In this document: positions 1 through 64,000 of the stretch, piece by piece
Numbering within the stretch: position 1 is the stretch's first letter
Layout: every line of letters begins with the position of its first letter
From: Rhodanobacter sp.
GTDB lineage: Bacteria > Pseudomonadota > Gammaproteobacteria > Xanthomonadales > Rhodanobacteraceae
DNA length: 64,000 nt
NCBI GenBank assembly: GCA_004298505.1
Contig: SCRO01000046.1
Span: 23,589 to 87,588, forward strand
Reading direction: 5' to 3'
Program-made: the position numbers and the translations under genes
The notes under the pieces: generated by a model
The model's input: only the letters and a program-made list of their open reading frames with translations
Database searches by the model: none
What the model was told of the DNA's origin: nothing

Positions 1-604
1 ACAAATTGACCAGGTCGGTGCTGCGTTGTTCGGCCAGCGCCTCGGTCGCGCGTAATTGCTGGCCGAGCACACTGCACAGGGCGGTGGTGGCGAAGTAGGC
101 CAGGCCGAACAGGGCGCCCTCCAGCAGATCGCGATCACCCGGATGGGCAGCAAGAGACCAGCCGAAGAAGGAAATCCCGAGTATGCCCAGCGTAGCCAGC
201 GCGGCAAAGAACCCGGACAGGCGCAGCGGCAGGATCAGCGCGCCGGCGCAGAGGTTCACGGCCAACATCATCGCGATCCCGATGCGTGCATCGCGCATCG
301 ATGCGATCGCCATCATCGCCGCGGCGATGTCAACCACCAGCGTCACCCCCACCGCCATGCGCACGTGGGCCATGCTGCGCCGGTTGAGCAGCAACGCCGC
401 CAGCGCGAAAACCAGGTAAGTCGTAGCCAGCGTGCGCGCAAAGCCTGGCGCGGACAGTTGCGGCCAGCCTATGCCGCCCGGGCCGAACGCCAGGCCGACA
501 TACACCAGGGACTGCACCAGCCGGAATATATTGAGGAATGACAGCTCGTGGTGGATCGTTGCCGTACCTGCGCGCGGATCTATGAGCAATGCTGGACTGG
601 ACAC
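1..604 (-). CDS. pilS: PilS sensor histidine kinase, N-terminal part (runs off window)
   Basis: The minus-strand reading frame is open from the window edge to a GTG at 604 and is not in the ORF track because it has no stop in the window. The conceptual protein starts MSSPALLIDPRAG and continues with ELSFLNIFRLVQSLVYVGLAF, then several hydrophobic segments, ending near a QLRATEALAEQR linker. This is the membrane sensor half of PilS, which with PilR controls sigma-54 transcription of pilin in type IV pilus systems. The kinase core lies outside the window. The divergent arrangement with sucC is typical of Xanthomonadales. The GTG start is a choice; TTG at 589 is an alternative. Confidence 0.8.
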   Translation of the reverse strand, partial: MSSPALLIDPRAGTATIHHELSFLNIFRLVQSLVYVGLAFGPGGIGWPQLSAPGFARTLATTYLVFALAALLLNRRSMAHVRMAVGVTLVVDIAAAMMAIASMRDARIGIAMMLAVNLCAGALILPLRLSGFFAALATLGILGISFFGWSLAAHPGDRDLLEGALFGLAYFATTALCSVLGQQLRATEALAEQRSTDLVNL

Positions 605-900
605 GTGGCGGATGATTCCAAGGCGGTTGCGGGCGAGTATATGACGGGCGGGCGGGCCGGTTGTGGCGCTGCGGTGGCCCCGGGCCGCATGAAACCGCCC
701 TGCGCGGGCTATCTGACAGGACACCCTTTCCATTGCGGCCCGCTTCCGCGAAAATAGGCGGCCGTATGGTGCGGCTCAGCCCGTGTCTGCTCGGCTATGC
801 CGTGTCCCGGCAGCGCGTCATGCCACCGTCCGACTCTCTTGACCCACGCCCGGTTTCGCGCGTGCGGCCGTCACGTTTCTCCATTCGCTCGAGGTATCGA
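605..900. other. Divergent intergenic region pilS/sucC
   Basis: 296 bp between two divergent genes, which must hold both promoters. An AT-rich patch (gcgaaaata near 746-754) resembles a -10 region, but I could not pair it convincingly with a -35. A GAGGTA ribosome-binding site precedes sucC. I see no convincing small gene, although the sucC frame stays open upstream to 661. Confidence 0.4.
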
Positions 901-2061
901 ATGAATTTTCACGAATACCAAGCCAAAGAACTGTTCGCGCAGTACGGTATCGCCGTGCCCCCGGGCAAGGTCGCCAACTCCCCCGACACCGCTGTCGATG
1001 CCGCCAAGGCGCTCGGCGGCTCGCAATGGATGGTCAAGGCGCAGATCCACGCCGGTGGCCGCGGCAAGTCCGGCGGCGTCAAGTTCTGTCGCAGCTTCGA
1101 CGATGTGCACGCCGCCGCCAAGGACATGCTCGGCACCAACATGGAAACCTACCAGTCCGCCGGCCGCGCGCTGCCAGTGAACCTGGTGCTGGTGACCGAC
1201 GCCGCCAACATCGCCCGCGAGCTGTACCTGTCGATCCTGGTCGACCGCGACTCCAAGGCCATTTCGTTCATCGCCTCCAAGCACGGCGGCGTGGACATCG
1301 AGCAGGTCGCCAAAGAAACGCCCGAGGATATCCACACCATCGTGGTCGACTTCGTCGAAGGCTTGCAGCCCTACCAGTGCCGCCAGCTCGGCTTCGCAAT
1401 GGACCTGACCGCCAAGCAGGTCAACCAGCTGACGAAGATCATGCTGGGCCTGTACAAGCTATTCAACGAAAAGGACCTGTCGCTGGTCGAGCTGAACCCG
1501 CTGGCCGTGCTCGAAGATGGCAGCCTGGCCGCGCTCGACGGCAAGGTCAACTCCGATGACAACGCCGAGTACCGTCACCCGGATCTGGCCGCGATGCGTG
1601 ACCTGACCCAGGAAGACGCGGCCGAAGCCGCCGCGGTGAAATACAACCTCAACTACGTGACGATGGACGGCTCGATCGGCTGCATGGTCAACGGTGCTGG
1701 CCTGGCGATGGCCACCATGGACGTGATCAAGCTGGCAGGCGGCGAGCCGGCCAACTTCCTCGACGTCGGCGGCGGCGCCACCAAGGAGCGCGTGACCGAG
1801 GCGTTCAAGCTGATCCTGTCCTCGGACAAGGTCAACTGCATCCTGGTCAACATCTTCGGCGGCATCGTGCGCTGCGACCTGATCGCCGAGGGCATCATCG
1901 CGGCGGTCAAGGAAGTGGGCCTGAAGATTCCCGTGGTGGTGCGCCTGCAGGGCACCAATGTCGATCAGGGTCGCGCGCTGCTGGCCAACTCCGGTCTGGC
2001 CATCACGCCGGCAGATGATCTCAACGACGCGGCGCAGAAAGCCGTGGCTGCGGCCCACTAA
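901..2061 (+). CDS. sucC: Succinyl-CoA synthetase beta subunit (ADP-forming)
   Basis: 386 aa, the usual family length. SucC is the ATP-grasp subunit that, with SucD, interconverts succinyl-CoA and succinate in the TCA cycle with substrate-level phosphorylation. The start [12 protein letters not shown] is conserved and has GAGG about 8 nt upstream, so the 80-residue upstream extension in the ORF track is rejected. Nucleotide-binding residues are visible in [15 protein letters not shown] (about residues 45-59), and the CoA-ligase half carries [12 protein letters not shown]. The next gene is sucD, separated by a 110-bp spacer filled by a repeat element. The two genes are almost certainly co-transcribed. 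Confidence 0.97.
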
Positions 2062-2067
2062 CCACCG

Positions 2068-2152
2068 GTAGGAGCCTGCTCGCGGGCGATGCTTTTGATT
2101 TGATTTTCGACGTGCATCACAGCAAGAGCATCGCCCGCAAGCGGGCTCCTAC
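2068..2152. repeat. REP-like inverted repeat with GTAGGAGC arms
   Basis: Two arms of about 26 nt, 2068-2093 and 2127-2152, are inverted copies with only a few mismatches. Each starts with GTAGGAGC on its outer edge and runs into a GCGGGCGATGCT motif. The element fills most of the sucC-sucD spacer and can fold into a long hairpin in the mRNA. The outer motif matches the element at 47405-47504, and a lone half arm lies at 24723-24734. It may affect the SucC:SucD ratio or mRNA stability; that is inference. Confidence 0.85.
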
Positions 2153-2171
2153 GCGATCCAAGGATATTTTC

Positions 2172-3044
<873 letters not shown>

Positions 3045-3067
3045 GCGTTTGCTGCAGGTAAGAAGCG

Positions 3068-3098
3068 AAGGCCGCGCGTTTGCGTGGCCTTTTGCTTT
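3068..3098 (+). terminator. Rho-independent terminator after sucD
   Basis: A stem formed by AAGGCC and GGCCTT around a GC-rich loop is followed by TTTGCTTT. It sits just downstream of the sucD stop codon. Confidence 0.7.
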
Positions 3099-3177
3099 GT
3101 GTGTGGGGGCATAGCCCTTGACTCTGCCCGATTGAATTACCATTCCTCGTTTACCCCTCCCAGGAACACCTTCCGCC

Positions 3178-4860
3178 ATGGCAAAGCTGCGTCTGGCATT
3201 GGCCCAACATGATTTTCCGGTCGGCGCCGTGGCGGCGAATGCTGCCAAGGTCGCTGGCCTGATCACTCAGGCGCGCAGCGATGGCGCCGGGCTGGTGGTG
3301 TTTCCCGAGCTGACCCTCAGCGGCTACCCGCCGGAGGACTTGTTGCTGCGTCCGAGCTTCCTGGCTGCCTGTGACGATCAACTGCAGTCATTGGCCGCGC
3401 AGACCCACGGCATCGCCGCCCTGGTCGGCCATCCGCACAGCGAAGGTGAGGTATTCAATGCAGTCAGCCTGCTGCGCGATGGACGCATCGAGACCACCGC
3501 GCACAAGCAGGCGCTGCCAAACTACGGCGTGTTCGACGACAAACGCTATTTTCGACCCGGTCACGCGTCGGTCACGGCGGTGATCGAGGGTGTCCGCGTC
3601 GGCCTGCTGATCTGTGAGGATGTGTGGGAGCCGGAGCCGGTGGCGCGGGCTGCGACAGCCGGGGCGCAGTTGATCGTGGTAATCAACGCCTCGCCGTGGG
3701 ACGAGCACAAACAAGGCGAACGCGAGGCCGTGCTGCAGGCGCGGGCGCGCGAAAGCGGTTGCGCGATCGCCTACCTCAATCTGGTCGGCGGCCAGGACGA
3801 GGTGGTCTACGACGGCGGCTCTACCCTGGTCAATGGTGATGGCTCGATCGTCGCGCGCGCGCCGGCCTTCGTCGATGCGCTGCTGTGGGCCACGTTCGAT
3901 CCGGACACGCGCACGCTGCAGGCGCAAGCCTGGCCGGTGCCTGTCGATGCCTCGCGCGCGGCGGTGCTGTACGCCGCACTGGTCCGCGGCACCCGCGATT
4001 ACATCGACAAGAACGGCTTTCCCGGCGTGCTGCTCGGTCTGTCCGGTGGTATCGATTCGGCGCTGACCCTGGCGTTGGCGGTGGACGCACTGGGCCCCGA
4101 TCGCGTTACCGCGGTGATGCTGCCTACTCGCTACACCTCGGCGCTGTCGCTGGATGGCGCGCGCGTGCAGGCCGAACGGCTGGGCGTGGACTACCACGTC
4201 ATCGATATCGAACCGACGGTCGATGCGTTCATTAGCGCATTGACGCCGGCCTTCGCCGGCAAGGCCAGCGACACCACCGAGGAAAACCTGCAGTCGCGTA
4301 CTCGTGGCGTAATGCTGATGGCGCTGTCCAACAAGCACCGCATGTTGCTGCTGGCTACTGGCAACAAGAGTGAAATGGCGGTGGGCTATTGCACGCTGTA
4401 TGGCGACATGTGCGGGGCGTACGCGCCGCTGAAGGACGTCTACAAGACCGCGGTCTACCAATTGGCGCGCTGGCGTAATGCGGTCGGGAATGGAGAATGG
4501 GGAATGGGGAATCGCTTGGGCGCCCCTGACCTCCGTACTTCGATTTCCGACTCCCGATCCCCGATTCCCGTGGAGGTCATCGAACGGCCGCCCTCGGCGG
4601 AACTGCGCGAAAACCAGACCGACCAGGATTCGTTACCGCCGTATGCCGAACTTGACGGCATTCTGCAACGCTTCATCGAGGGCGAGCAATCCCAGGCCGA
4701 GATCGCGGCTCAAGGGTTCGCACCTGATACCGTGCGCCTGGTGGTGCGGTTGGTACTACTGAACGAGTTCAAGCGCCGTCAGTCGGCGCCGGGCCCGCGC
4801 GTGACCACCCGTGCATTCGGCCGCGAACGACGCTACCCCATTACTTCCGGCTGGCACTGA
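3178..4860 (+). CDS. nadE: Glutamine-dependent NAD+ synthetase with an in-frame repeat insertion
   Basis: 560 aa. An N-terminal nitrilase-type glutaminase domain carries the expected Glu44-Lys110-Cys146 triad (FPELTLSGY, AHKQALPNY, LICEDVWE). A C-terminal synthetase domain carries the SGGIDS ATP-pyrophosphatase loop at 289-294 and RPPSAELR near the end. It converts deamido-NAD+ to NAD+ using ammonia from glutamine. Oddity: residues about 437-464 (from GNGEWGMGNR to SRSPIP) are encoded by an inverted heptamer element (4486-4570). It sits between LARWRN and VEVIERPPS, where family members normally have a shorter linker. The frame is kept and no catalytic residue is hit, so the enzyme is probably functional. 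Confidence 0.95.
   Translation: MAKLRLALAQHDFPVGAVAANAAKVAGLITQARSDGAGLVVFPELTLSGYPPEDLLLRPSFLAACDDQLQSLAAQTHGIAALVGHPHSEGEVFNAVSLLRDGRIETTAHKQALPNYGVFDDKRYFRPGHASVTAVIEGVRVGLLICEDVWEPEPVARAATAGAQLIVVINASPWDEHKQGEREAVLQARARESGCAIAYLNLVGGQDEVVYDGGSTLVNGDGSIVARAPAFVDALLWATFDPDTRTLQAQAWPVPVDASRAAVLYAALVRGTRDYIDKNGFPGVLLGLSGGIDSALTLALAVDALGPDRVTAVMLPTRYTSALSLDGARVQAERLGVDYHVIDIEPTVDAFISALTPAFAGKASDTTEENLQSRTRGVMLMALSNKHRMLLLATGNKSEMAVGYCTLYGDMCGAYAPLKDVYKTAVYQLARWRNAVGNGEWGMGNRLGAPDLRTSISDSRSPIPVEVIERPPSAELRENQTDQDSLPPYAELDGILQRFIEGEQSQAEIAAQGFAPDTVRLVVRLVLLNEFKRRQSAPGPRVTTRAFGRERRYPITSGWH
4486..4570. repeat. Heptamer inverted-repeat element inside nadE
   Basis: The left arm, 4486-4514, is four tandem heptamers (GGGAATG, GAGAATG, GGGAATG, GGGAATC). 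The right arm, 4541-4570, is the complementary series ending CCCCGATTCCCG. The arms fold back on each other with a spacer of about 26 nt. The 85-bp unit reads through in the nadE frame without a stop. It belongs to the same family as 6868, 19876, 21481, 46535 and 55760. Confidence 0.88.
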
Positions 4861-4889
4861 GTGTGCCTGCCGCGAAAGGCACGCTTTTG
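4861..4889 (+). terminator. Probable terminator after nadE
   Basis: The stem GTGTGCCT pairs with AGGCACGC (one G-U pair) around an 8-nt loop and is followed by TTTT. It lies in the short gap between the convergent genes nadE and bamD. A degenerate heptamer fragment (GAATTCCGAATCCCG, about 4890-4904) follows. Confidence 0.5.
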
Positions 4890-4910
4890 CGAATTCCGAA
4901 TCCCGAAAAA

Positions 4911-5777
4911 TCAGTGATGTCCCGAGAACGGGATCAACTTGCGCAAAGTGGACGGCGAACGCGGCCATTTGGGATCGGTCAGGTACGGGTGGTGCGGATA
5001 ATTCAACGCCAGTACCTCGCGGGTCTGGGCGGCCAGATCCTTGCGATCCACCGCGAGGTAGCTGCGGGTGAGAATCGCCAGCGCATCACCGGTCTGCGGG
5101 GCCTGCTGGTAATGCTCAATCACGTATTGCGAACGGTCCGCGGCGGCGATATAGGCCTTGTTGCGGAGATAGAACTCGGCCACGTTGATTTCGTACTGTG
5201 CCAGCAGATTGCGCAGATAGATCATGCGCTGGCGTGCGTCGGCGGTGTACGCACTATCGGGGAAGCGCCGCGACAGCTCCGAAAAGTCGTCGAACGACTG
5301 CAAATTGTAAGCCTGGTCGCGCCGCGACTGGCCGCCGCTACTCTTGGTATAGCGCTCGACGAAACCGGTGGTGCGGCCAAAATTGATCAGGCCGCGCAAG
5401 TAATAGGCATAATCGACATGCTTGTTGGCCGGATAGGTCTTGATGAAGCGGTTGACCGTCGACAGGGCGTCGTCCGGCTGGTTGTCCTTGTATTGCGAGT
5501 AGGCCAGGTCGAGCTGGGCCTGCTCGTTGTAGGGACCTGACGGGAAGCGCGCGATCAGACGCTGGTAGGCTTGGCTGGCGGCCGCATAATCGCCGTTTTC
5601 CAGCGAAGTGTGTGCCTTGCTGTAGAGCGCTTCTAGCGGCATCGTGTCGATGGAGTTGCGCTTGTGGCCAAACATCGAGCATGCGCTGATCGACATGACC
5701 AGCACGAACGCGGCGAGCAGCTTTACGGCAGGCAGTGAGAGTAACGACAACGTGGGCGAGCCGCTTGATAGGCGCAT
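4911..5777 (-). CDS. bamD: Outer-membrane assembly lipoprotein BamD
   Basis: 288 aa. It begins with a hydrophobic signal and the lipobox SISAC (Cys33), followed by TPR-type repeats such as YSKAHTSLENGDYAAASQAYQRLIARFP. BamD is the essential lipoprotein partner of BamA in folding beta-barrel proteins at the outer membrane. It is divergent from rluD, and the bamD/rluD/pgeF/clpB neighbourhood is conserved in gammaproteobacteria. The N-terminus is somewhat long before the lipobox, so a shorter start is possible. Confidence 0.94.
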   Translation of the reverse strand: MRLSSGSPTLSLLSLPAVKLLAAFVLVMSISACSMFGHKRNSIDTMPLEALYSKAHTSLENGDYAAASQAYQRLIARFPSGPYNEQAQLDLAYSQYKDNQPDDALSTVNRFIKTYPANKHVDYAYYLRGLINFGRTTGFVERYTKSSGGQSRRDQAYNLQSFDDFSELSRRFPDSAYTADARQRMIYLRNLLAQYEINVAEFYLRNKAYIAAADRSQYVIEHYQQAPQTGDALAILTRSYLAVDRKDLAAQTREVLALNYPHHPYLTDPKWPRSPSTLRKLIPFSGHH

Positions 5778-5848
5778 AGGATTGAATTTCAGATGTTTGA
5801 ACGAAAAGGCATGATAGCCGAAACCGGCTTCGGCCCGCGGGCATCGGC

Positions 5849-6823
5849 ATGACCACGATCCGGCAGCAGGCGGAAGTTCCGTTGAGCGCGGCAGGACGTC
5901 GCTTCGACCAGGCTTTGGCCGAGATGTTCCCGGATTACTCGCGTTCGCGCCTCAGCGGCTGGATCAAGGCCGGTGCAGTGACACTGGATGGTGTTGCCGC
6001 GCCCCCGCGCCAGTTGCTGCGCGGCGGCGAGCAGGTGGCGCTGGAGGTCGAGCTCGAAACCGAGGTGCACAGTCAGCCTGAAGCCATCTCGCTGCACATC
6101 GTGTACGAGGACGAGTATCTGCTGGTGCTGGACAAGCCGGCCGGTCTGGTGGTCCATCCCGGCGCCGGCAATCCGGCCGGGACCCTGTTGAACGGCTTGC
6201 TGCACCATGATGCGAAGCTGGCCGAGCTGCCGCGCGCCGGCATCGTGCACCGGCTGGACAAGGACACCTCCGGCCTGATGGTGGTCGCGCGAACGCTGCC
6301 GACGTACACCGCGCTGGTCGACCTGTTGTCGCGACACGAGGTGGAGCGCCAGTACGAGGCGGTGGTACTGGGCAGCATGGTCGCCGGCGGCACGGTGGAT
6401 GAACCGATCGGTCGCAGCATGGGTGACCGCCTGCGGCAAGCCGTGCGCGACGAGGAGGACGGCAAGCGCGCGGTGACCCATTACCGCCTGCGCGAACGCT
6501 TCCGCACCCACACCCTGCTGCAATGCCAGCTGGAAACCGGTCGCACCCACCAGATTCGCGTGCACCTAGCACACATCGGCCACCCGCTGGTCGGCGACCC
6601 GCTCTACGGCGGCGGCCTGAAACTACCCAAGGGCGCCACTGCGGAACTTGTTGCCGCGTTGCGCGGCTTCCGCCGCCAGGCGCTGCACGCCGAGAAACTC
6701 TCGTTCGTCCATCCGGCCACCGGCGAGGCGATGTCATTCGCCGTCGATCGCCCGGTTGACCAGCAAGGCCTGATCGGCGCATTGCGCGCCGATCAGGCCT
6801 TGCACGGATCGGACGACTACTGA
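5849..6823 (+). CDS. rluD: 23S rRNA pseudouridine synthase RluD
   Basis: 324 aa. An N-terminal S4 RNA-binding domain (about residues 17-75) is followed by the RluA-family catalytic domain with HRLDKDTSG, where Asp137 is the expected catalytic residue. Known role: formation of pseudouridines in helix 69 of 23S rRNA. It is divergent from bamD and followed by pgeF, as in many gammaproteobacteria. ATG at 5849 gives a normal-length product. Confidence 0.95.
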
Positions 6824-6867
6824 TCGCGCAGCCGGACCCGGCGTAGAGATGGGTGTGCGATGCTCTA

Positions 6868-6895
6868 CATTCCCCATTCCCCATTCCCCATTCCC
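6868..6895. repeat. Four perfect CATTCCC heptamers upstream of pgeF
   Basis: Four exact tandem copies of CATTCCC occupy the space directly before the pgeF start, where the ribosome-binding site should be. No paired opposite arm is obvious nearby, so this looks like a half element of the GGGAATG family. An ATG at 6860 would read through it in frame. Confidence 0.85.
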
Positions 6896-6901
6896 GCAAC
6901 C

Positions 6902-7657
6902 ATGACCGACAGCTGGATCTTCCCCGACTGGCCGGCCCCGCCGCAGGTGCATGCCGCAATCACCACCCGGCATGGCCCTGGCATTTCGACGCCGCCGTTC
7001 GAGCGCTTCAATCTCGGCCTGCGCAGCGGCGATGCCAGCGATGCCGTCCAGGCCAATCGCGAGGCCTTGCAGCAGGTGCTCGGCTTGCCATCTGCGCCGC
7101 GCTGGTTGCACCAGGTGCATGGCGTCAACGTCGCCCAGCTCGGTCCGCTACCCAGCGCCGACGAGCTGGAGGCAGACGCCGCAGTCTCGCACATCCCCGG
7201 CACCGTACTGGCGATCCTCACCGCCGATTGCCTGCCGGTGCTGTTTTGCGCTGACGACGGCAGCGAGATCGGCGCAGCCCATGCCGGCTGGCGTGGGCTG
7301 GCTGCGGGCGTGCTCGAAGCCACGCTGACCCAGCTGGAAACGCCGCCGAAGCGCCTGCTGGCATGGCTGGGACCTTGCATTGGTGCCGCCTCGTACGAAG
7401 TCGGCAAGGAGGTACGCGCTGCGTTCGTTGATCAGGCTGCAGGCGCAGCGGCCTGTTTCGAGGCGACCCGGCCGGGGCATTGGACTTGTGATTTGGCCGG
7501 CCTGGCGCGACAGCGTCTGGCGATGGCCGGACTGGACCGCATGCATGGCGGCGGGTTTGACACCCGGCTCGACCCGCGCTTTTATTCCTACCGCCGCGAT
7601 GGTGTCTGCAGCGGCCGCTTTGCCAGTTTGATCTGGCTGAGCGAGAGCCGTGTTTGA
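6902..7657 (+). CDS. pgeF: Peptidoglycan editing factor / YfiH laccase-domain protein
   Basis: 251 aa from MTDSWIFPDWPAPP. The family motifs TADCLPVLFC and AHAGWRGLAAGV supply the metal-binding His/Cys residues. Members have been described as peptidoglycan editing factors that prevent misincorporation of L-Ser into the stem peptide, and as purine nucleoside phosphorylase/polyphenol-oxidase-like enzymes. The longer ORF from 6860 would add 14 residues encoded by CATTCCC repeats (PHSPFPIPAT) and I treat it as less likely. Neither start has a clear Shine-Dalgarno, because the repeat fills that place. Confidence 0.9.
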   Translation: MTDSWIFPDWPAPPQVHAAITTRHGPGISTPPFERFNLGLRSGDASDAVQANREALQQVLGLPSAPRWLHQVHGVNVAQLGPLPSADELEADAAVSHIPGTVLAILTADCLPVLFCADDGSEIGAAHAGWRGLAAGVLEATLTQLETPPKRLLAWLGPCIGAASYEVGKEVRAAFVDQAAGAAACFEATRPGHWTCDLAGLARQRLAMAGLDRMHGGGFDTRLDPRFYSYRRDGVCSGRFASLIWLSESRV

Positions 7658-7721
7658 CCGACAGTCACCGGTAATCCACTGAGTTGACCATCACGACATC
7701 GCTGGGCAGCGGAGTTGCCGG

Positions 7722-9113
7722 TCAGTTGCCACGAAGCACGTTCAGGAATGTGCTGCGCCAGCGCGTGATGTCGTTGTCGCGCAGTACCTCTATCATGGCA
7801 GCCCAGCGCTCGCGCCGCTCGCGCTGAGGCATGCGCAACGCTTGCTGAAGTGCATCGGCCACTTCTTCGGTATCGGCGGGGTTGACCAGCAGCGCCTCGC
7901 GAAGCTCCTGCGCCGCACCGGCAAAGCGCGACAACACCAGCACGCCGGGGTCGGCCGGGTCCTGACTGGCCACGTACTCTTTCGCCACCAGGTTCATCCC
8001 ATCGCGCAACGGCGTCACCAGGCCGACGCGTGCGCTGCGGTAGTAACCCATCAGCAGCGCCTGGGGAAACGACTTTCCGATGTAGCGGATCGGCACCCAG
8101 TGCGGTGCCGCGTACTGGCCGTTGATGTGGCCGGCTGTGCGTTCCAGCTCGTGGCGGATCTGGCGGTATTCCTTGACGGAGCCACGGGAGGGCTGCGCGA
8201 TTTGCAGAAAAGTGACCCGTCGGCGCAACTCAGGATCCCGCATTAGCAGGCGGCCATAGGCCTCGAATCGCTGCGGCAGCCCTTTGGAGTAATCGAGCCG
8301 GTCGACACCGATGATCAATGCCTGCTCTCCCAGGCTTTCGCGCAACTTCTTGATTTCGGGATGGGACGCGGCCATTCGCGCCGCGCCTTCCACGCCGGCT
8401 GTGTCGATGCTGATCGGGAAGGCTGCGGCGCGGAACAGCCGTCCGTCAGGCATCCGCAGTTGTCCGCCCAGGCGCATCGCCGCGCCAGCCTCGTGCAGGA
8501 AGTAGTCTTCCAGCGCGCGCAGGTCACGCGAGGTATGCACGCCGATCAGGTCGTAGCTGGCCAGCGTCTCCAGCAACTGGCGGTGGTTGGGCAAGGCGAT
8601 CAGCAACCCGGCGGCGGGTAGCGGCGTATGCAGGAAGAAGCCGATGCGGTTCTTCAAACCCAGGCGGCGCAGGATCGAGGCCAGCGGGATCAAGTGATAA
8701 TCGTGGATCCACAGCGTGTCAGCCGGACGCACCAGCGGTTGCAGCCGTTGCGCGAAAATTTCGTTGACCCGCATATAGCCGGCCAGGTGGCCGCGCTGGT
8801 ACTCCACCACATCGGGCCGGTAGTGCAGTATCGGCCACAGCGCGCCATTGGCGAAGCCGGTGTAGTAGGCCTGATGGTCCTCGTGCGAAAGGTCGACCGT
8901 GGCGTACTCGACGTTGCCTTTCTGCACGTGATGCACTTCACCGGCAGTTTCCGCGGCGAGCTTGCCGCTCCAGCCGAACCACAGACCACCGCAGTCCCGC
9001 AGCGCCGCTTGCAGCGCCGAGGCAAGGCCACCTGGCGCCGACCTCTGTGGCAGCGCCACACGATTGGACACCACGACGAGGCGTCCGCCGCTCTTCCTTG
9101 CCGTCGTCGTCAC
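7722..9113 (-). CDS. otsA: Trehalose-6-phosphate synthase
   Basis: 463 aa, GT20 family. It joins UDP-glucose and glucose-6-phosphate into trehalose-6-phosphate in the cytoplasm. Visible signatures are VVVSNRVALP at the N-terminus, WIHDYHLIPLA, FFLHTPLPA and GVDRLDYSKGLPQRF. Its start overlaps the stop of the GH15 gene by 4 nt, so it is the last gene of the otsB-GH15-otsA operon. Trehalose here would serve osmotic or desiccation protection. Confidence 0.96.
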   Translation of the reverse strand: MTTTARKSGGRLVVVSNRVALPQRSAPGGLASALQAALRDCGGLWFGWSGKLAAETAGEVHHVQKGNVEYATVDLSHEDHQAYYTGFANGALWPILHYRPDVVEYQRGHLAGYMRVNEIFAQRLQPLVRPADTLWIHDYHLIPLASILRRLGLKNRIGFFLHTPLPAAGLLIALPNHRQLLETLASYDLIGVHTSRDLRALEDYFLHEAGAAMRLGGQLRMPDGRLFRAAAFPISIDTAGVEGAARMAASHPEIKKLRESLGEQALIIGVDRLDYSKGLPQRFEAYGRLLMRDPELRRRVTFLQIAQPSRGSVKEYRQIRHELERTAGHINGQYAAPHWVPIRYIGKSFPQALLMGYYRSARVGLVTPLRDGMNLVAKEYVASQDPADPGVLVLSRFAGAAQELREALLVNPADTEEVADALQQALRMPQRERRERWAAMIEVLRDNDITRWRSTFLNVLRGN

Positions 9114-10921
9114 AGCGCATCCTCCCAGCTGCGCGACAGTCGCAGGGCGGCCTGGATCAGGCCAACCATCGAGTAGGTCTGGGGAAAGTTGCCCCAGGCC
9201 TCGCCGCTGCCCGGCGCGATGTCCTCGGACAACAACCCCAGCGCATTGCGCTGCTCGAGCATGTTTTCAAACAGCAGGCGAGCGCGATCCTTGCGCCCGG
9301 TGGCGGCGAGCGCCTCGATGTACCAGAACGTGCACACGCTGAAACTGGTTTTCGGCGTGCCGAAATCGTCCGGTGCCACGTAGCGGAACAGGTATTCACC
9401 TTGGCCAAGCTTTTCGCCGATCGCATCGACGGTGGCCACGAAGCGCGGATCGCTGGCGTCGATGAAACCAATGTTGGAAAGCAGCAACAGGCTCGCATCG
9501 AGGTTCTCGCCCTCGTAAGACTCGACAAAATGGCCCAGTTCGTCGCTCCATGCGCGCTTTTCGATGTCTTTGTGCAGTTTCACCGCGCTGTCATGCCAGT
9601 ACCTGGCCCGATCATCCAGCCCCAGTTCGGTGGCGATGTGAGCCAGCCGATTGCAGGCAGCCCAGCACATGGCTGCCGAGTAGGTATGCACGGCCGCGCG
9701 GCCACGGTATTCCCACAAACCCGCGTCGGGTTGCTCGGCCATGCGCAGCGCCTCGTCGCCCATGCGCTCCAGCCGATGAAAAGTCAGCTCATCGCCGCGA
9801 TGTTCCAGACGGCAGTCGAAAAACAGTTGCGCTGCCGCCAGTACCACCGAGCCGTAGACGTCGTTCTGGCGCTGACGCCATGCGTCGTTGCCCACCCGCA
9901 CCGGCCCCATGCCGCGGTAGCCGGCGAGGCTGTCGCACTGGCGCTCGGTCAGTTCGCGCTCGAAGGTGATGCCGAACACCGGACCGATCTCGCCGCCCTC
10001 CTCGCCGTCGGCAGCGATTACGTTGAAGACATAGTGGATATATTCCTCCATGCTGCGCGTGACGCCGAGTCGGTTCATCGCGCGCACGGTGAAGCCCGCG
10101 TCGCGCAGCCAGCAATAACGATAATCCCAGTTGCGCGAACTGCCCGGAAACTCGGGGATCGATGTAGTCAGCGCCGCGACGATGGCGCCCGTGGCCTCGT
10201 ACTGGCACAGCTTGAGGGTGATCGCCGCGCGGATCACCGGCTCTTGCCATTCATAGGGCACGGCTAGGTAACGCGACCACTCACGCCAGTAGCTGGCGGT
10301 GCGCTCGAGCATGTGGTGGATATAGTCGGCGGGGCTCTGATCCAGCGTCTCGTCCGGGCCGAACACGAAATGTGCGGGGTGTTCCAGCCCGAAAGCCAGG
10401 CCGCGCTCGATCATCGGCGTGGACACGTCGCTGGTCAGCCGCTGCACCGTATCGCTGAGCAGGTAGCGGATATGGTTGCTGCCCGAGGTGGTTTTTGGCG
10501 AGGTGGCACCGTAGTCGCACAGCGGGCGCATGCGTACGCGGATGCGCGGCGAACCGCTGAGCGGATTGACCCGCCGTGCCAGGGTGACCGGATGATAGAG
10601 GCGACCCTTCACGTTGTGTCGGGGGGCGAAATCGATCACTTCGATGACGCCGCCGTGACGATCGAACATGCGCGTGATCAACACCGCCGTGTTCGGCAGG
10701 TAATGCTGTTCGGAACGCTCGAAATCCTCCAGCTCGATCGTCCAGTCGCCGTCGCCGGATGTCGGAGACAGCAGGGCGCAGAAGCTGGCGTCCGCGTCAA
10801 AGCGCGGTAGGCAGCACCACACGATGCTTGCGCGGTCGTCGATGAGGGCAGCGATGCTGCCATTGCCGATGACACCCAAATCAAGACTGACTTGGCGGGA
10901 TTTCTCGGGGGAGTCCGACAT
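9110..10921 (-). CDS. GH15-family glycoside hydrolase in trehalose operon
   Basis: 603 aa from MSDSPEKSRQVSLDLGVIGNG. The start at 10921 has an AAGGAGA ribosome-binding site, so the 66-residue upstream extension in the ORF track is rejected. The protein has the GH15 layout: an N-terminal beta-sandwich followed by an (alpha/alpha)6 barrel with RNWDYRYCWLRDAGFTV, LWEYRGRAAVHTYS and the late SGEAWGNFPQTYS segment, where the catalytic glutamates are expected. Some bacterial GH15 proteins are glucoamylases and others act on trehalose. Lying between otsB and otsA, with overlaps at both ends, it may be a trehalase or a glucan-trimming enzyme tied to trehalose turnover. The substrate is not decidable from sequence. 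Confidence 0.9.
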   Translation of the reverse strand: MSDSPEKSRQVSLDLGVIGNGSIAALIDDRASIVWCCLPRFDADASFCALLSPTSGDGDWTIELEDFERSEQHYLPNTAVLITRMFDRHGGVIEVIDFAPRHNVKGRLYHPVTLARRVNPLSGSPRIRVRMRPLCDYGATSPKTTSGSNHIRYLLSDTVQRLTSDVSTPMIERGLAFGLEHPAHFVFGPDETLDQSPADYIHHMLERTASYWREWSRYLAVPYEWQEPVIRAAITLKLCQYEATGAIVAALTTSIPEFPGSSRNWDYRYCWLRDAGFTVRAMNRLGVTRSMEEYIHYVFNVIAADGEEGGEIGPVFGITFERELTERQCDSLAGYRGMGPVRVGNDAWRQRQNDVYGSVVLAAAQLFFDCRLEHRGDELTFHRLERMGDEALRMAEQPDAGLWEYRGRAAVHTYSAAMCWAACNRLAHIATELGLDDRARYWHDSAVKLHKDIEKRAWSDELGHFVESYEGENLDASLLLLSNIGFIDASDPRFVATVDAIGEKLGQGEYLFRYVAPDDFGTPKTSFSVCTFWYIEALAATGRKDRARLLFENMLEQRNALGLLSEDIAPGSGEAWGNFPQTYSMVGLIQAALRLSRSWEDAL

Positions 10922-11711
10922 CGGGGGGGTCTCCTTGCGACATGGCTTCCAGGACGCGTTGAAGCCAGGTCTGTGCCGAAGCAGGACCTGGCAGTGTGAA
11001 ATGGGCCAGCGTGGGTTCGCGCGAACCCACGCGAACACTGATGCCGTGGGCGCGGTTGATCTGCTCGAAGGCGTGCTCATCGGTGAGGTCATCGCCCAGA
11101 TAGACCGGGGTGCAGCCAAGAAACGGAGGTTGGCCCAGCAACCGCCGCACGGCCTCGCCCTTGTCCATGCCGGCAGGCCGGAATTCCAGCACTTGCCGTC
11201 CCGGTTGCAGTTCGTAGTCCGTCAGCTGCGGCAGCAGCGCTTCGGCCGCGACGCGCAACGCCGCCAGCTGGTCGGGATCGGCGCGGCAATGCAGGGCAAC
11301 TGCGTGCCGTTTGTCTTCAAGCTCGACACCCGCGAAGCGCGTAGCGAGCTCACCCGCCTTCTCGCGCATGCGTGCCCGGCTGGCGGCACTGATGTGCCCA
11401 CGTCGAAAACTGCCATTGGCGTACCGCAATTCCATCCCGTGCAGACCGGCTGCCGCCCAATGCGTTCTTCCGAAGATGCGATCGATATCGTCCAGTGCGC
11501 GACCACTGACCAGCGCCATTGCCCCGCCCAGTGCAGCATGCAGGCCGTGCAGCAGGCCAGTCAGCTTTGACGTGGCGACTACCAACTGTGGATCGTGGCT
11601 GAAATCCAGCAAGGTGCCATCGACGTCCAGCAGCAACCCCCAGCGCGCACCTGCACGAGGCAGGGGTGGTGCCGGCAAGGACGCGTTTTGTCCAGACGAG
11701 CCGTTAAACAT
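10881..11711 (-). CDS. otsB: Trehalose-6-phosphate phosphatase
   Basis: 276 aa HAD-superfamily phosphatase. LLLDVDGTLLDF gives the nucleophile and acid/base aspartates (Asp29, Asp31), and YLGDDLTDEHAF is the Mg-binding motif. It dephosphorylates trehalose-6-phosphate to trehalose. It is first in the operon, and its 3' end overlaps the GH15 start by about 41 nt, which suggests translational coupling. It is divergent from clpB across a 132-bp region. Confidence 0.95.
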   Translation of the reverse strand: MFNGSSGQNASLPAPPLPRAGARWGLLLDVDGTLLDFSHDPQLVVATSKLTGLLHGLHAALGGAMALVSGRALDDIDRIFGRTHWAAAGLHGMELRYANGSFRRGHISAASRARMREKAGELATRFAGVELEDKRHAVALHCRADPDQLAALRVAAEALLPQLTDYELQPGRQVLEFRPAGMDKGEAVRRLLGQPPFLGCTPVYLGDDLTDEHAFEQINRAHGISVRVGSREPTLAHFTLPGPASAQTWLQRVLEAMSQGDPPDVGLPREIPPSQS

Positions 11712-11765
11712 GCGTCGACCGTATCAAAGCAAATGTGAAAGTCGCCTGCCGGGCCCGCTGGGGCG

Positions 11766-11794
11766 CTTGAACCGGGAGTTGGAAGTCCACATCT
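11766..11794 (+). promoter_or_regulatory. Heat-shock (sigma-32) promoter of clpB
   Basis: CTTGAAC (11766-11772), a 14-nt spacer, then CCACATCT (11787-11794). This matches the sigma-32 consensus (CTTGAAA, spacer, CCCCATNT) at nearly every position and lies 50 bp before the clpB start. Confidence 0.75.
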
Positions 11795-11843
11795 CTTGCG
11801 CAGCGACGGGTTGCCGTCGAACGATCAGCGAGGACACAAGCTC

Positions 11844-14429
<2,586 letters not shown>

Positions 14430-14447
14430 TACCAGGTGCGCCGTCGA

Positions 14448-15692
14448 TCAGGTCGATGGCGCATCCGGCATCTCGGGCCCGTCGGTTTCCGGCATCAGCT
14501 CCAGGGCCGACGGCGTGGTGCGCAGCATCGGACGGAAGTGCGCTTCATCGGCACCGGTGCGACGGAACGTCTGGTAGCGATATCCCGCATACACCGCGAT
14601 GGCGCCATGTACCAGTGCGAACCATCCGAACAGCGACCACGGGCCTGTTGCCGACATCAGTGCGCCGGCGATCAACGGGCCCAGCGCCGAGCCGACGCCG
14701 TAGAGCAACAACACACTGCTGCTGGCCGCCATCAGGTCCTCCGGCGGCAGGTGGTCGACCAGGTGCGCGACCACGATCGGATAGACCGCGAAGGCCGTGC
14801 CGCCGTACAGGAAGATTATCGTCAGCGAGGCCATCCGCAATCCCGCGAGGAAAGGTGCCACGATCGCCAGTGCACCGGCGGCAGCGCAGACCAAGGCCAA
14901 CGCGATGCGCCGGTCGTGGCGGTCGGACAACCGGCCCAGCGGCCATTGCAGCAAGGCGCCACCCACGATGGCCACACTCATGTAGGTGCCCACCTCGGCC
15001 GCCTCGAAGCCGGTGTTCTTGACATAGACCGGCAACAATCCCCAGAACGCGCCCATCCCCAGGCCCGACAGCAGGGCGCCAACGCCGGCACTGGGGGCGG
15101 CGGCGAACAGTCGGCTCAGGCGCAACTTTGGCGTCGGTTGCAACACTGGCTGGGCCAGCCGTGTCGCCACCACCGGCAGCGTGGCGGCGCAGATCAGCAA
15201 TGCCACCACGGTAAACAGCACGAACGGCTGGCCGTCGATGCGCAACAGCTGCTGCGCCAGCGCCAGCGCGCCCAGGTTCACCACCATGTAGGCCGCGAAC
15301 ACGCTGCCGCGCTGCGCCGGTTGTGCGCTGGCGTTCAGCCAGCTCTCGATCAGCATGTACAGGCCGACCAGCACGACCCCCGTCAGCAGGCGCAGCGCCA
15401 GCCACAGCAGCGGCGCATGGCTGAGCGCGTGCAACAGCACCACGCAGGCCACGCAGGCGGTGCAAAACGCAAACGTGCGGATGTAACCGATGCGCTGCAC
15501 CAGCGGCGGGATCGTGAACGTGCCCACGAGGTAACCGGCATAGTAGGCCGAGGTCAGGCCCCCGAGCAGGGTGTTCGAATACCCGTACATGTCGCCGCGC
15601 AGCGGGATCAGGGTATTGAGCAAACCCACGCCGAGCAGCAGCAATGCGGTGCCGGCAAGCAGCGAGGCAATCGGGCGCAACGTGCGAAGCAT
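14448..15692 (-). CDS. MFS transporter (12 TM, YcaD-like)
   Basis: 414 aa from MLRTLRPIASLLAGTALLLLG. The protein is hydrophobic throughout, with about 12 membrane segments. It has the MFS loop motif GRLSDRHDRR between helices and an ESWLNASA segment seen in YcaD/YfkF-type carriers. The substrate is unknown. The ORF is open to 15740 and a longer start is possible; GAGG about 14 nt upstream of 15692 is a weak ribosome-binding site. It is convergent with clpB, with only 18 bp between the stops. Confidence 0.85.
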   Translation of the reverse strand: MLRTLRPIASLLAGTALLLLGVGLLNTLIPLRGDMYGYSNTLLGGLTSAYYAGYLVGTFTIPPLVQRIGYIRTFAFCTACVACVVLLHALSHAPLLWLALRLLTGVVLVGLYMLIESWLNASAQPAQRGSVFAAYMVVNLGALALAQQLLRIDGQPFVLFTVVALLICAATLPVVATRLAQPVLQPTPKLRLSRLFAAAPSAGVGALLSGLGMGAFWGLLPVYVKNTGFEAAEVGTYMSVAIVGGALLQWPLGRLSDRHDRRIALALVCAAAGALAIVAPFLAGLRMASLTIIFLYGGTAFAVYPIVVAHLVDHLPPEDLMAASSSVLLLYGVGSALGPLIAGALMSATGPWSLFGWFALVHGAIAVYAGYRYQTFRRTGADEAHFRPMLRTTPSALELMPETDGPEMPDAPST

Positions 15693-15877
15693 GGAATGAA
15701 CGCGAACCTCAGGCGTGTCGGCAAGCGCCCACTGTAACAACTGCGCGTATTCGCGACCGGAAGCGTGATAGCTGTGCCGCGGTGGCCGGATCGATCACGC
15801 CCACGCTCCCGCAAGCGCGATTCGCGGGAAGCCCGTCACGGCGTGAATGCGCTCCAGTGCGACGCTCCACGCTGCGA

Positions 15878-16357
15878 TCAGTGCGCCAGTTCGAGCTTGT
15901 CCGAGAGCACCCAGCCGATGTCGGTCTTGTCGGCATGGCCCTGCTCCAGCGCGACCTGTTCGGTCGAACGCACGTCGGTCAGGGTCAACACCACGTCGGC
16001 CGTTTTCTTCGACAGGCCGATGCCGCCCACGAGCGCGCCGATTCGATGCCCAAGAAATCCGCCAAGGATTCCACCGATGCGATCGCCGCCGGCGTTTCCA
16101 TTGCGGCTGGCGATGTCAGGAATCAGTACGTAGTCCGCCGCCTTCATCTGCCCTTTGCCGACATTCGAGCCGACACGCTCCTCGCCGTTCGCCGCCAGGG
16201 CACGCTCGGTTTCCGCAGCCTGCAATCCGGTGCCGCGATCGACCAGTTTCAAACATCCCGACTCTGAGACGTACACCTTGATCAGCGCGGCGGGCGATGA
16301 CTTGACGTTGCTCACGCATCGCCAATATCTCGGCCCGTATTCGTAAATTTTGCGCAT
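15878..16357 (-). pseudogene. CsgG/HfaB-like lipoprotein fragment
   Basis: 159-aa ORF. Its middle (SESGCLKLVDRGTGLQAAETER, KAADYVLIPDIASRNGNAGG, KKTADVVLTLTDVRSTE) resembles CsgG-family outer-membrane proteins. The N-terminal signal peptide and lipobox are missing; in their place is an unrelated MRKIYEYGPRYW stretch. The C-terminus breaks off at DKTDIGW. I read it as a remnant beside the TonB-receptor fragment, not a working transporter. Confidence 0.6.
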
Positions 16358-16413
16358 TGCCTCGGTTGGCCGCAGCGGGCATTTTTTTCAACGCTGCGGC
16401 CTGACCATCGAGT

Positions 16414-17344
16414 TCACCAGCTGTAGCGTACCTTGCCGTACACGTAGGCACCGTTGTAGCCGAACGGCGAGAAGATTGAGTACTTCAGGGTGCCATGGTT
16501 GGTGTTGTTGGGGATGTTCCGATCCGGGTAGGTATCGAGCGCGTTGTCCGCACCAACGGTGAACATCCAGTTTTGCAGGTGGTAGTTCACCGCCAGATCA
16601 AGGATCCACTTGGGTGTGAAGGTCTGGTCGACCACGGGTGGCGTTGCATTCGGCTTGTAGTTGCCCAGACTGCTGACGTAGCTGGTGTAACGGCCGTAGC
16701 GGGTCAGCGTGCCGGTCACGCCCCAGTTCCCCAGGTTGTACTGCTCGCTGAGGATCAGCTTGCTGCGCGGGCTCGAATTGGCCAGGTAGCCCTTGATGTC
16801 CTGTCGATTCAGGCGGACGAAATTGACACCCAGATTGTTCAGGAGCGCCGGATTGGGTTTGACGCTGGTCACCTTGTTCTGGTTGTAGTTGGCGCTCAGC
16901 GTGCTGGCGAGCGTCCCGGCACTGCCGAAGTCAGCGAAATACGTGCCCACCAGATCGACGCCACGCGTGCGCGTATTGGCGGCGTTGGTGAAGTAATCGA
17001 TGCTGCGGAAATTCAGATTGCTGATGCCGTTGTTCGCCAGATAGCTGACCACGTTCGGCGCAGTAGTCGAAATCGCGCCGGACAGGGCGATCCGGTTGCG
17101 GATGTTGATCTGGTAGACGTCCAGGCTGAGGGTAAGCGCGTTGCTGGGGTTCCACACTGTGCCCAGGGTGAAGTTCGTCGATTTCTCCGGTCGCAGCGGT
17201 TCGGAGCCGAGCAGTTTCGCGATCTGGCTTCCTACCGGCACCAGGCCCGCGTTGTAGATCCCGGCGGGCAGGCCCGCCGAATTGCCGTTGGCGAAAAACA
17301 GCGAGGAGGTCTGCGAAAAGTATTCCTGACTAAGTGCACGCGGA
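16414..17344 (-). pseudogene. TonB-dependent receptor, C-terminal barrel fragment
   Basis: The frame encodes the last third of a TonB-dependent outer-membrane receptor: SQEYFSQTSSLFF, LRPEKSTNFTLG, alternating beta-strands, and a terminal aromatic KVRYSW as expected for Bam recognition. The plug and most of the barrel are missing. Just upstream a GFR codon run (near 17347-17355) is out of frame with SQEYF, indicating a frameshift at the decayed boundary. The track starts it at GTG 17241, but homology continues in frame to about 17344. Confidence 0.75.
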
Positions 17345-17619
17345 ACCCGCTGTCAACCGTGAAGGGTTTATGGCGACGCGCAACCCGCGCCTGCAGTTCT
17401 TGCCGCAAGGACCATCAGCCGGCAGGGCAACCCGCGCCCTGCGCATCGTGGCGCGGCAGCGTTACGGGTGTTATGCGCGGCCCGCGGCGTGCCCTGCACG
17501 GTGGGAGGAGCTGGAACCGGGTGCCGCCGTACGGTGGCGTTGCATTGAAATCGGCTTCTGCGACCCGATAATGCGCTCTGGCCATCCAAGGATTGGCCGG
17601 AGACTTCCAAGGAATACCC
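17345..17619. other. Intergenic region upstream of fmdB
   Basis: 275 bp. The left part is unrecognised DNA next to the truncated TonB receptor. The right part carries the promoter at 17545-17572. No supported gene. Confidence 0.4.
17545..17572 (+). promoter_or_regulatory. Sigma-70-type promoter for fmdB-aspS
   Basis: TTGAAA (17545-17550), a 16-bp spacer, then GATAAT (17567-17572), 48 bp before the fmdB start. Confidence 0.55.
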
Positions 17620-17961
17620 ATGCCCATTTATGAATTTGAATGCAGCGGTTGTGGCCATCGCTTCGATCATCTGCAGAAACTGTCCGATACCGACCCCACG
17701 ATTTGTCCCGCCTGCGCGGCCGCGCAGTTGCGCCGGCGCGTCAGCGCCCCCGCGTTCCGGCTGGCCGGCAGCGGCTGGTATGAGACAGACTTCAAGAAGA
17801 ACGGCGAAAAGAAACACAACCTCGCCGGGACCGCCGGCAGCGACGCGGCCAAGCCAGCCCCGGACAGCAAGCCAGCCCCGGACAGCAAGCCAGCGGCGTC
17901 ACCAGCCCCATCACCTGCACCGGCGGAAGCATCCACCAGGGCCGCGGCGGCTGGCGACTGA
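17620..17961 (+). CDS. FmdB-family zinc-ribbon protein
   Basis: 113 aa from MPIYEFECSGCGHRFD, with AAGGA before it. Two CxxC pairs (CSGCG, CPAC) form a zinc ribbon typical of the FmdB/CxxC_CXXC_SSSS family. The C-terminal half is low-complexity Ala/Pro/Lys with a duplicated KPAPDS unit encoded by an 18-bp direct repeat. The function of this family is not settled. Its place directly upstream of aspS is conserved in proteobacteria. Confidence 0.85.
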   Translation: MPIYEFECSGCGHRFDHLQKLSDTDPTICPACAAAQLRRRVSAPAFRLAGSGWYETDFKKNGEKKHNLAGTAGSDAAKPAPDSKPAPDSKPAASPAPSPAPAEASTRAAAAGD

Positions 17962-18123
17962 GTCACGCGATCGCGTTGTTCTGCTGGCGTCCGTCACTGG
18001 TATCCGACGGGGTGGCGTGGGTCATCCCCCCGGTGGCAATGGCCCGCCGGGGGCTGCGGCAATGCTAATATTCTGGGTCTTTTCACTTGTTCACGCCGCC
18101 TCGCGGCCCGGAGTTTCCAGCGC

Positions 18124-19908
18124 ATGCGCACGCATTACTGCGGCCTTATCGATGAGTCGCTGATCGGCCAGACCGTCACCCTGTGCGGGTGGGTCAACAA
18201 GATTCGCCTGCAGGCCCACGTCGCCTTTGTCGACCTACGTGATCACGAAGGCCTGGCCCAGGTGGTGATCGAGCGCGAGAACGCAGGGGGCTTTGCCGTC
18301 GCCAGCGAGATCGGCAACGAATACTGCCTGCGCGTCACCGGTACCTTGCGCAAGCGCATCGCGGTCAACGACAAGCTCAAGACCGGCACGGTCGAGCTGC
18401 TTGCCGAGACGGTGGAGATCCTCAATGCCGCGAAGGATCTGCCATTCGCGCTGCACGAGAACCCGAACGAGGACATGCGGATGACCTACCGCTACCTCGA
18501 CCTGCGCCGCCCCGAGATGCAGGCGATGATACGCAAGCGGATCCGTCTGGTGCAGGTGCTGCGCCGCTATCTCGACGAGCGTGGTTTCCAGGATGTGGAA
18601 ACGCCGATCCTGACCAAGGCCACGCCCGAGGGCGCACGTGACTACCTGGTACCCAGCCGCGTGCACCCGGGCCAGTTCTACGCGCTGCCGCAGTCGCCGC
18701 AGCTGTTCAAGCAGATCCTGATGGTGGCCGGCTTCGATCGTTACTACCAGATTGCGCGTTGCTTCCGCGACGAGGACCTGCGTGCGGATCGCCAGCCGGA
18801 ATTCACCCAGCTCGACCTGGAGTTCGCCTTCGTCGAGGAAAAGGATGTGCAGGACTTCGTAGAGGATTTGATCCGCCACGTATTCCGCCAGGTGCAGGGC
18901 GTGGAACTGGAGGCGACGTTCCCGCGCATGAGCTGGATAGAGGCGATGCGTCGCTTCGGCTCGGACAAGCCGGACCTGCGTATCGCGCTGGAGTTGGTGG
19001 ATGTGGCCGACGCCCTGAAGCACCTCGAGTTCAAGGTATTCGCCGGGCCGGCGAATGATCCGGCCGGCCGTGTCGCCGCGCTGCGCGTGCCAGGCGGCAG
19101 CACGCTGTCGCGCAAGGATATCGACGGGTTGACCGGGTATGCCTCGCGCTACGGTGCAAAAGGCCTCGCCTGGCTCAAGGTCGAGGATCGGGCGAAAGGC
19201 CGCGACGGGATCAATTCGCCGGTGGCGAAGTTCCTCGACGACATCGCGCTGGACGGCGTGCTCACGGCCACGGCCGCGCAGACCGGCGATATCGTGTTCT
19301 TCGGCGCCGGCGCCTGGAAGACGGTCAGCGACTTCATGGGCGCGGTGCGGCTGAAAGTTGCCAGGGATCGCGGCCTGGTCGAGGACAGCTGGAAGCCGCT
19401 GTGGGTCACCGATTTTCCGATGTTCGAGTACGCCTCGGAGGAGCAGCGCTACGTCGCGCTGCATCACCCGTTCACCGCGCCGAAGATCGACGACATCGCC
19501 GACCTGCGCGCGCACGCGGCAACCGCGGTGAGCCGCGGCTACGACATGGTGCTCAACGGCAACGAGATCGGCGGTGGTTCGATCCGTATCCACCGGCCAG
19601 ACATGCAGAGTGCGGTATTCGAGCTGCTCGGCATCGGCGCCGAGGAAGCCGAGGCGAAGTTCGGCTTCCTGCTCAAGGCGCTGAAGTTTGGCGCGCCCCC
19701 GCATGGCGGCATTGCCTTCGGGGTTGATCGGATTGCCGCGCTGATGGCCGGTACCGAATCCATCCGCGACGTGATCGCGTTCCCCAAGACCACCAGCGCG
19801 CAGGACCTGATGACCGACGCGCCGTCGCCGATTGCCGCAGCGCAGTTGAAAGAATTGCACGTGCTGGTCACCCATGGGAAACGGGAAACGGGGAACGGGG
19901 AACGCTAG
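18124..19908 (+). CDS. aspS: Aspartyl-tRNA synthetase, repeat-encoded C-terminus
   Basis: 594 aa class II synthetase: N-terminal OB-fold anticodon-binding domain (1-105), motif 2 around [18 protein letters not shown], a bacterial GAD insertion domain, and motif 3 [13 protein letters not shown]. It charges tRNA-Asp. Whether it also charges tRNA-Asn is not decidable here. The normal end LKELHVLV is followed by [12 protein letters not shown], encoded by a tandem GGGAAAC/GGGGAAC repeat that also supplies the context of the stop codon. The start at 18124 has GGAG upstream. Confidence 0.96.
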
Positions 19909-20018
19909 TGCGCTCGCTCCGGCCCCGCGTTTGCAGGAGGATTGGACTGTAGACATCGGCGGCTTTGTGGCCTTCAGGATGTTGCCGAATGATGGCTGTT
20001 CCCTGTTCCCCGTTCTCG
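19876..20018. repeat. Heptamer inverted repeat spanning the end of aspS
   Basis: The left arm (19876-19904) is tandem GGGAAAC, GGGAAAC, GGGGAAC, GGGGAAC units inside the last codons of aspS. The right arm (19998-20018) is GTTCCCTGTTCCCCGTTC in the spacer before the hydrolase gene. It is the same element family as in nadE but of the GGGAAC subtype. Confidence 0.8.
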
Positions 20019-20028
20019 AGTTCACCTG

Positions 20029-20667
20029 ATGTCCGAACACGTAATCCTGCTGCATGGCCTGTGGATGCGCGGATTCGCGCTATCCATGCTGCACCGTCGG
20101 TTGATGGAGGCAGGCTTTCGCGTGCATCGCTTCGACTACCTGAGCGTGGCCGGGAGCGAACAACATATCCTCGACCGCCTGCATGTGCGCATGGCCGGGC
20201 TGGCGGGCGAGGCCGAGGCCGTGCACCTGGTCGGGCACAGTCTGGGTGGACTGCTCGCGCTGCGCGCCTGCGGTGAACCGGATACCCTTCCGCCAGGGCG
20301 TATCGTCTGCCTCGGCTCACCGTTGCGCGGCAGTGCGGCAGCCCGCGAAATGGCGCGATGGGGCCGTGGCGGGGAGCTCCTGCTGGGTCATAATCGGCAA
20401 CTGATTGAACAGGGTTTCGAGCGCTGGGACGGCGCGCGCGAGGTCGGCGCGATCGCCGGTCGCATGCCGCTGGGCCTGGGGGCCATGCTGGGCCATTTCG
20501 AGGGCGAGCATGACGGCACGGTGGCGGTGGAGGAAACCCGCCTGCCAGGTCTGGCCGACCATTGCGTGGTGGAATCGAACCACACCAGCCTGCTGTTTTC
20601 GCCGGAAGTGGCGCGATTGGTGGCCGGGTTCCTCTACACCGGGCATTTCCCCGCACCCCCGCGCTGA
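20029..20667 (+). CDS. Alpha/beta hydrolase (lipase/esterase-like)
   Basis: 212 aa. It starts MSEHVILLHGLWMRG, the oxyanion-hole strand of alpha/beta hydrolases. The nucleophile elbow is GHSLGG (Ser71), and a candidate catalytic His is in VVESNHTSLL near the end. It is small for a lipase and has no signal peptide, so it is probably cytoplasmic. The substrate is unknown. It sits between aspS and yebC with no obvious operon partner. Confidence 0.8.
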   Translation: MSEHVILLHGLWMRGFALSMLHRRLMEAGFRVHRFDYLSVAGSEQHILDRLHVRMAGLAGEAEAVHLVGHSLGGLLALRACGEPDTLPPGRIVCLGSPLRGSAAAREMARWGRGGELLLGHNRQLIEQGFERWDGAREVGAIAGRMPLGLGAMLGHFEGEHDGTVAVEETRLPGLADHCVVESNHTSLLFSPEVARLVAGFLYTGHFPAPPR

Positions 20668-20750
20668 GCTGCCGCAGGGTCGCTACCGGCACGCCGGCCC
20701 GTTTCGGGTAAAATCAATCGCTTGTCCAATTGCATCGTGCAGGAATCGTC

Positions 20751-21476
20751 ATGGGTAGGGGTCCGTCGATCGAAGGTCGCAAGAATGCCGAAGACGCCAA
20801 GCGCGCCAAGGTGTTCACCAAGCTGATCCGCGAAATCACCGTCGCCACGCGTGCCGGCGTGGTCGACCCGGCCGGCAACCCGCGTTTGCGCGCGGCGGTC
20901 GACAAGGCGCTGTCGGCGAACATGACCCGCGACACCATCGAGCGTGCGATCAAGCGCGGCTCGGGGACGGAGGGCGGCGCAGACATGCAGGAACTGCGCT
21001 ACGAGGGCTACGGCCCCGCCGGCATCGCGTTGATCATCGATTGTTTCACCGACAACCCCACCCGCACCGTGGCCGACGTGCGCTATGCGCTGGCCAAGCA
21101 CGGCGGCAATCTTGGTACGTCGGGCTCGGTGGCGTTCCAGTTCACCCGTTGCGGTGAACTGGTGTTCGCGACCGAAGACAAGGCGAGCGCCGAGGAATTC
21201 GTGCTGGAGTCGGCGCTGGAGGCCGGCGCCGACGATGTCATCAACGAGCATGGCGAAAGCATCGTGTTGTGCGCACCGGAAAATTTCGAGGCGGTACAAC
21301 AGGCGCTGATCGACGCCGGGCTGAGTGCCGTGCATGCTGGCGTGGTGATGCGGCCGAACAATCGCGTCGAGGTGCCCGCGGAGGCGCTCGAATCGTTGCA
21401 GGATTTACTCGAGAAGCTCGATTCACTGGACGATGTGAGCGACGTGTCGCATAACGCCTTGCTGCCTGTAACGTGA
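20751..21476 (+). CDS. yebC: YebC/PmpR-family protein
   Basis: 241 aa from MGRGPSIEGRKNAEDAKRAK, with AGGA before it; the ORF-track start at 20730 is too early. Conserved stretches are FTKLIREIT and the acidic C-terminal ESLQDLLEKLDSLDDV. The family acts as a transcription regulator and, in recent work, as a ribosome-associated factor easing proline-rich stalling. It leads the conserved yebC-ruvC-ruvA series. The stop is directly followed by a heptamer element. A TAAAAT -10-like box lies at about 20709. Confidence 0.92.
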   Translation: MGRGPSIEGRKNAEDAKRAKVFTKLIREITVATRAGVVDPAGNPRLRAAVDKALSANMTRDTIERAIKRGSGTEGGADMQELRYEGYGPAGIALIIDCFTDNPTRTVADVRYALAKHGGNLGTSGSVAFQFTRCGELVFATEDKASAEEFVLESALEAGADDVINEHGESIVLCAPENFEAVQQALIDAGLSAVHAGVVMRPNNRVEVPAEALESLQDLLEKLDSLDDVSDVSHNALLPVT

Positions 21477-21480
21477 TGTC

Positions 21481-21618
21481 GGGAGTCGGGATTCGGGATT
21501 CGGAAGTGCGGCAGCATGCGAATCGCAGCACACCGCGAGGCCCGGTGCTACGGTTCTCCTGTGCGATTGCCGGCAGGCTTGGTGCGGCGCGTGACTGACG
21601 AATCCCGAATCCCGACTG
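21481..21618. repeat. Heptamer inverted repeat between yebC and ruvC
   Basis: The left arm GGGAGTCGGGATTCGGGATT (from 21481) begins 4 nt after the yebC stop. The right arm CGAATCCCGAATCCCGACT (21599-21617) lies inside the only plausible 5' coding extension of ruvC. The arms are inverted complements about 95 nt apart. Confidence 0.82.
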
Positions 21619-22175
21619 CCGGCTCTCAACAGCCGAACGGCTGGTCATCCCGGAGTGTCAGGATCATCGGCATCGACCCGGGCAGCCAACGCACCGGCGT
21701 CGGCATTATCGACGTCGACGCCGCCGGCAAACTGGTGCATGTGTTTCATGGCGCGCTGGTGGTGGCTGGCGAGGCCAGCTTTCCGCTGCGCCTGAAACGC
21801 ATCTTTGACGAACTGTGTGACATTATCGCCGCGCATCAGCCGGTCGAGTGCGGCGTCGAACGCGTGTTCATGGCGCGCAATCCGGATTCGGCGCTCAAGC
21901 TGGGGCAGGCACGCGGCGCCGCGATCTGCGCGGTGGTCAGTCGGGGGATCGTGGTGCACGAATACGCGGCAACTGAGGTCAAGCAATCCGTGGTCGGCAA
22001 TGGCCGCAGCGACAAGACCCAGGTTCAGCACATGGTCGGCGTACTGCTTGGCCTGAAGGGGCCGCTGCAGGCAGATGCGGCCGACGCGCTGGCGATTGCG
22101 CTGACCCACGCCCACACCCGCGCCAGCCTGGCCCGGGTCGGTATTCCGCGAATGGCCTGGAGGCGCCGGCGATGA
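21591..22175 (+). CDS. ruvC: Holliday junction resolvase RuvC (start uncertain)
   Basis: The family core begins [14 protein letters not shown], with the first catalytic Asp, and includes [20 protein letters not shown], the [14 protein letters not shown] loop and the [15 protein letters not shown] acidic end. RuvC cleaves Holliday junctions bound by RuvAB. No ATG, GTG or TTG stands at the expected first codon: that position is GTC (21657). The nearest in-frame start is GTG 21591, which adds 22 residues encoded by the heptamer element. An AUC start at 21663 with GGAG 7 nt upstream is another possibility. The stop overlaps the ruvA start. Confidence 0.9.
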
Positions 22176-22768
22176 TCGGTCGACTGCGTGGCATCCTGGT
22201 TTCGAAGCAGCCGCCGTCACTGCTGGTCGAGGTGGGCGGCGTCGGCTACGAGGTCGAGGCGCCGATGTCGACGATCTACGACCTGCCCGGCATCGGCAAG
22301 GAAGTGATCCTGCTCACCCATCATGCGGTGAAGGAAGACGCCGTCACGCTGTACGGCTTCCTGCACGAAAGCGAGCGGACGCTGTTCCGCAACCTGCTCA
22401 AGGTCAGCGGAATCGGCGCGAAGATCGCCCTGGCGGTACTCTCTGGCGTATCCACCGATCACTTCGCGCGGCTGGTGCAGGCCGGCGACGTGGTCGCGCT
22501 GACCAGGATTCCCGGCATCGGCAAGAAGACCGCCGAGCGCATGGTGGTGGAGCTTCGCGACCGCCTCGACGGCATGTCCAGCGTGCCCGGAGTATCCATG
22601 TCGGGTGTGGTAGCGCCACTGGATGCCGCGGGAGAAGCCACCGTGGCGCTGCTGCAACTGGGCTACAAGTCGGCGGAAGTGAGTCGGCTGGTGCAGAAAG
22701 TCGCCGCCGAAGGCGACAGCGCCGAATCCATCATCCGCAAGGCGCTGCGTGCTGCGCTGGGCGCCTAG
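22172..22768 (+). CDS. ruvA: Holliday junction helicase subunit RuvA
   Basis: 198 aa. It begins [29 protein letters not shown] (OB-fold). Helix-hairpin-helix motifs follow ([33 protein letters not shown]), and a C-terminal domain contacts RuvB. RuvA binds the four-way junction and loads RuvB. It overlaps ruvC by 4 nt. Unusually, kup separates it from ruvB. Confidence 0.96.
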
Positions 22769-22784
22769 GCCGCGAGGATTTTTC

Positions 22785-24707
22785 ATGAGCGAGCAAGTGC
22801 AGGATCAGGCGGCCTCGTCCGCCGCCGAGGAGAACGGCACGCGCCACAGTGCGAAGTCGGCGTTGATCCTCGGCGCGATCGGGGTGGTATTCGGCGACAT
22901 CGGTACCAGCCCGCTGTACACGATGCACGAGACCTTCCTGCCCAAACACGGCCTGCATCCGCATCCGAGCACCGTGCTGGGCATCCTGTCGCTGGTGACC
23001 TGGTCGCTGATCATGGTGGTGGCGGTGAAGTATGTCAGCCTGGTCATGCGCGCGGACAACAAGGGCGAGGGCGGCATCATGGCCCTGATGACGCTGGCCC
23101 AGCGCGCCAGTGGCAAGTCGCTGCGGGCGCGCCGGGTGATCATGCTGATGGCCTTGCTGGGTGCGGCACTGTTTTTCGGCGATGGCGTGATCACGCCGTC
23201 GATTTCCGTGCTTTCCGCAGTCGAGGGCCTGGAGGTGGCGACGCCGGGATTGAAGGAGTGGGTGGTGCCGATCACGGTGGTGGTGCTGATCGGCCTGTTT
23301 TGGCTCCAGCGCCACGGCACGGCCAAGGTCGGTGCCGTGTTCGGGCCGATCATGGTGTTGTGGTTTCTCACCCTGGCGGTCATCGGCGTGTCCAACATCA
23401 TGCATACCCCTGGTGTGCTGTGGGCACTTGATCCTACATACGCGGTGCGGTTTTTCATGACCCACGGCAAGACCTCGATCCTGGCGCTGGGTTCGGTGGT
23501 GTTGTGCGTCACCGGTGCCGAGGCGCTGTATACGGACATGAGCCATTTCGGGCGATTCCCGATACGTGCGGCGTGGTTCGGCTTCGTGATGCCGGCGCTG
23601 CTGATCAACTATTACGGTCAGGGCGCCCTGCTGCTGGTCCATCGAGATGCGATCGCCAATCCCTTCTATTACTCGGTTCCGTCATGGGGCCTGTATCCGA
23701 TGATCGGGCTGGCCACCGCGGCCACCGTGATCGCCTCGCAGGCAGTGATCTCCGGCGCTTTCACGGTGACGCGGCAGGCGATCCAGCTCGGCTTCCTGCC
23801 GCGCATGCAGGTGGTGCATACCTCGCGCGAGGCGATCGGACAGATCTTCCTGCCGTGGGTCAACCGCGGCCTCATGGTGGCGGTACTTGCCACCGTGATC
23901 GGGTTCGGTTCGTCCAACGCGCTGGCCGGCGCGTACGGCATCGCCGTGACCGGCACCATGGCGATCGACACAATTCTGACCATGGTCGTGGCGCGCCGCA
24001 TGTGGCATTGGAGCCGCATGGTTGTGATCCTGACCGGCCTGGTGCTGCTGACCATCGATCTGAGTTACTTCGGCGCCAATACGCTGAAGATCCCTGACGG
24101 TGGCTGGTTTCCGCTGGTGCTGGGCGTGATCCTGTTCACCGTGATGACCACCTGGCGGCGCGGCCGCGAACTGGTGGTACGCGAGATCAAGCAAAGCGGC
24201 CTGGCACTGGCGCCGTTCATCCAGAACATGACCGAGCATCCACCGACGCGCGTGCCGGGTACGGCGGTGTTCCTCACCGCCAACCTGGAGGCCGTGCCGC
24301 ACGCCTTGTTGCACAACCTCAAGCACAACAAGGTGCTGCACGAACGCAACGTGCTGCTGACGGTAGCGATTCTCGAGACGCCGGTGGCCGAGGCCGCTGA
24401 GCGCATTCAACTTACGGCCCTGAGCGACGACTTCTACAGCCTGGAACTGCATTTCGGCTTCGCCGAGGATCCCAACATCCCGCTGGCGCTTTCGCAGTGT
24501 TCGCGCGAGGGCCTGGGCTTTGACATGATGGACACCACGTTCTTCCTGTCGCGCGAAAGCATCGTTTCCAACGAGCGCCGTCCCGGCATGGCACGCTGGC
24601 GCGACAAGCTGTTTGCCTTCATGGCGCGCAATGCGTTGCCGGCCACCGCGTTCTTCCAGATTCCCGGCAACCGGCTGATCGAGCTGGGTGCGCAGGTGGA
24701 GATCTGA
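22785..24707 (+). CDS. kup: KUP-family potassium transporter
   Basis: 640 aa from [18 protein letters not shown], with GAGG upstream. It has about 12 transmembrane segments followed by a cytoplasmic C-terminal domain. Signatures are [14 protein letters not shown] at the first helix and [19 protein letters not shown]. The family imports K+ with H+. It lies between ruvA and ruvB with short spacers, so it is likely carried on the same transcript, a position also seen in other Xanthomonadales as far as I recall. A functional link to DNA repair is not implied. Confidence 0.95.
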
Positions 24708-24722
24708 GCTCGCATTTGCGTT

Positions 24723-24734
24723 GGGCTCCTACAA
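24723..24734. repeat. Solitary half arm of the GTAGGAGC repeat
   Basis: GGGCTCCTACAA upstream of ruvB matches the right arm of the elements at 2068-2152 and 47405-47504. No partner arm was seen. Confidence 0.45.
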
Positions 24735-24762
24735 CAACGCACGAGCCTGCCATAATTCCCTC

Positions 24763-25804
<1,042 letters not shown>

Positions 25805-25812
<8 letters not shown>

Positions 25813-26221
25813 GCCACGCGCAACGCCATTCCGCTGGCCCGTGCGGGTCTACTGGGAAGACACCGACGCTGGCGGAGTGGTTTACCACGCCGGCTATCTG
25901 CGCTTCATGGAGCGTGCCCGCAGCGAGTGGATGCGTGCGCTCGGAGTCGACCAGATCGCGTTCAAGCGGGCCACCGGGCTGGCCTTCATGGTGCGCGACA
26001 TGCAGATCGACTTCCTCAAGCCAGCCCTGCTGGATGATGAACTGGCGGTAACGGTTGAAGTCAAAGCGCGGCGCGCAGCCAGTATCCTGTTCGCCCAGAC
26101 GATCACGAACGCGGACGGCTGTTGCCTGATCCGCGCCAGCGTGCGGGTGGCCTGCGTCGATCTGGAGCGCATGCGTCCGGCGCTGATCCCGTCCGACCTT
26201 ATCCCGCAACCTGCATCCTGA
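25805..26221 (+). CDS. ybgC: Tol-Pal system acyl-CoA thioesterase YbgC
   Basis: 138 aa hot-dog fold protein. [29 protein letters not shown] carries the catalytic Asp21 of the 4HBT family. YbgC hydrolyses short-chain acyl-CoA and is the first gene of the tol-pal cluster in proteobacteria. ATG 25805 overlaps the ruvB end by 8 nt; GTG 25796 is an alternative start. Confidence 0.92.
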
Positions 26222-26257
26222 CCCACCCGAGCCGAACCGGCGGAGAATCTGCAAGCA

Positions 26258-26944
26258 ATGAACAGTGGACTGAACGTTTTCACGCTGGTCGCGCAGTCGA
26301 GCGTGCCGGTGCAACTGGTGCTTCTGATCCTGCTGGTATTCTCGTTTCTGTCGTGGGTGATCATCATCCGCAAGTACGCGCAGACCCGGGCGGCGCTGGA
26401 GGATGCCGAGGCGTTCGAGGAGCGCTTCTGGTCCGGCGGCGACCTGGCCCAGCTGTTTCGCGAGGTCAGCACCCGCGCCGGCGACAGTGGCGGCATCGAG
26501 AACATCTTCGAGTCCGGCTTCCGCGAGTTCGCCCGCCAGCGCCAGCGCAAGACGCATGACACGCGCAGCGCGATCGAAGGCTCCGAGCGCGCCATGCAGG
26601 TGGCCGGCACGCGCGAGATCGGCCTGCTCGAGCGCAACCTGGAGTTCCTCGCCAACGTCGGTTCAATCAGCCCCTACGTGGGCCTGTTCGGCACGGTGTG
26701 GGGCATCATGGGCGCGTTCCAGGGCCTGGGCGACATGAAGGATGTGACCATCGCGGTGGTCGCACCGCATATCTCCGAGGCGCTGATCGCCACCGCCATG
26801 GGCCTGTTCGCGGCGATTCCGGCGCAGTGGGCGTACAACCGCTATGCCACCAAGGTCGAGCGCATCGCCTCGCGCTACGACGTGTTCCAGGAGGAGTTCT
26901 CCTCCGTCCTGCAGCGGCAGATCCAGACCGACGAAGTCGCCTGA
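26258..26944 (+). CDS. tolQ: TolQ proton-channel subunit
   Basis: 228 aa ExbB/TolQ family with three membrane segments: one near residues 15-40 and two in the C-terminal half (NVGSISPYVGLFGTVWGIMGAF, LIATAMGLFAAIPAQWAYN). With TolR it uses the proton-motive force to energise TolA, which draws in the outer membrane during division. GGAG precedes the start. First of tolQRAB-pal-cpoB. Confidence 0.96.
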   Translation: MNSGLNVFTLVAQSSVPVQLVLLILLVFSFLSWVIIIRKYAQTRAALEDAEAFEERFWSGGDLAQLFREVSTRAGDSGGIENIFESGFREFARQRQRKTHDTRSAIEGSERAMQVAGTREIGLLERNLEFLANVGSISPYVGLFGTVWGIMGAFQGLGDMKDVTIAVVAPHISEALIATAMGLFAAIPAQWAYNRYATKVERIASRYDVFQEEFSSVLQRQIQTDEVA

Positions 26945-26958
26945 GCGGAGCTGCGGCC

Positions 26959-27423
26959 ATGCCTACCCCTAGGCGCCAGAAGCGCTACAAGCTCAAATCC
27001 GAAATCAACGTGGTGCCCTACATCGACGTGATGCTGGTGCTCTTGATCATCTTCATGGTTACCACGCCGATGCTCAACTCAAGCGTCGACGTGCAACTGC
27101 CGCAGGCCAATGCCAAGTCGCTGCAGCAGAAGAAGAACCCGGTGCTGGTCGCGGTGCTGCAGGATGGCCAGATGTACCTGACTCTCAGCGGTGCCAGGAA
27201 GGAACTGGTCGACGAGGACACGCTCAAGCTCAAAGTCGGTGCGTTCGTGCGCGCGAATCCCGAGGTCAGCGTGCTGGTCGGTGGCGATGAGCGCGGCAGC
27301 TACGGCGGTGTATTCAAGGTGCTGGCCGACCTGCAGCAGGCTGGCGTGGCCAAGGTCGGCCTGATGGGGCAGCCAGGGGAGCCGACGGGTCAGGACAAGA
27401 GTACGTCCCATGGACGAAAGTAG
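26959..27423 (+). CDS. tolR: TolR
   Basis: 154 aa ExbD/TolR family. The single N-terminal membrane helix YIDVMLVLLIIFMVT contains the essential proton-carrying Asp23. A periplasmic domain follows. The start MPTPRRQKRYKLKSEINVVP has GGAG upstream; the long ORF from 26698 is an out-of-gene extension through tolQ. Its end overlaps tolA by 14 nt. Confidence 0.96.
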   Translation: MPTPRRQKRYKLKSEINVVPYIDVMLVLLIIFMVTTPMLNSSVDVQLPQANAKSLQQKKNPVLVAVLQDGQMYLTLSGARKELVDEDTLKLKVGAFVRANPEVSVLVGGDERGSYGGVFKVLADLQQAGVAKVGLMGQPGEPTGQDKSTSHGRK

Positions 27424-28354
27424 GGCGACGCCGAAGGCGGTCGTACTCTCTGCCATCCTGCACCTGGGCATCGTGGCGTTCTTGTTCCTCGCGGTTCTGC
27501 CGTGCTCGAAGTACGAGGCCTTCGTGACCGCGCTCGGCTTGCCGGCGTCGATGAATCCGATCACCTGCACCGAGCCGTTGCACCTGCAGGGGCCAATCAT
27601 CGAGGCGACCCTGATCGGCCCCACCGGCAGCCCGCCGCCGAAGGCGGTCAAGGTCAAACCGGTACCCAATACGGTACCGCCACCGCCGACCGTGACGCCG
27701 CCCACGCCACCACCACCGGACAAGCCGGCGGTGAGCCAGTTGCCGCCGCCGCCGAAACACCCCGATACGGTCGATCAGGAGCGCGTGGTCGAGGATGCCG
27801 CGCTGAAAGCCGACCAGGCCAAGAAGTTGCAGGAGAAGAAGGAGCGTCAACGCCAGTCGGAGTTGAATGCCCAGGCGGCCAAGAAGAAGGCCGAGGAAAA
27901 GAAGAAGATCGATGCACTGTTCGCCAAGATGGACGCGGCGTCGGCTCAGACCAAGCAACTGGACAGCAAGGCCCGGCAGGCCAGACAACAAATGGAAGAC
28001 CTGAAGAACGCGCAGGACAACGCCCGCTCCGATGTGCCCAATGCGAGCCAGTTGCAGACCGGCAACAACAGCCCGGACAGCGACCTGAGCAGCGAATACA
28101 AAGCGGCCATTCAGAATGCGGTCACACCGAACTGGCTGCGTCCGGATAACATGCCGAGTGTTCCGTGCGATGTTCACATCGTGCAATCACCTGGCGGCGA
28201 CGTCCTGAGCGCCACTGTTGACCCCAGCTGTCCCTACGACGAGGCCGGCAGGCGCTCGCTGGAAAATGCGGTATTGCGCACCAAGACCTTGCCTTACAAG
28301 GGTTTCGAAAAAGTGTTCCAACGCGAGCTCACCTTCACCTTCAGGCCGCAATGA
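27410..28354 (+). CDS. tolA: TolA
   Basis: 314 aa. One N-terminal membrane helix (about 11-31) is followed by a Pro-rich stretch (PPPPTVTPPTPPPPDKP), a Lys/Glu/Ala/Gln-rich helical domain (about 128-195), and a C-terminal TonB/TolA-like domain (about 225-314) that binds Pal and TolB. It spans the periplasm in the Tol-Pal machine. The stop overlaps the tolB start as ATGA. Confidence 0.94.
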   Translation: MDESRATPKAVVLSAILHLGIVAFLFLAVLPCSKYEAFVTALGLPASMNPITCTEPLHLQGPIIEATLIGPTGSPPPKAVKVKPVPNTVPPPPTVTPPTPPPPDKPAVSQLPPPPKHPDTVDQERVVEDAALKADQAKKLQEKKERQRQSELNAQAAKKKAEEKKKIDALFAKMDAASAQTKQLDSKARQARQQMEDLKNAQDNARSDVPNASQLQTGNNSPDSDLSSEYKAAIQNAVTPNWLRPDNMPSVPCDVHIVQSPGGDVLSATVDPSCPYDEAGRRSLENAVLRTKTLPYKGFEKVFQRELTFTFRPQ

Positions 28355-29679
28355 TCAAGCCCATGCGCAAATTCAGGTCAAGCCTCGCCATCATCGTGCT
28401 GGCGCTGGCGGCACTATTCGTCGGCCCGGTTGCCGCACAGTCGCCGTTGACGGTCGATATCGTGGGTGGGGTCAAGACTGCCACCCCGATCGTGGTGGTG
28501 CCGTTTGCCCAGCAAGGCGGTACGCCGCTGACGACCGACGTCGCCGCCGTGATGCGCAACGATTTCAACCGTTCGGGCAAGTTCCGTTCGCTGGCCAAGA
28601 GCGACATCGTGGAGACGCCGTCGCAGGGTTCGGACATCAAGTTCGCCACCTGGCGCCTGCTCAAGCAGGACTACATCGTGGTCGGCCGTATCAGCGATGC
28701 CGGCAGCGCTACGCTCAAGGTCGATTTCGAGCTATGGGATGTCAACAAGCAACAGGAACTGCTCGGCGGCAGTTTCACCAGCCCGGCCGGCGACCTGCGC
28801 AGCGTCGCGCACCGCATCGCCGACAAGGTCTACGAGAAGGTCACCGGGGTGCGTGGTGCGTTCTGGACCCGCATCGCCTACATCACCGCGGTTGGCCTGG
28901 GCGACAAGACGACCTATTCGTTGATCGTGGCCGATTCGGATGGCTACAACCCGCAGGTGGCGGTGCGCTCGCGCGAGTCGCTGCTGTCGCCGGCGTGGTC
29001 GCCGGATGGTTCAAGCATCGCCTACGTCTCGTTCGAGGATGGCAATTCGTCGATCCGCATCCAGAACATCATCACCGGCGCGCGCCAGCTGGTGTCGGCG
29101 CGCAAGGGTATCAATGGCGCCCCGGCGTGGTCGCCGGATGGCAGGAAGCTGGCCGTGTCGCTGTCCTATGTCGGCAATCCGGAAATCTTCGTGATCGATC
29201 TGGCCAGCCACCAGGAAACCCGCCTGACGCACAGCCTTTCGATCGACACCGAGCCGGTGTGGGCGCCCGACGGCCAGAGCATCTATTTCACCTCGGATCG
29301 TTCCGGCCGGCCGCAGATCTACCAGATTTCAGCCACTGGTGGCACGCCCCAGCGAATCACGTTCCAGGGGCAGTACAACGCCAAGGCCTCGGTCAGCTAC
29401 GACGGCAAGCAGCTCGCGATGGTGCAGGGCAACGGGAACGTGTATCGTATTGTTGTTCAGGATCAGAGTCTGGGCGGGCAGCAGCGCTTCATCTCGCCCG
29501 GTCCGCTGGACGACGCGGTCAGCTTCGCACCCAATGCCGGCATGCTCCTGTATGCCGCAACCGAAGGTAGCCGCGGAGTCCTGTATTCGGTATCCAGTGA
29601 CGGGTTGGTTCGCGAGAGGCTCAAGCTGGCAGAGGGCAACGTCCAGGAGCCTGCCTGGGGCCCCTTCCGCGAGCGTTGA
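28351..29679 (+). CDS. tolB: TolB periplasmic beta-propeller
   Basis: 442 aa. The signal peptide ends VGPVAAQS. An N-terminal alpha/beta domain is followed by a six-bladed propeller with repeated W-SPDG/W-APDG units (PAWSPDGSSIAYVS, PAWSPDGRKLAVS, PVWAPDGQSIYFTS). TolB shuttles between Pal and TolA. ATG 28351 overlaps the tolA stop by 4 nt. Confidence 0.96.
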   Translation: MIKPMRKFRSSLAIIVLALAALFVGPVAAQSPLTVDIVGGVKTATPIVVVPFAQQGGTPLTTDVAAVMRNDFNRSGKFRSLAKSDIVETPSQGSDIKFATWRLLKQDYIVVGRISDAGSATLKVDFELWDVNKQQELLGGSFTSPAGDLRSVAHRIADKVYEKVTGVRGAFWTRIAYITAVGLGDKTTYSLIVADSDGYNPQVAVRSRESLLSPAWSPDGSSIAYVSFEDGNSSIRIQNIITGARQLVSARKGINGAPAWSPDGRKLAVSLSYVGNPEIFVIDLASHQETRLTHSLSIDTEPVWAPDGQSIYFTSDRSGRPQIYQISATGGTPQRITFQGQYNAKASVSYDGKQLAMVQGNGNVYRIVVQDQSLGGQQRFISPGPLDDAVSFAPNAGMLLYAATEGSRGVLYSVSSDGLVRERLKLAEGNVQEPAWGPFRER

Positions 29680-29849
29680 TTTTTCCATGCTGTCGTGCAT
29701 GCATATGCGCGACGGCATCATGCCCATGGACGGGCCCGAGCGGCGCCAATGGCGCGTTTCGGTTTCCGGCGAGGACGCGCTTGTCGCGGCCTCGCCAGCC
29801 AGAGCGATGGTGCAGCATCACGTACCGTCGATCTTTCGGATGTCAGAAT

Positions 29850-29882
29850 AACAGCCGGTACACCGGCGAAAACTGTTTTTGT
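29850..29882 (+). terminator. Hairpin between tolB and pal
   Basis: The GCCGGTACACCGGC inner hairpin is flanked by ACAG and CTGT and followed by TTTTT. It may attenuate read-through from tolB. The 255-bp tolB-pal gap probably also contains a pal promoter, but I could not place one firmly. Confidence 0.4.
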
Positions 29883-29934
29883 AACCCCAATCGTCATCTG
29901 TTTATCGGAACTCAACTCGTTAAGGAATGCCACC

Positions 29935-30441
29935 ATGAATAAGACCGTTCGCATCGCCCTGGTTGCCCTGCTCAGTGTAGGTGCGGCCGCTTGCGCCAAG
30001 AAGCAGGAAGTCAAACCGCAGCCGCCGGTGGAGCAGCCGACCCAGCCGCAGGCCCCGGTTGCCAATGACAAGTACACCCCGGCCGATCTCAATACCGATG
30101 CCTGCCTGCGTCAGCGCGTCGTGTACTTCGATTTCGACAAGAGCGAAATCAAGCCGGAATTCCAGCAGATCATGGCTTGCCATGCGAAGTACCTGCAGGA
30201 TCGTCCGACCGCCCAGATGCGTCTGGAAGGCAACACCGACGAGCGTGGCACCCGCGAGTACAACCTGGGTCTGGGCGAGCGTCGTGGCAATGCCGTGTCA
30301 AGCGCGCTGCAGGCCAATGGCGCCTCGGCCAGCCAGATGACCGTGATCAGCTACGGCAAGGAAAAGCCGGTTTGCCGTGAGCACAACGAGGATTGCTGGA
30401 GCAAGAACCGCCGCGTCGAGATCGTCTACACGGCTGAGTAA
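29935..30441 (+). CDS. pal: Peptidoglycan-associated lipoprotein Pal
   Basis: 168 aa. A lipoprotein signal ends GAAAC (Cys20; a slightly unusual lipobox with Ala at -3). A Pro/Gln linker and an OmpA-type peptidoglycan-binding domain follow (VVYFDFDKSEIKPEF, LEGNTDERGTREYNLGLGERR). It anchors the outer membrane to the wall and is the TolA/TolB partner. AAGGA precedes the ATG. The ORF-track start at 29695 is a spurious extension. The stop overlaps the cpoB start by 1 nt. Confidence 0.96.
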   Translation: MNKTVRIALVALLSVGAAACAKKQEVKPQPPVEQPTQPQAPVANDKYTPADLNTDACLRQRVVYFDFDKSEIKPEFQQIMACHAKYLQDRPTAQMRLEGNTDERGTREYNLGLGERRGNAVSSALQANGASASQMTVISYGKEKPVCREHNEDCWSKNRRVEIVYTAE

Positions 30442-31274
30442 TGATGAAGCGACTGGCTAGAAATTTTGCAGCCAGGTACAGCATGGCGGGCGCGATCGCG
30501 TCCGCCATGCTGTTTGCGTACCCGGCATTTGCGCAGGACTCGCGCTTGAGCCTGGCCGACCGCGTCACCCGGCTGGAGCAGCAGGCGCAGAGCCGCGACC
30601 AGGGCGGTACCGGTCTGGTCAACCAGATCCAGCAGTTGAGCGACCAGATGCGCCAGTTGCAGGGACAGGTCGAAGAACTGCAGCATCAGTTGCAAGTACT
30701 CAACGACAAGAACAAGGCCCAGTACGCTGACCTCGACGCGCGCCTCGCGCGCCTCGAAGGTGGTGGTGCGGGCAACACGGGCAGGCCGCAGGCACAGGCG
30801 GTCAATCCGGCGGCGGCTACGACGGCGACGCTCGCGTCGAGTCAGCCGGCCGCAGCAGCCTCCAGTGGCGGCGTTGCCGATCCGGTCGCGGCCCAGGCAG
30901 CTTATGACACTGCCTTCCAGTCGATCCGTGCGGGTAACTACGTGGCGGCCTCACGGGAATTTCGCAGTTTCATCCAGCAGTATCCGAATCACGCATTGGT
31001 GCCCAACGCCTGGTACTGGCTGGGACAATCGTATTTCGTCACCACCAATTACGCAGTTGCGCTGGATGCGTTCAAGCACCTGGTAGCCCAGTACCCGCAG
31101 AGCGACAAGCTGCCTGATGCGCTGCTCAAGGTCGGCTACTGCCAGATCGAGCTGAAGCAGACCGCGGCGGCCAAGGCCACGTTGAAACAGGTCATCGCCA
31201 AGTATCCGGGTTCGGACTCGGCCAGCCTGGCGCAGGAGCGCCTGCAGCGTCTGCAGCTGCAGTCCGGCAGCTGA
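30441..31274 (+). CDS. cpoB: Cell-division coordinator CpoB
   Basis: 277 aa. The signal peptide ends AFAQD (cleavage after residue 31). An N-terminal trimerising coiled coil ([17 protein letters not shown]...[18 protein letters not shown]) is followed by an Ala/Thr-rich linker and C-terminal TPR repeats ([21 protein letters not shown]). CpoB couples peptidoglycan synthesis to Tol-driven constriction. Last gene of the tol-pal operon proper. Confidence 0.94.
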
Positions 31275-31282
31275 GTTTCGCC

Positions 31283-31975
31283 ATGAGTGGCGACGAAGCA
31301 CCCATGGTGCCCACCACGGCTGCCGTCAAGGCACCCGCTCGATTGCGCATCACCGAGATTTTCCATTCGATCCAGGGCGAGGCAGATGCGATCGGCTGGC
31401 GCACGGTGTTCGTCCGGCTGACGGGTTGCCCGCTGCGCTGTGTCTGGTGCGACACCGAATACTCGTTCCATGGCGGCGACTGGCACGCGATCGACGACAT
31501 CCTGGCCGAGGTCGCCACGCATGGCGCGAAGCATGTCTGCGTCACCGGCGGCGAGCCATTGGCGCAGAAGCGCTGCCTGATCCTGTTGCGCAAGCTGTGC
31601 GATGCCGGTTATCAGGTATCGCTGGAAACCTCGGGGGCGCTCGATGTGTCGGCGGTGGATCCGCGCGTGCGCAAGGTGATGGATCTGAAGGCGCCGGGCT
31701 CGGGCGAAAGCCGGCGCAACCTGTGGTCGAACCTCGACCATCTGCTACCGCACGACCAGATCAAGATCGTCCTGGCCAGCCGTGCCGATTACGAATGGGC
31801 GTGCGCCATGCTGGCAGAACATGCGCTGGCCGATCGCTGCATGGTGCTGTTCTCACCTGTACATGGTGCGGTGGAGCCGCGCGACCTGGCCGAGTGGATC
31901 CTCGCCGACAAGCTGCCGGTGCGTTTCCAGCTGCAGTTGCACAAGCTGCTGTGGAACGATGCCGCCGGAAAGTAA
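31283..31975 (+). CDS. queE: 7-carboxy-7-deazaguanine synthase
   Basis: 230 aa radical-SAM enzyme. [11 protein letters not shown] gives a CxxxCxxC cluster motif (Cys49, Cys53, Cys56), and VTGGEPL is the SAM-binding GGEP motif. It converts carboxytetrahydropterin to 7-carboxy-7-deazaguanine in queuosine synthesis, one step before QueC. It starts 8 nt after cpoB, so it is likely co-transcribed with the tol operon. Confidence 0.95.
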
Positions 31976-32040
31976 TTGCAAGCTGGTGCTGCCGGTGGCG
32001 TTCGCAGCCGGTGACGGTCACAACCCGTGTGGAACAAGTC

Positions 32041-32727
32041 ATGGCAGATAAAACGTTGCGCAAGGCCGTCGTGCTGGTATCAGGCGGCATGGATTCTGCG
32101 GTCACCATCGCGCTGGCGCGGGAGCAGGGCTATCGGGTGCACGCGTTGAGCGTGGCCTATGGCCAACGGCACCACTCCGAACTGGCAGCGTCCGATCGAG
32201 TGGCGGCCATGCTCGGTGCGGTCGAGCACAAGACCGTCGCGATCGACCTGCGCAGCATCGGCGGCTCGGCGCTTACGGCGGATATCGATGTGCCGCTCGA
32301 TGCGGTCGACAGCGCTGCCATTCCGGTGACCTACGTGCCGGCGCGCAATACAATCATGTTATCGATCGCACTGGGCTGGGCCGAGGTGCTGGGTTCGAGC
32401 GACATCTGGTGCGGGGTCAACGCCGTCGATTATTCGGGCTACCCGGATTGTCGCCCGGCCTTCATCGAGGCGTTCGAGCAGTTGGCCAACGTTGCGACCA
32501 AGGCCGGCGTCGAGGGTGCCGGTATCCGCATCCATGCACCGTTGGTGCGCATGAGCAAGGCGGACATCGCGCGCGAGGGCCAACGCCTGGGTGTGGATTT
32601 CTCCGCCACGGTCAGCTGTTACCAGGCCGATGACCAAGGCCGGGCCTGCGGCCATTGCGACGCATGCAGGTTGCGCGCGCAGGGCTTTCGCGAGGCCGGC
32701 ATCGCCGATCCCACCCGCTACGTTTGA
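32041..32727 (+). CDS. queC: 7-cyano-7-deazaguanine synthase
   Basis: 228 aa ATP-pyrophosphatase. LVSGGMDSA is the P-loop, and the C-terminal zinc site is built from Cys193, Cys203, Cys206 and Cys209 (CGHCDAC). It converts the carboxylate to the nitrile preQ0. The start [16 protein letters not shown] is conserved; the Shine-Dalgarno is weak. It follows queE after 65 bp. Confidence 0.95.
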
Positions 32728-32739
32728 GCACGCGCTTGC

Positions 32740-32768
32740 TTGTGTGCCCGTGGTGCAGGCCGTAAAAT
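32740..32768 (+). promoter_or_regulatory. Promoter of tRNA-Lys
   Basis: TTGTGT (32740-32745), a 17-bp spacer, then TAAAAT (32763-32768), followed by a GC-rich discriminator. It lies about 42 bp before the tRNA. Confidence 0.6.
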
Positions 32769-32809
32769 CGCGGGCTTGGCCTGGTACCGTCAGGCGCGTC
32801 TTGCAACCC

Positions 32810-32885
32810 GGGTCGTTAGCTCAGTTGGTAGAGCAGTAGACTTTTAATCTATTGGTCCCGGGTTCGAGTCCCGGACGACCCACCA
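32810..32885 (+). tRNA. tRNA-Lys (anticodon UUU)
   Basis: 76 nt with encoded CCA. The acceptor stem GGGTCGT pairs with ACGACCC, the D-loop is AGCTCAGTTGGTAGAGC, the anticodon loop CTTTTAA has TTT at about 32843-32845, and the T arm is GGTTCGAGTCC. It lies downstream of tol-pal-cpoB, where E. coli also carries lysine tRNAs. Its 3' end abuts an integrase remnant, so it has probably served as an integration site. Confidence 0.97.
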
Positions 32886-32910
32886 ATACGCCATCCGATG
32901 GCATTCAACG

Positions 32911-32953
32911 AAGGCCGGCAAGCCAAGCAACAGCAAGACTTCCGGCCTTTTTC
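32911..32953 (+). terminator. Terminator after tRNA-Lys
   Basis: AAGGCCGG pairs with CCGGCCTT across a 23-nt loop and is followed by a T-run (TTTTTC). Confidence 0.6.
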
Positions 32954-32968
32954 TTGTCCGATACCGTC

Positions 32969-33052
32969 TGGGGGCATCCGTTGCAATCCGGCTGACATCG
33001 GGGGCATGGGGCATTCTTCAATGTGCGATGCCCCCAGCGAGGATGCCCCCAT
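32969..33052. repeat. GGGGGCAT direct/inverted repeats before integrase remnant
   Basis: Two GGGGGCAT copies (about 32971 and 32999) and two ATGCCCCC copies (about 33029 and 33043) are arranged as inverted pairs just before the ATG of the integrase remnant. Such arrays upstream of tRNA-borne integrases are plausible arm-type or autoregulatory sites. That reading is inference. Confidence 0.55.
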
Positions 33053-33240
33053 GCTCACCGATGAGTGGCTGGCATTGCAGACATAGGCGGACGACTACCG
33101 GGTGAAAGTAGAGGCCCGGATGGTTCACGACGCATTTCCCTACGTCGGCGAGCGCCCCGCCGCCGAACTGAGCGCACCGGAGTTCCTGACATCGTGGTTG
33201 CCGCTTCCACCGACGCGGCGGCGATCACGAAGTTTGCTGC
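33051..33240 (+). pseudogene. Tyrosine integrase remnant beside tRNA-Lys
   Basis: A start-like MLTD is followed directly by EWLALQ, a TAG stop, then DDYRVKVEARMVHDAFPYVGERPAAELSAPEFL. This resembles the arm-binding to core-binding part of P4-type integrases (WxxSYxxKVxxxxxxDxFPxIGxRPxxELxAPExL). The sequence between the N-terminal MLTD and EWLALQ is deleted, and the catalytic domain is missing. It lies 165 bp downstream of tRNA-Lys in the usual orientation. Confidence 0.65.
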
Positions 33241-33396
33241 AGGCGCCTCGACTCAGCAGTGAGAGCAGTGAGCCGATTCTTCAGGAATCTTGTGGCTGCT
33301 CAAGATGCTGTTCTGCACTCTGGACGGTAGGCGGAGCGCGGACGCTGAGGTTGCTTGAGAGGTACACCAGCTGTCCGGAGCAGCATCGAGCTGCGT

Positions 33397-34110
33397 TCAG
33401 TCGGACGTGTCGCGGTCGCGCCGGTGCCTGGTCATTCGTTCGATCAGCAGTGGCAGCAGGGCGAGCAGGGCGATGGCACCCAGCGGCAGCAACACCTCGC
33501 GGTGTAGCAGCAAGCCGATACCGAACTTGTCGCTCTGGCTCATCGCGTCGCCCAGACCGGCGCCGATCGAGGTCTCGAAAAGCAGCGATATCGTGCCACC
33601 CAGCCAGCTGGCGCCGAGGAACAGCCACAGCGGACAACGCAGCCATGCCAGCGCCACGGTCACCGCGCCGAACGGCAGTACCGGCACGAAACGCAGAAAC
33701 AGGGTGTAGCTGACCGGGTGCCGTTCGAAGCCGTGATGCAGCCGTGCCACCAGCGGTGGCGGCTGCCGGCTGCCGGGGCCGAACGCGTAGCGACTGGCCA
33801 GATACAGGATCAGCGCGCCCAGGATGAGTCCCACCGACGAGGTCAGGGTGGCGTCGACCACGCCGAAGGCGAAGCCGCCGGCGAGGATGATCACGATGGT
33901 GCCGGGGATGCCGGTGGCTACCCCCAGGGTCAACAACCCGACGTAGGCCAGCCGGCTGAACCAGGGGTGGAGCGCGATCTGCGCGTGCAGCTCGGCCTGA
34001 TGGGCAACCAGCTGGCGCGGGGTCAGGGCATCGAGTGAACCGGAGGCGAACAACACGATGCCCGCCAGCAGCAGCAGGAGCAGCGGTAGCGCGGCACGCC
34101 AGCGGCTCAA
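33397..34110 (-). CDS. TVP38/TMEM64-family membrane protein
   Basis: 237 aa with an N-terminal membrane helix and several further membrane segments. The VTT/SNARE-associated core is visible: GIPGTIVIILAGGFAFGVVDAT and FLRFVPVLPFGAVTVALAW. The family is related to DedA and implicated in lipid scrambling or transport; the specific role here is unknown. Its start overlaps the end of the upstream deaminase gene by 4 nt. About 150 bp of unassigned sequence separates its 3' end from the integrase remnant. Confidence 0.85.
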   Translation of the reverse strand: MSRWRAALPLLLLLLAGIVLFASGSLDALTPRQLVAHQAELHAQIALHPWFSRLAYVGLLTLGVATGIPGTIVIILAGGFAFGVVDATLTSSVGLILGALILYLASRYAFGPGSRQPPPLVARLHHGFERHPVSYTLFLRFVPVLPFGAVTVALAWLRCPLWLFLGASWLGGTISLLFETSIGAGLGDAMSQSDKFGIGLLLHREVLLPLGAIALLALLPLLIERMTRHRRDRDTSD

Positions 34111-34667
34111 TACGAGGGGCCGCTGGTGGCATAGGCAGTGAGCACGTCGCGCGCCTCGTCGCGCAGGATGTCGCGGCGCACGGCGATATGGCGGCGGGTG
34201 AGTTCGCCGATCCAGTCACTCGGCAACGGGCCTTCGTCGAATTCGGTGAGTTCCTCGACATCCTCGGTGCGCGCGCCGATCAGCAACTCGTCGATGCCCG
34301 CCCAGACGCTCGCGCCGTAGCATTGGCAGCAGGGCTGCGAGCTGGTGGCCAGCACGTAGTGGCCGCCATCTTCGTTCAGCCGATGCCTGCCGAGACGCTG
34401 CTGGGCAATCATCATCGCCAGGATTTCCGCGTGCGCCAGCGAGCAGCCCTGCGGCACTACGCGGTTCACGCCGACTGCGACCAGCCGGCCGCTGTGGTCG
34501 TTGAACACCGCCGCACCGAATGGCCCGCCGCCAGCGCGATCCACATTCTGCCGCGACAGTTCGATCGCCAGGCCGACGCGTTCCTCGTCGCTCTGATAAC
34601 GCTTGTTGGTGTCCGCCACCTCACCGATCCACGGCGGCAGGGTCAGATGAATTTGCAAGGGCAGCAT
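34107..34667 (-). CDS. Nucleoside/guanine deaminase-like protein
   Basis: 186 aa of the cytidine/deoxycytidylate deaminase superfamily. Zinc motifs are HAEILAMM (His-Ala-Glu) and PCCQC. The length and the GGPFGAAVFN region resemble guanine deaminase/tRNA-deaminase-like enzymes, but the substrate is not certain. It overlaps the TVP38 gene by 4 nt, making a two-gene unit. Confidence 0.8.
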   Translation of the reverse strand: MLPLQIHLTLPPWIGEVADTNKRYQSDEERVGLAIELSRQNVDRAGGGPFGAAVFNDHSGRLVAVGVNRVVPQGCSLAHAEILAMMIAQQRLGRHRLNEDGGHYVLATSSQPCCQCYGASVWAGIDELLIGARTEDVEELTEFDEGPLPSDWIGELTRRHIAVRRDILRDEARDVLTAYATSGPSY

Positions 34668-34712
34668 GTTGGTTCGGCCAGATGAAGTTTCAAACAGCTT
34701 GAGGAGATTCGA

Positions 34713-34761
34713 CGATCGTCGCCGCGACGATCGTTTTCCTTCCCCCGCAGAGCGGGGGAAG
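34713..34761. repeat. Two adjacent perfect hairpins downstream of glnS
   Basis: CGATCGTCG-CCG-CGACGATCG (34713-34733), followed by TTTT on the plus strand, and CTTCCCCCGC-AGA-GCGGGGGAAG (34739-34761). Both are perfect stems with 3-nt loops. They sit between glnS and the deaminase gene and may form a terminator/processing region. The second looks like a REP unit. Confidence 0.7.
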
Positions 34762-34854
34762 CGTATGCAACGACTCGCGGCGGCTGCATGCTTCGCGAAA
34801 ATCCTGTGGATCTGGGTTCAGGCATCGCTTGGCCGCGTAAATAGTTCCTTCCGT

Positions 34855-36618
34855 TCACTGGTTAACGTTGCGCGCCCATACGTCGCGCAAGGTCACCGTG
34901 CGGTTGAAGACCGGTGCGTCGGCGCGATGGTCGACGCGGTCGGCCACGAAATAGCCCAGGCGCTCGAACTGGAAGCGTTGTTCTGGCGCAACGTTCGCCG
35001 CGGCGGGCTCCAGCCAGCCCTGTACCACGTGCTTGGCCTCGGGATTGATGTGTTCGAGCCAGCTCTTGCCGTCTTCCTCGCTGTCCGGCGCCGCTGCGTT
35101 GAACAGGCGATCGTAGAGACGAACCTCGGTGGCCACCGCATGCTTCGCGCTGACCCAGTGGATGGTTCCCTTCACCTTGCGCTCGGCGCCGGGCAGGCCG
35201 TGGCGGGTTTGCGGATCGAGCGTGCCGTGCAGTTCGGTCACCTGGCCCTCGGCGTCCTTGATGATGTCGGTGCATTTCACGATGCCCACACCGCGCAGAC
35301 GTACCTCGCCCTCGGGCTTGAGCCGGTGGAATCCCTTCGGCGGTACCTCGGCGAAGTCGTCACGTTCGATCCACACCTCGCGCGCGAACGGCACTTCGCG
35401 CGTGCCGAAGCTCTCGTCCTTGGGATGATTCGGGAAGCACAGCGTTTCCTCGTGGCCTTCCGGCACGTTGGTCAGCACCAGCTTCAGCGGATCGAGCACC
35501 GCCATGCGCCGCGCGGCGGTGGCGTCCAGATCCTCGCGGATGCAGCCCTCCAGCACGGCATAGTCGATCACGCTGTTCTGTTTGCTCACGCCCACGCGCT
35601 CGATCAGCAGGCGCAGCCCGGTCGGCGTGAAGCCGCGCCGACGCAGCCCGCGCAGCGTGTTCATGCGCGGGTCGTCCCAGCCGTCCACGAACTTCTCGCT
35701 GACCAGCTGGGCCAGCTTGCGCTTGCTGGTGATCGAGTAGCTGAGGTTCAAGCGCGAAAATTCGATCTGGCGCGGTTTGGCCGGCTGGGTGGGCAGGCCC
35801 GCGTCGAGCAGCGGCTGCCACAGCTCAGGGTGGTTCGGCAGGTCGACCTTGTCGACGAACCAGTCGTACAGCGGGCGGTGATCCTCGAACTCCAGCGTGC
35901 ACAATGAATGGGTGATGCCTTCCAGCGCATCGGACAGGCAGTGCGCGTAGTCGTACATCGGGTAGATCGGCCACGCATCGCCGGTGTTCTGGTGGACGAC
36001 CTTGCGTACCCGGTAGATTGCCGGGTCGCGCAGGTTGATGTTGCCCGAGGCCATGTCTATCTTCGCGCGTAGCGTCTTGCTGCCGTCGGCGAATTCACCG
36101 GCGCGCATGCGCCGGAACAGATCAAGGCTTTCCTCCACCGAACGCCCGCGATACGGCGAGTCGCGGCCTGGTTCGGTCAGCGTGCCGCGGTACAGGCGCA
36201 CCTGCTCGGCGTCGAGGTCGTCGACGTAGGCCACGCCGTCCTCGATCAGCTTGCAGGCGGCGCGGTAGAACACCTCGAAGTAATCCGAGGCATGCCGCAG
36301 TTCATGCCATTGGAAACCGAGCCAGTGCACATCGTCCTTGATGCCCTCGACGAATTCGGGGTCTTCCTTGCCCGGGTTGGTGTCGTCCAGGCGCAGGTTG
36401 CACCAGCCGCTGAACTCTTTCGCGATGCCGAAGCTCAGGCAGATCGCCTTGGCATGGCCGATGTGCAGGTAGCCGTTCGGCTCCGGCGGAAAGCGGGTGT
36501 GGATTGCCGTGTGCTTGCCCGACGCCAGGTCGTCGCGCACGATCTGCCGGATGAAATCCTGGTGCGTCGTGGCCGCCGCGGGCGGGGTGGACGCAAGGAC
36601 GGGGTTATCGTTCGACAT
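34855..36618 (-). CDS. glnS: Glutaminyl-tRNA synthetase
   Basis: 587 aa class I synthetase from [22 protein letters not shown] is at 52-55 ([11 protein letters not shown]), and the KMSKS-equivalent is [10 protein letters not shown]. Two C-terminal beta-barrel anticodon-binding domains follow. It charges tRNA-Gln directly. The ORF-track start at 36747 adds 43 residues overlapping the divergent DUF2007 gene and is rejected. Confidence 0.96.
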
Positions 36619-36739
36619 CGGGCGACGCTCGCGAGCGGTGGCGGAAACGACCAAGTTTACCCTTTCGCCCGTGCCAGGCGCAGGGCAGGTACCCTGCGCG
36701 GCCTTGCTCTGCCACGCGCGGCGGGTTAGCGTGGATGCC

Positions 36740-37018
36740 ATGCACATCGTCTACCGCGCCGAAAACCTGTTCGATGCCCATCTGGTCAAGGATGCGCTGG
36801 CGGCCGCCGAGATCCCGGCGCATATCGCCGGCGAGTATCTCACCGGCGGCGTGGGCCAGCTGCCGGCGATGGATTACATCGCGGTAATGGTGCCCGATTC
36901 GAGCATGCCTCGGGCCCAAGCCGTCGTGCACGAGGTCGAGGCCACGTTGAGCGAAGCGCGCCAGGCGATACAGGACATCGGCGCACTGCCCGACGATCCG
37001 CTGGTCATGCCCTGCTGA
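36740..37018 (+). CDS. DUF2007-type small protein
   Basis: 92 aa from [20 protein letters not shown]. The pattern (an N-terminal beta strand, [18 protein letters not shown], then [16 protein letters not shown]) matches the DUF2007 putative signal-transducing domain, which resembles a small ACT/PII-like fold. No function is established. It is divergent from glnS and 35 bp before ldcA. Confidence 0.75.
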
Positions 37019-37053
37019 GAGGCTGTGAAAAAATCGCCCACCTACTGCGAACA

Positions 37054-38004
37054 ATGCATCCAGCCCATATCCGACTGATTGCCCCTTCCGGCCATGCTTG
37101 CGATGCCGCCGCCATGGCCCGCGGCGTGGCCCGGCTGCGCGAGGCGGGTTGCATGGTGGAGCGTACCGAGGTACTCGACCGGGTCGAACTGCGCTTTGCC
37201 GGCAGCGATGCCGAGCGTGCCGCGGATATCAACGCGCTGGCGACGCTGGACATCCTGCCGGATATCGCCCTGGCCACGCGCGGTGGCTACGGCGTAGGGC
37301 GGTTGCTGGCGCGGCTGAATTACGGCGCCTTGCGCGAGCGCCTGCACGACGCACCGCTGGCCCTCGTCGGCCACAGCGATTTCACCGCCTTGCAATTGGC
37401 GCTGCATGCCATGAGCGGCCTGTGCACGTTCAGTGGGCCCCTGCTGGCAGATCTCGGCGCCGAAGCGCGCAGCGAGTCCACCTGGCGGCAATTCTGGGCC
37501 ACGCTGACCTCGCCGGCCACGAATGTGGCGTGGAGCAGCCGCACCGAGGCCGATCTCGACCTGCATGGGCCGCTATGGGGTGGCAATCTCGCCGTGCTGT
37601 GCAGCCTGCTGGGTACGCCGTACTTCCCCACGATCGAGGGCGGCATCCTGTTCGTCGAGGATGTTTGCGAATCGCCGTACCGGATCGAGCGGATGCTCTA
37701 CCAGTTGCACCAGTCCGGCGTGCTGGCCCGGCAGCAGGCGCTGCTGCTGGGCAACTTCAGCCAGTGCGAGCCCGGCAGCCGCGACAACGGCTACAACCTG
37801 GCCGCTGCATTCGCCCAGATTCGCGCCGTGGCCGGCATCCCGCTGATCGACGGCCTGCCGCACGGCCATGCGGGCCAGCAGCTCACGCTGCCGTTCGGCG
37901 CGCCCGCGCGGCTGCGCGTGGATGGCCACGCGGCACGGCTGCAGGTGAGCGGCTATCCGCATCTCGACGGTGTCGTTTGGGTCAGCGGCGCCGAAAACCC
38001 GTAA
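37054..38004 (+). CDS. ldcA: LD-carboxypeptidase (peptidase S66)
   Basis: 316 aa. The Ser-Glu-His triad of family S66 is visible: Ser108 in GHSDF, Glu in FVEDVCESPYRIERML, and His in LPHGHAGQQLTLPFG. It removes the terminal D-Ala from murein tetrapeptides during cytoplasmic recycling. No signal peptide, as expected. A TAAAAT -10-like box for ribH overlaps its last codons. Confidence 0.92.
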   Translation: MHPAHIRLIAPSGHACDAAAMARGVARLREAGCMVERTEVLDRVELRFAGSDAERAADINALATLDILPDIALATRGGYGVGRLLARLNYGALRERLHDAPLALVGHSDFTALQLALHAMSGLCTFSGPLLADLGAEARSESTWRQFWATLTSPATNVAWSSRTEADLDLHGPLWGGNLAVLCSLLGTPYFPTIEGGILFVEDVCESPYRIERMLYQLHQSGVLARQQALLLGNFSQCEPGSRDNGYNLAAAFAQIRAVAGIPLIDGLPHGHAGQQLTLPFGAPARLRVDGHAARLQVSGYPHLDGVVWVSGAENP

Positions 38005-38045
38005 AATAGGCGGCCCACACGGGCTGGTCCCCAGGAAACCCAAGC

Positions 38046-38507
38046 ATGAAAACCATCGAAGGCGATTTCGCCACGCCCAAGGGCCGTTTTGCCATCGTCG
38101 CCGGCCGCTTCAACGGCTTCGTCGTGGAGGCGCTGGTGGCCGGCGCGCGCGACGTGTTGCTGCGCCATGGCGTGAAGGATGACGCGATCGACCTGATCCG
38201 CGTTCCCGGGGCCTGGGAAATCGCGCTGGCGGCCAACAAGCTGGCACATTCCGGCAAGTACGTGGTGGTGATCGCGTTGGGCGCGGTGATCCGCGGCGCC
38301 ACCCCGCACTTCGATTTTGTCGCCGGTGAATGCGCCAAGGGCCTGGCTCAGGCCGCCTACGGCTCCGGCGTGCCGGTCGCGTTCGGCGTGCTGACCACCG
38401 ACAGCATCGAGCAGGCGATCGAGCGCTCCGGCACCAAGGCCGGCAACAAGGGTGTCGACGCCGCGCTGGCCGCGCTGGAAATGGTCAACCTGTACGGGAA
38501 ACTCTGA
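38046..38507 (+). CDS. ribH: 6,7-dimethyl-8-ribityllumazine synthase
   Basis: 153 aa. It condenses the ribityl-aminouracil with dihydroxybutanone phosphate in riboflavin synthesis. Conserved stretches are [41 protein letters not shown] and [23 protein letters not shown] precedes the ATG. The stop overlaps the nusB start (TGATG), the conserved ribH-nusB pair. Confidence 0.96.
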
Positions 38508-38953
38508 TGGCGCAGCCGGCGCACGGGCTCAATCTGCAGGCACGTTCGCGTGCCCGCCGCCGCGCGCTGCAGGCGTTGTATGCGTGGCAGCTCAGCGGCA
38601 GCCACATGAACGCGGTGATCGAGCAGTTCCGTCACGAGCAGGACATGCAAGTGGCCGACCTCGAGTATTTCGAGGACCTGCTGCATGGCGTGGAAAAGAA
38701 CGTCGACGCGCTCGACACCTCCCTGCGCCCGCACCTCGACCGCGAGGTGGCGCAGGTCGATCCGATCGAGCGCGCCGTATTGCGGCTGGCCGCGTATGAG
38801 CTGAAATACCGCCCCGACGTGCCTTATCGCGTGGTGCTCAACGAGGCAATCGAGGTCACCAAGCGCTTCGGCGCCGATCATGGCCACAGCTATGTCAACG
38901 GCGTGCTGGACAAACTCGCGGCCGAGCTGCGCGCGGTCGAGAAGCGCGGCTGA
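38507..38953 (+). CDS. nusB: Transcription antitermination factor NusB
   Basis: 148 aa. An Arg-rich N-terminus (QARSRARRRALQALYAWQLSG) is followed by the all-helical NusB fold ending VPYRVVLNEAIEVTKRFGADHGHSYVNGVLDKLA. It works with NusE in rRNA antitermination. ATG 38507 shares a nucleotide with the ribH stop. Confidence 0.95.
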   Translation: MAQPAHGLNLQARSRARRRALQALYAWQLSGSHMNAVIEQFRHEQDMQVADLEYFEDLLHGVEKNVDALDTSLRPHLDREVAQVDPIERAVLRLAAYELKYRPDVPYRVVLNEAIEVTKRFGADHGHSYVNGVLDKLAAELRAVEKRG

Positions 38954-38996
38954 TGAGCGGCGGCAACGCGAGCGCATTCACCGACCAGCTCGTGCC

Positions 38997-39128
38997 GGCA
39001 TTGGAAACCGAGTCGATCCGGCAAACGCCGCGTCGATCCGTGTCGCGGTGAAGGCGGGCTTTCGTCTTGCGCACGAATCCACCCGGCAAGACGAGCCCGT
39101 CCAGGTGTTCGTGCACGACGATGGGTGA
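38997..39128 (+). pseudogene. GNAT acetyltransferase C-terminal remnant
   Basis: The frame reads VDPANAASIRVAVKAGFRLAHE then DEPVQVFVHDDG and a stop. This is the NxASIRVxEKxGF signature of the C-terminal end of RimJ/GNAT acetyltransferases. The rest of the domain is absent. It sits in the gap between nusB and thiL and ends within a few bases of the possible thiL starts. Confidence 0.55.
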
Positions 39129-39141
39129 CGCTACGACAGCG

Positions 39142-40107
39142 ATGGAATTCGACCTGATCGAACTGATCCGCCAACGCACCGCGCAGCCGCGCGACGATGT
39201 GCGCCTGGGTATCGGCGATGATGCTGCCGTGCTGGCCGTGCCGGCTGGACAGGAGCTGGCGGTAGCCATCGACACCCTGGTTGACGGGGTGCACTTCCCA
39301 CGCGGCACGGCACCGGCCGACATCGGTTGGAAGGCGCTGGCAGTGAACCTGTCCGATCTCGCCGCGATGGGCGCCAGCCCGGCCTGGGCCCTGCTGAGCT
39401 TGACCCTGCCGCAAGCCGACAGCGCGTTTGTCGAAGGTTTCGTCGAGGGCTTTGTCCAGTTGGCGCAGCCGCATCGGCTGGCCCTGGTCGGTGGCGACAC
39501 CACGCGTGGACCATTGACCGTCAGCATCGCGGTGCACGGCTTCGTGCCGCCAGGCCAGGCGCTGACCCGGCAGGGCGCGCGCGTCGGCGATGTCGTGCTG
39601 GTCACCGGCACGCTCGGCGATGCCGCCGCCGGGCTGCACGTTCTGCAACAACCCGCGCGGCATGACGATGGCAGCAGCCTGCGTGAATTCCTGGTCGGCC
39701 GACTCAATCGCCCCACCGCACGCGTGGCTGCCGGCATCGCGCTGCGCGAGCAGGCGCATGCGTGCATCGACGTATCCGATGGCCTGCTCGCTGATCTCGG
39801 CCACATCTGCACCGCCAGCGGTGTCGGTGCCGAAATCGATGCTGCCTTATTGCCGCGCTCCTCGGCGCTGCTCGGTCTGTACGACAACACCACCGCGCTG
39901 CAGTTTGCCCTCAGCGGCGGCGACGATTACGAGCTGTGCTTCTGCGTACCGGCCAGTCGCCTGGCCCAGGTGCAGGCCGACCTGTCCCGCCTCGGCGGCG
40001 GCGCCACCCGGATCGGTCGCATCGTGGCAGGCGCGGGCGTGCGCGTGCGCGGGCGTGACGGGACCTGGTTGGAGTCTGGATCATCGGGCTGGGAGCATTT
40101 CGCATGA
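39142..40107 (+). CDS. thiL: Thiamine-monophosphate kinase
   Basis: 321 aa from MEFDLIELIRQ; ATG 39121 is an alternative start and neither has a strong Shine-Dalgarno. Motifs are GIGDDAAVL, DTLVDGVHFPRGT, KALAVNLSDLAAMGA, GGDTTRG and DVSDGLLADLGHI. It phosphorylates thiamine monophosphate to the active diphosphate. The stop overlaps the pgpA start by 4 nt (ATGA), the usual nusB-thiL-pgpA order. Confidence 0.94.
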   Translation: MEFDLIELIRQRTAQPRDDVRLGIGDDAAVLAVPAGQELAVAIDTLVDGVHFPRGTAPADIGWKALAVNLSDLAAMGASPAWALLSLTLPQADSAFVEGFVEGFVQLAQPHRLALVGGDTTRGPLTVSIAVHGFVPPGQALTRQGARVGDVVLVTGTLGDAAAGLHVLQQPARHDDGSSLREFLVGRLNRPTARVAAGIALREQAHACIDVSDGLLADLGHICTASGVGAEIDAALLPRSSALLGLYDNTTALQFALSGGDDYELCFCVPASRLAQVQADLSRLGGGATRIGRIVAGAGVRVRGRDGTWLESGSSGWEHFA

Positions 40108-40628
40108 GTGCCAGGAAAAATCTGAGTGGCGAACAACGGCGAGCCTTGCTCGCCACCCCGGCGGGCTGGCTGGCCTGCGGCTTCGGCTCTGGTCTGGCGC
40201 CGGTGGCGCAAGGCAGCTTCGGTTCGCTGGCCGCGCTGTTGCCGTGGTTGCTGTTGCGCCAGTTGCCGTTGTCGATTTACCTGATCGTGCTGCTGGTCGG
40301 CTTTGGAATCGGTGTATGGGCGTGCGACGTGGCCGGCCGTGCACTCCATGTCGAGGACCACCGCAGCCTGGTCTGGGACGAATTCATCGGCCAGTGGATT
40401 GCGCTGATTCCACTGCTGCTTCCATCACTGCTGCCGGCCGACGATTTTCGCTGGTGGATGCTGGTGCCCGGCTTCGTGTTGTTCCGCCTGTTCGACGTGT
40501 GGAAGCCGTGGCCCATTCGCTGGTTTGATCGCCGGGTCAAGGGTGGCGTCGGGGTGATGATCGATGACGTAGTGGCGGGTTTTTTTGCCGCGGTGGTGTT
40601 GGCGATCGGGCTTCATTTCATGCCCTGA
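40104..40628 (+). CDS. pgpA: Phosphatidylglycerophosphatase A
   Basis: 174 aa integral membrane enzyme. Conserved features are the N-terminal GSGLAPVAQGSFGSLAALLPW, the acidic WDEFIGQWIAL motif, and RLFDVWKPWPIRWFDRRVKGGVGVMIDDVVAG. It dephosphorylates phosphatidylglycerophosphate to phosphatidylglycerol. Its 3' end abuts a TonB-receptor fragment on the other strand. Confidence 0.93.
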   Translation: MSARKNLSGEQRRALLATPAGWLACGFGSGLAPVAQGSFGSLAALLPWLLLRQLPLSIYLIVLLVGFGIGVWACDVAGRALHVEDHRSLVWDEFIGQWIALIPLLLPSLLPADDFRWWMLVPGFVLFRLFDVWKPWPIRWFDRRVKGGVGVMIDDVVAGFFAAVVLAIGLHFMP

Positions 40629-40649
40629 ATGGTTGGCGTTGGCATCGGC

Positions 40650-41040
40650 GGGAAACACGTAGGCGCCGCCGTTGCCCAGCTCGGCGCCGCTCTTGGTGTT
40701 GATGTCGATCCCCGCGGCGGTGCGCAGGCCGTACTGTGCGGGGAGCGCGCCGTCGAGTAGCTTCACGCTCTTGATAGTGCGCACGTCCAAGGTCTGGCCG
40801 AAGCCGGAGATCGACTCGGGAATGATCACCCCGTTGATCCGATACTGCAGGTTGGCGTGATCGCCACGCACGTAGATGTTGCCGGCATTGCCCTGCACTA
40901 CGCCCGGCGCTTGCAGCGGTACCTGGTTGAGCGGGGTGGATGCGCCCAGCGGCAGTTGGGCAATCGCCTTCTGGTCGATCACGTACTGGCTGCTGCCGGT
41001 TTCCGGCGACAATGCATTGCGCGCCTAGTCCAGTGCTGTC
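40650..41040 (-). pseudogene. TonB-dependent receptor plug-domain fragment
   Basis: The minus frame reads ARNALSPETGSSQYVIDQ, PLNQVPLQAPGVVQGNAGNI, VRGDHANLQYRINGVIIPE and ALPAQYGLRTAAGIDINTKSGA. This is the plug of a TonB-dependent receptor. An in-frame TAG sits just upstream, where CAG would be expected (LD-stop-ARN), the N-terminal signal is absent, and the barrel is lost where it meets the pgpA end. It is a clear remnant. Coordinates of both edges are approximate. Confidence 0.75.
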
Positions 41041-41077
41041 GAGACCTCGCAGTAGACAGCCACGACGAAACAACCGC

Positions 41078-41827
41078 TTACCGCAAGGCACGATCAAGCA
41101 GTGCGGTTGCCCACATCAAGAACAAACCGGCAGACGCTCCCAATACTGGCGCGAAGCGATTGCTCGCTCCGAGGCTTTGCCACAAACCCGGAATGACATC
41201 TGCGAGGGCCAGATAGATCGTTGCGCCTGCGGCCAAGGCAAGACTGGAGCCAATGAAGACCAGCGAATGCCCGATCGCCGTCATGCCGATCGCCCCCAGC
41301 GGAATGGCCAGCGTCGTGGCCACCGAAAGGGCGAACGCACGCTTGGGCGCAAAACCACCAGCTACCAGGACGCCCGCATTTCCTGCTTCCCGGGGCAATT
41401 CGTGCAGCAGGATAGCCAAAGCCACCAAGACGCCAGGCGTCGGCCCTATCTCGAAACTCGCACCAATCACGATGCCATCCACCAAGTGGTGCGCACAGTC
41501 CCCGACGATGGTCATCTTGGCGAATGTGGCGGTGGCTGCGGCGCGGTTCATGGCGCGCAGGACGCATTCGACGCCCAGCAAACCAAGCATGCCGACAGCG
41601 AGACATGCGCCCAACCGTGTGGCCGAGACGCCGCGTCCGATGGCCTCAGGCATCATGTGAAGCAGCGCATCCCCGAGCAGCAGGCCTGCGGCCGTCGCCT
41701 GCATCCAGGGCAACCACTGCCGAAGGCAGGCCGCTCGTATCCAGACGACGAGCCGGCTGACCAGTGCCGCACAGGCCACGACGACAGAGGCGACGATCGC
41801 GCCCGCCGTGCTTTCCAAAGGTGTCAT
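41078..41827 (-). CDS. ZIP-family metal transporter
   Basis: 249 aa, about eight membrane segments. The ZIP metal sites are visible in HHLVDGIVIGASFE and HELPREAGNAGVL, matching the paired helix IV/V motifs (the usual GD of helix V is GN here). It probably imports zinc or another divalent ion. A Zur-like palindrome lies 34 bp upstream of the start, which supports zinc. It is an intact island among remnants. Confidence 0.85.
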   Translation of the reverse strand: MTPLESTAGAIVASVVVACAALVSRLVVWIRAACLRQWLPWMQATAAGLLLGDALLHMMPEAIGRGVSATRLGACLAVGMLGLLGVECVLRAMNRAAATATFAKMTIVGDCAHHLVDGIVIGASFEIGPTPGVLVALAILLHELPREAGNAGVLVAGGFAPKRAFALSVATTLAIPLGAIGMTAIGHSLVFIGSSLALAAGATIYLALADVIPGLWQSLGASNRFAPVLGASAGLFLMWATALLDRALR

Positions 41828-41857
41828 TTCAGGGCGCTAGAAGTTATAGAATCTCTG

Positions 41858-41876
41858 TATGTTATAATATAACGCT
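41858..41876. promoter_or_regulatory. Zur-like operator of the ZIP gene
   Basis: TATGTTATAATATAACGCT contains the inverted repeat GTTATA-A-TATAAC (41861-41873), which closely matches the enterobacterial Zur box core (TGTTATAATATAACA). It overlaps the likely promoter of the minus-strand ZIP transporter. Confidence 0.65.
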
Positions 41877-42129
41877 TGGGTTCTACAATTGATGAAGCTC
41901 ATGGCACGTCCCCTAGCGACACCGATGCGCCGGTGCATGGCTTCGCTGTGCTGGCATGCCGGGCATCTCCCCCTACGTGCAGGTTGATCGACGTGGGGTC
42001 TCGAAAAAGGAGGCTTACGTCAGCAGGGTCACCGGCAAGATCTTCTGGTTATCGAGAAGCACCGATAATGGTCAAGCAATCAGGAGCTTGCTCCCGTCAC
42101 CCGGCGCACCAAAAGAGAGGGTGCCCGAT
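41877..42129. other. Unassigned, less GC-rich stretch
   Basis: No gene recognised. The frame from 41956 is open but unlike any family I know until the beta-barrel fragment at 42130. It may be further decayed sequence. Confidence 0.3.
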
Positions 42130-42372
42130 CACGCCGGTTATCGCGACCAGCGCATCCTCGGCTTCGAGGTGGGTTACACCGACCTCGGCAGTGTAAGTGC
42201 GGGCGACAAGTTCGGCGACCACGTCAAAGTGTCGGGTGACGGAGGGACGTTCGGTCTCAATGGCCACTTCAACCCAACCCAGCATGGGTACATCTCCTCG
42301 CATGTCGGTGGCTTCCTGTGGAAGCTGCATGGCAAGGCGCGCCTCGTGTACAACGACAACACCTCCGATAGC
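42130..42372 (+). pseudogene. Outer-membrane beta-barrel (Ax21/OmpA-like) fragment
   Basis: Within the ORF 41956-42405, the part HAGYRDQRILGFEVGYTDLG, VKVSGDGGTFGLNGHFNPTQ and YISSHVGGFLWKLHGKARL looks like strands of the Ax21/OmpA-like small barrel family common in Xanthomonadales. The signal peptide and C-terminal strands are missing. It runs straight into the cupin reading frame, so it is truncated. Confidence 0.5.
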
Positions 42373-42377
42373 GCAAG

Positions 42378-42746
42378 ATGCTCGAACGCGACGGCGACGA
42401 GGTAGTCCGCGCCACCTCCATCGTGTGCTACGCAGCGGGTTCGCGCTTCACCCGCCATGTGCATGAGCTGGGTGAAGAACTGTTCATGCTGGATGGGGAG
42501 TTCCGCACCGAGCACACCGCGCTGGTGCGCTGGGCGCTGGCAACGTATTTCAATCCTCACCGCTATTACGGGGGTGAAGAGATCCTGGTGGTCGAAGGCG
42601 TGTTCGAGGACGAGCATGGCCGCAATCCGGCCGGCAGCTGGATCCGCAGCCCTCACCTTGGCCAGCACCAGCCCTTCAGTCGCGAAGGCTGCATCATCCT
42701 GGTCAAGACCGGGCACCTCGTTACCGAGGCCGAGGTAGCCCCATGA
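42378..42746 (+). pseudogene. ChrR-like cupin, chimeric or rearranged
   Basis: 122-aa ORF. LERDGDEVVRATSIVCYAAGSRFTRHVHELGEELFMLDGEF is one cupin motif. About 30 residues later YYGGEEILVVEGVFEDEHGRNPAGSWIRSP repeats the same strand pattern. A normal ChrR-type cupin has this GGEE/GxFxDExG unit once. This looks like two partial copies joined, or a duplicated middle. The start at 42378 lacks a clear ribosome-binding site. Expression is doubtful. Confidence 0.45.
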
Positions 42747-42770
42747 GTGTAGAGCGTAACCGGGTCACCC

Positions 42771-43356
42771 AGGCATGACGGGGCTTGGGCAAGTGCCATT
42801 CGGGTCAGAGACAATTTCTGCACGCGCGTACCCTGCAGCAGTAACATGGGCGGGTCGTTGGCGTGCACGAAGGTCATGGGGTCGGCGCGTTGTTGTTGGG
42901 CGGGTTGCTTGCCGAAGAGGTGGCGTATGCCGGTCTCTGTCTTCCTCACAGGCACGAAATCGTAGACGCCGGCCAGGCCGATGAAGCCGGCCAGATCGTG
43001 CAGCGACAGGCCATCGGCGGCGAGCATGACGGATCGGTAGCGAGTAGGCCGGCAATCTGACCACCGGAAGAGTGGCCCATCCCAAAGAGGTTTCGTGGAT
43101 CACCGCCCAGCTCGGTGGCGTGTCGATGCGACCAGGCCAGCGCGCGTGCCGCGTCCTGCATGAACCCGTCCAGAAGACGCACCCGTGGATACTTGCGATA
43201 GTCCGGAATCACGGTGACGACGCCATGCGCGGCCAGCGTGGTGCCGACGAACCGGTACCACTGGCGCTTGCCATGCGTCCAGTCGCCACCGTAGAAAAAC
43301 ACCACCACTGGAGCCTGTCGCGCATGCAGGGTAGGCAAACGAGTCTCCCTGATCAT
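42771..43356 (-). pseudogene. Frameshifted alpha/beta hydrolase (carboxylesterase)
   Basis: The first frame from about 43356 reads PVVVFFYGGDWTHGKRQWYRF, PDYRKYPRVRLLDGFMQDAARAL and GDPRNLFGMGHSSGGQIAGLLATDP (nucleophile elbow GHSSGG). Near 43025 the homology jumps to another frame: LAADGLSLHDLAGFIGLAGVYDFVPV and FVHANDPPMLLLQGT. The C-terminal His-containing end is missing and the N-terminus is short. The gene is broken by a frameshift and a truncation. Confidence 0.7.
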
Positions 43357-43563
43357 GGGTGTTCGAGGGGCGGGCAAGTGGGTGCGTGTAGCGACAAAGT
43401 GGCAACGGGCGATGCTACCGGTCGGATAACAAATCTGATTTCGAGCAGGCGCAAGGCATGAGGCCAGCGGAACCCGGAGGCCCTGGCTGCGCACCCCCAT
43501 CGACATCATTATGACGACAGACGTGCCATGATTTCCATTTCCCGTTCCCCAAGGAGCTCTACC

Positions 43564-44535
43564 ATGCAATATCGTCGCGTTGGTACATCCGGCCTGCAAC
43601 TTTCCACGCTTTCCTTCGGCGCCTGGGTCACGTTCGGCAAGCAGGTGGGGCGGGGACAGGCGCGCGACATGCTGGCGTTGGCGCACGAGCGTGGAGTAAA
43701 TTACTTCGACAACGCCGAGACCTACAACAACGGCGTGGCCGAGCAGGTGATGGGCGATGTGCTGGCAGACCTGCGCTTCCCGCGCGACAGCTACTGTGTC
43801 TCCAGCAAGGTTTTCTATGGCGCCGTCGACGATCCCCTGCCGACCCAACGCGGGCTGTCGCGCAAGCATGTGACGGAGGCCTGTCACCAGGCGCTGCAGC
43901 GGCTGCGGGTGGACTATCTGGACCTGTATTTCTGCCATCGGCCCGATCCGGATACGCCGATCGTCGAGACGGTGGCGGCGATGGATACGCTGATCCGCCA
44001 GGGCAAGGTGTTGTACTGGGGCACCAGCGAATGGCCGGCGGCGGCGATCGAGGAGGCACATCGTGTCGCACGCGAAAACTACCTCTACGCACCGGTGGTC
44101 GAACAGCCACAGTACAACTTGCTACATCGTGAGCGGGTGGAAGTGGAGTACGCGCCGTTGTACGAAAAATACGGCATGGGCACCACGATCTGGTCGCCAC
44201 TCGGCTCGGGGCTGTTGAGCGGCAAGTACAACGATGGCATTCCAGCCGACTCGCGATTGGCGCAGCCGGGCTACGAATGGCTGCGCAAGAGTGTGCTGGG
44301 CGAGGGTGACGAACGCCTGGCCAAGGTGCGTGCGTTGCAACCGATCGCGGACGAACTGGGCTCCGGTCTGGCGCAGCTTGCGATCGCCTGGTGCCTGCTC
44401 AATCCGCATGTCTCCACGGTGATGCTCGGCGCCAGCAAACGTGAACAACTGGTACAGAACCTGGATGCACTGGATCTGTCGCCGCGGCTCGACGAGTCGA
44501 TTGCCCGACGCATTCGGCAGGCTGTGGATGGCTGA
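43564..44535 (+). CDS. Aldo/keto reductase (Kv-beta/YghZ type)
   Basis: 323 aa from MQYRRVGTSGLQLSTLSFGAW, with AAGGAG 7 nt upstream. The catalytic tetrad is Asp49, Tyr54, Lys82, His125 (YFDNAETYNN, SSKVFYG, LYFCHRPDPD). The NADPH-binding end VMLGASKREQLVQNLDAL is present. Resemblance is to voltage-gated K-channel beta subunits and to L-glyceraldehyde-3-phosphate reductase. The physiological substrate is unknown. The upstream ORF-track extension (43528) contains a heptamer scrap (TTTCCCGTTCCCC). Confidence 0.9.
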   Translation: MQYRRVGTSGLQLSTLSFGAWVTFGKQVGRGQARDMLALAHERGVNYFDNAETYNNGVAEQVMGDVLADLRFPRDSYCVSSKVFYGAVDDPLPTQRGLSRKHVTEACHQALQRLRVDYLDLYFCHRPDPDTPIVETVAAMDTLIRQGKVLYWGTSEWPAAAIEEAHRVARENYLYAPVVEQPQYNLLHRERVEVEYAPLYEKYGMGTTIWSPLGSGLLSGKYNDGIPADSRLAQPGYEWLRKSVLGEGDERLAKVRALQPIADELGSGLAQLAIAWCLLNPHVSTVMLGASKREQLVQNLDALDLSPRLDESIARRIRQAVDG

Positions 44536-44568
44536 GGGGCAAGGTCGACAGGAGGGAGGTTGACACAT

Positions 44569-44587
44569 GAATGAGAATGATTAGTAT
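44569..44587 (+). promoter_or_regulatory. Fur box upstream of hemP
   Basis: GAATGAGAATGATTAGTAT resembles the Fur operator (AATGAGAATNATT half-site pattern). It lies about 32 bp before the hemP start and is followed by a small hairpin, GCAGGT-GTCACTG-ACCTGC. Confidence 0.65.
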
Positions 44588-44619
44588 GCAGGTGTCACTG
44601 ACCTGCGGTGGAAAATCTG

Positions 44620-44829
44620 ATGTCGATCCTCTCCCTGCGCTCACCCGCATACCTGGCGATGCCGCGCCGTGCCGCGCGGACGTTACCACTCCCCATCGCA
44701 CACGTGGCCAGCCGCCGGGTGCCCAGCGAGGTGTTGCTCGACGGGCATCGCGAACTGGTGATCCAGCATCAGGGCAGCGAGTACCACCTGCGTCTGACCC
44801 GCAACGACAAGCTGATCCTGACCAAATAG
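44620..44829 (+). CDS. hemP: Hemin uptake protein HemP
   Basis: 69 aa. The C-terminal half SEVLLDGHRELVIQHQGSEYHLRLTRNDKLILTK is the HemP signature (RxxLxxxxRxxxIxHxGxxYxLRxTrxgKLILTK). In other bacteria this small protein is an iron-regulated activator of haem-uptake genes. No haem receptor follows here. A Fur box stands directly upstream. ATG 44620 is chosen; 44608 is possible. Confidence 0.85.
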   Translation: MSILSLRSPAYLAMPRRAARTLPLPIAHVASRRVPSEVLLDGHRELVIQHQGSEYHLRLTRNDKLILTK

Positions 44830-44831
44830 TG

Positions 44832-45071
44832 ATGGCCACGCGACTCCATAGTGTGGCTTTGCTGCGGCGGGTAGCGGCAGCAATCGCTCTGCCGGGTTGG
44901 CGCTTGCAGACAACCGGCGCGGGCGCGTGGCATCCGGTGAGTGCGCAGATGCTGCGCTGTGGCATGCGTCGCCTGGCTGGTCTACAAATTCTGAGCAGCA
45001 ACACGGAGAGCAATGTGTCGACGTTGAGCCTCCGACTGGTCACCCGGCTCGCCCGCGGCGAGGTGGCCTGA
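44832..45071 (+). CDS. Hypothetical small protein downstream of hemP
   Basis: 79-aa open frame MATRLHSVALLRRVAAAIALPGWRL..., Arg/Leu-rich, starting 2 nt after hemP. No family recognised. The spacing suggests co-transcription, but the composition could equally be a chance ORF. Confidence 0.25.
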   Translation: MATRLHSVALLRRVAAAIALPGWRLQTTGAGAWHPVSAQMLRCGMRRLAGLQILSSNTESNVSTLSLRLVTRLARGEVA

Positions 45072-45117
45072 CGCCGACGCAAGGGTGGCGGATCGGCCTG
45101 CGTCCGTCTGTCCGCAA

Positions 45118-45133
45118 AGTGTCCGCGGACACT
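45118..45133. promoter_or_regulatory. 16-bp palindrome, likely enhancer (UAS) for NtrC-type regulator
   Basis: AGTGTCCGCGGACACT is a perfect 16-bp palindrome 64 bp upstream of the sigma-54 -24 box. A further half site TGTCCGC lies at 45109-45115, 11 bp before the matching half of the palindrome. The position and symmetry fit a binding site for the NtrC-type regulator encoded at 51987. Confidence 0.65.
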
Positions 45134-45197
45134 CGCATGGCGTGGATGAAATCCCGCAAGCTGTTGAATTGCAGTACCTGATTCAGTTTCCGTGGCG

Positions 45198-45213
45198 TGG
45201 CACGCGGATTGCA
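45198..45213 (+). promoter_or_regulatory. Sigma-54 promoter of the ABC export operon
   Basis: TGGCAC-GCGGA-TTGCA is an exact match to the sigma-54 -24/-12 consensus TGGCAC-N5-TTGCA, 44 bp before the adaptor gene start. Confidence 0.85.
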
Positions 45214-45257
45214 GAGCCTCGTGTGTAACCGCATGGCATGCGGTCAGGGACGGCACG

Positions 45258-46529
45258 ATGATCCGCGATACCTCCGCAACCGACCGCCTGGTCGAGGTCA
45301 AGCCCAATCGCAAGCGACAGCTGATCCTGGCCGGTATCGGCGTTGTCGTCGTGGCCCTGCTGGTATGGCTGGCGCCGAGGATCGGCCGGCTGTTCTCGGC
45401 CTCCGGCTCGGTGAGCGCATCGCGCCTGTCGTTCGCCACCGTCGAGCGCGGGCCGTTCGTGCGCGACATCGCCGCCGAGGGCAAGGTGGTCGCCGCGGTC
45501 AGCCCCACCTTGTACGCCACCTCCGGCGGTGCGGTCACCCTCAAGGTGCACGCCGGCGACACGGTGACCAAGGGCCAGGTGCTGGCCACCATCGACAGCC
45601 CCGAGCTGACCAACAAGCTGGCGCAGGAGCAGAGCAACGCCGACGCGATGCAGGTCGATTACCTGCGCGCGCAGGTGGATGCGCGCAAGCAGCGTTCGGC
45701 GCTGCAGAAGGCCTACGACAACGCCAAGATCGACCAGCAGACGGCCGAACGCGACCTGGCCCGCTACGCAAAAGCCTTTCACGAGGGTGCCGTGCCGAGC
45801 ATGGACGTCGACCGCGCCAAGGACACCCTGGACAAGGCCAACATCGCTGTCGCGCATGCACGCAGTGATCTGGGCATGGACAACGCCAGCCTCAATTTCG
45901 ACATCCAGTCGAAAAAGCTGGCACACGATCGCCAGCTGCTGCTGGTGGGCGACCTCAAGCGCCAGGTCGATGACCTCAACGTGAAGTCGCCGGTGGATGG
46001 CCAGGTCGGCCAGCTGTTCATCGCCGAAAAGGCCACCGTCGCCAAGGACGCCAAGCTGCTCAGCGTGATCGACCTGTCGGCGTTGCAGGTGGAAATGCAG
46101 GTGCCGGAAAGCTTCGCGCGCGATCTTGGCATCGGCATGACCGGCGAGATCAGTGGCAACGGCCATACCTGGAAGGGCATCGTCAGTGCAATTTCGCCCG
46201 AAGTGGTCAACGGCCAGGTCGCCGCCCGCCTGCGCTTCGATGGCAGCACGCCCAAACAGCTGCGCCAGAACCAGCGCCTGTCGGTACGCGTGCTGCTGGA
46301 CAAGCGCAGCAACGTGCTGACCGTGCAGCGCGGCTCCTTCGTCGACGAATCCGGCGGCAGCTATGCCTACGTGGTACGCGACGGCATCGCGACCAAGACC
46401 CCGATCCGCGTCGGCGCCTCCAGCATCGACAAGGTGGAGATTCTCGAAGGCCTGAAGGAAGGCGACAAGATCGTGATTTCCGGGACCGACAATTTCAAGG
46501 GCACGGCGAAGGTCGCGATCAGTAACTGA
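45258..46529 (+). CDS. HlyD/MacA-type periplasmic adaptor
   Basis: 423 aa from MIRDTSATDRLVEVKPN, with AGGGA upstream. One N-terminal membrane helix (about 21-39), a lipoyl-type half (AVTLKVHAGDTVTKGQVLATIDSPEL), a long alpha-hairpin (about 115-230), the second lipoyl half (VKSPVDGQVGQLFIAEKATV), then beta-barrel and membrane-proximal domains. It links an inner-membrane ABC exporter to an outer-membrane channel. First gene of the sigma-54 operon; the outer-membrane factor is not in the window. The substrate is unknown. Confidence 0.9.
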   Translation: MIRDTSATDRLVEVKPNRKRQLILAGIGVVVVALLVWLAPRIGRLFSASGSVSASRLSFATVERGPFVRDIAAEGKVVAAVSPTLYATSGGAVTLKVHAGDTVTKGQVLATIDSPELTNKLAQEQSNADAMQVDYLRAQVDARKQRSALQKAYDNAKIDQQTAERDLARYAKAFHEGAVPSMDVDRAKDTLDKANIAVAHARSDLGMDNASLNFDIQSKKLAHDRQLLLVGDLKRQVDDLNVKSPVDGQVGQLFIAEKATVAKDAKLLSVIDLSALQVEMQVPESFARDLGIGMTGEISGNGHTWKGIVSAISPEVVNGQVAARLRFDGSTPKQLRQNQRLSVRVLLDKRSNVLTVQRGSFVDESGGSYAYVVRDGIATKTPIRVGASSIDKVEILEGLKEGDKIVISGTDNFKGTAKVAISN

Positions 46530-46534
46530 CTGCC

Positions 46535-46617
46535 GGGAATGGGTAATGGGTAATGGGTAAGGCGAAAGGCATGCGGCCCAGGGCTTTTAACTATTCTCCA
46601 TTCCCTATTCCCACTCC
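46535..46617. repeat. Heptamer inverted repeat between adaptor and ATPase genes
   Basis: The left arm, GGGAATGGGTAATGGGTAAT... (46535-46560), pairs with the right arm, CTATTCTCCATTCCCTATTC... (46591-46617), across 30 nt. GGGAATG/GGGTAAT subtype of the family. Confidence 0.85.
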
Positions 46618-46673
46618 ATCGAACCACACATTCCGAACCACTGTGCACTTCAACGACAACGAGTAACCACGCT

Positions 46674-47393
46674 ATGTTGAAAATGACTCACCTGTCCAAG
46701 GTCTACCGCACCGAAGTGGTGGAAACCTATGCGTTGCGCGATTTCAACATCGACGTGAAAGAGGGCGAGTTCGTCGCCGTGACCGGCCCGTCCGGTTCGG
46801 GCAAGACCACCTTCCTGACCATCGCCGGCCTGCTGGAGACTTTTTCCGGTGGCGAATACCACCTCGACGGCATTGAGGTGAGCAACCTCAACGACAACGC
46901 GCGCTCGAAGATCCGCAACGAGAAGATCGGCTTCATCTTCCAGGCGTTCAACCTGATTCCCGACCTCAACGTGTTCGACAACATCGAGGTGCCGCTGCGC
47001 TACCGCGGCATGAAGGGTGCCGAGCGCAAGCAGCGCATCATGGAATCGCTGGAGCGCGTCGGCCTGGTCTCGCGCGCCAAGCACTACCCGGCCGAACTCT
47101 CCGGCGGCCAGCAGCAACGCGTGGCGATCGCCCGCGCGCTGGCCGGCGGCCCGCGCCTGTTGCTGGCCGATGAACCGACCGGCAACCTCGACACCCAGAT
47201 GGCGCGCAGCGTGCTGGAGTTGATCGAGGACATCCACCGCGACGGCGCCACCATCGTGATGGTCACGCACGACCCGGAACTGGCCGCCCGCGCCCAGCGC
47301 AACGTGCACATCATCGACGGCCAGGTGGTCGATCTGGCGGAGGAGCCGCGCTTCCACACGCACGCCGATGCAGCCGCGCAAACCCACCCCTGA
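46674..47393 (+). CDS. ABC transporter ATPase (MacB/LolD type)
   Basis: 239 aa. Walker A GPSGSGKTT (38-46), Q-loop FQAFNLIPDLNV, signature [15 protein letters not shown], Walker B LLLADEPTGNLD and H-loop VTHD. It belongs to the MacB/LolD/FtsE type and pairs with FtsX-like permeases downstream. A short His/Ala tail follows. Shine-Dalgarno is weak. Confidence 0.95.
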   Translation: MLKMTHLSKVYRTEVVETYALRDFNIDVKEGEFVAVTGPSGSGKTTFLTIAGLLETFSGGEYHLDGIEVSNLNDNARSKIRNEKIGFIFQAFNLIPDLNVFDNIEVPLRYRGMKGAERKQRIMESLERVGLVSRAKHYPAELSGGQQQRVAIARALAGGPRLLLADEPTGNLDTQMARSVLELIEDIHRDGATIVMVTHDPELAARAQRNVHIIDGQVVDLAEEPRFHTHADAAAQTHP

Positions 47394-47404
47394 TCCGTGC
47401 GTTG

Positions 47405-47504
47405 TTGTAGGAGCGCACCCTGTCCACAAGGGACTTCCTGCGGTCGTGCGCGAATGCTTTTCGGTGATGTGGCAAAAGCTCGCGCACAGGGTGCGCTCCT
47501 ACAA
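47405..47504. repeat. REP-like element with perfect 19-bp GTAGGAGC arms
   Basis: TTGTAGGAGCGCACCCTGT (47405-47423) and its exact reverse complement (47486-47504) flank 62 nt. The interior pairs partly as well (TGCTTTT with AAAAGC). It sits between the ATPase and permease genes and shares the outer motif and the ATGCTTTT interior with the sucC-sucD element. Confidence 0.9.
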
Positions 47505-47539
47505 ATTTGCTGACGAACACCACTGCACAGGTATTTCGA

Positions 47540-48850
47540 ATGTTCGCTTATTACCTCCAACTCGGCCTGCGCAGCCTGCGCCGCAATCCGGCGCTGACCG
47601 CCCTGATGGTGATTGCGATCGGCTTCGGCGTGGCCGCGTCGATGACCACCTATGCGGTGTTCCGGGCGGTGTCGGGTGATCCGATCCCGTGGAAGTCGGG
47701 TCAGTTGTTCGTGCCGCAGATCGACAGCTGGGGCCCGGGTCAGGGTCGTCAGGCCGGCGATCTGCCGGATGCGTTGAGCTATACCGATGCGATGGCGCTG
47801 ATGCGGGCACACGTCGCTCATCGGCAAACCGTGATCTATCCGGTGGGCTTGTCGTTGATTCCGACCGGGCAGACCGCCAAACCCATTGCGGCGCACGGCT
47901 ACGCCACCTATACCGACTTTTTCAGCATGTTCGACGTGCCGTTCCTGTACGGCAGCAGCTGGCCGGTGTCGGACGATACCGGGCGCGGCAATGCCGTGGT
48001 GATTACCCGCAAGCTCAATCAGCGCCTGTTCGGTGGCGCCGACAGTGTCGGCAAGGTGATCAACCTGGACGGTAGCGACTACCGCGTGAGTGGCGTGATC
48101 CGGGACTGGAATCCCAAGCCGCGCTTCTTCGACGTGGCCAATGGCAGCGGGTTCGGTGGCGAAGCAGACTTCTATATGCCGTTCACACGCGCCATCGATT
48201 TGCAGATCGGTACCGACGGCAACAACAACTGCACCAAGGTGGCGGCTGCCGGCTGGGACGGCTGGCTGCATTCGAGTTGCGTGTGGATCGCGTATTGGGT
48301 GGAGTTGCCGACGGCCGCGGCGGTCGCGCGCTATCGCGACTATCTCAAGGGCTACGCCGCCGATCAGCGCAAGTCGGGTCGTTTCGACTGGACTCCAGCG
48401 GTGCGATTGAGCGATGTATCGCAATGGCTAAACCTCCAACACGTGGTGCCGCCGGAGACGCGAGTATCGATGCTTATCTCGCTGGGCTTCCTGGTGGTGT
48501 GCCTGGTCAACACGATCGGCCTGCTGCTGGCCAAGTTCATGCGCCGTGCACCGGAGATCGGCGTGCGTCGCGCATTGGGGGCGTCGCGGCGCGAAATCTA
48601 CAAGCAGTTTTTGCTGGAGGCGGCTGCCGTGGGGCTTGCCGGCGGTGTTCTGGGTCTGTTGCTGACAGGCGTCGGCATGCTGGGCGTGGGGCTGGTATTC
48701 GAAGCGGACGTCGCCCGACTGGCGCACATGAACCTGTCGCTGGTGATGCTGACTGTGCTGGTGGCCGTGGTCGCCACGCTGCTGGCGGCGCTCTACCCGA
48801 CCTGGCGCGCGGCCAGCGTGCAGCCGGCCTGGCAGCTGAAGTCCAACTGA
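47540..48850 (+). CDS. MacB-like ABC permease 1
   Basis: 436 aa from MFAYYLQLGLRSLRRNPALTAL. MacB/FtsX topology: one N-terminal helix, a large periplasmic domain (about 45-310), then three C-terminal helices with the GVRRALGASRREIYKQFLLEAA coupling loop. Partner of the ATPase at 46674 and of permease 2. The ORF-track start at 47507 reads out of the repeat element. AGG upstream. Confidence 0.92.
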   Translation: MFAYYLQLGLRSLRRNPALTALMVIAIGFGVAASMTTYAVFRAVSGDPIPWKSGQLFVPQIDSWGPGQGRQAGDLPDALSYTDAMALMRAHVAHRQTVIYPVGLSLIPTGQTAKPIAAHGYATYTDFFSMFDVPFLYGSSWPVSDDTGRGNAVVITRKLNQRLFGGADSVGKVINLDGSDYRVSGVIRDWNPKPRFFDVANGSGFGGEADFYMPFTRAIDLQIGTDGNNNCTKVAAAGWDGWLHSSCVWIAYWVELPTAAAVARYRDYLKGYAADQRKSGRFDWTPAVRLSDVSQWLNLQHVVPPETRVSMLISLGFLVVCLVNTIGLLLAKFMRRAPEIGVRRALGASRREIYKQFLLEAAAVGLAGGVLGLLLTGVGMLGVGLVFEADVARLAHMNLSLVMLTVLVAVVATLLAALYPTWRAASVQPAWQLKSN

Positions 48851-48867
48851 CAGCGAGGAGATCGACC

Positions 48868-50091
48868 GTGCAGATCAAACCGATTCTCACCGCCCTGCGC
48901 CATCACAAGGCCGGCACCGTATTGATCGTGGTGCAGATCGCGCTGACCTTGGCGATCGTCTGCAACGCGCTGTTCATCATCCATCAGCGCGTGGCACAAC
49001 TGTCACAACCCAGTGGCCTTGAAGAGGCGAACCTTATCCGCATCCAGAACCAGTGGGTAGGCAAAGCCGACGACAAGGCCTACGGCTCATTGATGGCAAC
49101 CGATCTGGCTACCTTGCGAAGGCTGCCCGGTGTCGCCGATGCCTATGCCACCAACTCGGTGCCTTTGAGTGGTGGTGGCTGGTCGATGTCGCTGCGGCTC
49201 AAGGCTGATCAATCGGCACCGAGCGCGCAGACGGCCATCTATTTTTCGGACGACCACACGCTCTCCACGCTGGGCCTGAAACTGGTGGCAGGGCGCAACT
49301 TTCGCGCTGACGACATCCGCCCGATGAGTGCCAAGGACGATCTCCTGCACCCGGCGGTAATCATCGTCACCCGCACGTTGGCCGACAAGCTGTTTCCGAC
49401 CTCCACGGCCGTGGGAAAGACGGTCTACCTGGCCAACCACGTCAGCACCATCATCGGTGTGGTCGAGCGCATGCAAACTCCCTGGTTGGGCATGAGCTGG
49501 GGCAGCGCCGCATCGACATTGGTGCCATTTCGGCTGCTCACCGATGGCACTAATTACGTGATCCGTACCCAACCCGGGCAGCTCGACAGGGTGCGGCGCA
49601 GCGCACCGGAGGCCTTGTTTGCGCAGAACCGGATGCGGGTGATCCCTGACCAGCATGGGGTGGAGACGTTCCGGCAGATCCGCGCCGATGCCTATGCCAG
49701 CGATCGCGGCATGGCGATTCTGATGGCGGTGATCTGCGTCATGCTGCTGGCGATTACCGCCGCGGGCATTGTCGGCTTGACCAGCTTCTGGGTCGGTCAG
49801 CGGCGCAAGCAGATCGGCGTGCGCCGTGCGCTCGGCGCCACCCGCGGCGACATCCTCAGTTACTTCCTCACCGAAAACCTGCTCATCGGCATGGGCGGGG
49901 TGTTGCTTGGTATCGCCCTGGCGATCGGCCTGAACCTGTGGATGGTGACCCGCTTCGAGATGCAGCACCTGTCGCTGTGGTACGTGCTGGCCGGTGCCGT
50001 CGCGCTGCTGCTGCTCGGTCAGGGCGCGGTGCTGGCGCCCGCGCTGCGTGCGTCGCGGGTGCCGCCGGTAGAAGCGACGAGGTCCGTGTGA
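48868..50091 (+). CDS. MacB-like ABC permease 2
   Basis: 407 aa from GTG 48868, with GAGGAG upstream. Same topology: N-terminal helix (TVLIVVQIALTLAIVCNALFI), periplasmic domain, three C-terminal helices with GVRRALGATRGDILSYFLTEN. The two permeases probably form a heterodimer. The ORF-track start at 48277 lies far inside permease 1 in another frame and is rejected. Confidence 0.92.
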   Translation: MQIKPILTALRHHKAGTVLIVVQIALTLAIVCNALFIIHQRVAQLSQPSGLEEANLIRIQNQWVGKADDKAYGSLMATDLATLRRLPGVADAYATNSVPLSGGGWSMSLRLKADQSAPSAQTAIYFSDDHTLSTLGLKLVAGRNFRADDIRPMSAKDDLLHPAVIIVTRTLADKLFPTSTAVGKTVYLANHVSTIIGVVERMQTPWLGMSWGSAASTLVPFRLLTDGTNYVIRTQPGQLDRVRRSAPEALFAQNRMRVIPDQHGVETFRQIRADAYASDRGMAILMAVICVMLLAITAAGIVGLTSFWVGQRRKQIGVRRALGATRGDILSYFLTENLLIGMGGVLLGIALAIGLNLWMVTRFEMQHLSLWYVLAGAVALLLLGQGAVLAPALRASRVPPVEATRSV

Positions 50092-50227
50092 TGCCGAAAA
50101 ACCGGCCACAGCCACGCAGGGTGGCCACTGCCCGCCGCGCCACCTCACCAGGCCAAGGCTTTTTCATGGGACGAGCGGATGGCGGACGGTGCCCGCCCTG
50201 CGACGGCGACGTTTTGGAGGGGACGTG

Positions 50228-51802
50228 ATGTTTGGCTATTACCTGGAACTGGTACTGCGCAGTCTCAAGCGCAACAAGGTGCTGACCGCGCTGATGGTGC
50301 TGGCGATCGCACTGGGCATCGGTGCGTCGATGACCACGCTGACCGTGCTGCATGTGCTGTCGGGTGATCCGCTGCCAGGGCGCAGCAGCACGTCGTATTA
50401 CCCGCAGATCGATCCGCGCGACAGGTGGCTATGCCAGAAACAAGGCGCCGCCAGATCAGTTGGCCTGGATCGACGCGATGAATCTGCTGCATGCCCGTCG
50501 CGCCGTGCGCCAGGTGGCGATGACCGCGGGCCAGGTGGTGGTGCAGCCGCCGCAGGGAAGTAGCCGTGCGTTCTTTGCCAGTGCGCGCTATACCTCGGCC
50601 GATTTCTTCACGATGTTCGAGGTGCCGTTTGCCTACGGCAGCGGCTGGACGGCGGCGGACGATGCGCGGCAGGCGCATGTAGTGGTCATTGCGCGTGATC
50701 TTGCCGTCAAGCTTTATGGCGCGGATCACGCGGTCGGCAAGTCGCTGCGGCTTGGCAAGGATGTTTTTCGTGTGGTCGGGGTGATCGATCCGTGGCAGCC
50801 GGTACCGCGTTTCTACGACCTGACCCAGGGCAGCTATGCCAAGGTCGAGCAGGTGTTCATGCCGCTGGAAACCGCGATAGCGCTGAAGCAGCCGACTGAA
50901 GGAAACTTCATGTGCTGGGGCGATCAGGCCCTCAACAACAAGGACATGAAATGGGCCTCCTGCACCTGGATTCAGTTCTGGGCACAGCTGGATACGCCCG
51001 CCCAGGTGGTGAGCTATCGCGATTATCTGGTGCATTACTCGCAGAAACAAAAAGCGCTGGGTCGTTTCCAGCGGCCGCCAAATGTCCGCTTGCACGACTT
51101 GATGGGTTGGCTTGATGTCAATCATGTCGTGCCGGGCAGTGTGCAGTTGCAGACGCTGCTGGCGCTTGGCTTCATGCTGGTATGCCTGGTCAATACCGTG
51201 GCCTTGTTGCTGGTGAAATTCTTGCGACGCGGCGCTGAACTGGGTATCCGCAGGGCGATGGGCGCTTCGAATATGTGCTGCGCACGGCGCCGGGTGCGCG
51301 CGACGCCACGTTGCACGACCTGCCCAGGGTGCTCGATGGCGTCGACAGTCGTCGCATCATCACCGAACGCCACAGCTATGCGCAGACGGTGAAGTCCTAT
51401 TTTCACGACGACCGCGCGCTGATCTGGTTGCTGCTGCTGGTGGTGATCGGCTGCCTGCTGGCCTTGTCCGCACTGGGCGTGGTTGGGCTGTCCAGTTTCT
51501 GGGTGCAGCAGCGCACGCACCAGATCGGCATTCGTCGCGCCATCGGTGCCACCCGGCGCGACATCATGCTGTATTTCCAGATCGAGAACCTGCTGATTGT
51601 AGGTGTCGGCATCGCGCTGGGTTCGCTGTGTGCAGTGGTGTTGAACTTGTTGCTGATGAAGCACTACGAACTGCCACGGCTGCCGTTGTCCTACCTGTCG
51701 ATCGGCGCGCTGGTTCTGTGGCTGCTTGGCCAGCTGGCGGTGCATGGCCCGGCACTGCGTGCGGCTGCCGTGCCGCCGGTGGTGGTGACGCGGAGTGTGT
51801 GA
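50228..51802 (+). pseudogene. Collapsed second permease pair (deletion fusion plus frameshift)
   Basis: It begins like permease 1 (MFGYYLELVLRSLKRNKVLTAL, strong GGAGGGG site), then shifts frame near 50424 (DPRD to GGYARNKAPPDQLAWID). The next frame runs to LGIRRAMGAS near 51270. There the sequence jumps into the middle of a permease-2-like gene in a third frame (FEYVLRTAPGARDATLHDLP) and continues to PPVVVTRSV. About 1 kb, covering the end of one gene and the start of the next, appears deleted. No full-length product is possible. Confidence 0.85.
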
Positions 51803-51850
51803 AATGACTGTGTCAGGTATACGCGCGCCGCCGCATGGCGACCGCTACAA

Positions 51851-51911
51851 GGCAGCCCGTACGGGTTGCCTACATGGCGGCGTTATCACTCGGTCGTGTA
51901 TCGACATACAC
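51851..51911. repeat. Two inverted repeats upstream of the response regulator
   Basis: GGCAGCCCGTACGGGTTGCC (51851-51870) is a near-perfect palindrome, and GTGTAT-CGAC-ATACAC (51896-51911) is a 6-bp inverted repeat. Both lie in the 184-bp gap before the regulator gene and may be regulatory. Confidence 0.4.
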
Positions 51912-51986
51912 TCTCTCACTCTTCCTTGCCCTGCGGTCAACCCGATCCCGGCGCGAGGTGCTCGGGATATGAAGGCAGGCTCTGAA

Positions 51987-53330
51987 ATGACCCGCAGCGT
52001 ACTGATCATCGATGACAACCCGGCCGTGGGCGAGGCGTTGTCGCTGGCGTTGTCATTGCACGACATCCATCCGCTTACGGCGCTGACGCCGGAGCAGGGG
52101 CTGGCGCTGCTGGGGCGCGAGACGGTCGACGTGGTGATCCAGGACATGAACTTCAGCGCCGACACCACCTCGGGCACGGAAGGCGTGGCGTTGTTCCGCG
52201 CGATCCGCGAGCGCTATCCGGACCTGCCGGTCATCCTGCTCACCGCGTGGACGCATCTGGAAACCGCGGTGGAACTGGTCAAGGCCGGTGCCGCCGACTA
52301 TCTGGCCAAGCCGTGGGACGACAACAAGCTGTTGGCCACGGTGGAGAACCTGCTGGAGCTGTCCGAGTCCAGTCGCGAGGTGAGCCGCAGTCGACGCGAA
52401 CGCCGCCAGCGGCGCGAAGCGCTGCGCCAGAAGTACGACCTGGATGGTCTGGTGTTCGCGTCCGAGGCCATGGCGCGCACCCTGGACCTGGCCTGCCAGG
52501 TCGCCCGCTCCGACGTGTCGGTACTGATCACCGGCCCCAACGGTACCGGCAAGGAACGCATCGCTACGATCATGCATGCGAACTCGCCGGTGGCGCGCGG
52601 TCCGTTCATCGCGGTCAATTGCGGTGCGCTGCCGGGCGAGTTGATCGAAGCGGAACTGTTCGGTGCCGAGGCCGGTGCCTATACCGGCGCGAACAAGGCG
52701 CGCGAGGGCCGCTTCGAACTGGCCGATGGCGGCACGCTGCTGCTGGACGAGATCGGCAACCTGCCGCTGCCGGGCCAGATGAAGCTGCTGCGCGTGCTGG
52801 AAACCGGTCGGTTCGAGCGACTCGGTTCCGGCAAGACGCGCCAGGCCAAGGTGCGCGTGCTGAGCGCGACCAATGCTGACCTCAAGGCGATGATCCGCGC
52901 CGGCACCTTCCGTGAGGATCTGTACTACCGGCTCAACGTGATCGAGGTGAACCTGCCGCCGCTCGCCGGGCGCAACGACGATATCCTGCCGCTGGCCGAG
53001 TTCTTCCTCGACGGCCGGGGCGAGTTGGGTGACCCTGCGCGCGAGGCCCTGCTCGGCTATCCGTGGCCGGGCAACGTGCGCGAACTGAAGAATGCGATCG
53101 AGCGCGCCGCCTTGCTGGCCGGGGACGGCCCGATCACGCCGGAGCTGCTCAACTTGCCGCAGTATGTCTCCACCGTCCGCCGAGATCTCGACGAACCCAG
53201 TCGCGAGGTGGTAGAGAACGCGTTGCAACAGGCTGGCGGTGTAGTCAGCCGCGCGGCGCGGCAGCTGGGTCTGTCGCGGCAGGCGCTGTACCGGCGGATA
53301 GAGCGCTACGGACTGGCGGCGTCGAACTGA
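51987..53330 (+). CDS. Sigma-54-dependent response regulator (NtrC family)
   Basis: 447 aa from MTRSVLIIDDNPAVGEAL (ATG 51969 adds six residues). Receiver domain (1-125) with phospho-acceptor Asp53. AAA+ domain with Walker A GPNGTGKE and Walker B GGTLLLDEIGNL. The sigma-54 contact loop reads GAYTGA, not the usual GAFTGA. C-terminal Fis-type HTH (SRAARQLGLSRQALYRRIERYG). It should activate the sigma-54 promoter at 45198 in response to the kinase downstream. Confidence 0.94.
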   Translation: MTRSVLIIDDNPAVGEALSLALSLHDIHPLTALTPEQGLALLGRETVDVVIQDMNFSADTTSGTEGVALFRAIRERYPDLPVILLTAWTHLETAVELVKAGAADYLAKPWDDNKLLATVENLLELSESSREVSRSRRERRQRREALRQKYDLDGLVFASEAMARTLDLACQVARSDVSVLITGPNGTGKERIATIMHANSPVARGPFIAVNCGALPGELIEAELFGAEAGAYTGANKAREGRFELADGGTLLLDEIGNLPLPGQMKLLRVLETGRFERLGSGKTRQAKVRVLSATNADLKAMIRAGTFREDLYYRLNVIEVNLPPLAGRNDDILPLAEFFLDGRGELGDPAREALLGYPWPGNVRELKNAIERAALLAGDGPITPELLNLPQYVSTVRRDLDEPSREVVENALQQAGGVVSRAARQLGLSRQALYRRIERYGLAASN

Positions 53331-53396
53331 GATCGCGTACTTGTCGCACTACCGCCGTCGTACAAAGATGGACCATGGAAACGGAGGAGTTGTCGC

Positions 53397-53600
53397 ATGA
53401 TTTTCCCAGGTCCACTGGCCGTCTTGGCGACGCTGCTTGCCGCCGCCACGGGCCGACAACATGGCTGCCGTGATGAGTCCGCAGCGGCCGTGGCAGAATG
53501 CCCGTCCGCCGGTGGATGGCGCACTGGAACCGAGGGGCCCGGCATGTCGATGAGCGGTTCACGCCCTATCGGGGGCCGCCGGCGATGTGGCGCCATCTGA
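53397..53600 (+). CDS. Possible small protein between regulator and kinase
   Basis: 67-aa ORF, MIFPGPLAVLATLLAAATGRQHG..., with a strong GGAGGAG site 7 nt upstream and a hydrophobic N-terminus. It overlaps the kinase start by 16 nt. No family recognised. It could be a leader that couples translation to the kinase, or chance. Confidence 0.3.
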   Translation: MIFPGPLAVLATLLAAATGRQHGCRDESAAAVAECPSAGGWRTGTEGPGMSMSGSRPIGGRRRCGAI

Positions 53601-55006
53601 CCACGCTGCGCGCGCGGCTGAGCCTGCTCCTGCTCGCCGCTGGGGTGGCCGGTGCGCTGATCTTCGCGGGGGTCACGCAGTGGCCGTTGCCGCAATTCCT
53701 GGCGTGGCTGCACACTCAATTGACGGTCCCGGTTGATGTGACGGCCGTGCCGGCCAAGGCGCCGCCGCTACCGCATCTGGATATCTACACTGCGTTGGCG
53801 ATCGGGCTGGTGCTGCTGTTGCTGGCCGCCATCTGGCTGGCCGGACGCGCGATGGCGCCGGTGAGCCGTTTGCTGCGTGCGCTGGAAGGCGCGGTGGCTA
53901 GTTATCGGGATGGTGATTTCAGTTTTTCGATCGCCGTCGACCGGCGCGACGAGCTGGGTCGGCTGATCCGCATGCACAACGACCTGGGCCATACCCTGCG
54001 CGAGCAGCGCCAGCACCTGGCCCAGCGCGAACTGTTGCTGGATACGGTGGTGCAGAACACGCCGGTGGCGCTGGTGCTGACCGACCCCGTCGGCCGCGTC
54101 GCCTACGCGAATATCGCCTCGCGGCATTTGTTCAACGAAGGCCGCAGTCTCAGCGGGCTGGAGTTCGCTCAATTGCTGCTCAATGCGCCGAAAGTGTTGC
54201 GGCAGGCGGTGGATAGTGGTGAAGACACCCTGCTCACGGTGGAGATGGACGGCAACGAGGAGACCTTCCACCTGTCGCAACGTGCCTTCCGCTTGCAGGG
54301 GCGACCGCATCGGCTGCATTCGTTCCGGCGCATGACGCGCGAGCTGTCGCGGCAGGAGGTGGCGACCTGGAAGCGGGTGATCCGGGTGATCAGCCACGAG
54401 CTCAACAATTCGCTGGCGCCGATTTTCTCGCTGGCACATTCGGGCGCGGAGCTGGCCCGGCGGGGCGACATCGAGCGCCTGCCGCATGTGTTCGCCACCA
54501 TCGGCGAACGCGCCCGCCATCTGCACGGGTTCATCGCTGGCTACGCCAGTTTCGCCAAGTTGCCCACGCCGCAGCCGGTGGCGGTGGCCTGGCCGGCATT
54601 TCTGGAAAGCCTGTCGCTGCATTGCCAGTATCGACTGGCGACCCCGCTGCCGGAGCGACCAACGTGGTTCGACGCGGCACAGATCGAACAGGTGCTGATC
54701 AACCTGATCAAGAACGCGCACGAAGCCGATGGCGCGGCCGGTGAAGTGACCCTGTCCATACTGCAAAACGCACATGATCTACGCATCGAGGTGGCCGATC
54801 GCGGCCCCGGCATGAGTGACGCCGTGCTTTCGCAGGCGTTGATTCCGTTCTATTCGACCAAGCGCTCCGGCACCGGCCTGGGCCTGGCACTGGCGCGGGA
54901 AATCACCGAGGCGCATGGCGGGCGCATTGCACTGGCGAATCGGGAGGCGGGCGGTCTGCGTGTCACCTTGCTTTTGCCGTCGACGAATCGCCAGGAGCGC
55001 GCTTGA
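53585..55006 (+). CDS. Sensor histidine kinase (NtrY-like)
   Basis: 473 aa from MWRHLTTLRARLSLLLLAAG; starts at 53516 or 53498 are possible. Two membrane helices (about 11-30 and 69-88) flank a short periplasmic loop, followed by HAMP (90-140), PAS (about 155-240), a HisKA-like box VISHELNNSLAPI (His271), and an HATPase with NLIKNAHEAD and GTGLGLALAREI. Partner of the NtrC-type regulator. The small periplasmic loop suggests sensing within or at the membrane. Confidence 0.93.
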   Translation: MWRHLTTLRARLSLLLLAAGVAGALIFAGVTQWPLPQFLAWLHTQLTVPVDVTAVPAKAPPLPHLDIYTALAIGLVLLLLAAIWLAGRAMAPVSRLLRALEGAVASYRDGDFSFSIAVDRRDELGRLIRMHNDLGHTLREQRQHLAQRELLLDTVVQNTPVALVLTDPVGRVAYANIASRHLFNEGRSLSGLEFAQLLLNAPKVLRQAVDSGEDTLLTVEMDGNEETFHLSQRAFRLQGRPHRLHSFRRMTRELSRQEVATWKRVIRVISHELNNSLAPIFSLAHSGAELARRGDIERLPHVFATIGERARHLHGFIAGYASFAKLPTPQPVAVAWPAFLESLSLHCQYRLATPLPERPTWFDAAQIEQVLINLIKNAHEADGAAGEVTLSILQNAHDLRIEVADRGPGMSDAVLSQALIPFYSTKRSGTGLGLALAREITEAHGGRIALANREAGGLRVTLLLPSTNRQERA

Positions 55007-55744
55007 CTACGGCGGGTCTGACTTGGTGGACAAGCCGGAAAAGTCCGCGCTGGCCGTTCGGTCGAGTTTCTTGCGTTGCGCCGGCAACGGCTCTCCCGTG
55101 GCCTGGAACCACACGTTCTCGGCGATATTGGTGGCGTGGTCGCCGATGCGCTCGATGTTCTTGGCCATGAACAGCAGGTGCGTGCACGGCGTGATGTTGC
55201 GCGGGTCTTCCATCATGTAGGTCAGCAACTGGCGGAAGTAGCCGGTGTAGGCCTCGTCCAGCACTGTGTCGTTCTTCCACACCGCGTAGGCGCGTTCGGT
55301 GTCCCGATCGTGATAGGCCGCCAGTACGTCGCGCACGCCGGTTGCCGCCAGTCTTGCCAGGTGTTCGAGGCCGGCCGCAGGCCGGACCGGTGCCACCATC
55401 GATAGCGGGATCGAGCGCTTGGCCACGTTGGCGGCGTAGTCGCCGATGCGCTCGATATCCGCCGCAATGCGCAGCGCGGCAAACACGTTGCGCAGGTCGC
55501 CAGCCATCGGCGCGCGCAAGGCCAGCAGGCGCACGACATCGTGACTGACCTCCTGCTCCATCCGGTCGATCGTGTCGTCGTTGTCGACCACGCGCTGGGC
55601 GGCCCGCTCGTCGCGGCGTTCCACCACGTCGATCGCCGCCTCCAGTTGCTTCACCGACAACTCGCCCATGTGCACGATTTCGCCAGTCAGTCGGCTCAGT
55701 TCGGCGTCGTAACTCTTGATGATGTGATCTTTGCTGGTGGTCAT
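55007..55744 (-). CDS. phoU: Phosphate-transport regulator PhoU
   Basis: 245 aa from MTTSKDHIIKSYDAELSRL, with GAGG upstream. Two tandem PhoU helical bundles carry the metal-binding E/D-rich motifs (RIAADIERIGDYAANVAKRS, FMAKNIERIGDHATNIAE). PhoU links the Pst transporter to PhoR and restrains Pho signalling. The ORF-track extension to 55807 reads through a heptamer element. Confidence 0.96.
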   Translation of the reverse strand: MTTSKDHIIKSYDAELSRLTGEIVHMGELSVKQLEAAIDVVERRDERAAQRVVDNDDTIDRMEQEVSHDVVRLLALRAPMAGDLRNVFAALRIAADIERIGDYAANVAKRSIPLSMVAPVRPAAGLEHLARLAATGVRDVLAAYHDRDTERAYAVWKNDTVLDEAYTGYFRQLLTYMMEDPRNITPCTHLLFMAKNIERIGDHATNIAENVWFQATGEPLPAQRKKLDRTASADFSGLSTKSDPP

Positions 55745-55759
55745 GCGATGCCTCGGGGT

Positions 55760-55827
55760 GGGAACGGGGAACGGGGAACGGGGAGCATCAGATTTGCAAC
55801 AAACCACATGTTCCCCCGTTTCCCGCC
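55760..55827. repeat. Heptamer inverted repeat between pstB and phoU
   Basis: The left arm GGGAACGGGGAACGGGGAAC... (55760-55786) and the right arm GTTCCCCCGTTTCCCGCC (55810-55827) are inverted complements 23 nt apart. GGGAAC subtype, filling the pstB-phoU gap. Confidence 0.85.
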
Positions 55828-55831
55828 TTCA

Positions 55832-56635
55832 TCAGCCGAAGCGGCCGGTGATGTAGTCCTCGGTCTGCTTCTTGTCCGGTTTGGTGAAGATCTTTTCGGT
55901 CTGCTCGAACTCGATCAGTTCGCCCAGATACATGAAGGCGGTCTGGTCGGAACAGCGGGCCGCCTGTTGCATGTTGTGGGTGACCATGACGATGGTGAAC
56001 TGGCTCTTGAGCTCTTCCACCAATTGTTCGATGCGACCGGTGGCGATCGGATCCAGCGCCGAGGTGGGCTCATCGAGCAACAGCACCTCGGGTTTGAGGG
56101 CGATCGCGCGCGCGATGCAGAGGCGCTGCTGCTGGCCGCCGGACAGGCTCAACGCGTTCTGCTTCAGCTTGTCCTTGACCTCGCTCCACAGCGCAGCGCT
56201 GTGCAATGCCTCTTCCACGCGGTTGGCCATGTTCGCCTTCGACAGCTTCTCGTGGTGGCGGATACCGTAGGCGACGTTTTCGAAGATCGTCATCGGGAAC
56301 GGAACCGGCTTCTGGAACACCATGCCGATCTTGCTGCGCAGCCGATTCATCGAGTAGCGCGTATCGAGAATGTCTTCACCGTCGACCAGGATCTTGCCTT
56401 TCGCCTCCATCCCAGGATAGATCGCATAGATCCGGTTGAAGATCCGCAGCAGCGTGGATTTGCCACAACCCGACGGCCCGATGATGGCGGTGACCTGCTT
56501 CTCGGGAATATCCATGCTGATGCCCTTCAGGGCATGGAATTCCTTGTAATGGAAATGCAGGTCATGCACCCGGATCTTGATACGGTGCGCGGTATCGGCC
56601 GCGGGTGTCGCGATGGCGCTGGCGCGATCATCCAT
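55832..56635 (-). CDS. pstB: Phosphate ABC transporter ATPase PstB
   Basis: 267 aa. Walker [10 protein letters not shown] (53-61), signature [17 protein letters not shown], Walker [14 protein letters not shown]. Energises high-affinity phosphate uptake by PstSCA. The start overlaps the pstA stop by 8 nt. Confidence 0.97.
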
Positions 56636-57500
56636 AGCTCACCTTCTTTCTCGAAAAAAACAGGCGCGTAAGCAGGCTCAACGCCAGAACGAACAGCGTG
56701 ATCACCAGTGCGCCAGCCCAGGCAATGGCGTGCAGGGTCGGGTCCGGATCGTTGGTGTATTGATAGATGGCCACCGGCACGCTGGCCATCTTGTCCAGCG
56801 GATGCGCGGTCATGAAGTTGTTGCCGAAGGCGGTAAACAGCAACGGTGCGGTTTCGCCGGCCAATCGGGCCAGAGCCAGCAGTACGCCGGTGACGATGCC
56901 TGAGCTGGCCGCGCGCAGCAGGATCTGCATGGTGAGTTTCCATTGCGGCACCCCCAGCGCCAGCGCGGCTTCGCGCAGCGTGCTCGGCACCAGTTGCAGC
57001 ATTTCGTCGGTGGTACGAACGATCACCGGCAGGCCGATAAGCGCCAGTGCCACACCGCCGGCGAAACCGGAGAACGACACAGCGCCGTGGGTCATGTTCG
57101 ACATCGGCAGCACAATGATCATGTAGACGAACAGACCGAGCACGATCGATGGCGCGGACAGCAGGATGTCGTTGAGAAAGCGGATCACCGTGCCCAGCCG
57201 GGTGAGTCGGGCGTATTCCGCCAGCCACGTGCCGGCCATCACGCCGATCGGCGTGCAGATCAGCAAGGCGATGAGATCCATCATCAGGCTGCCGACGATG
57301 GCATTGGCCAGGCCGCCCTGCGGGCCGTAGGCGGTAATTTTGGTGAACAGGCTGCCGTGCAGGGCGCTGATGCCATTGATCAGGGTCAGCCAGAGGATCC
57401 AGACCAGGAAGAACAGGCCCAGCACGGTGGCGGCGGTGCCGAACGTCATCGCGATGGCGTTGGTGATGCGGCGACGGGTATAGAGGCCCTGGGCAGACAT
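56628..57500 (-). CDS. pstA: Phosphate ABC transporter permease PstA
   Basis: 290 aa, six membrane helices. The EAA-type coupling loop is in [24 protein letters not shown], followed by [18 protein letters not shown]. It forms the channel with PstC. The start shares a nucleotide with the pstC stop. Confidence 0.96.
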
Positions 57501-58471
57501 TACTTGCCCTCCCGCCTGGCCAGCTGATGCAGCATCAGGCGTGCGATCAGCAGCACGATGAAAGTCACCACGAACAGCAGGAAGCCCAGTGCGATCAGCG
57601 CCGAGCGATGCACGCCCACCGCCTCGTTGAATTCATTGGCGATGCTGGAGGAGATCGAGGTGCCGGGCATCAGCAGCGACGAGGTGATGTTGTAGGAATT
57701 GCCCAGCACGAAGGTGACCGCCATGGTCTCGCCGAGCGCACGGCCCAGGCCCAGGATGATGCCACCGATGACCGCCGAGCGCGTGTAGGGCAGCACGATA
57801 TCCCATAGTACCTCCCAGCGGGTCGAGCTGAGCGCATAGGCCGACTCTTTCAGTCGCGTGGGAACGGTCTGGAACACCTCGCGCATCACCGAGGTGATGA
57901 AAGGCAGGATCATCACCGCCAGCACGATCCCCGCGGTGAGCAGGCCCAGCCCCAGCGGCGGCCCCTGGAACAGCTTGCCGATCAGCGGGATCCGGCCCAG
58001 CGTGGCGCTGAGCGCCGGCTCGATGCCGGACATGAAAGGTACAAACACGAACAGGCCCCACATGCCATAGATGATCGACGGGATGCCGGCCAGCAATTCG
58101 ATCGCCGAGCTGACCGGGCCGCGCATCCAGGTGGGCGCGATTTCGGTCAGGAACATCGCCACACCGAAACTCACCGGCACCGCCAGGACGATCGCGATCA
58201 ACGAGGTGACCAGGGTGCCGAAGATCGGAGACAGCGCACCATAATCGTCCTTGACCGGGTTCCAGGCGTCGCTGGTCAGGAAGTGCAGCCCTTGACCGAA
58301 CAGAACCTCGCGCCCGCCCCATAACGTGGATAGCGCCGCGCCCAGCAAGGCCGCCAAGACCAACAGGGCACAGAACTTCAGGACACCGCGGAATATCCGG
58401 TCATACCGGGCATCGAGATGAGCGCGCCTCTCGCTGTCGCGGACCAACTGTCTGGTAAGCGTCACTTGCAT
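57500..58471 (-). CDS. pstC: Phosphate ABC transporter permease PstC
   Basis: 323 aa from MQVTLTRQLVRDSERRAH. Six helices, with the coupling loop LKESAYALSSTRWEVLWDIVLPYT and LGRALGETMAVTFVLGN. The ORF-track start at 58780 runs back into pstS and is rejected. Weak Shine-Dalgarno at 58471. Confidence 0.96.
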   Translation of the reverse strand: MQVTLTRQLVRDSERRAHLDARYDRIFRGVLKFCALLVLAALLGAALSTLWGGREVLFGQGLHFLTSDAWNPVKDDYGALSPIFGTLVTSLIAIVLAVPVSFGVAMFLTEIAPTWMRGPVSSAIELLAGIPSIIYGMWGLFVFVPFMSGIEPALSATLGRIPLIGKLFQGPPLGLGLLTAGIVLAVMILPFITSVMREVFQTVPTRLKESAYALSSTRWEVLWDIVLPYTRSAVIGGIILGLGRALGETMAVTFVLGNSYNITSSLLMPGTSISSSIANEFNEAVGVHRSALIALGFLLFVVTFIVLLIARLMLHQLARREGK

Positions 58472-58519
58472 TGTCGTGGATCGTCTGCCGGTTGTCTTCG
58501 GTTGTTTGAAGCGGAAATG

Positions 58520-58550
58520 CCCCGTGCGCAACCTGGGTTGACGCACGAGG
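58520..58550 (-). promoter_or_regulatory. Hairpin between pstS and pstC (probable attenuator)
   Basis: CCCCGTGCG pairs with CGCACGAGG (one G-U) around a loop containing a second short stem (AACC/GGTT). No strong T-run follows on the minus strand. Its place after pstS fits partial termination or 3'-end protection, which would give more PstS than PstC. Confidence 0.45.
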
Positions 58551-58602
58551 CACTGACTCATGGATCCAGCCCGCGCAGCATGGGCCGAAGTTGTCATGTT
58601 TT

Positions 58603-59622
58603 CTACATCTTGAAGTCGGTTTTCCAATAGTTCTTGATCTGGTTCACCAGGCTCTGCGGCAGCGGTACGTAGTCGAGCGAGCGTGCCTGCTGCTGGCCAT
58701 GCTCGTAGGACCACTTGAAGAAGTCCATCACCACTTTTGCATTGGCGGCATTGCGTGGCTGTTTGTACATGATCACCCACGAAGTGGCGGTGATCGGCCA
58801 GGCCGTTGCGCCCGGGGCGTTGGTCATCAGCAGGTTGAAGTTCTTGGCATCTTTCCAGTCGGCCGTATCAGCGGCGGCCTGGAACGTGGCGATGGTCGGG
58901 GCGACCACCTTGCCGGCGGCATTCTTCATCAGGGCGTAGCCGATGTGGTTCTGCAGGGCGTAGGCGTATTCGACATAGCCGATCGAGTTCTTGATCTGCT
59001 TGACGTAGGCCGAGACGCCCTGGTTGCCCTTGCCGCCGATACCGACCGGCCACTGGACCGCGGTGCCTTCACCGACCTTCGCTTTCCACTCCGGGCTGAC
59101 CTTGGACAGGTAGTCGCTGAAGTTGAAGGTGGTGCCCGAGCCGTCGGAGCGGTGTACGACGGTGATCTTCGTGTCCGGCAGCTTCACGCCGGGGTTCAGT
59201 GCGGCGATTGCCGCATCCTTCCAGCTGGTGATCTTGCCGAGGTAGATGTCGGCCAGGACCTGGCCATCCAGCACCAGCTTGCCCGGTGCAATCCCCTCGA
59301 CGTTGAACGCCGGCACAATGCCGCCGATCACGTCGGGGAATTGACCCAGGCCAAATTTCTGCAGGGTTGCCTCATCTAGCGGCATGTCGGAGGCGCCGAA
59401 ATCGACTGTGCCCGCCTTGATCTGGGCAATGCCGCCGCCGGATCCGATGGACTGGTAGTTGATCTGGTTACCGGTTTTTTCGGCGTAGGTCGCCGACCAT
59501 TTGGAAACCACCGGATAGACAAAGCTCGATCCGGCCCCGGTTACATCGGTGGCATGGGCGGCCATGCCGAACGTGGATGCCACGATGATCGCGGCGGCGA
59601 ATGTTTTGCATGAGTTCAACAT
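58603..59622 (-). CDS. pstS: Periplasmic phosphate-binding protein PstS
   Basis: 339 aa from MLNSCKTFAAAIIVASTFG, with AAGGAG upstream. The signal peptide is cut after AAHA (residue 24). Phosphate-binding signatures are TGAGSSFVYPVVSKW, VDFGASDMPL and HRSDGSGTTFNFSDYL. First gene of the pstSCAB-phoU run; Pho-box-like sequences lie upstream. Confidence 0.97.
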   Translation of the reverse strand: MLNSCKTFAAAIIVASTFGMAAHATDVTGAGSSFVYPVVSKWSATYAEKTGNQINYQSIGSGGGIAQIKAGTVDFGASDMPLDEATLQKFGLGQFPDVIGGIVPAFNVEGIAPGKLVLDGQVLADIYLGKITSWKDAAIAALNPGVKLPDTKITVVHRSDGSGTTFNFSDYLSKVSPEWKAKVGEGTAVQWPVGIGGKGNQGVSAYVKQIKNSIGYVEYAYALQNHIGYALMKNAAGKVVAPTIATFQAAADTADWKDAKNFNLLMTNAPGATAWPITATSWVIMYKQPRNAANAKVVMDFFKWSYEHGQQQARSLDYVPLPQSLVNQIKNYWKTDFKM

Positions 59623-59693
59623 GGTTGCTCCTTGAGAGGCTCGTCGAATGGACCACGCCATTTAAGGGGTTGCGTATTGCAATGAGATGAGAT

Positions 59694-59799
59694 GAATGTT
59701 TCAAACAGATGACAGTCGTCGATGTTTGTCATCTTTCAGGGTGTTGCGTCGAGCGCGTTGCCCAGCCGGAGTGTCTCGAAGTTGTCATGAAATCTGCAT
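59694..59799. promoter_or_regulatory. Divergent Pho-box-like sites between pstS and porin
   Basis: On the minus strand CTGTCAT-CTGT-TTGAAAC (59715 down to 59698) resembles the 7-4-7 Pho box before pstS. On the plus strand TTGTCAT occurs at 59726-59732 and again at 59782-59788, the latter followed at the right spacing by TCTGCAT, before the porin. The AGATGACA/TGTCATCT pair forms an 8-bp inverted repeat. The second half sites are degenerate, so individual boxes are tentative. Confidence 0.5.
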
Positions 59800-59906
59800 C
59801 GAACGGTAAACAGTTGCCGGCATCCTGCCTCCCGTTCCTTTGCTTGGCCGACCATCTGGATCGAGGGGGCGGTTGAGATGACTTCTACCATCATGCGGAG
59901 AATGAC

Positions 59907-61139
59907 ATGCGTTCGAGACTACTTGCCGTGGCGATTGCTGCCGGTTTGGGCGTCAGCGGCTTCATCCCTGTTGCGGCTGCAGCCCAGACCCGGATGCCCC
60001 CAGCGGCGACCAGCAGTGACACCGAACTGGCGCAGCTGAAGGCGCAACTGGCGGCGCTGCAGTCCAGGGTCGACCAGATGCAGCAGCAGCGAGTCCGGAC
60101 GCAGACGGTGAGCACGCCGTCTGCGTCCACCGATGCACGCCTGGCGGCGCTGGAGAAGGCGGTAGACGACACCACGATCGGTGGCAAGATGTATTTCGAT
60201 TACACCAATATCGATCAGAAGAACAGCCTAACCGGCAAGACCAATGCATCGGGTACCGGTATTGATGTGAAACGCTTCTACCTCGGCGTCACGCACCAGT
60301 TCAGCGACATCTGGTCGGCCAACCTGACCACCGACTTCAATTACGTCAGCAACGACGGCGAAACCAATCTGTTCGTCAAGAAGGCGTACGTGCAGGGCAA
60401 GTTCGACCAGGCGGCAGTCTTGCGGATCGGCTCCGCAGACATGCCGTGGATCCCGTTTGTCGAGAACTACTACGGCTTCCGCTACGTCGAAAATACGCTG
60501 ACCGATCGCCTCAAGTACGCCAATTCGGCCGATTGGGGCATCAACCTGAGCGGCGACCTTGGCCAGCGCAAATACCTCAACTACTCGGTGTCCGCGGTCA
60601 ACGGCAATGGCTACAAGAACCCCAGCCGCAGCAACAACGTGGACTTCGAAGGTCGCGTCGGTTTCGTGCCGTTCAAGGGCATGGTCGTGGCGGTGGGCGG
60701 CTACACCGGCGATCGCGGCCACGGGCTGCAGAACGTCAACACCATTCACACCGCTCAGCGTTTCGATGTCATGGTGGCCTATGCCGGTCCGCGGTTTCGT
60801 GCCGGTGGTGAGTACTTCGACGCCAAGAGCTGGAACAATGTGCTGACTCCGCTGGCCGACAAGGCCGACGGCTATTCCTTCTGGGGTAGCGTGGATCTGC
60901 CGGCCAGGTTCAGCCTGTTCGCCCGTTACGACCACGCCTCGCTGAGCAAGGACATCAATCCGTCGGCCAAGGATGTGTATTACAACGCAGGCGTGCAGTA
61001 CGAGGTCACCAAGGGCTTCCAGCTTGCGCTGGTGTACAAGCACGAGAAGGGCGATGTCTCCGGCAGCACGCCGCTGCCGCTGCCGCTGGTCAACGTGAAG
61101 ACCGACGAAGTGGGCGTGTTCGGCCAGGTGGCCTTCTAG
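59907..61139 (+). CDS. Phosphate-selective porin (OprP/OprO-like)
   Basis: 410 aa. The signal peptide ends PVAAAAQ (about residue 26). A short coiled coil follows (TELAQLKAQLAALQSRVDQMQQQ), then a 16-18-strand-type barrel ending VGVFGQVAF with a terminal Phe. Features such as VKRFYLGVTHQFSDIWSANLTTDFNY and FVENYYGFRYVENT fit the OprP/OprO phosphate porin family. It would admit phosphate to PstS. GGAG upstream; divergent from pstS. Confidence 0.88.
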   Translation: MRSRLLAVAIAAGLGVSGFIPVAAAAQTRMPPAATSSDTELAQLKAQLAALQSRVDQMQQQRVRTQTVSTPSASTDARLAALEKAVDDTTIGGKMYFDYTNIDQKNSLTGKTNASGTGIDVKRFYLGVTHQFSDIWSANLTTDFNYVSNDGETNLFVKKAYVQGKFDQAAVLRIGSADMPWIPFVENYYGFRYVENTLTDRLKYANSADWGINLSGDLGQRKYLNYSVSAVNGNGYKNPSRSNNVDFEGRVGFVPFKGMVVAVGGYTGDRGHGLQNVNTIHTAQRFDVMVAYAGPRFRAGGEYFDAKSWNNVLTPLADKADGYSFWGSVDLPARFSLFARYDHASLSKDINPSAKDVYYNAGVQYEVTKGFQLALVYKHEKGDVSGSTPLPLPLVNVKTDEVGVFGQVAF

Positions 61140-61240
61140 ACGATTGGTGACCGGGAATGTTCGCTACGCGACGGTAGCCAGGCGTCATCCCGGTCGCACG
61201 CAACCGTTATAGCAAGGGAGTTTGACCCAGGGAAGGAAAG

Positions 61241-61272
61241 CGGCGGGCCTGGATGGCCCGCCGTTTGCTTTT
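61241..61272 (+). terminator. Rho-independent terminator after porin gene
   Basis: CGGCGGGCC-TGGAT-GGCCCGCCG, a perfect 9-bp stem, is followed by TTTGCTTTT. It lies 102 bp after the stop. Confidence 0.85.
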
Positions 61273-61345
61273 GTGCGCCAGGCATGGCGCGTAGCGCCGT
61301 GACTGGCGCTGTCCTGGCTATCCGCCGCTTTCTTGACCCATGGAA

Positions 61346-62530
61346 TCACGATGCGCCTGCCGATCCTCGTTGTCTGTCCTCGCACAGCTGAATTCTCGCC
61401 TCAACCGGCAGAGCCCGACACACTGCCAGAGAATTCAGCAGCTTCTCGAACTCGGCGATTACCGCATCCGGTGGGCAATGTTGCGCGGCGCGTCGGGCGT
61501 TGGCGCCCAGCACCCGGCATGCCTCGGGATCCAGGCCAAGTTGGTAGGCCGCTGTGATGAATCCTCGTGCGTCCGTTGTCGGTACCAGCAGCCCGGAGAT
61601 GCCGTTGGCCACGTGCTCCTGCGCGGCTGCCCGGTCGAAGGCGACGACCGGCAGGCCCGACGCCATGGCCTCCAGCACGACGTTGCCGAAGGTCTCCGAC
61701 AGGCTCGGAAACAGGAACAGGTCCGCACTGGCGTAGTGCGCGGCCAGTTCCGTGCCGCGCTTCGCTCCGACGAACAACGCATCCGGATAAGCGGCGGCCA
61801 GCGCATCGCGCTGGGGGCCGTCGCCGACCAGGACGATACGCGCGCGGGGTAGACGCGCGTGCAAGGCGCGGCAAGCCTGCACGGCGAACCCGAGGTTTTT
61901 TTCCGCGGCGAGCCGGCCGACGCACAACAATACCGGGGTGTCGTCGTGGACGCCCCAACTCCTACGCAAGGCAAGGTCGCGCCGTTCCGGCGTGAACAGC
62001 CTGCTGTCGACGCCGCGGCGCAGTTTCTGTACGTGGTCGATGCCGGCGTCCGTCAATTCGGCGCGCAAGGCGCCGGTAGGAACCAGCGTCATTTGCGCGC
62101 GCCGGTGGAAGCGCAGCAGGTGTTTGCGTACCAGCGGCGCCAGAAGTTCGATGCCGTAGTGTGCGGCGTAGTCGTGGAAGTGCGTGTGGAAGCCAGTCAC
62201 GACGGGTATGCCCAAGGTGTTTGCCGCGCGCATCGCCGATACGCCCAGCAGACCCTCCGTCGCGATATATATCGCATCGGGCCGCTGCGCGATCCAGCGC
62301 CTGCGCAGGGCGTTTCCCGCGGGCAGGCCAAACTGCACACTCGGGTAGCCCGGCATGGCTACGCCAGGCGCACACACCAGACCGACGTTGCCGGCGCGGC
62401 CGTTTGCACCCGGTCGCACTACCTCGACGTCAAAATCGCGCGCGGCCAGTCCCTCGGCGAGCGTGCGCACGCTCAGGGCCACGCCATGCCCCTGGGGTGG
62501 CCAGGTTTGTGTGACAAAGGTGATCCGCAT
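61346..62530 (-). CDS. GT4-family glycosyltransferase
   Basis: 394 aa from MRITFVTQTWPPQGHGVALSV, with GGAG upstream; the upstream ORF-track extension is rejected. GT-B fold: an N-terminal acceptor domain (TGFHTHFHDYAAHYG), then VGRLAAEKNLGFAV and the nucleotide-sugar site LFLFPSLSETFGNVVLEAMASG with the Ex7E motif. It resembles bacterial mannosyl- or glucosyltransferases acting on lipids. Placed between phosphate-porin and phoR genes, it could make glycolipids that replace phospholipids under phosphate limitation; that is only inference. Confidence 0.85.
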   Translation of the reverse strand: MRITFVTQTWPPQGHGVALSVRTLAEGLAARDFDVEVVRPGANGRAGNVGLVCAPGVAMPGYPSVQFGLPAGNALRRRWIAQRPDAIYIATEGLLGVSAMRAANTLGIPVVTGFHTHFHDYAAHYGIELLAPLVRKHLLRFHRRAQMTLVPTGALRAELTDAGIDHVQKLRRGVDSRLFTPERRDLALRRSWGVHDDTPVLLCVGRLAAEKNLGFAVQACRALHARLPRARIVLVGDGPQRDALAAAYPDALFVGAKRGTELAAHYASADLFLFPSLSETFGNVVLEAMASGLPVVAFDRAAAQEHVANGISGLLVPTTDARGFITAAYQLGLDPEACRVLGANARRAAQHCPPDAVIAEFEKLLNSLAVCRALPVEARIQLCEDRQRGSAGAS

Positions 62531-62602
62531 GCCTATTCTCCCGCCGGAACTGGAGCTGATTTTCGCGCAGTTGTGTTGCACGAAAGCGACTGGGGCATGA
62601 CT

Positions 62603-62633
62603 GCGGCGTGGATCCCTTCCACGCCGCTTTTTT
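62603..62633 (+). terminator. Orphan plus-strand terminator
   Basis: GCGGCGTGGA-TCCCT-TCCACGCCGC, a perfect 10-bp stem, followed by TTTTTT on the plus strand. Both neighbouring genes (GT4 and phoR) are on the minus strand, so it has no annotated gene to terminate. It may end an antisense or small RNA, or serve phoR in reverse without a U-run. Confidence 0.75.
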
Positions 62634-62707
62634 CCCGCCAGGCTCCTAGGTGCACCCTCCGCTAGACGCACCCTATGGCGATAGCATCATCTCGCTCTCC
62701 GAAGTTT

Positions 62708-63991
62708 CTACAGCCCACGCTCCTGGGCTCGGCGGACGCCATCGTTTTCCGGCGGCAGCACGCGCGAGGCATCCATCACGCAGGAGAATGTCGAGCCCCG
62801 TCCAGGCTCGCTTTCGATGACCAGGCGTCCCTGGTGCAGGTTGAGCACGTGCTTGACGATCGAGAGCCCGAGGCCGGTACCGCCGGATTCACGCGAGCGG
62901 CTGGACGACACGCGATAGAAGCGTTCGGTGAGGCGACTGAGATGCTCCGTGGAGATACCCAGCCCGCTGTCACGCACCGAGAAGGTGGCTGCGCCGTCGG
63001 CAGTCTGCCGCCAGCCAATCACGATCTGACCGCCGCTGGGCGTGTAGCGCACGGCATTGCTCACCAGGTTGGAGAAGGCGCTGTGCAAGTGGTGGATCGA
63101 GCCACGCAAGCGAGCCTGGCTGCCCGCGTCAACGGTAATGTCATGCCGGCCCCGGCTGAGCGCTTCGGCTTCGCGACGCAGCGTCTCCAGCAGCGGAACC
63201 ATGTCCACCTCCTCGTCGGGCAGGGCCTCTCGTGTTTCCAGTCGCGACAGCGTCAGCAGGTCCTCGACGATTTGCCGCATCCGTTGCGATTGCAGGCGCA
63301 TCTCGCTCAGCACCGGCGCCAGCTCGGGCATGTCCGCCGGATCGAGCAGTTCCAGGTAACCATGAATGACGGTCAGCGGCGTGCGCAATTCATGTGATAC
63401 GTTGGCGACGAAATCGCGTCGCACTTGTTCCAGCCGGCTCAGCGTGCTGATGTCGCGCGCCAGCAGCAAGCGCAGCTGTGATCCGAACGGCATGATCGTC
63501 ACGGCCAGTCGCAGCGAGGCGTCTGCCGGTGCGGGCATGTCGGTCGCCGGTTGGTGCAGGTCGGTCAGCAGCCATGCGCCGAGTTCGCTGCCATCGAGCT
63601 GCTCGGCCAGCGGACCATCGGGGTGTCGCTTGCGCAACCCCAGCAGGCGGTTGGCTGCGGCATTGCGCCAGCGCACATTCCCCGTGCGGTCGAGCAGCAC
63701 GATGGCATCGGGCAGGGAACTCGCCGCGTCACGCACGTCGCGCAGCTGCGCCAGCAGGCGGCGTTGGCGCGTTCGCTGTGGGCACGATCGAAGTCGCGCC
63801 TGGTGCGGTTCGCGAGCCCTGGTTCTCGCCTCGGACAGCTGCCACAGCAACACGATGACTGGGCCACCGAGCGCCACGCAGAAAGCCCACCACGTGAGCC
63901 CCCACAGTCCAGCCACCATGACGGCCAGGGCCAGGGTCGTGAGCAGGATGGCCGCGGGCCACGCTGAAAACCGGGTGTTCGCGCTGCCCAC
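62708..63991 (-). CDS. phoR: Phosphate-regulon sensor kinase PhoR
   Basis: 427 aa from GTG 63991, though the frame stays open to the window edge, so the true start may lie outside. Hydrophobic N-terminus (WPAAILLTTLALAVMVAGLWGL), PAS domain (LPDAIVLLDRTGNVRWRNAAA), HisKA FVANVSHELRTPLTVIHGYLELL and HATPase (LVSNAVRYTP, GTGLGLSIVKHV). PhoR phosphorylates PhoB when phosphate is scarce; phoB would be expected just beyond the window edge. Confidence 0.92.
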   Translation of the reverse strand: MGSANTRFSAWPAAILLTTLALAVMVAGLWGLTWWAFCVALGGPVIVLLWQLSEARTRAREPHQARLRSCPQRTRQRRLLAQLRDVRDAASSLPDAIVLLDRTGNVRWRNAAANRLLGLRKRHPDGPLAEQLDGSELGAWLLTDLHQPATDMPAPADASLRLAVTIMPFGSQLRLLLARDISTLSRLEQVRRDFVANVSHELRTPLTVIHGYLELLDPADMPELAPVLSEMRLQSQRMRQIVEDLLTLSRLETREALPDEEVDMVPLLETLRREAEALSRGRHDITVDAGSQARLRGSIHHLHSAFSNLVSNAVRYTPSGGQIVIGWRQTADGAATFSVRDSGLGISTEHLSRLTERFYRVSSSRSRESGGTGLGLSIVKHVLNLHQGRLVIESEPGRGSTFSCVMDASRVLPPENDGVRRAQERGL

Positions 63992-64000
63992 GCTCCTAGG

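Follow-up and report, generated by a model that had tools for sequence, protein, structure and literature searches.

Organization of the export locus

The window, the whole stretch of 64,000 nucleotides that was analysed, belongs to a draft Rhodanobacter genome of 139 contigs (G000) and carries a putative export locus, all features of which lie on the forward strand. At its upstream end stands a gene for a periplasmic adaptor (MFP, RND_mfp/HlyD_D23 type by Pfam and NCBIfam; 45255..46529), which passes the RND_mfp model TIGR01730 with 130.9 bits at a cutoff of 94.9, followed by a gene for a DarD/LolD-like ABC ATPase (46674..47393; Pfam ABC_tran), the sole ATPase gene of the locus. Two intact permease genes come next, A1 (47540..48850) and B1 (48868..50091), whose products share 97% and 96% amino-acid identity with A1 and B1 of the related genome G039. 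Both permeases carry the Pfam domains MacB_PCD and FtsX, with scores of 77 and 59 bits for A1 and of 56 and 61 bits for B1 that all pass the respective cutoffs of 27 and 25.5. Beyond a remnant of further permease genes at 50228-51802, the locus continues with genes for an NtrC-family, sigma-54-dependent response regulator (51987..53330; Pfam Response_reg, Sigma54_activat, and HTH_8) and a sensor histidine kinase (53498..55006; HAMP and HATPase by Pfam). Outside the remnant, the remaining genes of the locus are all open, and no outer membrane channel gene was seen within the locus in this genome. No RNA or tRNA element was found at the remnant site, the sole match in the window being tRNA-Lys at 32810. 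PADLOC returned just weak and generic ATPase and FtsX matches at the locus, and a reading as a defence system was dropped on that account.

Several short repeats accompany these genes. A REP-like inverted repeat (TAGGAGCGCACC ... GGTGCGCTCCTA) occupies 47405-47505 between the ATPase gene and A1, and similar copies are present in the array spacers of G039 and G019 as well as on contigs C5, C80, C87, and C95 of G000. Further short repeats at about 62646-62724 and at 61321-61430 of the window occur in many copies in relatives, the former being especially frequent in G019, where several copies lie near contig ends.

For comparison, the locus was fetched and its genes were typed across the genus. 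Where both ends of the array lie on one stretch, adaptor and ATPase genes are followed by A and B permease genes, which alternate with a few exceptions, and by the regulator gene, with the kinase gene next wherever enough sequence was fetched. Two of the genomes, G039 and G019, are metagenome-assembled genomes (MAGs) whose contigs match BWSM_3 and FW106-10_bin.24 and break, in both cases, inside the array.

A permease remnant in two reading frames

The remnant starts with an ATG at 50228 and its stop codon ends at 51802, exactly as given in the preliminary description of this DNA. BLASTP likewise agrees with the earlier observation that the first two thirds resemble permease 1 and the last third the end of permease 2, with the junction falling within GCTTCGAATATG: the piece from 50228 matches permease 1 at 60% (E 1e-23), positions 50433-51272 match residues 76-349 of the same permease at 43% (E 3e-76), and positions 51272-51799 match residues 230-407 of permease 2 at 46% (E 1e-39). 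Homology and Pfam matches divide the remnant into three segments, namely the 5' end of an A3-type permease gene (segment 1, 50228..50424), the middle of an A5-type permease gene (segment 2, 50433..51271), and the C-terminal part of a B5 permease gene (segment 3, 51272..51802).

Following this homology had been thought to take three frames, yet two are enough, with segments 1 and 3 sharing one (51272 − 50228 = 1044 = 3 × 348) and segment 2 alone being shifted. Segments 1 and 3 coincide in frame because the net losses at the two joins between them add up to 2 + 973 = 975 nucleotides, a multiple of three. A compensated, functional fusion was considered and rejected, since the approximately 840 bases between these segments lie out of frame, with a stop among them. 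The frame of segment 1 terminates at 50561-50563, and the remnant therefore has no single open reading frame. Pfam places MacB_PCD in segment 2 only and FtsX in segment 3 only, in different frames, so that the two domains never share one open frame, as they do in a permease of the MacB/FtsX type. A5 and B5 are open and intact in G039, whereas the same genes are disrupted here by the stop at 50561-50563 and the 973-bp loss, as expected of a pseudogene; the earlier proposal of a dead second pair is thereby borne out. The remnant reads as a dead chimera of three permease genes, predicted to yield no working permease, and no function is supportable for it.

A residual use of the remnant, whether segment 2 or 3 yielded a short membrane protein or the DNA served as recombination material for rebuilding pairs, is hardly credible. 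It would fit the low dN/dS that both segments keep (0.11-0.15) and the apparent recombination of arrays at conserved gene ends, but no segment holds a complete MacB_PCD plus FtsX permease, the in-frame start of segment 3 is just an internal GTG, and low dN/dS values can simply reflect the time before inactivation. Returning to the dead chimera, we infer its decay from structure alone, and relaxed selection was dropped as evidence for the age of the defect for want of a signal. Segments 2 and 3 have accumulated 42 synonymous and 18 nonsynonymous changes on the G000 branch compared with 36 and 16 for the two relatives together, and hence no relaxed constraint is seen on the G000 branch. The genes thus probably remained functional through most of this period, and the inactivation of the remnant is dated as probably recent.

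A 973-bp deletion and a paralogue switch

Close orthologues of the broken genes are present in only two of the 44 other genomes of the genus, G039 and G019, and are unfused in both. Aligned with G039, positions 1-1044 of the 1575-bp remnant match at 92% and positions 1045-1575 at 90%, with 973 bp of the relative lying in between; the length is likewise 973 bp in G019, even though a contig breaks off within A5 there. The fusion deletion of roughly 1 kb that had been postulated is therefore of the correct size with respect to both relatives. This join (J3, 51271..51272) connects A5 out of frame to B5, and its flanks show 90-92% DNA identity to the orthologues in G039 and G019 and meet at 51271|51272. 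Segment 2 shares 95-96% amino-acid identity with A5 of the two relatives and segment 3 shares 90-91% DNA identity with their B5. What J3 removed is the end of the A5 gene together with the beginning of B5; in G039, A5 and B5 are intact open frames. As the two ends of the deletion have 0 bp in common in either relative, J3 looks like end joining without microhomology.

Upstream of this deletion, the preliminary description had placed a frameshift near 50430. An out-of-frame defect does exist there (J2, 50424..50433), but it is no plain frameshift, as it coincides with a switch between A paralogues. Segment 1 finds its best match in A3 of G039, with 90% DNA identity overall and 95% over 50330-50423, while A5 fits worse, and the spacer DNA preceding segment 1 is of the type found before A3-type genes. 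Informative sites are A3-type at 19 of 22 positions up to 50424 and A5-type at 256 of 269 thereafter (Fisher 7e-22, a value that is indicative only, because the sites of one gene do not vary independently), and a net 2 nucleotides are lost within approximately 10 bp of the A3/A5 switch, causing the shift in frame.

A history of two events, in which a 973-bp fusion deletion and an independent small frameshift hit a single A gene, could build on J3, which is exactly such a deletion, and on the net change of 2 nucleotides at 50424-50433. We regard it as unlikely, given that the 196 bp ahead of the frameshift agree with A3-type genes and not with A5 (19 of the 22 informative sites) and that the upstream spacer DNA is also that of A3. 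The simplest reading of J2 is a recombination scar, in which one recombination between A3 and A5 would have left a broken frame. In G019, A5 is directly preceded by the A3-type gene, whose start lies 2,670 bp upstream, so that the loss of one pair length suffices to produce J2.

Alternatively, the genome might in reality contain several intact pairs, with paralogues having been fused by the assembler, a collapse against which the preliminary description had cautioned. The draft state of the G000 assembly, the identical runs of up to 59 bp that paralogous genes share in relatives, and the contigs of G039 and G019, both broken inside the array and indicating a region hard to assemble, all speak in its favour. 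Nevertheless, J3 ends without shared bases and J2 with only a few, such that no overlap could have made the joins, the lost sequence lies on no other G000 contig, and the contig itself runs well past both sides of the locus; a collapse is hence highly unlikely. No 20-mer is repeated within 45000-55100. Absence elsewhere in G000 was judged by DNA searches of its contigs, in which 16 kb of the G039 array matched this locus and short spacer repeats only, with no sign of the missing pairs. All four joins, J1-J4, are seen in G000 alone, which amounts to one genome for the species.

Probable contraction of a tandem array of permease pairs

The locus had been described as one that once held two permease pairs for one ATPase. 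Whereas the single ATPase gene stands, the number of pairs does not: G039 harbors at least seven, spread over two contigs, and other species harbor 2-9. Taking the count of full-length B genes as the pair number, the 28 genomes besides G000 with contiguous arrays (both ends on one stretch) contain 2-9 pairs per array with a median of 6, and G000, with its one intact pair, has fewer than any of them. Genomes assembled into one or two contigs (G001, G038, G044, and G009) contain 5-8 pairs, and the arrays are therefore not products of fragmentation. Outside the genus, a single pair is present in the examined loci of Paucibacter, Roseateles, Dokdonella, Pseudoalteromonas, Gilvimarinus, and Bowmanella, while Fulvimonas, unlike most of the distant genomes examined, has several. 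Since one pair prevails in most distant genomes, expansion of the array seems to have taken place within Rhodanobacter and close relatives, after which the species of the window seems to have reverted to one pair.

Two further joins, located by alignment and informative sites, lie on either side of the remnant. At J1 (50062..50092), the 3' end of B1 passes into the spacer that is found upstream of A3 in relatives, with one pair missing relative to G039. At J4 (51796..51830), the 3' end of B5 passes into the DNA that follows the last B gene (B7) in relatives, with pairs 6 and 7 absent relative to G039. Both joins fall at similar 3' ends of B genes. Given the variation in pair number among species, the arrangements at J1 and J4 could also predate the G039 order. 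In our judgement, with a probability of roughly 85%, the sequence at 50228-51802 is a dead chimera of three genes left behind when a tandem array of MacB/FtsX-type permease pairs contracted.

The pairs themselves behave as units. Nearest A and nearest B relatives were sought within one same genome for 191 complete pairs and belonged to the same pair in 190 of them, compared with 35 expected, a concordance that speaks for A and B acting together as one functional unit. LolCE (PMC8277102) and VarD/VarE (PMC5595328) suggest by analogy that A-B pairs are probably heterodimers; the surviving A1 and B1 would pair in this way and be powered by two subunits of the one ATPase, on the model of VarDEF or LolCDE.

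Probable import of the permease block

In 300-bp windows, the adaptor gene and most of the regulator gene are nearest to G014 or its near neighbours, mostly at 85-95% identity, whereas the region of about 47500-52150 is nearest to G039 or G019, with identities of up to 98% in A1. The adaptor (45255..46529) shares 95% amino-acid identity with that of G014 and 84% with that of G039, and is assigned to the G014-like background of the locus. Synonymous divergence draws the same boundary: dS between G000 and G039 is 0.72 in the adaptor and 0.62 in the ATPase gene, but 0.114 in A1, 0.227 in B1, and 0.158 in the A5 segment; between G014 and G039, the adaptor and ATPase values are 0.71 and 0.58. Identity between G000 and G039 amounts to 78% in the DNA beside the locus. 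The low dS of the block set against the high dS of its flanks argues for an exchange between lineages, which is probable, and the match of the flanks to G014 gives the direction of transfer as into G000.

Judging from these identities, the permease block at about 47.5-52.15 kb (47500..52150, approximate boundaries), which comprises the array and the receiver end of the regulator gene, was probably imported from another Rhodanobacter lineage, and its breakpoints probably fall close to where the ATPase gene ends and within the part of the regulator gene that encodes the receiver domain. Import would have proceeded by recombination in conserved flanking genes. Pairs would have been lost, before or after this import, through recombination between similar tandem copies (J1, J2, and J4), and one end-joining deletion (J3) would also have removed pair DNA. 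At the start of the response regulator gene, positions 51987-52150 are closer to G039 and G019 and the rest is closer to G014; the gene (51987..53330) may be a hybrid.

Related exporters and a possible modular design

The working genes of the locus most plausibly encode a regulated exporter. Its domains, its adaptor, and the gene for an outer membrane efflux protein (OEP) that lies between the ATPase gene and the first A gene in the relative G017 (L142:2287-3636) support a putative tripartite pump. VarACDEF of Vibrio cholerae, comprising the permeases VarD and VarE, the ATPase VarF, the adaptor VarA, and the outer membrane channel VarC, has been shown to work as a tripartite exporter (PMC5595328). 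Likened by description, it has two separate MacB-like four-helix permeases, a separate ATPase, and an adaptor, as does the locus here, but differs in having one pair only and a LysR-type regulator in place of the NtrC two-component system. A second likeness is to the darobactin exporter DarBCD: the best NCBIfam model for the ATPase is NF038007 (DarD), and the better matches of the adaptor include DarC. Equivalog cutoffs are missed in both cases, however, with 254 versus 375 bits for DarD and 83 versus 450 bits for DarC, and the DarB model describes one permease of 777 positions, whereas the permease is split into pairs here. Judging by VarDEF and the Dar system, the exporter might plausibly carry peptides or antibiotics.

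A and B further match the N-terminal and C-terminal halves, respectively, of the ADOP model (TIGR03434), but the halves reside in separate genes and score 154 and 184 bits, short of the cutoff of 622. ADOP permeases are not known to be encoded beside an ATPase gene, which sets them apart from this locus with its ATPase gene (46674-47393) directly upstream of the permeases. With MacAB-TolC and LolCDE, both type VII ABC systems, the permeases have the MacB_PCD and FtsX domains in common. MacB is a permease fused to its ATPase, in contrast to the separate permeases here, and LolC/LolE is a heterodimer with a separate ATPase (PMC8277102). Rhodanobacter departs from both systems in having several pairs per ATPase gene. 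A narrow search of the open-access literature found no description of arrays of MacB-like permease pairs, and within the reach of that search we regard the array as a previously undescribed variant of a known exporter type.

The pseudogene itself is ordinary, and the exchangeable array of permease pairs is the more interesting part, given that the pairs are co-inherited, are accompanied by one ATPase gene, and have apparently been exchanged between lineages as a whole block. Tentatively, the exporter in Rhodanobacter might be modular, one adaptor and one ATPase serving a changing set of 1-9 pairs that are acquired, discarded, and traded between species in cassette form through recombination in conserved gene ends and flanking genes. 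Specificity would thereby be changed around a fixed motor, and the remnant would be a fossil of exchange and contraction, a scheme that we hold with more doubt than conviction. Provided that the pairs use the ATPase in common and handle different substrates, they would offer a natural system in which to study how one ABC motor serves many type VII permeases.

Irregular arrays and associated genes

Gaps of approximately 1.45 kb, similar in size to the one that holds the OEP gene in G017, separate the ATPase gene from the first A gene in about ten species. Between the last permease gene and the regulator gene, a DUF885 gene is present in G012 (L117:13363-15189), and gaps of approximately 2 kb at this position in many species suggest a DUF885 gene there also; G000, G039, and G019 have no such gap. 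Split A-type permease genes were observed once in G001 (L124/L125) and twice in G015 (L148/L149), and B genes devoid of an upstream A partner occur in G013 (L144), G016 (L150/L151), and G023 (L160). Single-gene loss in arrays seems recurrent, although some of the broken copies may be sequencing errors. In G023, the array is moreover cut by a rearrangement that places its adaptor and regulator ends approximately 200 kb apart (L160 and L161; contig C14), and the split point carries broken B genes.
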